Shown: positions 1 through 36,105 of the stretch, piece after piece
How the letters are laid out: every line of letters begins with the position of its first letter
Numbering within the stretch: position 1 is the first letter of the stretch
IMG/VR virus record: IMGVR_UViG_3300047554_000186
Span: 1 to 36,105 of that record
DNA length: 36,105 nt
Reading direction: 5' to 3' (one strand)
Source of the DNA: a virus
Notes under the pieces: model-generated
The model's database searches: none
Seen by the model: only the letters and a program-made list of their open reading frames with translations
Told to the model about the DNA's origin: nothing
Translations under genes and position numbers: made by a program

Positions 1-5
1 TCCAT
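1..5 (-). CDS. Possible start of next gene, cut by window edge
   Basis: After the stop of the MerR-like gene at 20-22, the minus strand shows TAAGGAAAACGGGT and then ATG at 5-3. The AAGG would be a weak ribosome site about ten bases upstream. Only one full codon lies inside the window, so nothing can be said about the product. Confidence 0.3.
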
Positions 6-19
6 ACCCGTTTTCCTTA

Positions 20-571
20 CTATATAGATTCAGACCACACTGGAATGAATCTGCCATCTTCTGTTTTGGTATATGTAAGTATACCATCTCCCATACGCCT
101 TGTCAACTCTTGGCGTGTTGGAGTAATATTGTTCGTTATTAACTTATCTTTTCGTGGACCACCAATGTGGTATGAAGCTAGTATATCACGAAGTTCAAAA
201 ACTTGCGACTCTGAGTAGTAAGATCTTACCTGCCACCCAGTATCTCCGCCTTTCTGGGAGCCAGTAGCAGGAGGAACAATGCCCCTCCTTACCAAAGACG
301 GCATATACTTTTTATGACGATTAACTAAACTAGCAGTCTCGCCAACAGTGAATGCTCTTTCCCTATTTTTCTTAAAATCACTAATAAGACAACTTTCTAT
401 TCTATCCTGTGTAATATTATAAACAGACATAATACCATTAGACTTATTTAGATGATGTACCCTAACAAGGTCACCATTTAAAAAGTAAACCTTTTTGCTT
501 CCAGGTATAATTGGGGCATTATTATAGTCCTCAATAGACATTGCCCCAAGGCGATGTTGCTTCTTTTCCAT
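20..571 (-). CDS. MerR-like helix-turn-helix DNA-binding protein
   Basis: A 183-residue protein, the only gene here that looks regulatory. Residues ~72-135 (RAFTVGETASLVNRHKKYM, SLVRRGIVPPATG, RSYYSESQVFELRDILAS) have the MerR-type winged-helix order: helix-turn-helix entered by 'FTVGE', a turn with an Arg-Gly pair, then a helix after 'YYSESQ'. The ~70 residues before it (KVYFLNGDLVRVHHLNKSNG) form a small beta domain. Residues ~140-183 are basic (GGPRKDKLI; TRQELTRRMGDG). AGGA lies six bases before the ATG, and the gene follows the tail genes by only six bases, so it is made late with them. It may control late transcription or act in packaging; unproven. Confidence 0.65.
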   Translation of the reverse strand: MEKKQHRLGAMSIEDYNNAPIIPGSKKVYFLNGDLVRVHHLNKSNGIMSVYNITQDRIESCLISDFKKNRERAFTVGETASLVNRHKKYMPSLVRRGIVPPATGSQKGGDTGWQVRSYYSESQVFELRDILASYHIGGPRKDKLITNNITPTRQELTRRMGDGILTYTKTEDGRFIPVWSESI

Positions 572-577
572 AATATC

Positions 578-1024
578 CTAGTTAGGAATGCCAACAATGA
601 TTAAGTTTAGACCAACAGTTAGATTTCCAGTGCTAGCAAAAGTCACAGTTCCACTTACAAGATTTTGACCAACAGACTTGATCATAACGCTAACGCCAGT
701 TCCTGCATCTGCACCAGATACGCTAATTGGTGTTGCGGTAACTACTGGAGGATACTTAAAGTATGATGGGAAAGAATAGTCCCACTTAACTGCAGTTCCT
801 GCTGCTACGTTACCGCTAGATACCTCAACGTATCCGCCAACAAAAGCTGCTTCGGATGTTTTTACTGTTTGCACACCTGCTGATGGTGTGTTGATGCTTG
901 TCAGCTTCATGGTTGGCGAAGTTGATATGTTACTTGCCAATGTGTTGATGGCGTTAGCCAATTCTAATAAATAGGTAGCGTCAATTGGCTGACCTGCACT
1001 TGGTGTTCTAACGATGTTTGCCAT
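578..1024 (-). CDS. Small fibre-like minor tail protein
   Basis: A 148-residue protein with AGGAG nine bases before the ATG. Residues ~15-35 (ATYLLELANAINTLASNIST) form a short amphipathic helix suited to trimer formation. The remainder is Ser/Thr/Val-rich beta sequence (FPSYFKYPPVVTATPISVSG; GTVTFASTGNLTVGLNLIIV) of the kind seen in C-terminal head domains of short fibres (the H-type 'Y.x.P.V..T' pattern). It is last in the tail-tip block. A role as short fibre or receptor-binding tip is inferred. Confidence 0.68.
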   Translation of the reverse strand: MANIVRTPSAGQPIDATYLLELANAINTLASNISTSPTMKLTSINTPSAGVQTVKTSEAAFVGGYVEVSSGNVAAGTAVKWDYSFPSYFKYPPVVTATPISVSGADAGTGVSVMIKSVGQNLVSGTVTFASTGNLTVGLNLIIVGIPN

Positions 1025-1039
1025 AATATCTCCTAATTA

Positions 1040-1048
1040 ATTATACCA
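1040..1048 (-). promoter_or_regulatory. Possible extended -10 before small fibre gene
   Basis: The minus strand reads TGGTATAAT immediately after the stop of the FN3-like gene. It matches the box type seen elsewhere, but the start would fall in the Shine-Dalgarno region, so it is doubtful. Confidence 0.25.
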
Positions 1049-1465
1049 TTACCAGCTGACATTACCCTCAAAAACCAAAAGCTTATTTGGGGCAGAAACT
1101 TTCTTGCTGCTAGATGCTGCCTGAATTAAGACATAAATCTGAGATGCCCCTGTTTTTGGTATGACCGAGTAGTTATTTGCGGTAGTTGTTCCATGATGCT
1201 TATAGCTTTCAGACAGATCATACTTGACAAATATATCATAAGATGATAGTCTATTTGTATTATCCCAGATAACATCAATTACACCGCTGGAGTATCTTAC
1301 CACACCGTTTACTGTGACGATGGCAGGTGCAGACAATGCATATATATTTGACCAGTCTGATGATTTTGTTTTATCAAAAACAATTTTGTATCTAACTAAA
1401 TGTTTATTTTCAAAATTGACTAGTGGTAAAGACGACTTTTCAATTCTAATCTTTTTATTTGCCAC
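1049..1465 (-). CDS. Small FN3-like minor tail protein
   Basis: A 138-residue protein. The start is a GTG whose G is the last base of the upstream TAG stop, implying coupled translation. The fold looks like a single fibronectin/Ig-like beta sandwich: HLVRYKIVFDKTKSSDWSNI, GVIDVIWDNTNRLSSYDIFV and ASQIYVLIQAASSSKKV are alternating strands. There is no catalytic signature. Its neighbours on both sides are minor tail proteins, so a structural role at the tail tip is inferred. Confidence 0.68.
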   Translation of the reverse strand: MANKKIRIEKSSLPLVNFENKHLVRYKIVFDKTKSSDWSNIYALSAPAIVTVNGVVRYSSGVIDVIWDNTNRLSSYDIFVKYDLSESYKHHGTTTANNYSVIPKTGASQIYVLIQAASSSKKVSAPNKLLVFEGNVSW

Positions 1466-2841
1466 TATATATCAACACCAAATCTAAACTCTATGTAGTT
1501 TGTAGTATTTTCTAGCTTTTTCACAGTAGTTCCGTTTGTTGTTTTAACAACAGAGTATCCAGACATTCCGTATAATGGATTTATTGTTTGAGTATTCTCT
1601 AGTCTAAGTGCATCTAGACAGATATAGAACAGGTCTGACACTACACCATCCGTATCTTTTGCTGAGGCAAACACCTTAATAGTTGTTACCTGCCCCCATG
1701 AAAAATACTGAGATGTGATCAACTCACTAATTTTTTTAGAAACTACAAAATATCTATTGTTAGAAAAATTGTAATCTGATGAATTTAGATGTACTTCTAG
1801 CTTTGCAGATTGTGTAGCGTTAGAGTCTGCATTTGAAAATTCTATAATAAGATTTACTTCAGATGGATTTTCTGCAACACTTCCTCTTTTATTAATAACA
1901 GAAAATGCAAGCTTGATCTCGTCTGAAGGAGAGTTTCTGTCAAAATTTAATTTAACATTGTTTAGGTGTATGTGGTCTCCAGAGTTATATGAAACTCTTT
2001 TTGTGACAGAATCATAAGACAAATTAGATAAATTGCCACGCAAAGCAACAATATTATTTAAATATCTACATGTCTCATATCTAAGAATTCTATTCTCATT
2101 TGCAAATAATGTATTGTCAGCATTTGTGTGCAATGCCTTGCAGTCTTTTTGCTGACCATTTACTGTGTATATTCCTTCAAGGACGTTAGCCTGATTTGGA
2201 TCTAGCGGTGTATATACTACTGGAATTGGCTCAATGTTTGCCCCGTGATACTGCCAGTTTTCATTTTGAGAAAACGAATATATAGTTCTACTATCATAAG
2301 AGCCTGCATCTGGGTTAGACTGTGCAGAAAAAATTCCAACTTCAGTAATTTCATATCTTTCTTCAGTTGGCAGCTCTGCAGTCAAAACTATGTCTGTATA
2401 ATATGTTTTTGCAATTCCTCCAGAAACATAGGTACCAGATGGAGACCCTTGAATAGAAAAACTAGTTGGTGATGAGTCAATAATAATCGCATCCGATATA
2501 TTGAATTGTGAGGGATTTACTCCAGATACGGTTACACGGTCTCCAGTCAAGAAAGAATTTGTTGATGTGGTATACGTCACAACATTATTTGCCACCGCTA
2601 CTCCGCTGATTGATGCAGATCCAGATTCCTCTGTAACATATCCACGAGAAGTGATTGGCACACGAAACATCTCAAAGTCTAGGTTCTGCTTAAGTCTTTG
2701 TGTAGCAATTTCTGCTTGCGTAACAGATGACTGAGCATTGTATGGCATTGGTCCACATCCAACTGCAACATGTGAAGCATATGAAGATGCCTGACCAATC
2801 ATATACTTGGTTATTAGCTGTTGACCTTTATTAGTTATCAT
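1465..2841 (-). CDS. Minor tail protein
   Basis: A 458-residue protein beginning MITNKGQQLITKYMIGQASSY, followed by ASHVAVGCGP, an N-terminal motif I recognise from actinobacterial phage tail-tip proteins. YEITEVGIFSAQSNPDAGS lies near residue 165, a baseplate/fibre-like motif. The C-terminal half (LSYDSVTKRVSYNSGDHIHL.., VNLIIEFSNADS, SWGQVTTIKVFASAKDTDG, FYICLDALRLEN) is a jelly-roll-like beta domain, possibly carbohydrate-binding. GAGGT lies upstream of the ATG. The TAG stop overlaps the GTG of the next gene. Likely part of the receptor-binding tip. Confidence 0.77.
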   Translation of the reverse strand: MITNKGQQLITKYMIGQASSYASHVAVGCGPMPYNAQSSVTQAEIATQRLKQNLDFEMFRVPITSRGYVTEESGSASISGVAVANNVVTYTTSTNSFLTGDRVTVSGVNPSQFNISDAIIIDSSPTSFSIQGSPSGTYVSGGIAKTYYTDIVLTAELPTEERYEITEVGIFSAQSNPDAGSYDSRTIYSFSQNENWQYHGANIEPIPVVYTPLDPNQANVLEGIYTVNGQQKDCKALHTNADNTLFANENRILRYETCRYLNNIVALRGNLSNLSYDSVTKRVSYNSGDHIHLNNVKLNFDRNSPSDEIKLAFSVINKRGSVAENPSEVNLIIEFSNADSNATQSAKLEVHLNSSDYNFSNNRYFVVSKKISELITSQYFSWGQVTTIKVFASAKDTDGVVSDLFYICLDALRLENTQTINPLYGMSGYSVVKTTNGTTVKKLENTTNYIEFRFGVDI

Positions 2842-2850
2842 GTTTTTACC

Positions 2851-3906
2851 TCAATATATTATATCATTAATGTCTGCTGCCTGGAACTCTACCTCTATTT
2901 GGTATGAGTTGTCTATGTTGATTAGCTCTATCACCAAGTCTCCAGCAGCATCAAGGTAGACATGGCTATTTAGTCCAGATGGATCATCTGTGACTGTTGG
3001 TATAAATTGATATCTTCTGAGTGGATATTTACTAAACACTTGTTCAGATGTGTTTTGTAGTGCAACCAAGTTGGCTCCACCATACACAGTCTCAATCTTG
3101 GAAAGATTTGATATTTGCTGATATTTTATATCTATACCACTCACAAGGTCATGCCTTGCTAAATTTAAAATTTCTGTACCGCCAATATCCTCAAACAACA
3201 AGTCTGTAATAATCTCTACTGGGAATTCATCTTCCTGTAACTGAATCAAATCTGGAGTAGCAGGCTTATAGGTCTTTACACTTTCTGCTTCTGAAGTAAC
3301 TCCTGGAGATGGAGACTCTGGGGTAGCAGAAACTACAGGATTTTCCGTAGCATCGACTGGGGACGTAGTTTGTGGCAGTGTAGAATTGTTACCAGTTTGT
3401 GGTTTAGTAGTTTTTGGTTTAGTAGTTTTTGGTTTTGTGGTCTTTGGTTTTGTAGTTTTTGGCTTTGTTGGTTTGGTGTTGACTGGATCGCTCTTTTTTA
3501 CTGGTTTCTTATATCCAGTTATTTTGTTAAGGTTAGCCTTTGCTTTTGACTGCTGATTTTGTGCCCTACCAAGAGTACGCATCCTATCTGATTTTTGCTG
3601 AGCAGTTAGCCCTGGAGCATTAGCAGAAGCTTTTAGTTGATCAACTTTTTTATTTGCAGCTATTACGCTTTGAGTTGCTTTATTTCTTTCTTTCTTTGCT
3701 GGAGAAGCTTGAAATGCAGCTCGTGATGCTGTTCTAGATCTGTCAGACTGTTGCTGTAAAGTTAGTTTTGGTGCAGAATATTTTTTATCATTAGCTGCTT
3801 TTGCTTCAGATGGGCCAGACTGCTTTACTACTGGTGCAGGCTTAGGCCCAGGAGATGGCTTTGGTGTTGCAGATGGTTTAATATTTGGCTTGATAGGTTT
3901 TGCCAT
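2851..3906 (-). CDS. Minor tail protein with Lys/Pro/Thr repeat linker
   Basis: A 351-residue protein with a split composition. Residues 1-230 are strongly basic and low in complexity: a Pro/Lys-rich start, two copies of a QQ(Q/K)SDR-(S/M)RT helical motif, then five TKPKT-type units encoded by 15-bp repeats and a Pro/Ser/Thr-rich stretch. Residues ~230-351 (EIITDLLFEDIGGTEILNLA, GIDIKYQQISNLSKI, YLDAAGDLVIELINID) form a compact domain familiar from actinobacterial phage tail-tip operons. GAGGT precedes the ATG, which overlaps the hub stop. It probably docks on the hub, with the basic arm extending along the tail tip or contacting cell-wall polyanions. The Pro-rich arm is a possible substrate of the phage hydroxylases, which is speculation. 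Confidence 0.75.
   Translation of the reverse strand: MAKPIKPNIKPSATPKPSPGPKPAPVVKQSGPSEAKAANDKKYSAPKLTLQQQSDRSRTASRAAFQASPAKKERNKATQSVIAANKKVDQLKASANAPGLTAQQKSDRMRTLGRAQNQQSKAKANLNKITGYKKPVKKSDPVNTKPTKPKTTKPKTTKPKTTKPKTTKPQTGNNSTLPQTTSPVDATENPVVSATPESPSPGVTSEAESVKTYKPATPDLIQLQEDEFPVEIITDLLFEDIGGTEILNLARHDLVSGIDIKYQQISNLSKIETVYGGANLVALQNTSEQVFSKYPLRRYQFIPTVTDDPSGLNSHVYLDAAGDLVIELINIDNSYQIEVEFQAADINDIIY
3400..3474 (-). repeat. 15-bp tandem repeat, five copies (KTTKP)
   Basis: Five 15-bp units encode KTTKP-type pentapeptides in the linker of the 351-residue minor tail protein. The two leftmost plus-strand copies are identical (TGGTTTAGTAGTTTT); the others differ at one to a few bases. Confidence 0.85.
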
Positions 3907-6900
3907 TATATTACCTCACTAACATATATAGTCGAAGTTGGCCCAGTTGGACTAATCGTATAGTCAATACTATACACCACAAACTTCTTGTTTCTGTCAA
4001 ATAGCTGATCTGTTCCGTCATCGTCAGTCCAAAAAATCTGAACAATATCTCCCAACTGTAGCACAGATCCAGCAAATACATTCATTCCAACTGACTTTCT
4101 AGGCTTAATAGTTTTTGAAATCACCCAACCCATAAGATCACGAGCAGCATCTTCTGTCTGAATATACTTAGCATTCAATGAGAATTCGTTGGTGCCATAT
4201 GTTGCACGACTTGCTTTAATATCAAAAAATTCTTTCTCTGCCTTAAATGGTGAGTTTGTCCCAGACACCACATAATCAACATTTGACAAGTCGCTATTAT
4301 ACTTGTAGTAGTCGTCAAGAGTTAGTTTTCTGTCTGAGTTTTGTGTAAAGGTAACACCCTGAATTCTTAGATAATTTCCAGTTGTTTCATCAAGACTTAT
4401 AACACTATCGGTATGGTTAAATACTAAAAACTCTGCACCATATGCATTTGGCATAAAGCCAGAAACTGTATATCCCTTAACCTTATTGAATGTCGGAGAT
4501 ATTTTAGCACTTAGTGCTGGATATGCCTTGTCAAACTTAATATTAAAGTATGCTGCCTCACGCATAATAGTACCGAACTCTTCAAAATACATGTCGTATC
4601 CTGGTCCCTGCTGTCCATTAATGTCTGACAAATATGTCTTTTGCACTGCACCAGATAAAGCATACTTTCTCATTGACTCTGATACATCAACTGAACTATC
4701 TCCAAATACTGAATTAATTGGTGTTGACAAGCTACCAGCAGCATCTACAGAGTATTTCTTTGCAAGGGCATAAATGTTTTCAAACATTACTCTTGATGTG
4801 CCACGAATAAATGGAGCAATATTTTGATATGCTGGTAGAGGGTCTGTATCATCAATAATTGCCACACACTTATTATTTATGTATAGGTAGAATCTTCTTG
4901 TAGATCTTTTGTCGACTTCTTCGTACTCTATAGCTAGGTCATATACTGATGGATTTTCTTGTGTGTTTGTTCTTGACTGCCCTGCAAAATTTCCAGAATC
5001 TACTACTATATTTGCAATTCCAGACCATAGTCTAACTGGAACAGCATTGCCACTAGAGTCAGACTTGATCTTATAAAAAACTACGTTATTGAGAATAACA
5101 TCTTCTTCTCCAAGAACTGTGTCTCCAGTTAGTGCCATGATTTCAAAATAGTATCCGTTGTTGGTGGCTGAATTTAACATAACTGCCAATCCGCCAGAAG
5201 CTCCACCAACTTTACCATCTTGGTAATATCCCATAGATCCAGTTGGGGTTTGTAGCTTGTTTGTGCCATTCTCAGCCCTACCAATGATTCTCATTCTAGT
5301 TCCAAAATGAGAATATGTTCTATTTAAATTTTTTGGGATATAGCTAATGTGGTCTGTAGCCTTTACATCTGTTGTAAAGTTTGGACCATTAAACACTAAT
5401 GCAGAAGACTGAACGGTTCCAACCTCAGTTATTTTTAGCTGATTGATTTGTGCATCTGTCTTGTAGTTACCACTTAATGAGTTTCTGATAATTCCGCTTC
5501 TGCTTGCACTTACAACTGTAGAGTTTGCCACACCTGCAGCACCAGTAGACAAAGACTTACTCTTAGTCTGTGCTGTAGCCTCGTCAAATGAAATCAGTTC
5601 GGAGAACGACATTTTGCATCCACGAGTCGGATTTGCTCCATCTGAATTAGTCCACACAGATGACAAGCCTGCCTCGTGAGCAACTATAGGAGTTCCAAAC
5701 TGACCACGACCATGTTTGTTTACAGCACCATCCTTAAATCTTGTTACTCCATTTACAACCTCATACTTTGGCTCGCAATATATTCTTACACGTCCTGTTG
5801 GGTACATTGTCCCACCAAACTTTAGCTGCTGGAAATAGTTTGAGTATTCTTGTGTGCTTTGAATCCAAACTGGGGCAGCTTGGCCAGTCATGCTATATTC
5901 TACTGCATCGTATCTTATAATCTCACCATTTGCAAAGAAGTATCCATTGTATCTTGTTGTAAAATATACGCCTTCTCCAAAATCAATAATGTTATTAATA
6001 ATTGACCCATTAACAACTGACGGTATGGTGGCAGAAAGGGTGGAGTTCAATGGTATGGCAGCTAGAGAATATGCTGACTGATTTGTTAGCTGTCCATTCT
6101 GAGACTTTGTGTTTAGAGAGCCAGATGCTTCCCATAGCAATGCTGGCTTATATATCCATGTCTTATTTCTATCAATCATTGATGATTGCTTGATTGACCC
6201 ATATGATCTTTGAATATACTTTTCTTGATAATTAATTGTTCCACCATTAAATACCTTAGATTCTTGTACAGCAATATCTTCAATATTTGCATCTATTAAA
6301 TTAGTTTTTTCTCCACTAAGAATCATATCTGTAGCCCTAGGCAAGGATGAACTTGGTAGCAAATAATCTTTAGACATAACTATTAAGTTATTTTCTTCAT
6401 CTAGGAATATTGCTGATTGTGTGGACACTGCAATATCTTGCAATACCTCCATGACAGACTGTTCGCTACTTGTATAGAAATATGGAATTATTAAATCCTT
6501 CTCTCCATCCATGCGAAGGAATTTATAATTTGAGAAACCTATTGAATCCAGCAAAGTAGATATAGCTACACTCATTGAGACATCAATCATAAAAAGCTCT
6601 GGGGACATTGATTGTTCAAACCAGAATGTTAGATCTCTAAGCTCAATAGACAGGTCTCTTGTTGTGGCTGAAAGCGATGGCTTATTTGCAGAGTACATAA
6701 ATTTAATTGGCACAAGATACTGATTTCCAGACTTATCAGTTATTCTTTCATATATCATAAACTTAATTATTTGATCTAGATATTTAGATATTACGCTTGT
6801 CTTATTGTTTTCATTGAATACTTCATTATAGTCAAACATTGAAAGGCTTCCAACAGAAGCTAAAAGTTGACCTACTGGCATACCAGCATTTCCAAGGTCA

Positions 6901-8165
6901 GACATGCTTTTTGTAACGTTGCATGACTCAACCATGCCTGTAAAATCTAGAACAAGCCTTGGCGACATTTCAATCAAATCAAATGAAGAGTTTGTAGTAT
7001 TCATCTGATCTACGACAACACGGATACCTTTTATATGTTGGTATTTTGAGTAATTCTTTTTTCCAGAAAGTGGGTCAACAAAATATTCTGAAGATGCTGT
7101 TGCGTCTACAGTATTTCTAAAATCAAGCACCTCAGTCTGTGATAGGGACCATCCATATTTGGCAGCAAATGACTGGTACCCAGATGATGTGTATATGTAG
7201 AATCTTCCAGGATCTGTAGCAGAAGACTTAACCAAATAGGCAGATCCAACATCTGGAGATAATGGGATCATTTGTGCAGATACAAAGCTTCTTTTATAAT
7301 TAAAAATTGATGAGTACTCTGATGGAATTATTGCACCATAATATACCTCGACATATCCGTCTGGCCCAACGATTGGTGTACCATCTATTCTTTTGTCTGT
7401 TGGCAAAAATACAGCAGCATCTACCCATGTATCATTCTCATCCAAATACTGTATTCTCCACTTTGTTGGAGTTTTGCTATTCTCCTGTCCATAGAATGGA
7501 TCAGCTAGAGTAGTTCCAGCAGCAGAAAGGAATGGCCCCTTATTAATTGTGCCAATGTGGGTTTGCATTTTTACCACTATCCTATTTGCTGGCACACTTT
7601 CTGAATATACTATAAATGGTGCTGCATCATCAATAAAATAATTAGTAAAGTTTCCAACTCTTACTGGATAGGACACACCCCTGATTCCATCCTCAGTTCT
7701 ATCTGAAGTCCAGTACTTAAATGCGTCTCCCTTGGTGGCAACATAGTACCTTGGACGCTTAGCCATATCTTTATCGCTATAGTGAAAATATCTGTCTGCA
7801 AAATATTTTGCCTTATTAATTCCTGATCTTGGTCTAAACTTATTAAAACATTCTTCAAGCGAGAAGAGAAGCTTTGTCTGTTCTTTTGGAGGAGTAAATG
7901 GTAGTGGCTGGTCATCATCATCTATGCCACCGTCTATTGTTATGTCTGCATCAGTTGCACCAGTATAAAAATTGCCAGTATCGTATTTGTCATATGAAGA
8001 CAGTATAGTTTGGTATATTGACGAAGATGTTGGTCTATATCTATAGTTACCAATCTTTGCAAAATTTTGTGGGATGTTCATATTCCACTCAGCAAATATA
8101 GCTGATGAAATACTTACATTGGATGATTTTTCTAGATGAGAAAGAAGTGTTTTATTGCCAAACAT
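3906..8165 (-). CDS. Tail hub / large minor tail protein
   Basis: A 1419-residue protein. The frame is open to 8198, but ATG at 8165 has AGAGG upstream and overlaps the previous stop (TAATG), so I use it. Residues ~430-605 (SVISKYLDQIIKFMIYERIT.., ISTLLDSIGFSNYKF, SVMEVLQDIAVSTQSAIFLD) resemble the hub/Tal core. Residues ~925-1130 (MRIIGRAENG.., YYFEIMALTG, FYLYINNKCVAIIDDTD) look like an inserted concanavalin-type lectin fold. The last ~95 residues (YIQTEDAARDLMGWVISKTI, LQLGDIVQIFW, FVVYSIDYTIS..YVSEVI) are a hub C-terminal domain I know from actinobacterial phages. It probably forms the tail tip and contacts host-surface glycans. Confidence 0.82.
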   Translation of the reverse strand: MFGNKTLLSHLEKSSNVSISSAIFAEWNMNIPQNFAKIGNYRYRPTSSSIYQTILSSYDKYDTGNFYTGATDADITIDGGIDDDDQPLPFTPPKEQTKLLFSLEECFNKFRPRSGINKAKYFADRYFHYSDKDMAKRPRYYVATKGDAFKYWTSDRTEDGIRGVSYPVRVGNFTNYFIDDAAPFIVYSESVPANRIVVKMQTHIGTINKGPFLSAAGTTLADPFYGQENSKTPTKWRIQYLDENDTWVDAAVFLPTDKRIDGTPIVGPDGYVEVYYGAIIPSEYSSIFNYKRSFVSAQMIPLSPDVGSAYLVKSSATDPGRFYIYTSSGYQSFAAKYGWSLSQTEVLDFRNTVDATASSEYFVDPLSGKKNYSKYQHIKGIRVVVDQMNTTNSSFDLIEMSPRLVLDFTGMVESCNVTKSMSDLGNAGMPVGQLLASVGSLSMFDYNEVFNENNKTSVISKYLDQIIKFMIYERITDKSGNQYLVPIKFMYSANKPSLSATTRDLSIELRDLTFWFEQSMSPELFMIDVSMSVAISTLLDSIGFSNYKFLRMDGEKDLIIPYFYTSSEQSVMEVLQDIAVSTQSAIFLDEENNLIVMSKDYLLPSSSLPRATDMILSGEKTNLIDANIEDIAVQESKVFNGGTINYQEKYIQRSYGSIKQSSMIDRNKTWIYKPALLWEASGSLNTKSQNGQLTNQSAYSLAAIPLNSTLSATIPSVVNGSIINNIIDFGEGVYFTTRYNGYFFANGEIIRYDAVEYSMTGQAAPVWIQSTQEYSNYFQQLKFGGTMYPTGRVRIYCEPKYEVVNGVTRFKDGAVNKHGRGQFGTPIVAHEAGLSSVWTNSDGANPTRGCKMSFSELISFDEATAQTKSKSLSTGAAGVANSTVVSASRSGIIRNSLSGNYKTDAQINQLKITEVGTVQSSALVFNGPNFTTDVKATDHISYIPKNLNRTYSHFGTRMRIIGRAENGTNKLQTPTGSMGYYQDGKVGGASGGLAVMLNSATNNGYYFEIMALTGDTVLGEEDVILNNVVFYKIKSDSSGNAVPVRLWSGIANIVVDSGNFAGQSRTNTQENPSVYDLAIEYEEVDKRSTRRFYLYINNKCVAIIDDTDPLPAYQNIAPFIRGTSRVMFENIYALAKKYSVDAAGSLSTPINSVFGDSSVDVSESMRKYALSGAVQKTYLSDINGQQGPGYDMYFEEFGTIMREAAYFNIKFDKAYPALSAKISPTFNKVKGYTVSGFMPNAYGAEFLVFNHTDSVISLDETTGNYLRIQGVTFTQNSDRKLTLDDYYKYNSDLSNVDYVVSGTNSPFKAEKEFFDIKASRATYGTNEFSLNAKYIQTEDAARDLMGWVISKTIKPRKSVGMNVFAGSVLQLGDIVQIFWTDDDGTDQLFDRNKKFVVYSIDYTISPTGPTSTIYVSEVI

Positions 8166-8803
8166 TATACCTCTTCTAGAGAAATTGATATGTTCCACAG
8201 GTCATGACTACCGCCACGCTTTACAACGTCATAGTCGAAAGATGCGATATACATTTCAAGTGCCTGCGGATATTCTCCAAGTCTTTCAAATCTAAACTGA
8301 TCTTCAGCAAATTCATTGTACTTATCGTATGAAAGGTAAACCCAAAAAGAACCTTGATTATTTTCATACCATTGCAACATATCAACGCCACCTGCACCGC
8401 CATCAGTAGTTATCATCTGAGAACTAATTAGTGCCTGGTTTGGTTCTCCAGTTGCAGTATCAAAATTTGGGTATGTAGCAAATCCACGAGATGGCAGCAT
8501 GCTCCAAGATGTAGAAATATTTAATTTATCAGCAATATGGTATGAACGCATCTGTCCGTTAACCATACGCTTTCTCGTCTGAATTCTATCTGTTTTAAAG
8601 GCTAGTGGCTCTCTGTTATCGTCAGACAAAATTAAGAACTGATCCTGTAGCACTGCATCAACTTGTGACTCTACATAGTCGTTAACTTCAAGACCATATG
8701 GGACATATTTTCCATTAATAATAAGTGGGGCCTGCTTTGACCACATCATAGCATGTGGACGAGAATACTTCTTGCGTCCATCCATATATGTTTGTGTAGC
8801 CAT
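8165..8803 (-). CDS. Distal tail protein (Dit-like minor tail protein)
   Basis: A 212-residue protein directly after the tape measure, the position of the distal tail protein. AAGAGGAG precedes the ATG, whose A is also the last base of the tape measure stop. The sequence is beta-rich with many aromatics (MMWSKQAPLIINGKYVPYGL; ISTSWSMLPSRGF; QWYENNQGSFWVYLSYDKYN) and ends LWNISISLEEV, typical of a closing beta strand. It would form a hexameric ring joining the tube to the hub. The assignment rests on gene order and on overall character. Confidence 0.75.
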   Translation of the reverse strand: MATQTYMDGRKKYSRPHAMMWSKQAPLIINGKYVPYGLEVNDYVESQVDAVLQDQFLILSDDNREPLAFKTDRIQTRKRMVNGQMRSYHIADKLNISTSWSMLPSRGFATYPNFDTATGEPNQALISSQMITTDGGAGGVDMLQWYENNQGSFWVYLSYDKYNEFAEDQFRFERLGEYPQALEMYIASFDYDVVKRGGSHDLWNISISLEEV

Positions 8804-11800
8804 TAAATTCTAACTCCTCTTACTCGCTGTGAATTGACAGCTTTAATTCTTCCCATTACTGCATTTGCAATTTCTTGTGCACCTGCATTAGATGAAGACA
8901 CATTAACGCTTAGATTATAATTATACACTGCTGAGTTGTTATTTGTAGCAGATACTCCAGAATTTGATACTTCTGGGGCGTTGCCACCATCTGTAGCTGG
9001 CATAGAGACTGCTGGTGCTGACATAGAAGGTACAAAACTTCCAGCATTAATGGCCCTCATCATGCCAACGCCATACTTGCCAACGGCTGATCTGTTCATA
9101 ACAAATTCTCCAGGCGTTAGCATTGAAGGAACCTTGTCATAGTCACCTATTCCTGGCACTGAACCACCAGAGTTAAGGTTAAGATATGCTCTTTCAGCAG
9201 CACTGAATGATGAAATTGGAGCACCGCCCGTAAGTCTTGCTACAAGTGCTTGTCCTTGTGCAGGAGTAATTGTAGATGTGGTAGGCTTTGTAGTTGTAGT
9301 AGGTTTTGTAGTTGTGGTAGAACTTCCTGTAGATCCAGTACTTGAACCATTTGTTATTGTATTGATAACATGTGTGGTTGTTACAACCTTGCCATCTAGG
9401 CCACCCCATTTTTTAACAAGATCATTGACAATATCGAGGGCACCTTGTATAGCCTTAGCATATTTATCTGAATTAACACGAGCAATGTCAGCTTTATTTT
9501 TAATTGCCTCCCACTCATCCTTGTTCTTGCCAAGAACAGTTATGCTATCGATAGCAGCTTGCTTAATTGCCTCTGCTTCGGATTTTGCCTTTTGAGCTGG
9601 CTCAAGTGTTTGCTCTTCAATTGTAAAAATTTGCTTTTTAAGGTCAAGAATTGATGCTTCAAGCTGAGCACGTGTTCTGCCCTGAGAGTCTGTAAGGGAA
9701 GCAAGCTCCTGCTCTTTTGCTGTATCAAGTGCCTGCTTTTGTGCATCAATTGCTGCAGCTGCATCTTCTGCTCTTGCATCTTCTATTGCACGTGCAGCAG
9801 CAGCGATATCTCCCTGGCTAAGAGCATCCGCAATAGTTAACTGAGCCTTATTTTGTCTAGCAATATTCTCATTAACCTTTTGAATCTTATCTAGAGCCTT
9901 ACCTCTAGCATCATACTTCTTGTTAACTTCATCTTCTTGCCAAGCAATTTCTTGAACGCCAGCCTCGTAATCATCAATTTTATAGTTAAGACCATCAATC
10001 TGTTCTTCAGCATTCTTGATAGTTTCATCAATAGCTTTGGTGTTGATCAAATCTTTATTTTGTCCGCTAAGATTAGTTCCAAGCTTAAAGTCAAGCTCAA
10101 TTTGTGTTTCTTTTGCAGAGAAAGCTTCTTGTACCTTGCCGTAAGCCTCGTCAAATATTGACTGCATTCCTTCTGGAGTGGTCATCTTAATTTTCAGCTC
10201 AATGTCAGAATTTGCACGAATTCTCTTGAGAGCTTCTTCTAGCTGTGCTGCTGTTACTGTTCCAGCCTTAAAGCCTGCTGCAAGACCTTCATCATTTATC
10301 AATGCGTCAATTTCTTCAGCAGACGCACCAACGTTACCAAGAATTGTTGCCATCTTGGATTGATTCTGCAATGCAATCTTGGCATCAGATGTTTGCTTTG
10401 AGAAGTTGCCCCATGCATTCTTGGCTGTTGCCTTTTCTAGCTCCTTAATGGCAGCAACAATTTGTTTAACTTGCTTAGCTGTTTTTGCTGAGGCTAGACC
10501 AGCTGCGACAGTTGCATCATTTGCGTACTTCCAAGAAGTTGAAACATCAATATTTGCCTTTCTTAGTTTACTATATGCTGTTGCTGCATTTATAATATTA
10601 CTTCTTTGTTCCTTTAGTGACTCTAGTGCTTCCTGAAGAGGTGTCTTTTTGCCACTTCCGCCACCGCCAGAGCTGCTGATCTTATTCCATTGTGCCACTA
10701 GGCCAGCATACTCTTTAAGCTTTACCCCAAACTCGCCCAACTTATCTGCTGCACCTGCAGCTAAAATTTCAGACCTTAGAGTTTCATCATTTACAAGTGA
10801 CAAAGCAGTGGCAGAATCATATCCTGCATCTCTGAGAATGTTGTATGCCTTTATCTGATCAGAGACGTTAACAATTTGCTGCTTAACATATGCAGCATTA
10901 TCTGCAGCTTCTTGCCTTCTTTCCTCTGCCTTACGTGCATTTTCTGTTTCAAATGCTAGCTGTCCAAACGATCCGCTAAGCAATGAAGTTGCAGATGTAC
11001 CCTTTTTAATCTTATTAACTTGCTCATCTGTTATTACACCGCCAGCCATCACATACTTAGCCATATAAAGAACATCTGCATAGTCCTTAATATCTTTTGT
11101 CTGCTCTTGAAATTCTGGACCAAGCTGTTCTGCCAATATTGGAACAAGTCTTGCTTGTGCTGTTTCACTAAGACCCTCAATTGGAGCAATCAATCCATTA
11201 ACATTGTCAATTAGTTCTTGTGCACCAATAGATGATGCCTCAAAAGCTTGGAATAGTGCATCTGCAGAGGCAGCTGTTTCAGATGCAAGAATAGACTGCT
11301 CCTTAGTAGCGTCTGAACTTAGTGGTGTTACGGTGTTGCCCTTAACTCCTGCAGCATCCAACTGTTGCTGAGTAACTTTGCTTGGATCGTATGTCCCAGC
11401 CATCCATGACTCTGGATCAACCGATGATCCAAAATCGGTTGCAAGTCCCAGGTTATATGCTTTTTGATATGCCTCTGCAGAGGCAGCTGCTGCATCTTGA
11501 ATTGCCTGAAGTGATCCTGGCTTTGTTGGGTCAAACACTGTTCCAATAATCTTGCCAGCATCAACCTTTTGAAGCTCTGGATTATTTTCTGTTGCTTCAA
11601 TTAAAGCTTTAATTGTTGCATCTACAGCTTCTTGTGTTGCTCCAGAAGCATACATCTGTCTAGCTGTGCTAGACAAAGCTCTTGTGGCCTGCTCTGCTGT
11701 TGCATTTTCTAGACCATTAATTTCTGCACGGTAGTCATCTTTAAATTTGCTAAACTTGTCTTCTATTGTTTCGCCTTCGTAACCAGACAAAAGCTTTTCT

Positions 11801-14800
11801 CTACCAGTTTGTGACTTGCTGCTTCCAGAAGTAGAGTCAGACGTGCCAATTCTTGAACCAAAATCAGTAGGTTTTGCTGGGTCAAAACCAAAAGCATTTC
11901 CAATTTTTGAAAGCTTTTCTGCTGTTAGTTTTGCCACATCTCCAAGACCAGTAATCTTTTCATTACTTATCTGAATCTGATTTGAAAGGAACTTAAAACC
12001 TTCAAATGCCAGTAGTGCTAAGCCAAGATATGGAATAAATCTAAACACAATTCCAGATAGTCCAGTTAGGGCACCACCAAAAGTTCTGATAGATGAAAAT
12101 ATAGTCTTAAAGCCATCAAGGAGTCCCTTGCCCTTTAACAATCCACCTATATTTGCAAGTCCAGAAAGATTTAGTGCACTCATAACCATTGTACTTCTTG
12201 CAGCTGCTGCGGTTGCCATAGATAGTGCAAACATTGAGTTAGTTAGTGTAGTGACAACATCGCCAATACCCCCAAGATTTATTCCAAATCCTTGCAGCAA
12301 GAATGATACAGAGCTTAGTGCACCAGAGACTGCCATTGCTTTATTTGCAACAGAACCAATATTAATTGCAGCCTTCTCTGCCTCTACCCCAGCAGATGTC
12401 ATGCCAGATGTTAATGTAGATAGCACCTCTGGGGGAATGTTTTCAACTGAACCAAATTTTCTACGTGCTGACTTTAGTGCTGGAGTAACCTCAATATCTC
12501 CATACGTAGCAGCTCTAGATGCAGCTGCTCTCGTTAGTGCATCACCAGTCTGTTCTCCAACTGCTTTTGCATCATCAATCTTTGATTCCGCTCCATCAAG
12601 GTACCCATCACCTGTTTGAGCACCACGAACTTCGGCTTCTTTTGAAGGTGACTGAATATCTAACTGTTTCTGTAGACCTACCTCAAAGCCTCTCTGTAGT
12701 TCTGCCATTGCAGTCTGTGTGAGCTTAATCCCATACTTTTCTGCAATAGCAGAAAGCTCTCTTAGTCTTGCCTGTGCATCAGGATTTTGCAAAACCTGAG
12801 TAAAAGCTTCTGGATCAACCTCAACAATTTGAGAAATTGCATCCTCTAGAACTCTAGCAAATTTTCTCTTCTGTGTCTCAACAAACTGGTTATCTCTACC
12901 CTGATCTGCATTGATCTGAGACATATTTTCATATGCCTGACCTCTTGTATCCGTATAAAGTTTGGTTCCAGTGCCAGTAAATCCTTTTCGGTTTCTTGAC
13001 TTATCTTTGTTTGGATTTAGATCTCCAGCAAGAGCATAACCACTAATCTCAGACATCTCTTCATATGCTGCCTTTAGTTGGTCATTCTTTTCAGATACCG
13101 CCTCGTATGCTCTCTGGATAACTCTATCTAAATCTTCTCCAGACATCTTTATGTTGGCAATAGCCTCTTCATATTCTTGCTTGGTCAAATCAGAAACATC
13201 TGAAACACCAGTAGCAAGTTTTACCTGATCGTCAATAAAATCTTGCATTGATTGCTGCACTGCAGCATCTAGCTGTTCTATTGCAGCATTTTGTTGTTCT
13301 CTAGTTGCACCCTGAGTGCTCATTGTTAATGCTGCCTGCATGTGTGCATCTGTACCAGCAGACTGCAAAGCAGATTGAACTCTTGCTACAGGAGCAGTTC
13401 CACCGCTTTCCCCACCACTTCTACCCAAAATATTGTTTAGCTCTGCATCAAGAGAAACTACACGGTTATCATACAGGTCGAATGTTTCATTAAGTATTCT
13501 TAGCTCAGCTGCTGCCTTATCGAATACAGCCCCTGCCTCTAATGCCTCTTTTTCTAACCTAGCCATAAGGTTAGCAAATAGTTTTTCTACGCCAGCTGCA
13601 AGTCTTGTTCCAGCAGCCATTTCTTGTAGCTGAGCACCAGACATTTCTGTATGTCCAGAGAAGTGTGCAGCCTGATAAGTATTTCCAGTTGGTGCATAGA
13701 ACTCTCTTATTGCAGACTTTCCAGCAGTGCCACTTTCAGCATATCCAGGAATCTGTACCTTTTGTCCAGAAAGAAGTGCTTGAACAACTGCTGGATTTTC
13801 TTCTACTGTTGCTACCGATAGAACAACTTCTCCATCAGAAAGATTTGCAGGAATTTTGTCTCCCTTTGGACCTCCAGGACCAGCAACAACCATTCCTCCA
13901 TTTGCAAAGTTCTTTGGTTTAGGAGCATTTCCAGCAACTCGAACTCCACCAAATCTTGCTTGTGCAACTGCTGCTCTTTCAAGTGCAGTTCTTAATTTAT
14001 CAATTGCTCCTGCTTCAGATGTGAATGTCTGAACTAGCTTAGAGTGTACTTGGTCAAGAGATGCAGCAACTGTGGCAGCCTCTAGCTGCTCTGTTGACAT
14101 ATATTGAGTTTGTAGTCCAAGGTCGGTTGTTTCTTGCTTTGCACCCTGAATAGCATTCTTGATAAACAAGAACCCCTTCATGCCGTTAGCAATAGCGTTA
14201 GCAATAAGACCAAATGTCATAATAAAGATTGGGGCAATACCGCCAACAATACCAACAATTGCTGTAACAAATCCCTTTGCTCCGTCAGACATGTTGTTAA
14301 ACATGTTTAGTATTCTTGTTCCAAATTCAATTAGAGGTGTGACCATCTTCATAAACTGTTCTCCGACTGGAGCTAATGCAGCATTAAATCTTTCAATGGC
14401 AGCTTGGAACTTGTATAGAGATGACTCTTCTACATTTCTTAACTCTTTTCTTGACATTGCTGCAAGCTGAGCAGTTGTCATATTGGTCAACTCTAGTACA
14501 CGGGAAGCCTGGGTACCTTCTTGAATTACGTTTTGAAATAATGTTGATAGACGTGAAAACTGGAACTTACCAAATAGCTGTTCGATTGCCTGTGCTCTAG
14601 TTGTTGGATCAAGTGAGTCCAGAGCCTGAGCAAAGTCAACAACAATTCCTGCAACATCATTATTGTTTTCAGCAACAATATTTTTAATATTAATGCCCAT
14701 ACCAAGAAGCATGTTCGATGCTTTTTCTGTTGGGTTGATCAAGGATGCTAGACCAGACTTCAGAGCGTTGGCACCTTCTGACGCATTGATTCCACCTTCC

Positions 14801-15897
14801 TTCATTGCTGTAAGGAAGAATGCTAGATCTTCTACGTCTCCACCAAGCTGCTGAACAACTGGACCTGCTTTAGGAATTGCAGTTGTCAAGTCTTCAATGG
14901 ATACTACAGTTTGGTTTTCTACTGCGTTAAGGAAATTAACTTTGTCTGCTAGTTGCTCAGTGCTGTAGCCAAATGCATTAGTAAGAGATATAGTTGTTTC
15001 TAGTGCTTGCTCTTGGCTTACCTGACCAAGTACCCCCAGAATATTAGCTTGGCTAACCTGACCCAAGAGATCTTGCCCAGTTTTACCCATTGCTGCTGCA
15101 TCTGCAGCCAATTGCATAGTTGCTTCCAGAGCAACACCATATTTTGTAAACTCTAGACCAAGTGTACGAAGCTGCTCAATCATCTTGTCAGCTTCTTCTG
15201 GTGTGGTCATAGCATCGCCATATACACGCTTAAATCTAATTGATTGCTCTTCTAGCTTCTTAAATTCTTGTGCAGCCTTTGCACCAAAAATAGAAAGAGG
15301 AATTGTGAAACCAACCATGAGCTGACGACCAGCCCACTGAGTATTCTTACCGAAGTTAAGAAGATTAGTTGATCCCTGTTTTAGTATTTGATTAAAGAGC
15401 TGAGTTCTTTGTGCAGCTATTTGTGCCTTAGTCCCAACATGCTCAAGATCGAGAGCTAGTGGGCGTATTGCAATAGCTTTTGTGGCACCAGAAGCATCCT
15501 TGCCTAACGATATGTATTGTGTTTGAAGATCTTTAACACGCTCACGAGCAACTTTATTTATTGTGTTAAATTCACTTTCAAACATACGAGAAAAGCTCTT
15601 GCTTGAAGCCATTCCATAACGGAAATATTCTCCAAGCGAGAGCTTATTTTTCTCAAGTGACCTTGTGAAATAGTCTGTTGTTGAGGTAACAGTTTTGATG
15701 CTTGCAGCAAACTTTCCAGTTGCATTTATGTCATCAATTAAACCTTTTTGTAGATTCTTGGCTGCAAGAGCATTGGCTGCTGAAGAGCTAGCCATCTCCT
15801 TTTGAAATGCTGATATCTGTGCCTGAAGAGCCTTGATAGACGCTAGAGCACTAGACGTATCAATATTAACTTGAATATTAGACTGTATATCAGCCAT
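8803..15897 (-). CDS. Tape measure protein
   Basis: A 2364-residue tail length ruler, TP901/PhageMin_Tail type. The N-terminal ~180 residues are helical, then EQSIRFKRVYGDAMTTPEEA through ~residue 480 is the conserved domain (GVALEATMQLAADAAAMGKT, LTTAIPKAGPVVQQLGGDVE, MKEGGINASEGANALKSGL). Hydrophobic segments lie near residues 540-570 (FVTAIVGIVGGIAPIFIMTF) and 1285-1300 (YLGLALLAFEGFKF). Two Gly-rich 'GG..VP..L..GE-V' motifs occur: ~664-715 (NLSDGEVVL) and ~2240-2275 (MLTPGEFVMN). A Thr/Lys/Pro linker precedes the second. The C-terminal third has long coiled coil. The length predicts a long tail of roughly 350 nm at about 0.15 nm per residue (family rule, inferred). AAGG lies shortly before the ATG, and the stop overlaps the next start. 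Confidence 0.95.
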   Translation of the reverse strand: MADIQSNIQVNIDTSSALASIKALQAQISAFQKEMASSSAANALAAKNLQKGLIDDINATGKFAASIKTVTSTTDYFTRSLEKNKLSLGEYFRYGMASSKSFSRMFESEFNTINKVARERVKDLQTQYISLGKDASGATKAIAIRPLALDLEHVGTKAQIAAQRTQLFNQILKQGSTNLLNFGKNTQWAGRQLMVGFTIPLSIFGAKAAQEFKKLEEQSIRFKRVYGDAMTTPEEADKMIEQLRTLGLEFTKYGVALEATMQLAADAAAMGKTGQDLLGQVSQANILGVLGQVSQEQALETTISLTNAFGYSTEQLADKVNFLNAVENQTVVSIEDLTTAIPKAGPVVQQLGGDVEDLAFFLTAMKEGGINASEGANALKSGLASLINPTEKASNMLLGMGINIKNIVAENNNDVAGIVVDFAQALDSLDPTTRAQAIEQLFGKFQFSRLSTLFQNVIQEGTQASRVLELTNMTTAQLAAMSRKELRNVEESSLYKFQAAIERFNAALAPVGEQFMKMVTPLIEFGTRILNMFNNMSDGAKGFVTAIVGIVGGIAPIFIMTFGLIANAIANGMKGFLFIKNAIQGAKQETTDLGLQTQYMSTEQLEAATVAASLDQVHSKLVQTFTSEAGAIDKLRTALERAAVAQARFGGVRVAGNAPKPKNFANGGMVVAGPGGPKGDKIPANLSDGEVVLSVATVEENPAVVQALLSGQKVQIPGYAESGTAGKSAIREFYAPTGNTYQAAHFSGHTEMSGAQLQEMAAGTRLAAGVEKLFANLMARLEKEALEAGAVFDKAAAELRILNETFDLYDNRVVSLDAELNNILGRSGGESGGTAPVARVQSALQSAGTDAHMQAALTMSTQGATREQQNAAIEQLDAAVQQSMQDFIDDQVKLATGVSDVSDLTKQEYEEAIANIKMSGEDLDRVIQRAYEAVSEKNDQLKAAYEEMSEISGYALAGDLNPNKDKSRNRKGFTGTGTKLYTDTRGQAYENMSQINADQGRDNQFVETQKRKFARVLEDAISQIVEVDPEAFTQVLQNPDAQARLRELSAIAEKYGIKLTQTAMAELQRGFEVGLQKQLDIQSPSKEAEVRGAQTGDGYLDGAESKIDDAKAVGEQTGDALTRAAASRAATYGDIEVTPALKSARRKFGSVENIPPEVLSTLTSGMTSAGVEAEKAAINIGSVANKAMAVSGALSSVSFLLQGFGINLGGIGDVVTTLTNSMFALSMATAAAARSTMVMSALNLSGLANIGGLLKGKGLLDGFKTIFSSIRTFGGALTGLSGIVFRFIPYLGLALLAFEGFKFLSNQIQISNEKITGLGDVAKLTAEKLSKIGNAFGFDPAKPTDFGSRIGTSDSTSGSSKSQTGREKLLSGYEGETIEDKFSKFKDDYRAEINGLENATAEQATRALSSTARQMYASGATQEAVDATIKALIEATENNPELQKVDAGKIIGTVFDPTKPGSLQAIQDAAAASAEAYQKAYNLGLATDFGSSVDPESWMAGTYDPSKVTQQQLDAAGVKGNTVTPLSSDATKEQSILASETAASADALFQAFEASSIGAQELIDNVNGLIAPIEGLSETAQARLVPILAEQLGPEFQEQTKDIKDYADVLYMAKYVMAGGVITDEQVNKIKKGTSATSLLSGSFGQLAFETENARKAEERRQEAADNAAYVKQQIVNVSDQIKAYNILRDAGYDSATALSLVNDETLRSEILAAGAADKLGEFGVKLKEYAGLVAQWNKISSSGGGGSGKKTPLQEALESLKEQRSNIINAATAYSKLRKANIDVSTSWKYANDATVAAGLASAKTAKQVKQIVAAIKELEKATAKNAWGNFSKQTSDAKIALQNQSKMATILGNVGASAEEIDALINDEGLAAGFKAGTVTAAQLEEALKRIRANSDIELKIKMTTPEGMQSIFDEAYGKVQEAFSAKETQIELDFKLGTNLSGQNKDLINTKAIDETIKNAEEQIDGLNYKIDDYEAGVQEIAWQEDEVNKKYDARGKALDKIQKVNENIARQNKAQLTIADALSQGDIAAAARAIEDARAEDAAAAIDAQKQALDTAKEQELASLTDSQGRTRAQLEASILDLKKQIFTIEEQTLEPAQKAKSEAEAIKQAAIDSITVLGKNKDEWEAIKNKADIARVNSDKYAKAIQGALDIVNDLVKKWGGLDGKVVTTTHVINTITNGSSTGSTGSSTTTTKPTTTTKPTTSTITPAQGQALVARLTGGAPISSFSAAERAYLNLNSGGSVPGIGDYDKVPSMLTPGEFVMNRSAVGKYGVGMMRAINAGSFVPSMSAPAVSMPATDGGNAPEVSNSGVSATNNNSAVYNYNLSVNVSSSNAGAQEIANAVMGRIKAVNSQRVRGVRI

Positions 15898-15915
15898 TCA
15901 ACCTTGCACTCCCAG

Positions 15916-16227
15916 TTATCCTTGAAGTGAACTCAATCCTTGCCCACCAAGATCTGCTCCTGATGCTTCTTCAACGATTTTGTACACTGTTGGTAGGTCA
16001 ATGTTATCTTCAAGCTTTGCCTTGTCTTCGGCAAACTCTGGTGCATACTGCTGCATTGCAATTTGTACGCATTCAATTAGTAGATCCATTGACTTGTCAT
16101 TGTTATCAGCGACCTTTGCAAGGCCCTCAAACTTTTTCATAAATTGACGCAGTAGAGACACCTTTAGTGGTCTGATTTCAATTTCTGTTCCGTCAATAAG
16201 AGTGATTGTTTTCTTTTCTGTAGACAC
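15916..16227 (-). CDS. Tail assembly chaperone, short form
   Basis: A 103-residue protein that begins at a GTG with AAGGAGG four to five bases upstream. It is a clear paralogue of the N-terminal domain of the preceding gene: IDGTEIEIRPLK versus IDGIDIELSPLK, LLRQFMKKFE versus YLREFMESFR, CVQIAMQQY versus CVRIAMKQF, and DLPTVYKIVEEASG versus DLQTVKRILEIVAG. It lacks the C-terminal extension, so it corresponds to a G-type chaperone. Its own promoter-like box (TGTGATATAAT) and stronger ribosome site suggest it is made in excess of the long form. It ends 18 bases before the tape measure start. Confidence 0.8.
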   Translation of the reverse strand: MSTEKKTITLIDGTEIEIRPLKVSLLRQFMKKFEGLAKVADNNDKSMDLLIECVQIAMQQYAPEFAEDKAKLEDNIDLPTVYKIVEEASGADLGGQGLSSLQG

Positions 16228-16258
16228 TGTTCCTCCTTATGAACATATACGATGTGGT

Positions 16259-16276
16259 GATATTATTATATCACAG
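16259..16276. promoter_or_regulatory. Perfect inverted repeat over -10 box
   Basis: GTGATAT, four bases, ATATCAC: a perfect 7-bp palindrome arm pair that contains the -10 box of the short chaperone gene. It could be an operator for a dimeric regulator, such as the MerR-like protein at 20-571. In AT-rich DNA it could also be chance. Confidence 0.35.
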
Positions 16277-16277
16277 C
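16267..16277 (-). promoter_or_regulatory. Extended -10 promoter for short chaperone
   Basis: The minus strand reads TGTGATATAAT, with a leader of roughly 30-35 bases to the GTG start at 16227 and an AAGGAGG in it. The same 11 bases occur upstream of the protease gene. The box lies inside a perfect inverted repeat. Confidence 0.55.
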
Positions 16278-16283
16278 AAGTCT

Positions 16284-16979
16284 TTAATTTGAACGTAAAT
16301 CTTCGTAGTCTAACCCCATACCAATTCCAAAGCCTGCTTTGCTTGCATTGGCACCCTGATATGCCAAAATACTACTAGCATCATCTGTTTTGCCACCACT
16401 AAAGACTCTTGCTTTCATTGCTTCCCATGGGTCCTCTTCTTTTCTGCCACTTTGCTCATCTAGATCAACACCCTGTAGTGCTGCTGCAAACTTTTTATCC
16501 TGATAATCTTTTTCTCGTTTTGAATCAAGTAGTGCTCTTAGCTCTGGCATTGATATTGAGCTTTCTAGCTCCTCAAAGTCCTTCCAAATGCCAAGCATGA
16601 ATATCTCTGCCTCTAGTGGAACTAGGTCAAATTCTTCCCAGCTTGTACCTTCTTTGTCATTTTTTGCTTGTTTAGCTAAATCTTCTTCTTCTGGATTAAT
16701 GTTAATACCAGCAACAATCTCAAGTATCCTTTTTACAGTCTGTAGGTCAAACCTATCTTCCACATCTCTGACACTCGATATAGTTGGATAAAACTGCTTC
16801 ATGGCTATCCTGACGCAATCAGACATAAATGTAAGTGCCATTTCATCATTTACAGATTCTTTTAAAAATCTAAAAGACTCCATAAACTCTCTTAGATACT
16901 TAATTTTGAGTGGAGATAGTTCAATATCTATTCCATCAATTGTCTCGACAGTACCCTTTTCGTAAACGCTAGTAGCCAT
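16284..16979 (-). CDS. Tail assembly chaperone, long form
   Basis: A 231-residue protein located where siphoviruses encode the G/GT tail assembly chaperones. Residues ~10-100 (VETIDGIDIELSPLK, LREFMESF, CVRIAMKQF, IDLQT-like RFDLQTVKRILEIVAG) align with the whole of the 103-residue gene downstream. Residues ~100-231 are an extra acidic, helical extension ending in a Gly/Ala-rich stretch (QGANASKAGFGIGMGLDYED), matching a T-type extension. There is no Shine-Dalgarno; an extended -10 (TGC TATAAT) lies six bases before the ATG, so the mRNA may be leaderless. It likely binds the tape measure and brings in tail-tube subunits. Confidence 0.78.
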   Translation of the reverse strand: MATSVYEKGTVETIDGIDIELSPLKIKYLREFMESFRFLKESVNDEMALTFMSDCVRIAMKQFYPTISSVRDVEDRFDLQTVKRILEIVAGININPEEEDLAKQAKNDKEGTSWEEFDLVPLEAEIFMLGIWKDFEELESSISMPELRALLDSKREKDYQDKKFAAALQGVDLDEQSGRKEEDPWEAMKARVFSGGKTDDASSILAYQGANASKAGFGIGMGLDYEDLRSN

Positions 16980-16985
16980 TAAACT

Positions 16986-16994
16986 ATTATAGCA
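16986..16994 (-). promoter_or_regulatory. Extended -10 promoter, leaderless, long chaperone
   Basis: The minus strand reads TGC TATAAT AGTTTA ATG. The TGnTATAAT box ends six bases before the start codon of the long chaperone, and there is no Shine-Dalgarno. Transcription should begin at or next to the ATG. It directly follows the terminator, so it restarts transcription. Confidence 0.6.
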
Positions 16995-17031
16995 AAAATA
17001 AAACTGCCCCAGGAGTTTTCTCCCAGGGCAG
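16994..17031 (-). terminator. Rho-independent terminator after major tail gene
   Basis: On the minus strand CTGCCCTGGGAG, loop AAAA, CTCCTGGGGCAG (17031-17004) forms a fully paired 12-bp stem counting two G-T wobbles, followed at once by TTTTATTTTT. It lies 20 bases after the major tail stop. It should cap the tail-tube mRNA and limit read-through to the chaperones and tape measure. Confidence 0.88.
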
Positions 17032-17050
17032 CCTTCTCTATATTAAATTA

Positions 17051-17659
17051 TTAGAATGTACGGTCAACAATCTTTCCGTAAGATGCTGAGTCGTTTGGAA
17101 GCAGACGGAATGATACCTCGAATTGGGTAGCTTCGTCACGCTTTGCTGCTACTGTAACATTCTCAATTGAGAGTGCACGGTAAGCAACATAGATTCTTTC
17201 CTCATCTGCTGCACAGTCACCTGTACCAGGACCAACTGCAACCAATCCACGCTCAACTGGGCATTCGCCAAGTTCACCTGCAGATAGGTTGAGGGTCTGT
17301 AGGCCAGTACCTGAAGTAAGGTTTGTATCCTTGCTTGCGAGAGCAAAGAGCAAATTCTCAAGTGTAGCCTCAGCAAAAGTGGTATTTAGGTTAACCTGCA
17401 TGCCTTGCTTGTAAAGCTTAGCAACGTCAAGAACCTGGTCTACCTGTACTTCACCGAAGTCAGGCTGGAACTGCAACTCAAGACCGTTACTGGTATAACC
17501 AATATTACGGAAGTCAGTGTCGGAAGTTAGATCTTCCTTGAATGACTGACCTGCAGTATATGTTGGCAAAGCAGCATCTGATAGTGTGCCCACTTCGTAT
17601 GTGAAGAGAGCAGCAGCACCAACGATGATGTTTGCACTTGTACCACGTGTATATGCCAT
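17051..17659 (-). CDS. Major tail (tube) protein
   Basis: A 202-residue protein starting MAYTRGTSANIIVGAAALF, with AAGAGGTG before the ATG. FGEVQVDQVLDVAKLYKQGM, TFAEATLENLLFALASKD and KRDEATQFEVSFRLLPND are the helix and strands expected of a siphovirus tube protein. It lies just before the chaperones and tape measure. It is preceded by a gap with two -10-like boxes and followed by a clear Rho-independent terminator, as expected for one of the most abundant virion proteins. Hexamers of it would stack to form the tail tube around the tape measure. Confidence 0.87.
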   Translation of the reverse strand: MAYTRGTSANIIVGAAALFTYEVGTLSDAALPTYTAGQSFKEDLTSDTDFRNIGYTSNGLELQFQPDFGEVQVDQVLDVAKLYKQGMQVNLNTTFAEATLENLLFALASKDTNLTSGTGLQTLNLSAGELGECPVERGLVAVGPGTGDCAADEERIYVAYRALSIENVTVAAKRDEATQFEVSFRLLPNDSASYGKIVDRTF

Positions 17660-17711
17660 ATTTTTTCACCTCTTATTTTATGGATAAGTGGGCGTTTGTT
17701 TCCTCGTTATA

Positions 17712-17732
17712 AGTATACCGCCCTTTATTATA
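17712..17732 (-). promoter_or_regulatory. Tandem -10 boxes before major tail gene
   Basis: On the minus strand TATAAT (17732-17727) and TATACT (17717-17712) lie in the 76-base gap after the tail terminator gene. A GGGCG/CGCCC pair in the leader could form a small 5' hairpin. This would give the tube gene its own promoter. Confidence 0.45.
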
Positions 17733-17735
17733 GAA

Positions 17736-18272
17736 TTACGATTTATGCCAGTCGTAATCAATAATTATTTTGTTGCCTGCGTATGTTCTGGCAGTGCCAA
17801 AATCAATCAGGTCCCTTGTTTCTTCTAGCTGATATATTCGGATTTTATGAAAAAATGGCATTGGCAGTGGTTCTCCTGCATCGTCTGTTACTGGACTATT
17901 TGATGCCTGTTTTGCCTTAATCCAAGCATTTAGCTCTTGAGCCGATTCATCTTCTCTATCTAGTAGGTCTTGAACAACCTGGGTGGCCTCTATGAGATCT
18001 ACTGGATCTCCTGCCATCTTATAAAAATAATACAGTAGCTGTTCTGACTTAGTATGTGGAAATGGACTACGTCTCATTTTTAGCATTCTGTCATACACTG
18101 CAAAGACATTTGCTGACGCATCTGGGAATGTTTCAGTTAGTGCCTCTATGTCTGTTGGGCTTGCTGGAAAGAACTTCATTAAGCCATTTCCAAATCTTTC
18201 TGGACCTAAATCTGCAGGAATTTTTTCTGCTAAATATGCATTAATGAATGCTGGTGGATAATGTATTGTCAT
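17736..18272 (-). CDS. Tail terminator / tail completion protein
   Basis: A 178-residue protein directly upstream of the major tail protein, the usual place for the tail terminator. The segment FFPASPTDIEALTETFPD leads to VFAVYDRMLKMRRSPFPHTK and EQLLYYFYKMAG, an arrangement I associate with tail terminator/completion proteins of actinobacterial phages. The C-terminus has two beta strands (RIYQLEETRDLID; NKIIIDYDWHKS). It caps the growing tube at the length set by the tape measure. It overlaps the neck gene at TAATG and is followed by a 76-base gap holding promoter-like boxes for the tail-tube gene. Confidence 0.7.
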   Translation of the reverse strand: MTIHYPPAFINAYLAEKIPADLGPERFGNGLMKFFPASPTDIEALTETFPDASANVFAVYDRMLKMRRSPFPHTKSEQLLYYFYKMAGDPVDLIEATQVVQDLLDREDESAQELNAWIKAKQASNSPVTDDAGEPLPMPFFHKIRIYQLEETRDLIDFGTARTYAGNKIIIDYDWHKS

Positions 18273-18943
18273 TATTCGTTACCTGCCTTTGCCATCCAGT
18301 TATACCCTGCAGAAAGTCCAACAGAACGACCAACCTTCATTCCAGTAACTAGGTATTTGTCATACAATGTTGGTGTCTGTAGGTATTTGTTAATTCCACT
18401 TCTTTCAAGGAAAGCTTGTGAGAAGTAGCTATTAAAGAATGTACTCATAGTTTGCTCAAATCCGCCTTGAACCTCTCGTCCACCTGGATTTGTGATTGTT
18501 ACTGGCTTCTTAGTAAATATAGTTTCTCCATCTACTTCAAAACGCAGGGCTTTCTTTCTTGGTGTAATAGTTATTGGTACACCATTTTCCATGATAGATG
18601 CTTTATTATAGAATGGTCTTGTTGCTCCAGCAGCAGCTATCTTAGACTGCGTTAGTGTTGAGTTGATGGATAGTCCACCATTTGCAACTGAGTATCCAAT
18701 TTCAAAAAGTCTAGCTGATGGATTTCCTGTCTGATTCCACTCATATACATGGTGTAGCATTTGGTGGTCTACTCTTGCCATTGAGTCAACAAAATCCTTT
18801 AGTGCCTCTACAGTCGATCTTCCAAGATTATTTAGAAATGCATTTTTGCCAGACTGAACACCGTCAAGGTATCCAATTGAATACTGAATAAGATTATTCA
18901 TCTCTCTATTGAACTGTTTATCGTCCCAAGTTATTGATAGCAT
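18272..18943 (-). CDS. Neck protein, HK97 gp10-like
   Basis: A 223-residue protein beginning MLSITWDDKQFNREMNNL. The pattern of an N-terminal long helix (LGRSTVEALKDFVDSMARVD), a His/Asn-rich loop (HHVYEWNQTGNPSARLFEI), a beta core (GVPITITPRKKALRFEVDGE) and a C-terminal helical segment is that of the gp10-like neck family that follows the stopper in siphoviruses. It is placed between stopper and tail terminator, with TAATG overlaps on both sides. It probably helps join the tail to the filled head. Confidence 0.7.
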   Translation of the reverse strand: MLSITWDDKQFNREMNNLIQYSIGYLDGVQSGKNAFLNNLGRSTVEALKDFVDSMARVDHQMLHHVYEWNQTGNPSARLFEIGYSVANGGLSINSTLTQSKIAAAGATRPFYNKASIMENGVPITITPRKKALRFEVDGETIFTKKPVTITNPGGREVQGGFEQTMSTFFNSYFSQAFLERSGINKYLQTPTLYDKYLVTGMKVGRSVGLSAGYNWMAKAGNE

Positions 18944-19392
18944 TAAACATCTACCCCCTGGTTTTCAGATCTACGCAATACAACCTTGTAGTATTCAACT
19001 GTTCCAAATGGACCAACAATAGGTTCTTGAGATGCAATTTCAAAAATGGTTGCTTTTCCATCACGCACACCAGAGGTCTCGATGTAGATGCTTGTTCCAA
19101 CAGTATCCTTGATATTGCTAATAACAATATTGGTTATTGCTTGACCATCTTGCTGAGCATTTACTCTAATGTCAGATTTAACTCTACCAACCAAAATTAG
19201 CTCTTTTGTAATATTTACATTTGGGATAACTTCTTCTTTTGCTGCACCTGCAGCTGATGCAAAGTAGCATGCGACAGTTTTATTATGAATCCAAGTTTTC
19301 TTTACATTGCCATAGGCACCCTGCTCAACAGTAGGATAGAAAACCTCTGCAGTCATTGGAAATACGAAATCTGTCTTTTCGCATACTACCAT
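18943..19392 (-). CDS. Head-tail stopper (head closure)
   Basis: A 149-residue, beta-rich protein. FVFPMTAEVFYPTVEQGAYG followed by NVKKTW is the typical opening of head-closure/stopper proteins. Later strands include ELILVGRVKSDIRV and the C-terminal EYYKVVLRRSEN. Stopper proteins seal the portal channel and join head to tail. Both ends overlap neighbours at TAATG junctions, so it is made as part of the connector-neck operon. The call rests on gene order (adaptor, stopper, neck, terminator, tail tube) as much as on sequence. Confidence 0.7.
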   Translation of the reverse strand: MVVCEKTDFVFPMTAEVFYPTVEQGAYGNVKKTWIHNKTVACYFASAAGAAKEEVIPNVNITKELILVGRVKSDIRVNAQQDGQAITNIVISNIKDTVGTSIYIETSGVRDGKATIFEIASQEPIVGPFGTVEYYKVVLRRSENQGVDV

Positions 19393-20270
19393 TACAACAC
19401 CCCAAGTTTAAGAATAGACTTGTTATACTTTGAAAGTATTTTGTCTACTATAATGTTTCCAGTTCCCTCAAAACTTGACTTATCAAATTGAATTCTGAAT
19501 TGATCTGTATTGTATGCAGTAACAAATCTCTTGTAATATTCTAACTTTCCACATGCAAGGTCGTCAACCAACAAACTGGTTGCTCTGACAATGTCTGACG
19601 GTATATTTTTGTGTCCTATCTCTAGAACAATCTTATAGTCTGCATTCTTCACAAATCCACCAGTAAAATAAATTACAGAACCATTGTCTGATGCAGCAAG
19701 TGGCAAGATAACGTTTGGACCTTCTGATCTATTGACCATGCCAGGGTAGTCTTCAACTACGGCAGTCTTATCTTCTGTTATCTTAAATGAGCGTTGGTAG
19801 TTTGCTGCATCATCCGCATCGTAAATACATACATTGTTTTCATAAACTTTTAAAACCTTTTTTGCATCTACCCATAGTGGAATATAGTCAGAACCATTTC
19901 CAACTGTATCTAGTACATACCTCTTGTAATAAAATCCAGGTGCAATAATTGAGTCAATGATTGCTCTAGCAATTTCCTCATTCTCTGCATATGCCTGTAT
20001 TTCAGAAGCAGTGTCTCCCTTTGTGTTTGGATCTACATATGGCCTTACTACTGATACATCATATGTTTCTCCATCAATTGTGATTTCATAGTCCCCATCG
20101 ATATTTGATGGCAGTACTACGGATAGCGAACCATTACTATCTGCTGTTACTGTTTGAGAAAGTACTGAGTGATCCGCCAAGGTTAGAACAGTGTATGAAT
20201 ACTCTGCCCCTGGGGTAAGCCCAGTAACCTTATAGGCAATAACACTTGACGGAACTCTCAATATCTCCAT
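19392..20270 (-). CDS. Head-tail connector (adaptor)
   Basis: A 292-residue protein. Residues ~1-80 look like a beta sandwich (YKVTGLTPGAEYSYTVLTL). From residue ~88 the sequence NEEIARAIIDSIIAPGFYYKR and DYIPLWVDAKKVLKVYENN match the gp6/gp15-like adaptor fold that adds to the portal after packaging. The C-terminal helix-rich part (PSDIVRATSLLVDDLACGKLEYYKRF) fits the same family. It starts two bases after the preceding stop without a clear Shine-Dalgarno and overlaps the next gene at TAATG. Position between capsid and stopper supports the call. The extra N-terminal Ig-like domain is unusual for the family and may be exposed on the neck. Confidence 0.75.
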   Translation of the reverse strand: MEILRVPSSVIAYKVTGLTPGAEYSYTVLTLADHSVLSQTVTADSNGSLSVVLPSNIDGDYEITIDGETYDVSVVRPYVDPNTKGDTASEIQAYAENEEIARAIIDSIIAPGFYYKRYVLDTVGNGSDYIPLWVDAKKVLKVYENNVCIYDADDAANYQRSFKITEDKTAVVEDYPGMVNRSEGPNVILPLAASDNGSVIYFTGGFVKNADYKIVLEIGHKNIPSDIVRATSLLVDDLACGKLEYYKRFVTAYNTDQFRIQFDKSSFEGTGNIIVDKILSKYNKSILKLGVL

Positions 20271-20272
20271 TA

Positions 20273-20731
20273 TTATAGACCGTATCCCTTAGCAACTTCT
20301 TTTGGATCAGCTGCTCTGACACCATCTCGTGTAAGCCACTTGGCTGCTGCATCCTTAGATACAACATTAAAGCCCTTTGAAAGTCTTCCAACGCCTTCCC
20401 AGTGAATATTCTTTGGAGAATATACTGCGACTACATCGTCTCTCTTCTCTTCTGCCTTCTTAGGTGCAGTAGCTTTCTTGACTGACTTAACTGTTGATGT
20501 TCCAATCACACCATCTGACACTGAGCCAAGAGCTGGCTTTTCAGTAGCTGCAGGAGCTGCGTTAGTTGTAATAACATCTTCTGCTGTCTTTGGTGCTTCT
20601 TCAATCTTTGCTTCAGCAACGATTTCAGCTACAACCTCAGCTGCCTTTTCTGCAACTTCTGGTGCAACAATCGGTTCATCTGCTACAACTGATGCTGGGA
20701 CTACATCTTCATTTTTGATTTCTTCGGACAT
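20273..20731 (-). CDS. Small head-module protein with acidic N-terminus
   Basis: A 152-residue protein after the capsid gene, with its own promoter-like boxes and a strong AAGGAGG. Residues 1-55 are Ala/Val/Glu-rich (EVAEKAAEVVAEIVAEAKIE), resembling the acidic part of the scaffold. A basic Lys/Ala linker follows. The last ~50 residues (VYSPKNIHWEGVGRLSKGFN..WLTRDGVRAADPKEVAKGYG) form a compact domain often found in small head or head-tail proteins. The first seven residues MSEEIKN nearly repeat the capsid N-terminus. Candidate roles are capsid decoration, head-completion or assembly factor. I cannot assign it to a named family. Confidence 0.65.
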   Translation of the reverse strand: MSEEIKNEDVVPASVVADEPIVAPEVAEKAAEVVAEIVAEAKIEEAPKTAEDVITTNAAPAATEKPALGSVSDGVIGTSTVKSVKKATAPKKAEEKRDDVVAVYSPKNIHWEGVGRLSKGFNVVSKDAAAKWLTRDGVRAADPKEVAKGYGL

Positions 20732-20756
20732 AATTCCTCCTTAAATGTCTATGTAT

Positions 20757-20772
20757 ATTATACATTATTATA
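20757..20772 (-). promoter_or_regulatory. Tandem TATAAT boxes before small head gene
   Basis: On the minus strand two TATAAT hexamers (20772-20767 and 20762-20757) lie between the capsid hairpin and the AAGGAGG of the 152-residue gene. Either could drive a short-leader mRNA. No convincing -35 is seen. Confidence 0.45.
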
Positions 20773-20780
20773 TGAGATAA

Positions 20781-20808
20781 GGGGCAGGAGCTTGGATGCC
20801 CCTGCCCC
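20781..20808 (-). terminator. GC-rich hairpin after major capsid gene
   Basis: On the minus strand GGGGCAGGGGC, loop ATCCAA, GCTCCTGCCCC pairs over 11 bp (one G-T wobble), in otherwise AT-rich DNA, 22 bases after the capsid stop. The tail after it is only TTATCTC, so it is a weak intrinsic terminator at best. It may instead protect the 3' end of the capsid mRNA or mark a processing site. Confidence 0.6.
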
Positions 20809-20830
20809 CTAAAAAGGTACTGTTTACAGA

Positions 20831-21964
20831 CTATGCATCTGCAGCAGCGTCAGCGAACGCAATAGCGTCCTGCTCTTCCCACTGAATACCAAAGCGAACG
20901 AATACTGTGTATTCAATGGTGTCCTTCTTTGGCTTGTATTCACGGTTTACAGTGATGTCTCTCTGCATACCCCAAACACGGTTAGCTGGGAATGTTAGGT
21001 CAACGTAGCCTTCTGGGTAGTATGGAACTTCCTGAACATCTACGCCAAGGACACGAGTAGTGCGAGCACCACCGAATGTCTGACCAGCACCGTCTAGGTA
21101 AGCCTGACGGTTTGCAGGGGTACCTGCTGGAGTACCAGCAAATGCTTCAGCAATTGCATCAGCAAGAGTACCATTGTGCTTGACGATACCCTGGAATGCG
21201 TCAGTACCAGCGTAGAACTTAAGGTTGTTCTTAAGTGCACGGTACTTACGTGGCATAGCAAGGATAATCTTCTGCATAACTTCTGGAGTCCATGCATTGT
21301 CAGCAACAGTAACTACTGCTTCGTGTGCATCTCCATCATTCTTGACCTTGTTAACGAAACCATTCATGATTGACAAGAATGCATCGTTACCTGAACCTGT
21401 ACCGTTAATGGCAAGGTCCTCAATGTCGTTGGCGAATGCGTTGGTCATTAGACGTACTAGGTGATCCTCAAGAGCACCACCTTCAATACCATCTTCTAGA
21501 GCCTCAGCTGAAACTTCCCAGTCAAGACGAATCTTCTTGGTAGTAAGTTCAACCTTAGAGAATGTAGCACCAGTGTTTGTGTAGTCACCGTTTGCCTGTG
21601 CAGCAGCACGGATTACACGCTCACCAACGTTTACCTTCTCAAGTTCCATGGTGTTAGCTCTCATTGTTACACGACGACCATCGTTAGCAAGAACAGTTGC
21701 GTCCCAAACATAGTCGATAAAACGACGTGCCTGCTCAGGGCGTAGAATACCACTGCCAGCCTCACCTGAAGGATTTACTGCGTTAGCTCCTGTAGTTACT
21801 CCGAAGTTTGCTGTTGGGATGTTGCCCAGTGCACCACCATCAGTGTAGTTACCTGGAACGTTAGCACCAGCTGTTGAACCAGATGCAAATGCACCCTCAC
21901 CGTTGTATAGGCCTGAGTCAGCACCTGCTGCATCTGGATTGTTTTTCTTAATTTCTTCCGACAT
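20831..21964 (-). CDS. Major capsid protein (HK97 fold)
   Basis: A 377-residue protein. The frame is open to 22027, but ATG at 21964 follows a near-perfect AGGAGGTGA by seven bases, so the true start is MSEEIKKNNPD. The first ~80 residues are Gly/Ala/Asn-rich and probably flexible or processed. RPEQARRFIDYVWDATVL begins the folded part. ELTTKKIRLDWEVSAEAL, LVRLMTNAFANDIEDLAING and NNLKFYAGTDAFQGI correspond to the E-loop/spine helix and A-domain of HK97-fold capsids; VLGVDVQEVPYYPEG and YTVFVRFGIQWEEQDA close the fold. It follows protease/scaffold by 20 bases and is followed by a strong hairpin, consistent with very high, separately terminated expression. Confidence 0.92.
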   Translation of the reverse strand: MSEEIKKNNPDAAGADSGLYNGEGAFASGSTAGANVPGNYTDGGALGNIPTANFGVTTGANAVNPSGEAGSGILRPEQARRFIDYVWDATVLANDGRRVTMRANTMELEKVNVGERVIRAAAQANGDYTNTGATFSKVELTTKKIRLDWEVSAEALEDGIEGGALEDHLVRLMTNAFANDIEDLAINGTGSGNDAFLSIMNGFVNKVKNDGDAHEAVVTVADNAWTPEVMQKIILAMPRKYRALKNNLKFYAGTDAFQGIVKHNGTLADAIAEAFAGTPAGTPANRQAYLDGAGQTFGGARTTRVLGVDVQEVPYYPEGYVDLTFPANRVWGMQRDITVNREYKPKKDTIEYTVFVRFGIQWEEQDAIAFADAAADA

Positions 21965-21968
21965 ATTG

Positions 21969-21977
21969 TCACCTCCT
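21969..21977 (-). promoter_or_regulatory. Strong ribosome-binding site, capsid gene
   Basis: AGGAGGTGA on the minus strand, with seven bases between GGAGG and the ATG at 21964. It fixes the capsid start and excludes the in-frame start at 22027. Confidence 0.85.
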
Positions 21978-21984
21978 AAGTGAT

Positions 21985-22557
21985 TTATCTGAATAGATCG
22001 GCAGTTTTGAGGAAACGTCCGCCCCATATTGATTTTTCAACCTGTGTCTCAGGCTGTTCCTGCACGATATCGCCGATATCGCCAGACTTGCGGAAAGCTG
22101 TGTCTGCCTCTACGGCATCTACTCTCTTTCCAAACTCGTTAAATACACTCTTTGATTCAGTTACCTCACTCTTTACTGAATCTAGTGATTTGGTCAATAC
22201 AGAAATTTCTTCTTGCATTGACTTGATTGTTGATACAAGATCGCTAAAGGCTGATGTTACAGAGTCCTTCATTTCGGCAACTGCCTTTGAAATGTCTGCT
22301 ACATCATCTGACTTCTTAGCCTCTTCCTTGTCATCTTCTTCGCCAGACGCATCGTCTGACTCTTCCATAACTTCGGTACCTGGCTTGTCATCTTCATCTT
22401 TGTCGTCGCTCTTCTCAACAACATCAGACTTTTCAACGTCTGCTGCTGGAGCATCTGCTACAACTTCTGCCTCTGGAGCGACCTCTGCATTTTCAACAAC
22501 TACATCTGCTGCTTCAGTATTTTCTACTGCTGCCTCAACTGTTGTTTCTTCTGTCAT
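21985..22557 (-). CDS. Nested scaffold from internal in-frame start
   Basis: Inside the protease-scaffold gene, AAAGGAGGTAAG (22562-22573) lies eight bases before an in-frame ATG at 22557. That is among the best ribosome-binding sites in the window, although it sits inside a coding sequence (codons ACA AAG GAG GTA AGT CCT ATG). Initiation here would give a 190-residue acidic, coiled-coil scaffold beginning MTEETTVEAAVEN without the protease domain. Phage lambda does this with C and Nu3, where the shorter product is the abundant scaffold. The position at the protease/scaffold boundary strongly suggests the same logic, but this is inferred from sequence only. Confidence 0.65.
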   Translation of the reverse strand: MTEETTVEAAVENTEAADVVVENAEVAPEAEVVADAPAADVEKSDVVEKSDDKDEDDKPGTEVMEESDDASGEEDDKEEAKKSDDVADISKAVAEMKDSVTSAFSDLVSTIKSMQEEISVLTKSLDSVKSEVTESKSVFNEFGKRVDAVEADTAFRKSGDIGDIVQEQPETQVEKSIWGGRFLKTADLFR

Positions 22558-23310
22558 AGGACTTACCTCCTTTGTCATCTTAGCAAGATTAATGCCTTTA
22601 GCACTATCAACTAAGAATTTTATCATTTCTGATTTTTCGCTGTCATTCTTTTCAACGAAACCTATATTCTGCATTGGCTCACCTGATATTGGACTATTGG
22701 CTGATTCCTCTTCAGACAGGATTGCGATGCCAGCCTCTTTATCATAAAAAACATTTTCAATTACTGTGTCTACTGCGATACCAGTAATTACACCATCTGA
22801 CTTCTGTACAGAAAGAATATTGGCAAATTGGTTAGCTGGATTGTCAACAAGTGATAACTCTGTTAGGTCGTAGTCTTTGATAATACGAACTGCAGAATCC
22901 ATCTTCTCATCATATGCATCATCCCACTTGTTCATTCTACCGCCGATAGAAAAACCAGAAAGGGTGCCATCAAGGACCTTTTCCCAAGTGTCCTGAGCAC
23001 CCTTTGAAACATATGCAGAAACATAGATGCCGTTATACATCTTCTTTGTCTCTGGATCAAAAAACTTTTCTTCTTTAAATGAAACCATCTTGCCAACTGA
23101 AATTGGCTGGTGCATTTCACGAATATTTCCACGGAATCTCTTAAATGCGTTAAGGCTTGCTTCTGGGGTTACGATATCTGCCTGCTTGTCTAGGTTGTCT
23201 AGTGTGGCAAAACCAGAAACGATACGCTTTTCTTCGTCCACCTTAGAAAGGGGCATTGACAGGCGGATGTCTGTGCCGTCTGTAGTCCAGTTTGCCTTAG
23301 AAATAGTCAT
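21985..23310 (-). CDS. Prohead protease fused to scaffold
   Basis: A 441-residue protein. Residues ~10-170 are an HK97-type prohead (U35) serine protease: RIVSGFATLDN, REMHQPISVGKM with His67, GTLSGFSIGG with Ser121 and DLTELSLVDNPAN with Glu151 are the expected catalytic His, Ser and acidic positions. Residues ~252-345 are very acidic (runs of Glu, Asp, Ala, Val), ~330-410 look like coiled coil, and the end WGGRFLKTADLF is a likely capsid-binding helix. The C-terminal half is therefore the scaffold. An internal Shine-Dalgarno and ATG mark a probable separate scaffold product. The start at 23310 has no Shine-Dalgarno but a TATAAT nine bases upstream, suggesting a very short or absent leader. 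Confidence 0.92.
   Translation of the reverse strand: MTISKANWTTDGTDIRLSMPLSKVDEEKRIVSGFATLDNLDKQADIVTPEASLNAFKRFRGNIREMHQPISVGKMVSFKEEKFFDPETKKMYNGIYVSAYVSKGAQDTWEKVLDGTLSGFSIGGRMNKWDDAYDEKMDSAVRIIKDYDLTELSLVDNPANQFANILSVQKSDGVITGIAVDTVIENVFYDKEAGIAILSEEESANSPISGEPMQNIGFVEKNDSEKSEMIKFLVDSAKGINLAKMTKEVSPMTEETTVEAAVENTEAADVVVENAEVAPEAEVVADAPAADVEKSDVVEKSDDKDEDDKPGTEVMEESDDASGEEDDKEEAKKSDDVADISKAVAEMKDSVTSAFSDLVSTIKSMQEEISVLTKSLDSVKSEVTESKSVFNEFGKRVDAVEADTAFRKSGDIGDIVQEQPETQVEKSIWGGRFLKTADLFR
22562..22573 (-). promoter_or_regulatory. Internal ribosome-binding site for scaffold
   Basis: AAAGGAGGTAAG on the minus strand inside the protease-scaffold gene, eight bases before the in-frame ATG at 22557. 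Its strength and place at the domain boundary suggest real internal initiation. Confidence 0.65.
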
Positions 23311-23319
23311 CGTAGTATA

Positions 23320-23325
23320 ATTATA
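23320..23325 (-). promoter_or_regulatory. Second -10 box at protease start
   Basis: The minus strand reads TATAAT, nine bases, ATG. There is no Shine-Dalgarno at normal spacing (the nearest AAGG is about 18 bases away). A start about seven bases after the box would give a leader of only one to three bases. Confidence 0.45.
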
Positions 23326-23368
23326 GAGCCTTTTTTTGCAATATTACGTTTTTATAACATTTTGTACT

Positions 23369-23379
23369 ATTATATCACA
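23369..23379 (-). promoter_or_regulatory. Extended -10 promoter upstream of protease
   Basis: The minus strand reads TGTGATATAAT within the 74-base portal-protease gap, identical over 11 bases to the box before the short chaperone. It would give a leader of about 50 bases before the protease ATG. Confidence 0.5.
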
Positions 23380-23384
23380 TTTTA

Positions 23385-25022
23385 TTATTGACTGGCTCTT
23401 CCTTCACCTTTTGGATTTCTTCCAGCAATCGTTGCCGTACTATCAGATGCATTATTAGTTCTTTCAGCATCTCTTGCATCATTGCCAGTGCTGTTTGGAG
23501 CTTCTTTTGGCTTTAGCTCTAGTGGCTTGTTTCCATCTCCATCAGGTCTTGGACCCATACCCAAAATGTCACGTGCTTCGTCTGGAACAATAATCATGTT
23601 CTTTACATATCTTTCAAGGATCTGTGACTGAGCAATTTCATCAGTAAGTGTTAACTCATTAAACTTAAACTCAAGGATATCTGTCTTCTCTTTGATCATT
23701 TTGTTGATCATTTTCTGAATAGCATCTTGTCTAGGACGAGCTACCTGCTCCTTGAATGTACGATCTTGTGCAAGAGCAGCAGCAATCGCAGCAGAGTCAC
23801 CTCCACCAATCTTAGAGAGTGGGACCTGGTGTGCTACAAGAATGTCATCACGATTGCGAATTCTGTATTCATTAAAAGATGCTTCCTGAGTTCCAGTCTC
23901 AACTGGCTCCATCTTAAATTCTACCTTGTTTGTATCTGAGTCTCCAGGAAGTGGAATGTAAAGAGTTCTGTGGTGGCTACCCTTTAGATTTGTCTGCAAG
24001 AATCTAAACATCTTGTCTTCTGCATCTTCAGATAGCCTTGCACCCTTTAGGGTTACAACATATCTTGGAACACCCTTGTTTCCAAAATAATCAATGTTGT
24101 ACTGTGAAGCAAGCTGATCTCCATGTAGAGAGCCAATTGCAGAAATAATATCTGGAACACCATAAAAAGTATTTAGTGGCGAATATGACTTAAAGTGAAT
24201 GATCTCGTTTGGTCTTGGATCTGCAGTAATTGGGTTAGGATTATTTGCACCAAAGTTACGGAAGTATACAACCCTTTGACCAATAATCTGAACATATCCA
24301 TCACGCATTCTACGAACACGCATAGTTGTCGATGGTATGTGTCCAACATATCCGATCTCTCCAGTTACTGTTCTTCCAATCTCAAGGTATCCGTTTCCAG
24401 TAGCCTCAAAGTCTGTCATTACTTTCATCATAATGTTAGTAAAGGATTCATCTGAATTTAAACCCTCTAGCCAATCACGAAGCTCTACCTTCATTCTTTC
24501 AATACGCTTCTTTGCTTTTTCTAAAGCACTTTCATTGGCTTGTGCATCAAGTGTCATCATTGTTCTTTTTGATACCTCAAAGTCGTAGCCAAGACCAACA
24601 ATGTTTTCTACCTTTGCATCAATGGCAGCGTGATTAGCAAAAGATGTGTCATAATAATTTGCTAGTTCATATAGGTTCCATGGTGGAGTAATTACATCAA
24701 ATATTCCGTAACCATTCCTAAATACCGAACCAGGATTGATCTCTTTTGATCTTGCACCATCTTTTCCAGATCTAACGGCTAGTGCTGAATCTTGATACCC
24801 CAAAGATGTAACATCTACATTAGTATTAACTACCCTGCTTTCTAGAAGTGGGTCTGCTGCTTTAGACATTCTGTCTGAACGACGCTTAAAATTCTTTTCC
24901 AGGCCATTAAATAGCTTGAGGTCTTCCCAAGACTTTGAGAATGGGTCTTGTGCTTTAAACGCATCTACCTCTGTAGATTCTTCTGGTAGCGAAGCATTAA
25001 TATAAAGAATTTCGTCTGACAT
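23385..25022 (-). CDS. Portal protein
   Basis: A 545-residue portal of the PBSX/HK97-like family. The N-terminus leads into the conserved core GIFDVITPPWNLYELANYYD, then NHAAIDAKVENIVGLGYDFE, FEATGNGYLEIGR and HIPSTTMRVRR. NEIIHFKSYSPLNTFYGVPD and the YNIDYFGNKGVPRYVVTLKG clip region follow. The C-terminal helical barrel contains VPLSKIGGGDSAAIAAALAQDRTFKEQVARPRQ and ends in a disordered, charged tail from residue ~490. The dodecameric portal forms the DNA entry vertex, docks the terminase and nucleates the prohead. Next in order are protease/scaffold and capsid, the standard head layout. A 74-base gap with two promoter-like boxes follows it. Confidence 0.95.
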   Translation of the reverse strand: MSDEILYINASLPEESTEVDAFKAQDPFSKSWEDLKLFNGLEKNFKRRSDRMSKAADPLLESRVVNTNVDVTSLGYQDSALAVRSGKDGARSKEINPGSVFRNGYGIFDVITPPWNLYELANYYDTSFANHAAIDAKVENIVGLGYDFEVSKRTMMTLDAQANESALEKAKKRIERMKVELRDWLEGLNSDESFTNIMMKVMTDFEATGNGYLEIGRTVTGEIGYVGHIPSTTMRVRRMRDGYVQIIGQRVVYFRNFGANNPNPITADPRPNEIIHFKSYSPLNTFYGVPDIISAIGSLHGDQLASQYNIDYFGNKGVPRYVVTLKGARLSEDAEDKMFRFLQTNLKGSHHRTLYIPLPGDSDTNKVEFKMEPVETGTQEASFNEYRIRNRDDILVAHQVPLSKIGGGDSAAIAAALAQDRTFKEQVARPRQDAIQKMINKMIKEKTDILEFKFNELTLTDEIAQSQILERYVKNMIIVPDEARDILGMGPRPDGDGNKPLELKPKEAPNSTGNDARDAERTNNASDSTATIAGRNPKGEGRASQ

Positions 25023-25399
25023 TATTCGTCTCCATAAAGCTCTAGAGTTTTCTTTGCAGCAATAACTGCACCAAGGTCATTCATAGATGGAATTAGACCA
25101 TTGTTCATTCTATCTACTTGCTCAGAGTACTCTTCGTCTGAGATCTTTCTCATGTTTGGATAGAATACGGCACGTCCTTCTGGCTGCCCCCAATACTTTG
25201 CTGCATCAGCTAGTTCTTTAATTTTTGCCTTGTCATCTTTAAGGCCTTCAATGGAGAGGGCATTTCCCTGGCCATCTGTAAATGCTTTGCCATTTGGCTT
25301 TGTCCATACATAGGTACCAAATAGAGAGAAGTTTTCTTCAATTACCTGAACCTTGGTTTCTCCAACCTGACCAGGAAAACGTGGTTTTTGCTTTTTCAT
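25022..25399 (-). CDS. Unknown small protein preceding portal
   Basis: A 125-residue charged protein (MKKQKPRFPGQ..; ends TLELYGDE) of unknown function. An in-frame GTG two codons earlier (25405) exists. I chose the ATG at 25399 because it lies seven bases after an extended -10 box (TGG TATACT) with no Shine-Dalgarno, as in leaderless mRNAs. Visible features: an aromatic patch FSLFGTYVWTKPNG, a central AAKYWGQPEGRAVFYPNMR and a C-terminal helix. The stop overlaps the portal ATG (TAATG), so the two are probably made together. It could be a head-assembly or packaging accessory protein; there is no direct evidence. Confidence 0.7.
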   Translation of the reverse strand: MKKQKPRFPGQVGETKVQVIEENFSLFGTYVWTKPNGKAFTDGQGNALSIEGLKDDKAKIKELADAAKYWGQPEGRAVFYPNMRKISDEEYSEQVDRMNNGLIPSMNDLGAVIAAKKTLELYGDE

Positions 25400-25406
25400 A
25401 ACCACT

Positions 25407-25415
25407 AGTATACCA
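25407..25415 (-). promoter_or_regulatory. Extended -10 promoter before pre-portal gene
   Basis: The minus strand reads TGG TATACT AGTGGTT ATG. The box ends seven bases before the ATG at 25399, and no Shine-Dalgarno is present, again the leaderless pattern. It lies across the 3' end of the LamG-like gene and would start the head operon. Confidence 0.5.
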
Positions 25416-25417
25416 TA

Positions 25418-28400
25418 TTAAACAGCATTAATAGTTGTAGTTTGCCTATTAGAGTTTGTTATTGCCCTATACTTTGACCTTAATAGCCTTAATATTGACT
25501 TGTCATCAATAATTATTCTGGTAGTTCCAACGTATGACTTGTATATATCGGATGGGTCAATACCGTAGAAATTTCTAGACGAAAGCACGAGCACTTCAAA
25601 CCACTTGAATATTCCGTCCCAATATCGCCAATCAAATTTGACTCTTCCAGACTCTTTTACTAGGAACCATGGTCTAACAGAGATATTTTGAACTTGCTGC
25701 AATCTTACAGAGTTATAGTGAGATATATTATTAATAAGCATTGGACCTGTTATTCTAATTGATCCACCATTATTAGAAAAATCTAGGTAGTTAGAAAAAC
25801 CTATACCTAATGATGCCCATTGCTTTATTGTCAGCACTGGGTCTTTAACAACTTTGCCATTAATATAATATCCAACACCATTTTCAAGCTGACCAGTTTT
25901 GTCATTGATAGCATATATTTTACCTCTTAGTCCGTCTGGGTGTGTTGCCTCAATATAGAATTTTAGGTGTGAGGTATTTGATATTATCTCAAAAATTTCT
26001 GTCGGGCTATATGGGAAAAAGTCATCATCATACATTGCAAACATTTGCATAGCAATCATTTTATGATTATTTGTCTTTTCACTATTTACTGGGATGTCTA
26101 TGCCTCGAACATTTTTATTATTAAATGCACCCTTTAGCCTTATGCCACTATTTTTAGTCAAATATAGGTATGGTGTGCTGCCCTTATATATTGAAAATGG
26201 ATTTGGAGACTTATAGTCATAATAAAAGCCATTTTCTGTAAATGGATAGATGTCAGTTCCGTATCTAGTTCCAATTGGCGTTGGAGTTTCATCATTAAGT
26301 GCAATTGACGAAAGCTCTAGTGTGCTGATTGCCAAAGGCTTATCAGATATATGCTCCGCTGACACAACTATCTCTGTAACCATCACAGTTTGTGCAAAAC
26401 TAACATTGGTAGGTGGATAGATTATCATTCCATCTACAATCTCATACTTGGTGTTTATCCATTCTTCCCCTGGACTTAACATTCCATCTTTTGGTGCCAT
26501 CGCAATATTTGTGTAGTATGAATCGTCCTCAACATCTTGAGAGATATCTTTAAAATATATATAGCTTTTTACAATTGATCCCGAAGTATCTAGTTTATAT
26601 GTTTGTCTAGAATTATTCTTTAAATCAGTGTAATCAATATATCCAGTATATAGGTGGTTATCTAGGTCACTATACTTTTTCTGAGATGGGGAAGAAAATT
26701 TAAGTGCTAAGTCTTGATAGCTCCACGAAGCATCGGTTTCTGTAACAGCAATCGATCTTCCAGGTGATGGATATCCAATATTAAACTGTATAAAATCAAG
26801 ATCGTAGTACTGGATACCCTTTGAATTAGTTACATTTTTTCCGAAATATGAAAGTGGTAGGGCAGACTTCCAAGAACCATTCATTACTCCATCTAGATAC
26901 ATAGTAGAACTATTTTCGTATGGTTTTATGGTATAGCTAGTGTTTGCATTATCGATAAGACCTATGCCTGCATATTCTGCAACCTGTCCACCATCCAGAA
27001 CAAATTCCCAAAATGTTGTACTATATAGTCCAGCATCCGCATCTGCAAGCATTGACTCAACCAGCTCTGCATCCCACACAATTCCATTTGGAGCAAAATA
27101 ATCCTCTATTTTCTTGGTAGCAAACTGATTGTTAAAAGATATAGAATATATGTTTCCAATAAAAGAGTCTGAAGAACCAGTACCGCCAACATAGAGTGCC
27201 AAAGAATCTTTTTTACTTAAAAATGTTGCTACAGCATTTCCAAAATAACTTGCAAATCTTTTTATGTGAAGACCTATAGAAAATTTTTCTCCTGGATAGT
27301 ATTGCTGAGTTGTTCCAAGAACTTCGGTTTGTCCAAGATACTTTAGCTTGTACTCAATGCCAGAACCAGACAACGACACTGATAAGTAGTCTCCAGTTGT
27401 TTTATCTCTTAGCTCTATGAGGGTCTGCCTTAGTTCTGTTGGTGCAGATATAGACTTAAAAGTTACATAAATAGACTCTACGCCGTCTTTTAAAATATTT
27501 AGATTTTCAAAATATCCATATGCATTATTTGGCAAAGATATAAATTTTGAATCTTCGTTTTGGATACTCTTACTATTTTTTAAAAACTCTGACTGCGTTT
27601 GTTCGGGGACCACCAGCTCCATACTCTTAAAGCTTGGAATCTTTAAGTAGTCTGTATCGCTTGACAAGTTGTTAGATATTCCGCTAGACCATGAACCAAT
27701 TTTTGGATAAGAATAGTTTGATGAATATTTGGCAAATTGGTAGTCAAAATATATGTTCTTTCCACCATATGCAACATTTAAAGTTTCTGGATTGTCTACC
27801 CCTTGCCCAAATATCCATCTTCTCTTAGCAATAGCATTTGAGATAACATATGTGTATATTGACACTGGTCCAATTTCAAATATATCGATTGAGTCATTAG
27901 AATAGAATCCCAGCCAGTCTTGCTCTTTTCCATTTAGCACTTCTTCTGGAAAAACAAGATCTGATCTATTTACCAATATCTGACCTACCTGCTCACCATT
28001 CAAAAGCATAACAATTCTGTCTGATGATATCGATATGTGCACCAACATTGGTCTATACCATTCAGACACATAGTGGGAAATTGAATAATCCCCCACCTTA
28101 AGCTTTAAGAATGGTCCATTAACATATATTCCATCAGAAGATGCGACTGGTCCAAATATCTTTGACTCAGAGTATCCAGATGGGCTTATCTTGATCCATG
28201 CCTCGATAGTGTAGTTCTTGTACTGACCAACTCTATTCATAAAACCCAAGCCAGGTATAACTATAGATGGACTAGATCCATTTGGATATATTGTCATCGA
28301 AGAGTCTGACCCATATACCATCGGCATACCAGAATTTCTTGCCTTTAGTTGATTGTCTGCGACAATTGCATATCCATCTTTAGTGGCTTCTGCTGATGCA

Positions 28401-29071
28401 AGAAGTTTTACTGCCTTAGAATTATCTGGCAATCCATATATAGAGCCAACTACGGTCTCTGGGACAACACCCGAAGATGATGAGTTAAACTCTTCTGTCC
28501 ATTGGCCAAGAGAAAGTCCATTTAGCAAAAATAGCACTGGATCTGTAGTCTTATTAGATAGAAACTCAATTTCTATAAAAAGATAGTATTCAGAATTAAT
28601 GTCATATGGTCTATCAAATGTTTCTGATAAGAATACCCATTTACCTGCAACTGACAGCGGAAAACGTTTAAATACACGATACTCGCCATAGGTTGGATCA
28701 GTATATGCAAACCCAATAGTTGCAGAGAGAATGCTGTCGGTAGAAGAGTATAAAAAGGTTGATAGCGTAAATGTAGCTAGATACTCGTTTATAGACGAAA
28801 AGTTTCCAATAACCTCGCTATTCAGCCTTACCATTCTTACGTTAGAGGCACCAACATGTGCTGAGTCAATTCTGTAAACTGGCTCTTCTGGAATTGGGGT
28901 TGTTAGTGTAGATGTATATGACATCTGTCCACCATCTAAGCTCCAAGAAGTTAAATCCCTCTGAGAAGAATTAAGTATGGACAGGTAGTCACATTTGTCT
29001 TGCAGTGGCCAAAGACCAAGGGGGTGTTCCTTGATGATTTTGGATGAGTATAGGCTGAGTGAGGCTGTCAT
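25418..29071 (-). CDS. Giant LamG-like virion (minor tail) protein
   Basis: A 1217-residue protein dominated by beta-sandwich sequence. At least three concanavalin/LamG-like modules can be picked out: residues ~285-370 (YTIEAWIKI.., HISISSDRIVMLLNGEQVG), ~515-655 (YVTFKSISAP..FSIGLHIKRF..LYVGGTG) and ~1035-1125 (FYIEATHPDG..WASLGIGFSNY). Such domains bind glycans or pack along virion surfaces. The N-terminus PLGLWPLQD is typical of phage LamG proteins. No Shine-Dalgarno is visible before the ATG; a weak TATGAT box lies 14 bases upstream. It sits between the oxygenase cassette and the head genes, away from the tail-tip genes at the left end. Likely a large tail or capsid-surface appendage recognising host polysaccharide; this is inferred. 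Confidence 0.75.
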   Translation of the reverse strand: MTASLSLYSSKIIKEHPLGLWPLQDKCDYLSILNSSQRDLTSWSLDGGQMSYTSTLTTPIPEEPVYRIDSAHVGASNVRMVRLNSEVIGNFSSINEYLATFTLSTFLYSSTDSILSATIGFAYTDPTYGEYRVFKRFPLSVAGKWVFLSETFDRPYDINSEYYLFIEIEFLSNKTTDPVLFLLNGLSLGQWTEEFNSSSSGVVPETVVGSIYGLPDNSKAVKLLASAEATKDGYAIVADNQLKARNSGMPMVYGSDSSMTIYPNGSSPSIVIPGLGFMNRVGQYKNYTIEAWIKISPSGYSESKIFGPVASSDGIYVNGPFLKLKVGDYSISHYVSEWYRPMLVHISISSDRIVMLLNGEQVGQILVNRSDLVFPEEVLNGKEQDWLGFYSNDSIDIFEIGPVSIYTYVISNAIAKRRWIFGQGVDNPETLNVAYGGKNIYFDYQFAKYSSNYSYPKIGSWSSGISNNLSSDTDYLKIPSFKSMELVVPEQTQSEFLKNSKSIQNEDSKFISLPNNAYGYFENLNILKDGVESIYVTFKSISAPTELRQTLIELRDKTTGDYLSVSLSGSGIEYKLKYLGQTEVLGTTQQYYPGEKFSIGLHIKRFASYFGNAVATFLSKKDSLALYVGGTGSSDSFIGNIYSISFNNQFATKKIEDYFAPNGIVWDAELVESMLADADAGLYSTTFWEFVLDGGQVAEYAGIGLIDNANTSYTIKPYENSSTMYLDGVMNGSWKSALPLSYFGKNVTNSKGIQYYDLDFIQFNIGYPSPGRSIAVTETDASWSYQDLALKFSSPSQKKYSDLDNHLYTGYIDYTDLKNNSRQTYKLDTSGSIVKSYIYFKDISQDVEDDSYYTNIAMAPKDGMLSPGEEWINTKYEIVDGMIIYPPTNVSFAQTVMVTEIVVSAEHISDKPLAISTLELSSIALNDETPTPIGTRYGTDIYPFTENGFYYDYKSPNPFSIYKGSTPYLYLTKNSGIRLKGAFNNKNVRGIDIPVNSEKTNNHKMIAMQMFAMYDDDFFPYSPTEIFEIISNTSHLKFYIEATHPDGLRGKIYAINDKTGQLENGVGYYINGKVVKDPVLTIKQWASLGIGFSNYLDFSNNGGSIRITGPMLINNISHYNSVRLQQVQNISVRPWFLVKESGRVKFDWRYWDGIFKWFEVLVLSSRNFYGIDPSDIYKSYVGTTRIIIDDKSILRLLRSKYRAITNSNRQTTTINAV

Positions 29072-29086
29072 TGTATATATATTTTA

Positions 29087-29614
29087 TCATACTATACGTG
29101 TAAACCAGCGTGGAGTTGTATAACGAATTCCATCAGATATTGCTCTTACCCCATGCACGTAATCTGGATTGTCTGGAAAAGTTAAGAGGTCTCCTGGCTC
29201 TGGCTTGTGAGAAATTCCATATTCTGGGAAATAGATATCTCCACCAATATAATCATTATTTATATATATTAATGTTGCTATATCGTTTGGCTTGCTAGCA
29301 TCAAAATGCTCATGCATACCCCAGCCTGGCTCAAATCTTGCAATATGCGATTTTGTCTCATCATATTCATAGAACTTTTGACCATATGTATTTAGCACAA
29401 AATCATATACTTTTTTGCCCCACTCTGTTACTAGATTTTTCATAGCCAGTGTTTCTTCATCAGACTTTTTAAACACATTAACCCTAAACTCTTTTTCCCC
29501 ATTGCCAAATTCATCAAAAAATTCATCATTTTTTACAGAATACTCGTAAATTGCTTTAGCTATATCAGCTGGCATGAAGCCCTTAACATACTTAATATCA
29601 TCCGTCTTACTCAT
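29087..29614 (-). CDS. Prolyl-4-hydroxylase-like 2OG-Fe(II) oxygenase
   Basis: A 175-residue protein of the classical P4H-like 2OG-Fe(II) oxygenase fold. The metal site is visible: HEHFDA gives His103 and Asp105 (HxD), YVHGVRAI gives His154, and Arg164 in GIRYTTPRW lies exactly ten residues after the distal His, the position of the 2-oxoglutarate-binding Lys/Arg in this family. YINNDYIGGDIYFPEYG and PEPGDLLTFP are typical core strands. It probably hydroxylates a protein side chain (Pro, Lys or other) in the host cytoplasm using Fe(II), O2 and 2-oxoglutarate. It is coupled by ATGA to the 52-residue gene upstream. The three paralogues nearby are a different, HxH-type branch, so two families of oxygenase sit in one cassette. 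Confidence 0.87.
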   Translation of the reverse strand: MSKTDDIKYVKGFMPADIAKAIYEYSVKNDEFFDEFGNGEKEFRVNVFKKSDEETLAMKNLVTEWGKKVYDFVLNTYGQKFYEYDETKSHIARFEPGWGMHEHFDASKPNDIATLIYINNDYIGGDIYFPEYGISHKPEPGDLLTFPDNPDYVHGVRAISDGIRYTTPRWFTRIV

Positions 29615-29769
29615 TGAAACATTCCAACCTTATCTACATGTTTTGGCATATTTGATCCACCACAAGTTATACAGTCTAACCTAACCATACCAGTTACTGG
29701 ACAAGCGTTACCCTTAATGACCTTATGACCAGAAATAAAACATTTTATTCTTAATATCCAGTTTTTCAC
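29611..29769 (-). CDS. Small Cys-containing protein, 52 residues
   Basis: This short gene is easily missed. A GTG at 29769 overlaps the stop of oxygenase C (GTGA), with AAGG about 8-9 bases upstream, and the stop overlaps the next ATG (ATGA). This double coupling leaves no spare base between three genes and is the main support for it being real. The product begins MKNWILRIKCFISGHKVIKG and has Cys10, Cys23, Cys33 and Cys36, with CITCGG forming a CxxC knuckle. His15 lies between the first two cysteines. This could be a small zinc ribbon or metal-binding protein, but the spacing fits no family I know. A role linked to the flanking oxygenases (metal supply or substrate binding) is speculation. 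Confidence 0.65.
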   Translation of the reverse strand: MKNWILRIKCFISGHKVIKGNACPVTGMVRLDCITCGGSNMPKHVDKVGMFQ

Positions 29770-30413
29770 TTTTCAAGCCTTGTCCATGTTTGTGCATCCT
29801 CATCGCTAATATAGGCTCTTGGTGCAATATCATAAGCAATAGTTACTCTTGGACCATCGACTCTCCAGTTTCCCATGCCATGAGGATGACCAACTTCTGA
29901 AACAACTAAACGATTATTTTTATTTACATTTACTTTTATATTTTCTGGATTTTTAAATACTTGATACACTGTTACAGAAGGTTCTGCATTTACACAATAG
30001 TATCCATGAAACACTGGTGCTCCAACACCATTCATGTGTTCGTGCCACTTATCTTGATTATCAATAGGAGAGACATCCCACATATCTTCTTTAGCATTTT
30101 TGTTGAACCAGCCGTGCAGGTACCAATCTTCAGCATCATAATCTATTTCATAATAGATACATGCCTCTTTTAGGGCATCATGGATTGCATTTTTTAGCTT
30201 TTCAATTTGTGGGTTGCCCATCTCAAAAATATTGTAGTGTGAAAGAAAGGCGGTACCTGCTCCAGATGAGCTATCCTTGTATGCATCAAGCATGGATTTG
30301 TCTAGCTCTACTAGATTTCCAGAGACTAGTCTTTCATTCAAATCTAAAGTCCACGACAAGAGTGACTCTATGTCATTATCTATGTCACGAATAAAAAATT
30401 TATGATCCTTCAT
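29766..30413 (-). CDS. 2OG-Fe(II) oxygenase-like protein, paralogue C
   Basis: A 215-residue protein, third of the tandem set. It begins MKDHKFFIRDIDND and carries KWHEHMNGVGAPVFHGYY (His124, His126, His136), VNVNKNNR, SEVGHPH (His176, His178) and DGPRVTIAYD (Arg189). The distance from the second His of GHPH to the Arg is 11 residues in all three copies, matching the distal-His to 2OG-binding-residue spacing expected of this fold. It starts one base after paralogue B stops. Its own stop overlaps a GTG that opens a hidden 52-residue gene. Three divergent tandem copies suggest distinct substrates or a heteromeric enzyme; this is inference. Confidence 0.7.
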   Translation of the reverse strand: MKDHKFFIRDIDNDIESLLSWTLDLNERLVSGNLVELDKSMLDAYKDSSSGAGTAFLSHYNIFEMGNPQIEKLKNAIHDALKEACIYYEIDYDAEDWYLHGWFNKNAKEDMWDVSPIDNQDKWHEHMNGVGAPVFHGYYCVNAEPSVTVYQVFKNPENIKVNVNKNNRLVVSEVGHPHGMGNWRVDGPRVTIAYDIAPRAYISDEDAQTWTRLEK

Positions 30414-30414
30414 A

Positions 30415-31083
30415 CTATCCCAACTTTATCCAATGGCTTCCAACAAAATCATGATTAATAAAATCCTTGTTCTTTGGACTAATGTCATAGGCAATAGTAA
30501 TTCTTGGACCATCCCAAGACCAATTGTCAATTGCGTGTGGATGACCAGTTTCTGAAACTACAAGCCTATTGTTTTTATTAACATTTTCAAACAAATTGTT
30601 TCTATCTTTATTTATATGATAGTAGGTGGATGAAGGCTCTGCGTTCACACAGTAGTATCCGTGAAATACTGGAGCCCCTATGCCATGCATGTGATCGTGA
30701 AACCATTCTGGATGATCTAAAGGAGACTCTCCAGAGTAAACTGTACCATTTTCATTTACATTAAACCATCCGCAAATATGGTAATCAGCTTTGTCAAAGT
30801 CTATTCCATAGTAATCGCATGCTTCTTTTGTTGTGATGACTAAGCCATCGTAGAGCTCTTTAATAGCTGGATTGTCCCATGTAAAGATATTATAATAGTC
30901 TCCAAGCATTGTAACTAGGCTATCGCCACGTTCACGCTTTTCCTTAAAAACATCTTCTGGTGCACCAATGCCGTTTTCATATATCCACTTTCTCTTTTCT
31001 AGAAGATACTGTGTCAGGCTTTCCAAGTCATTATCTAAATAACGATCAAAGAACTTGTGCGGTGGCTTAGTCATTGCAATCAT
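30415..31083 (-). CDS. 2OG-Fe(II) oxygenase-like protein, paralogue B
   Basis: A 222-residue paralogue of its neighbours. It starts HKFFDRYLDNDLESL and keeps the family blocks FHDHMHGIGAPVFHGYY (His129, His131, His141), VNKNNR, SETGHPH (His181, His183) and DGPRITIAYD (Arg194). The ATG at 31083 overlaps the preceding stop as ATGA, pointing to translational coupling; an ATG three codons later (31074) is an alternative. It is closer to paralogue C than to A around the putative iron site (GAPVFHGYYCVNAEPS is shared). Function is inferred from the His/Arg pattern only: a non-haem iron, 2-oxoglutarate-dependent oxygenase with unknown substrate, possibly a virion or host protein. Confidence 0.7.
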   Translation of the reverse strand: MIAMTKPPHKFFDRYLDNDLESLTQYLLEKRKWIYENGIGAPEDVFKEKRERGDSLVTMLGDYYNIFTWDNPAIKELYDGLVITTKEACDYYGIDFDKADYHICGWFNVNENGTVYSGESPLDHPEWFHDHMHGIGAPVFHGYYCVNAEPSSTYYHINKDRNNLFENVNKNNRLVVSETGHPHAIDNWSWDGPRITIAYDISPKNKDFINHDFVGSHWIKLG

Positions 31084-31739
31084 CTAAGTGGAATCCAGTG
31101 CTGCTCTACTGCAGATCCTCCACGCTTTAGGTACTCTAAAGGTGTAACATCATATGCTACTGTAATTCTTGGACCATCCCAGTCCCAATCACCCATTGCA
31201 TGTGGATGTCCCATTTCAGACAAGATGGCACGATTATTCTTATTGACATTTTCTACCTCGTCATCGAACACGATATAGTGTGTAGAGGATGGTTCTGCAG
31301 CTACAGAATAGTACCCATGAAAATCTGGTGCACCTGGGCCACCGTGCTCATGCCAATTAAGTTTTCCATTGCCAGAGTGGTTAATATTAAACCATCCCTG
31401 AATCATAAACTTTTGTTCATCAAAGTCAAGCTCGTAATGTTCGCATGCCTCTCTTACCATATCTCCAACGGCTTTATATAATTCATAAATACCATCGATA
31501 TGGAACTGGAAAACGTTATACTGTCTCCACTTCATTGTTGAGATACTGTTAGAGTCTTTCCATGCCTCAAATGGGCTTACTGGTGTTACACCTGGAAGTT
31601 TTGCCTGTTCAATAAGTTCGTATCTAGCCTGAAGCTCTTCTGTTAGCTTTGCAAGGTCATTATCTAGATAGCGTTCAAAGAATTTGTGTCCCTGAGTGGT
31701 CTTGCTAATGCTTCTCAGAGGTGTTTGATCTTTATACAT
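31080..31739 (-). CDS. 2OG-Fe(II) oxygenase-like protein, paralogue A
   Basis: A 219-residue protein, first of three tandem paralogues. An upstream in-frame GTG at 31775 is possible, but ATG at 31739 has a GGAG six bases before it and matches the N-termini of the paralogues (HKFFERYLDND), so I chose it. Conserved blocks: WHEHGGPGAP (His130, His132), FHGYY (His141), NVNKNNR, SEMGHPH (His178, His180) and DGPRITVAYD (Arg191). This HxH..G-YY..H..RxT order resembles the putative 2OG-Fe(II) oxygenase family with HxH rather than HxD. Which histidines bind iron is unclear. Such enzymes hydroxylate proteins or small molecules using 2-oxoglutarate; the substrate here is unknown. The stop overlaps the next start (ATGA). 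Confidence 0.7.
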   Translation of the reverse strand: MYKDQTPLRSISKTTQGHKFFERYLDNDLAKLTEELQARYELIEQAKLPGVTPVSPFEAWKDSNSISTMKWRQYNVFQFHIDGIYELYKAVGDMVREACEHYELDFDEQKFMIQGWFNINHSGNGKLNWHEHGGPGAPDFHGYYSVAAEPSSTHYIVFDDEVENVNKNNRAILSEMGHPHAMGDWDWDGPRITVAYDVTPLEYLKRGGSAVEQHWIPLR

Positions 31740-31766
31740 CTCATACTCCGTTCTATGTATAAAACT

Positions 31767-31772
31767 ATTATA
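31767..31772 (-). promoter_or_regulatory. TATAAT box before oxygenase cassette
   Basis: On the minus strand GTGTATAATAG precedes the oxygenase A start (31739) by about 27 bases, with GGAG in between. It would start the oxygenase operon separately from the fibre genes. It overlaps the alternative GTG start at 31775. Confidence 0.35.
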
Positions 31773-31790
31773 CACTATAGGAGCTGTTTT

Positions 31791-32618
31791 TTATCTAAAC
31801 CCAAATACCCCGAAGAATCCGAAAACTCCAAATGGAATAAATCCGAACACTCCAAACGGTCCAAATCCAAATACTCCAAAGAAGCTAAATACGCTAAAAG
31901 GAACAAATCCAAATACTGAGAAGAACCCAAATACTGAGAAGAATCCAAATACTGAGAAGAATCCAAATACTGAGAAGAAGCCAAATACTGAGAATGGCAC
32001 AAAGGAAAATGTTGAAACTTGGTTAGATGCTGCTGAGGCAGCAGATCTACCATTTGCGTTATCAGCATATACCGTATATGTTTGAGAAGTTCCTTGCTCT
32101 TGGCTAATATCTATAGATGTTCCAGATGTATTTCCAGACTTTCCATCATCAGAAGTGATGTAATAATTAGTAATTGCTTTGCCACCATTGGCTGGTGCAG
32201 ACCAAGATACTGTATCATATGATGCACCGCTTGGAGATGACGCACTGACACTAGTAGGTGCAGCTGGAACGGTTGTTGCAGTAATAGAAACTGAAGATGA
32301 TGCAGCTGAAGATCCAGAAGCGTTAGATGCAGTCACAGAAATTGAATATCCAGTGTCAGACGCAAGTCCAGATACTGTGACTGGAGAAGAAGATCCAGAT
32401 GCAGTCATTGAAGAACCACCTGCGGTAGGTGTTGCTGTTACTGTATACGATGTTGCAGCTGGTGAGTTAGCAGGCAACTCAAAAGTTACTGTGGCAGCAC
32501 CGTCATTGTATGCTCTGTTAGTTCCAACATCTGTTGCACCTACGTTAACTGGTGCATGTGGCTCTAAAAAGTCATTTGACTGCTGAGAGTGTCTACCTGC
32601 TCTTTTACCTGCTGCCAT
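31791..32618 (-). CDS. Fibronectin-III protein with Phe-rich repeat tail
   Basis: A 275-residue protein in three parts. Residues 1-23 are a basic, polar leader (MAAGKRAGRHSQQSND). Residues ~24-115 and ~117-203 are two fibronectin type III domains (ATVTFELPAN..SYTVTATP..VSGLASDTGYSISVTASN; DTVSWSAPANGGKAITNYYI). Residues 204-275 are a low-complexity tail of FSVFGF, FGVFGF and [VGI]PFGVFGF units: 32 of 72 residues are Phe and the only charged residue is the final Arg. The DNA under the five FSVFGF units is an almost perfect 18-bp tandem repeat. The Shine-Dalgarno GAGGAATAGG precedes the ATG. FN3 domains in phage virions are usually surface or adhesion modules. The function of the aromatic tail is unknown (sticky adhesin, packing domain or host-envelope contact). 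There is no signal peptide. Confidence 0.85.
   Translation of the reverse strand: MAAGKRAGRHSQQSNDFLEPHAPVNVGATDVGTNRAYNDGAATVTFELPANSPAATSYTVTATPTAGGSSMTASGSSSPVTVSGLASDTGYSISVTASNASGSSAASSSVSITATTVPAAPTSVSASSPSGASYDTVSWSAPANGGKAITNYYITSDDGKSGNTSGTSIDISQEQGTSQTYTVYADNANGRSAASAASNQVSTFSFVPFSVFGFFSVFGFFSVFGFFSVFGFFSVFGFVPFSVFSFFGVFGFGPFGVFGFIPFGVFGFFGVFGFR
31906..31995 (-). repeat. 18-bp tandem repeat, five copies (FSVFGF)
   Basis: Five consecutive 18-bp units (plus-strand AATCCAAATACTGAGAAG with a few changes) encode FSVFGF hexapeptides in the FN3 protein tail. Near-identity at synonymous positions points to recent expansion by slippage or recombination. More diverged units continue to 31791. 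Confidence 0.9.
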
Positions 32619-32638
32619 ATCCTATTCCTCGTTTTCTA

Positions 32639-34294
32639 TTAAGCTGTAAGGTCGCCGTAGACAACCCATGTGTTTGCTGCTCTCTTCATCAGAGTAGCTG
32701 AAGACCATTGTGTACGCAACTTGAGTCCAGGTGTTGCATTTACTGTAACACCAGTATCTCCAGCAATTGTTACTTGACCTGTTGATGTCTGAAGAATATC
32801 AAGAGTAGTGCCTACTGGGTAGTCTACTGCTGAATCTGCAGGGATTGTAAGTGTAGTTGCAGAAGAAGATCCAACTTCAATAAGAGAATCACGCTCAGAT
32901 AGGTCTGAAAGTGTGTATGATGCTGTCTTTTGAGAGATTGGTGTTATTGATGGAACTCCCTGCTTTGTTTGAATGCCATCTGCAAACTCAACTCCGCCAA
33001 GCTTTAGTGTATCATAGTTAGCATTAGTAAAGTCTACGTGACTATCTGTTGGCTCTGGAGCATTTGAAACTAGCTTCCACTTTCCGTCAGTTGCGTCACG
33101 CAAGATGCCTGTGTGGAAGTGTCCTGTTTGCACATCTCCATATGCACCAAAAATACCTATGTCAAGAGTGTCTGTATCAAACTGCTCTGAAGCAAGATAA
33201 ATTAAGGAGTCTGTAACCTCGAGGTTAGTTGCAGCAACTGTTGTCGTTGTACCCTGGACAACTAGGTCTCCAGTAATTGTAAGGTTTTCTGCTGTAGCAC
33301 TTCCAGTAATTGCAGCGTTTACCTTAGTAGCATATAGGGAAGCTGCTGTAGCTTCTGCTGCTGTCTGAGCAGCTGCTGCTGCACCTGCAGCATCATAATT
33401 TACAGCAAGACCATCTGCATAATCCTCTGCAGCCGATTGTGCATTATCTGCTTTTGCCTGGGCACCTGTTTGTGTCTCTAGCTCTGCTGTGTCAGCAATA
33501 CCATGCACATTTGTTGTGTCAGAATTGTGGTCTGAAATTGCTGTTGATAAACCTGTTGCAGTTGCAATTGTAGCATCTGCTGAAATTGTAATTGTTGCTG
33601 CTTCGTCATCATATACCGAAACGATTCCAGCGGATCCAACAATAATTGATCCAACTGCATCCTGTGCTCTTTCTGCAGTAAAGTAAGTGTTTGATGCATC
33701 TTCTGCAACATCAGCAGTTGTGAGATTTGTAACATTTGTGCTCAAAGTTGATAGATCACTAGTTAAATCACTGATTGATGTAGTTAATGGTGCAATAGCA
33801 GTAGAAATAGCAGCATCACGAGCATCTTCCTCTGCAGATATTGCAGTTTGACGTGAGGCAGCCTCTACCGCAATCGCTGCATCTCTAGCAGCAATTTCAT
33901 CGGCCATCGCAGTTTCAATTGCATCTGCAATAGCAGTCTTGACAAGACCATTAGTATCTGTAATCGATGAAGCAATCTCGTTTAGAGTATCTAGTGTGTT
34001 TGGAGCTGATTGAATAATGTTAGCAAGCTGATTTACTGGAATTTGTGCTGAGCCGTCAAGTGTGGCAACACCATTTGCAGCTCCTTTTTCTTCGTCCTTT
34101 ATAAAGCCCTCAGTATCAAGATCTAGGTCTTCTAGGTTCATAAAATACTTAAGTGATGACCAGCTAGTGGTTCCATCACCAATCTTAAACTTATTGGTGT
34201 CGGTCTCATAACCAATTTCACCAGCTGAAAGTACTGGGTTGGCAGCTGTCCATTGTGCTGCTGTACCTCTACGTTGCTGCATTCTTGTTGCCAT
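32639..34294 (-). CDS. Tail fibre with Mtd-type N-terminal domain
   Basis: A 551-residue fibre protein. Residues 1-50 (MQQRRGTAAQW..NPVL..GEIGYETDT..FKIGDGTTSW) match the Mtd N-terminal domain that roots many phage fibres in the tail. Residues ~85-150 contain the SAPNTLDTLNEIA motif and Ala-rich helices consistent with a trimeric coiled coil. A TYFTAERA module and a YADGLAVNYDAAGAA module follow, and both also occur in the fibre gene at 34842. Residues ~340-551 look like beta-rich distal domains (GDLVVQGTTTTVAATNLEV; GHFHTGILRD). The Shine-Dalgarno AGAGGAG lies 9 bases before the ATG. No diversity-generating reverse transcriptase or variable-repeat pair was seen, so the Mtd-like domain is only an attachment fold here. 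Confidence 0.85.
   Translation of the reverse strand: MATRMQQRRGTAAQWTAANPVLSAGEIGYETDTNKFKIGDGTTSWSSLKYFMNLEDLDLDTEGFIKDEEKGAANGVATLDGSAQIPVNQLANIIQSAPNTLDTLNEIASSITDTNGLVKTAIADAIETAMADEIAARDAAIAVEAASRQTAISAEEDARDAAISTAIAPLTTSISDLTSDLSTLSTNVTNLTTADVAEDASNTYFTAERAQDAVGSIIVGSAGIVSVYDDEAATITISADATIATATGLSTAISDHNSDTTNVHGIADTAELETQTGAQAKADNAQSAAEDYADGLAVNYDAAGAAAAAQTAAEATAASLYATKVNAAITGSATAENLTITGDLVVQGTTTTVAATNLEVTDSLIYLASEQFDTDTLDIGIFGAYGDVQTGHFHTGILRDATDGKWKLVSNAPEPTDSHVDFTNANYDTLKLGGVEFADGIQTKQGVPSITPISQKTASYTLSDLSERDSLIEVGSSSATTLTIPADSAVDYPVGTTLDILQTSTGQVTIAGDTGVTVNATPGLKLRTQWSSATLMKRAANTWVVYGDLTA
33373..33421 (-). repeat. Dispersed fibre repeat, copy 1 (YADGLAVNYD module)
   Basis: Encodes the YADGLAVNYDAAGAA module of the Mtd-type fibre. 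Closely related DNA occurs at 35461-35513 and 35722-35774 in the neighbouring fibre gene. Confidence 0.6.
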
Positions 34295-34342
34295 ATTGCT
34301 TAGCTCCTCTTTATGTGGCAGTCTTATCTACCAAATACTTAT

Positions 34343-34348
34343 ATTATA
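34343..34348 (-). promoter_or_regulatory. TATAAT box before Mtd-type fibre gene
   Basis: This TATAAT on the minus strand lies in the 63-base gap before the fibre gene, with a ~40-base leader and a Shine-Dalgarno downstream. There is no TGn extension or clear -35, so confidence is low. Confidence 0.35.
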
Positions 34349-34357
34349 TCCTATGTT

Positions 34358-34819
34358 TTAGTTAAAATTATCAGTTACAGATCCACCATCAAAGATGAGT
34401 GTAAACTCAGTTGATGATGGGCTACCGCCATCAATTCCACTAGACATAGGGCTTGCTGGTATTGAACCACCTTCACGGAATGTTGTTGTGATCAATCCAG
34501 TTCCACCCACAGATGTATCGTGAATGTGCTGTGTCAAATTGAGAGTATCATCAACATTTGCTACAGTTAGCCATCCATCAGTTTCATCATAGATGTTAAT
34601 TCTTTTTGTTGTGGTATCAAACCACATTTTACCTGCTGTTGGATTTTCAGGGGCAGTAGAGGCAACAGTAATGCCAGATGCGTTAGCATTAAGATATCCA
34701 CGTGTTACGACGTGTGTATCATCAGTTGGGTCAGCAGCAACTATTGGGCCACCGAAGACACCACTACCTGCTACCTGGATTCCGTTTTTTACCTTGAAAT
34801 CCTTGTTTACTGTTGCCAT
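34358..34819 (-). CDS. Small fibre-associated virion protein
   Basis: A 153-residue protein with a good Shine-Dalgarno (AAAAGGAGT) 8 bases before ATG. The start NKDFKVKNGIQVAGSG resembles the N-terminal segment of phage fibre and structural proteins. The segment APENPTAGKMWFDTTTKRI followed by NIYDETDGW is a short beta motif often seen in phage fibre proteins (a 'PxxGxxWFDT...L-x-Y' pattern). The C-terminus is Gly/Ser/Thr-rich and ends in a probable beta hairpin. It lies between two fibre genes, so a role as a fibre base, connector or small adhesin is inferred. There is no catalytic motif. Confidence 0.65.
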   Translation of the reverse strand: MATVNKDFKVKNGIQVAGSGVFGGPIVAADPTDDTHVVTRGYLNANASGITVASTAPENPTAGKMWFDTTTKRINIYDETDGWLTVANVDDTLNLTQHIHDTSVGGTGLITTTFREGGSIPASPMSSGIDGGSPSSTEFTLIFDGGSVTDNFN

Positions 34820-34841
34820 CTACATACTCCTTTTAATTATC

Positions 34842-36105
34842 TTAAGCGATAAGTGTTCCTACTACAGTAACGATAGAGTTATTGTTAGCTGTTGTAACAA
34901 GTAATCTTACGTTACCAGCATTTACATCTGCAGAAATTGTTGATGCAGAACCATTAGTTCCAACAACTGCATACTCAGTAATTGCTACGTTATCTGTTGA
35001 GTCAAGTGTAATCATTACCTTTGAAAGCTCTGTGTGAGTTCCATAGGCTACCTTAACTGTGTACTCAGCTGAGCGGTGTGCTGTGTTCGCAAACTGATGT
35101 GCAACTACCTGGCTTGCAGTGGCTACTGTTTGAGTAGCTGCAACCTGTGTTGCTACAGAATTGATATCAATTTCTGTAAAGTTTGGAACTACTGCCTCAA
35201 GAGCTGACACAGCACGAGCATCTGTAAAGTAGAGGTTGGAGGTTCCCTCTTCAATGTCGTCTGTTGTCAGCAAGTCTATAGCGTCACCAATGGTTCCACC
35301 TACGGCATCAATAGCTCTCTGATTTGTGAAATATAGATTGACTGTACCCTCTTCAATATCGTCTGTATCAAGTGCATTGATAGCAGTTGAAATTGCAGCG
35401 TCACGGTCAATCACCTCCTGTCCGACCAAGTTAGAAGCATATGCCTCTGCATTGGTCTGAGCTGTGCTTGCTGCACCTGCTACGTCATAGTTGACTGCAA
35501 GTCCATCAGCATAGCTATTAGCAGATGTCAAAGTTGCGGAATCCTGAGAATCTACATATGTTGTATCTGCCTTTGTTGCAATAAGATTTGTTACATCTGA
35601 TGCATAGTTTGGATTATCAGCAATTGCAGCTGCCAACTCATTAAGAGTGTCAAGCATTGCAGGTGCTGAGTCAACTAGGTTGGCTACAGCTGTGTCAGTG
35701 TATGCGTTAGCATTTGATTCTGCTGTTGCTGCAGCTCCTGCTGCATCATAATTGATAGCTAGGCCATCTGCATATGCTTTTGCATTATTCTCTGCAGTAA
35801 GAGCTACGCCATCTGCATATCCCTGTGCTGCTGTCTGAGCTGCATCTGCAGAGCCTACGTTATCCCAGAGACCAGTGTTAGCAGTTACTGCTCTCTGTGA
35901 TGTAAAGTAAAGATTTGTTCCTTCTGCAAGATCATCTGTGTCGTGATTTGCCAAGCTTGAAACTGTACCAGTTACATCACCAGTTACGTTTCCTACTACG
36001 TTACCAGTTACGTTACCAACCAAATCTGCGGTTACAGTTCCTGCTGCAAAGTCTCCACTTCCGTCACGCTTTACAACGGTATTTGGAGTATTTGCTGAGG
36101 TTGCT
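34842..36105 (-). CDS. Tail fibre protein, N-terminus cut by window edge
   Basis: The reading frame stays open through the right edge of the window, so the N-terminus lies outside. The upstream residues (about NTVVKRDGSGDFAAGTVTA, then a run of VGNVTG repeats) are typical of trimeric phage fibre and adhesin proteins. A TTG at 36023 could be mistaken for a start but has coding sequence before it. The visible 420 residues are built of modules: three copies of an EGT-x-NLYFT-x-x-RA motif, two YADGLA-x-NYD modules and one SAPAMLDTLNELA helix motif, all familiar from phage fibre shafts. The last ~110 residues are rich in Thr, Val and Ala and probably form a terminal beta domain. Role inferred: receptor-binding fibre or shaft. 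It is separated by 22 bases from the next gene and shares modules with the fibre gene at 32639-34294. Confidence 0.8.
   Translation of the reverse strand, partial: ATSANTPNTVVKRDGSGDFAAGTVTADLVGNVTGNVVGNVTGDVTGTVSSLANHDTDDLAEGTNLYFTSQRAVTANTGLWDNVGSADAAQTAAQGYADGVALTAENNAKAYADGLAINYDAAGAAATAESNANAYTDTAVANLVDSAPAMLDTLNELAAAIADNPNYASDVTNLIATKADTTYVDSQDSATLTSANSYADGLAVNYDVAGAASTAQTNAEAYASNLVGQEVIDRDAAISTAINALDTDDIEEGTVNLYFTNQRAIDAVGGTIGDAIDLLTTDDIEEGTSNLYFTDARAVSALEAVVPNFTEIDINSVATQVAATQTVATASQVVAHQFANTAHRSAEYTVKVAYGTHTELSKVMITLDSTDNVAITEYAVVGTNGSASTISADVNAGNVRLLVTTANNNSIVTVVGTLIA
35461..35513 (-). repeat. Dispersed fibre repeat, copy 2
   Basis: Encodes YADGLAVNYDVAGAA in the right-hand fibre gene; imperfect copy of 33373-33421. 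Confidence 0.6.
35722..35774 (-). repeat. Dispersed fibre repeat, copy 3
   Basis: Encodes YADGLAINYDAAGAA in the right-hand fibre gene; imperfect copy of the other two. Confidence 0.6.

What the first reader, a model, noticed from the sequence alone, without database searches (positions are those of the whole stretch)
31791..32004. Phe-rich hexapeptide tail on an FN3 virion protein
The last 72 residues of the 275-residue protein contain 32 Phe and a single charged residue (the final Arg), in units FSVFGF, FGVFGF and [VGI]PFGVFGF. It follows two ordinary fibronectin domains. Such an aromatic, uncharged, repetitive segment is not a normal coiled coil, collagen or transmembrane design. It might form a stacked beta/aromatic fibre, a sticky patch for host envelope, or a phase-separating FG-like domain (it contains many F-G pairs). 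The 18-bp repeats suggest copy number varies between relatives.
Basis: partly seen in the sequence, partly recalled or inferred. Interest (0 to 1): 0.72.

Follow-up and report, generated by a model that had tools for sequence, protein, structure and literature searches.

The report
Matched aromatic tails on phage adhesins
A virus of freshwater-type actinobacteria ends one of its likely surface proteins in a long, uncharged, phenylalanine-packed tail; most relatives that could be checked carry the same private tail pattern on a second, unrelated cell-wall-binding protein, which suggests that the two proteins are joined or docked through their tails.

Summary
In detail: residues 204-275 hold 32 Phe and one charged residue, the final Arg. 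It follows two FN3 domains. The tail is no accident. All 54 distinct relatives read keep an aromatic, nearly uncharged C-terminal tail, with synonymous changes far exceeding amino-acid changes, although the unit differs by lineage: FSVFGF, FSPFGVFGF, FGA, FFPP, YNFYN. New finding: the phages mostly carry a second tailed protein, usually a PASTA (peptidoglycan-binding type) protein several kb away. Its tail unit and extreme C-terminus (FGFR, Hint domain, Cys-rich end, FNFAPWG) match those of the FN3 protein in the same genome (3-mer cosine 0.76 within, 0.37 between; partial Mantel r=0.79, p=0.0002). Shared codons are no more alike than composition predicts, so recent gene conversion does not explain it. 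The window record ends 2.6 kb before this gene; a 98.8% identical contig has it. WhiB genes indicate actinobacterial hosts. Best explanation: a C-terminal aromatic assembly module that joins or docks two wall-binding adhesins. Virion location and self-association are inferred, not shown. No description was found in the papers searched.

The parts
31791..32618 (-). Gene of the 275-aa protein: N-terminal peptide, two FN3 domains, aromatic tail
32559..32618 (-). Conserved basic N-terminal peptide MAAGKRAGRHSQQSNDFLEP (residues 1-20), a candidate docking peptide (inferred)
   Evidence: G8, L18, P20 invariant and K5, S11, N15, D16 nearly invariant in 23 relatives
32274..32555 (-). FN3 domain 1 (residues about 22-115)
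   Evidence: Pfam PF00041 E=9e-12; AF2 pLDDT about 89-98; Foldseek
32010..32264 (-). FN3 domain 2 (residues about 119-203)
   Evidence: AF2 pLDDT mostly above 85; Foldseek aligns about 200 columns to tandem FN3 pairs; no separate Pfam match
31794..32009 (-). Aromatic tail (residues 204-275): 32 Phe, terminal Arg the only charge
   Evidence: AF2 pLDDT <50 for nearly all of it when modelled alone
31906..31994 (-). Five 18-bp FSVFGF repeats
   Evidence: Tandem Repeats Finder, 4.9 copies, 95% match; codons
32639..34294 (-). Upstream tail-fibre-like protein with Mtd_N domain, a conserved neighbour
   Evidence: Pfam Mtd_N E=2e-15; PHROG tail fibre hits; synteny
34358..34819 (-). Small conserved neighbour of the tail-fibre block (cluster 4)
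   Evidence: synteny in 60 loci
29766..31775 (-). Three tandem paralogues (231, 222, 215 aa) with conserved HxH...H...R; oxygenase-like by motif only
   Evidence: no Pfam hit; no support from hhalign against true 2OG oxygenases
29087..29614 (-). 2OG-Fe(II) oxygenase (PF13640), member of a conserved downstream array
   Evidence: E=7.7e-6, 27.2 bits, cut-off 27; array in relatives

Best explanation
The Phe-rich stretch is the C-terminal assembly module of one of a pair of adhesin-like phage proteins, the (FN3)2 protein and a PASTA protein encoded a few kb away. The folded N-terminal domains would face the host cell wall: PASTA towards peptidoglycan, FN3 towards an unknown ligand. The aromatic, uncharged, low-complexity tails would stick to each other, like with like, so that both adhesins are held in one structure on the virion. 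Matching unit sequence would be needed for the tails to pack, which would keep the two tails of one phage alike. The module ends either in a single K/R or in a cap (Hint, Cys-rich). The cap may keep the sticky tail soluble, or be removed by autoprocessing, before assembly. Shown: tail presence, amino-acid conservation, matched tails and caps beyond shared ancestry, no recent DNA homogenisation, actinobacterial host signal. Inferred: virion location, self-association, ligand, role of the caps.
For: All 54 distinct relatives read keep an aromatic tail; over 197 distinct tails aromatic residues are 46% and charged residues 0.5%. Purifying selection: L048/L052 tail 13 synonymous and 0 amino-acid changes; L003/L018 5 and 0; L037/L056 dN 0.06, dS 0.81. 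The partner PASTA protein is over Pfam's cut-off and folds like PknB PASTA, 1.6 A over 69 columns. Matched unit: 14 pairs, 0.758 within versus 0.367 between genomes, none of 100,000 permutations as high; extreme C-terminus matched in 18 pairs, 0.664 versus 0.225 for the last 12 residues, likewise none. Partial Mantel r=0.79, p=0.0002, given FN3 and PASTA divergence. Codon identity at shared residues 0.488 versus 0.484 expected. Matching ends: FGFR/FGFR, RFVGGCPPRC/RFSTGCPPRC, FNFAPWG/FNFAPWG, CCGGACSSPGCFDGGGC/CCGSGCSDPGCFDGGSC. In G018 the two tailed proteins are tandem FN3 paralogues sharing the YNFYN unit. Further pairs on other scaffolds: L134, L149, L156.
Against: In G010, G017, G019, G024 and G013 the PASTA protein lacks an aromatic tail although the FN3 protein keeps one, so the FN3 tail does not always need that partner. 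G053 matches at the C-terminus but poorly in the unit (0.25). Own partner is the single best match in only 6 of 14 (tail) and 10 of 18 (last 12 residues) cases, because related genomes share similar tails. AF2 gives the isolated tail no structure. Virion presence is unproven. Hint caps pair by genome in G007 but by scaffold in others, so occasional module transfer between the two genes is likely.
Confidence: 0.42

Rival explanations
1. Common dock: both tails bind the same third virion protein (for example a tail-fibre or baseplate protein) rather than each other. The unit matches within a genome because the dock is the same.
For: Accounts for the within-genome match and for genomes where only the FN3 protein is tailed. 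Conserved tail-fibre-like genes flank the gene.
Against: No docking protein was found; whether another protein covaries with the tail was not tested. A highly repetitive ligand of 25-114 residues is unusual for a docking peptide.
Confidence: 0.25
2. Host-surface patch: the tails bind the host envelope (lipid, wall polymer or a host protein), and the unit tracks the host.
For: Both scaffolds look like wall or surface binders; one target per host would give one unit per genome. WhiB suggests actinobacterial hosts.
Against: Unit chemistry ranges from hydrophobic FSVFGF to polar YNFYN, hard to reconcile with lipid insertion. The extreme C-terminus and cap match too, which a sticky patch does not need.
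Confidence: 0.15
3. Modified tail: neighbouring 2OG-Fe(II) oxygenases hydroxylate the tails (for example Pro in FFPP tails), and the modification is what matters, on top of or instead of tail-tail contact.
For: PF13640-type genes within 5.5 kb downstream rise with tail proline content, rho 0.73 over 48 loci: 0-2 below 20% Pro, 2-6 above 30%. The Pro-rich state needs about 4 changes on the FN3 tree (3-5 in bootstraps), with L062 (5 genes) against its sister L032 (none).
Against: The tail end and the array are physically linked and could move together; only 2 changes are forced by well-supported branches; FGA-tailed phages and L032 have none of these genes.
Confidence: 0.1
4. No protein-level function: replication slippage and recombination between two repeat loci keep the tails alike.
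For: 18-bp and 24-bp repeats are present; array length varies; Hint caps of G007 group by genome.
Against: Codons at shared residues are as different as composition predicts; strong excess of synonymous over amino-acid change; aromatic, uncharged composition kept across unrelated units.
Confidence: 0.05

Closest known systems
FG-nucleoporin and FUS-like aromatic low-complexity domains
   Same: Aromatic stickers with small or polar spacers, nearly no charge inside, many F-G pairs, one lineage YN-rich; AF2 shows no fold alone. From general knowledge, such domains self-associate.
   Different: About 46% aromatic, far denser than FG repeats as I know them; short; on phage proteins; unit matched between two proteins of one genome. 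No homology is claimed.
Shared C-terminal chaperone or assembly domains of phage fibres (for example Peptidase_S74), from general knowledge
   Same: One C-terminal module reused on different adhesin scaffolds, in some cases with a self-processing type of domain at the very end.
   Different: Here the module is low-complexity aromatic; the cap is Hint, Cys-rich or absent; no S74 domain was reported in the Pfam scans made.
Hint / bacterial intein-like / Hedgehog autoprocessing domains (cap in relatives only)
   Same: Fold confirmed: Foldseek to 6tyy, 1at0 and 2lwy, TM-score 0.74-0.77 by target length; profile hit to gp41-1 intein E=1e-7. One class keeps Cys1, TxxH and terminal HN.
   Different: Sits at the C-terminus after an aromatic tail; several classes have lost the TxxH His or the terminal HN. 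The window protein has no such cap.
PASTA-domain proteins (PknB-type)
   Same: Partner protein has one PASTA domain over Pfam cut-off.
   Different: No kinase; one domain (sometimes two) followed by the aromatic tail.

Membership tests
Fibronectin type III | Pfam PF00041 match over cut-off and FN3 fold | tested here: met
   (45.5 bits, cut-off 25); for tandem FN3
FG-nucleoporin-like phase-separating domain | Many FG pairs in an uncharged segment without a stable fold | tested here: inconclusive
   Sequence feature present and AF2 pLDDT <50, but AF2 without partners is weak evidence of disorder
FG-nucleoporin-like phase-separating domain | Self-association or phase separation | not testable with these tools
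   Needs protein in vitro
Transmembrane or lipid anchor | Hydrophobic in all members | tested here: not met
   YNFYN tails have GRAVY -0.83, FFPP tails mean 0.59
Collagen-like fibre | Gly at every third residue | tested here: not met
   Units FSVFGF, FFPP and YNFYN lack it; only the FGA lineage has Gly every third residue
PASTA protein (partner) | PF03793 over cut-off | tested here: met
   (27.0 bits, cut-off 23.2); over cut-off in 30 of 60 records
Hint autoprocessing protein (cap of relatives) | Hint fold | tested here: met
   Foldseek; profile search; Pfam Hint models below cut-off
Hint autoprocessing protein (cap of relatives) | Catalytic set Cys1, TxxH, terminal HN | tested here: inconclusive
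   Intact in the CIDGET/CISGDT class only; partial in others
Hint autoprocessing protein (cap of relatives) | Cleavage activity | not testable with these tools
   Biochemistry needed
Phage virion protein | Present in virions | not testable with these tools
   Only gene position between tail-fibre-like genes and the portal region

The most novel reading that the evidence does not exclude
Phages of actinobacteria use lineage-specific aromatic low-complexity tails as matched molecular velcro: two unrelated wall-binding adhesins carry the same private unit and end so that they recognise each other and assemble into one adhesive, with compatibility set by the repeat unit rather than by a folded interface.
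Probability: 0.3. Interest if true: 0.9.

Novelty: new variant of a known kind. Interest (0 to 1): 0.74.

Why it matters
If tail matching sets which proteins assemble together, this is a specificity code written in low-complexity sequence and read out in a natural viral structure. Sequence-specific recognition by aromatic low-complexity segments is an open question in condensate biology, and here evolution supplies several natural versions in matched pairs to test. It also gives a sequence marker for adhesins of phages infecting abundant actinobacteria that are hard to culture.

Tried and rejected
Named phage records: no tblastn match to the FN3 protein at 1e-5 or to the PASTA protein at 0.01. 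Genome contigs: two MAG hits only. PDB: no sequence like the tail. Papers: no hit for the motif strings or for the combinations FN3/Phe-rich/phage, Hint/PASTA/tail fibre or virion/FG repeats; one query failed on an illegal character. The freshwater phage survey PMC6802176 mentions whiB but not PASTA, fibronectin or oxygenase. The inteins of phiCbK (PMC3556154) lie in TerL and ribonucleotide reductase, so are unrelated. Frameshift junk: only L033 of 54 relatives shows a tail that runs out of frame. Recent gene conversion: not supported by codons. Calling the three 215-231 aa neighbours 2OG oxygenases: motif only, unsupported by profile comparison. My first reading of pairs missed minus-strand loci and was redone.

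Full report
THE OBSERVATION. The gene at 32618-31791 (-) encodes 275 residues. Residues 204-275 (31794-32009) contain 32 Phe and no charged residue except the final Arg. Ten hexamers of the FSVFGF/FGVFGF type are present; the five tandem FSVFGF copies form an 18-bp array (31906-31994) and differ only at synonymous positions (for example Gly as GGC, GGA or GGG). Pfam sees one FN3 domain. AlphaFold2 models two domains with pLDDT mostly above 90, and Foldseek aligns both to tandem FN3 pairs. The tail is modelled with pLDDT below 50 almost throughout.

WHERE IT LIES. The window is a 36,105-bp viral fragment. Portal and tape measure resemble those of large Streptomyces siphophages (46% and 30% identity over the matched parts). 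WhiB genes, found in only one of 14 control genomes (Corynebacterium), occur over cut-off in 12 of 27 related records, which points to actinobacterial hosts. The window is 98.8% identical over 35,980 bp to a 110.9-kb contig, G001. In relatives the gene order is steady: tail-fibre-like genes, this gene, a run of oxygenase and oxygenase-like genes, then a large protein and the portal.

THE TAIL IS A CONSERVED CLASS WITH CHANGING UNITS. A scan of viral contigs found 221 relatives; 79 loci were kept and 54 distinct proteins read. All have FN3 domains (a few appear to carry an extra one) and then an aromatic tail of 25-114 residues; one row (L060) was mis-segmented and its tail is 33 residues. The units differ: FSVFGF, FSPFGVFGF, FGA, FFPP, FTPFGF, YNFYN, FFAPPG. 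Over 197 distinct tails on all scaffolds, aromatic residues make up 45.8% and charged residues 0.48%. Between close relatives, amino-acid change in the tail is rare and synonymous change common: L048/L052 0 against 13, L003/L018 0 against 5, L037/L056 dN 0.06 and dS 0.81. Tail dS is inflated where different repeat copies are aligned, so equal-length pairs are the safest evidence. One relative (L033) runs out of frame near its tail end.

CAPS. By my reading, 23 of the 54 relatives add a C-terminal domain of about 140-200 residues. It has weak matches to Pfam Hint and intein models below cut-off, a profile hit to the gp41-1 intein (E=1e-7), and a clear Hint fold in the AlphaFold2 model of a PASTA-tail-Hint protein (6tyy Hedgehog, TM-score 0.77 by target length). 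One class keeps Cys1, TxxH and terminal HN; others have lost one or more. Other relatives end in Cys-rich segments. The window protein has no cap; it simply ends FGFR.

THE SECOND PROTEIN. Pattern scans for the tail units found them on other scaffolds: PASTA proteins, multi-FN3 proteins, and proteins with Trp/Cys-rich repeats that I recognise as thrombospondin-like only by eye. Fourteen related records were then pulled in 20-kb pieces and scanned. Seven hold exactly two such proteins (G001, G002, G008, G018, G029, G035, G036), six hold one, and G013 has none over the threshold because its short FGA tail scores low. In G001 the second one is a PASTA protein at 18553-19032, 6.1 kb from the FN3 gene at 25135-25962 and 2.6 kb beyond the end of the window. 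Its tail is FSVFNF/FSVFGF and it too ends FGFR. G018 instead has two tandem FN3 paralogues, both with YNFYN tails ending FYWFSR.

MATCHING WITHIN A GENOME. For 14 FN3-PASTA pairs, tail 3-mer similarity is 0.758 within and 0.367 between genomes, with none of 100,000 permutations as high. The last 12 residues match 0.664 against 0.225 in 18 pairs, again with none as high. Distances between FN3 tails and between PASTA tails correlate at r=0.79 after accounting for divergence of the FN3 and PASTA domains themselves (partial Mantel p=0.0002, 17 genomes). The own partner beats that of the nearest relative in 14 of 17. Examples: G035 shares the D variants FSVFDF and FNVFDF and the rare APAFGFF; G020 shares SPPFR; G052 shares GCPPRC; G053 and G056 share FNFAPWG; G029 shares a long Cys-rich end. 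At residues shared by the two tails, codons are identical in 48.8% of cases against 48.4% expected from composition, so recent DNA homogenisation is not the cause. Whole-module transfer still happens at times, because the Hint caps of G007 group by genome. Similar matched pairs occur on other scaffolds in L134, L149 and L156.

LIMITS OF THE MATCH. In G010, G013, G017, G019 and G024 a PASTA protein is present without an aromatic tail, while the FN3 protein keeps one. In G017 and G019 the Hint cap is nevertheless shared. The FN3 tail therefore has a role even without a tailed PASTA partner, such as self-association or docking to something else. Many records are fragments, so absence of a partner is weak evidence. 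Choice of pairs was guided in part by the tail search, which may favour matched cases; the PASTA family scan was added to soften this.

MECHANISM. The best-supported reading is a C-terminal module that assembles or docks adhesin-like proteins. Because unit chemistry changes so much while aromatic density and lack of charge persist, and because two proteins in one genome change together, I favour direct like-with-like contact between tails (0.42), then a common dock (0.25), then a host-surface target (0.15), modification by the neighbouring oxygenases (0.10), and slippage or conversion alone (0.05). A membrane anchor is unlikely because the YNFYN tails are polar. The number of PF13640-type oxygenase genes rises with tail proline content (rho 0.73, n=48), and the Pro-rich state needs about four changes on the FN3 tree. 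Linkage and shared ancestry weaken this, so it is kept as a lead.

NOVELTY. Neither Pfam nor PHROGs gave a match in the tail, the PDB has none, named phages have no relative at the thresholds used, and no paper in the searched library holds the motif strings. The library lacks most subscription papers. Aromatic low-complexity domains and shared fibre-assembly domains are known kinds; a unit-matched pair of tails on two phage adhesins would be a new variant, and a new principle if the matching is shown to set specificity.

Noticed in passing
window 29087-31775 and relatives L001-L079: Runs of oxygenase or oxygenase-like genes follow the FN3 gene; PF13640-type gene number rises with tail proline content.
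   Followed up: partly
window 29766-31775: Three tandem paralogues with conserved HxH...H...R and the block FHGYY.V.AEPS.T.Y; no Pfam match, the 231-aa one matches PHROG 2696 of unknown function.
   Followed up: partly
window 2851-3906, array at 3394-3468: 351-aa protein with a (TKPKT)n-type Lys/Thr/Pro repeat; the only break in collinearity with G001 lies in this gene at 3766-3897.
   Followed up: no
L023 5995-7679 (G018): Two tandem FN3 paralogues with diverged FN3 domains but the same YNFYN tail and FYWFSR end.
   Followed up: partly
L059, L041, L046, L070 C-termini: Cys-rich, knottin-like C-terminal ends after FFPP tails; in G029 both tailed proteins share one.
   Followed up: partly
L149, L207, L269, L311: Scaffolds with GPWGPWGEC...TRTRT repeats resembling thrombospondin type 1 by eye, before aromatic tails; no Pfam thrombospondin hit was seen for the two scanned.
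   Followed up: no
L008 8796-10826 and other relatives: A B12-dependent (class II) ribonucleotide reductase gene sits inside the tail region in one clade.
   Followed up: no
L054 11250-12023: A glutathione-peroxidase-like gene within the oxygenase array of FFPP phages.
   Followed up: no
L081: FN3 relative on a 3.2-kb contig binned as a Chitinophagaceae MAG, probably a mis-binned phage fragment.
   Followed up: no
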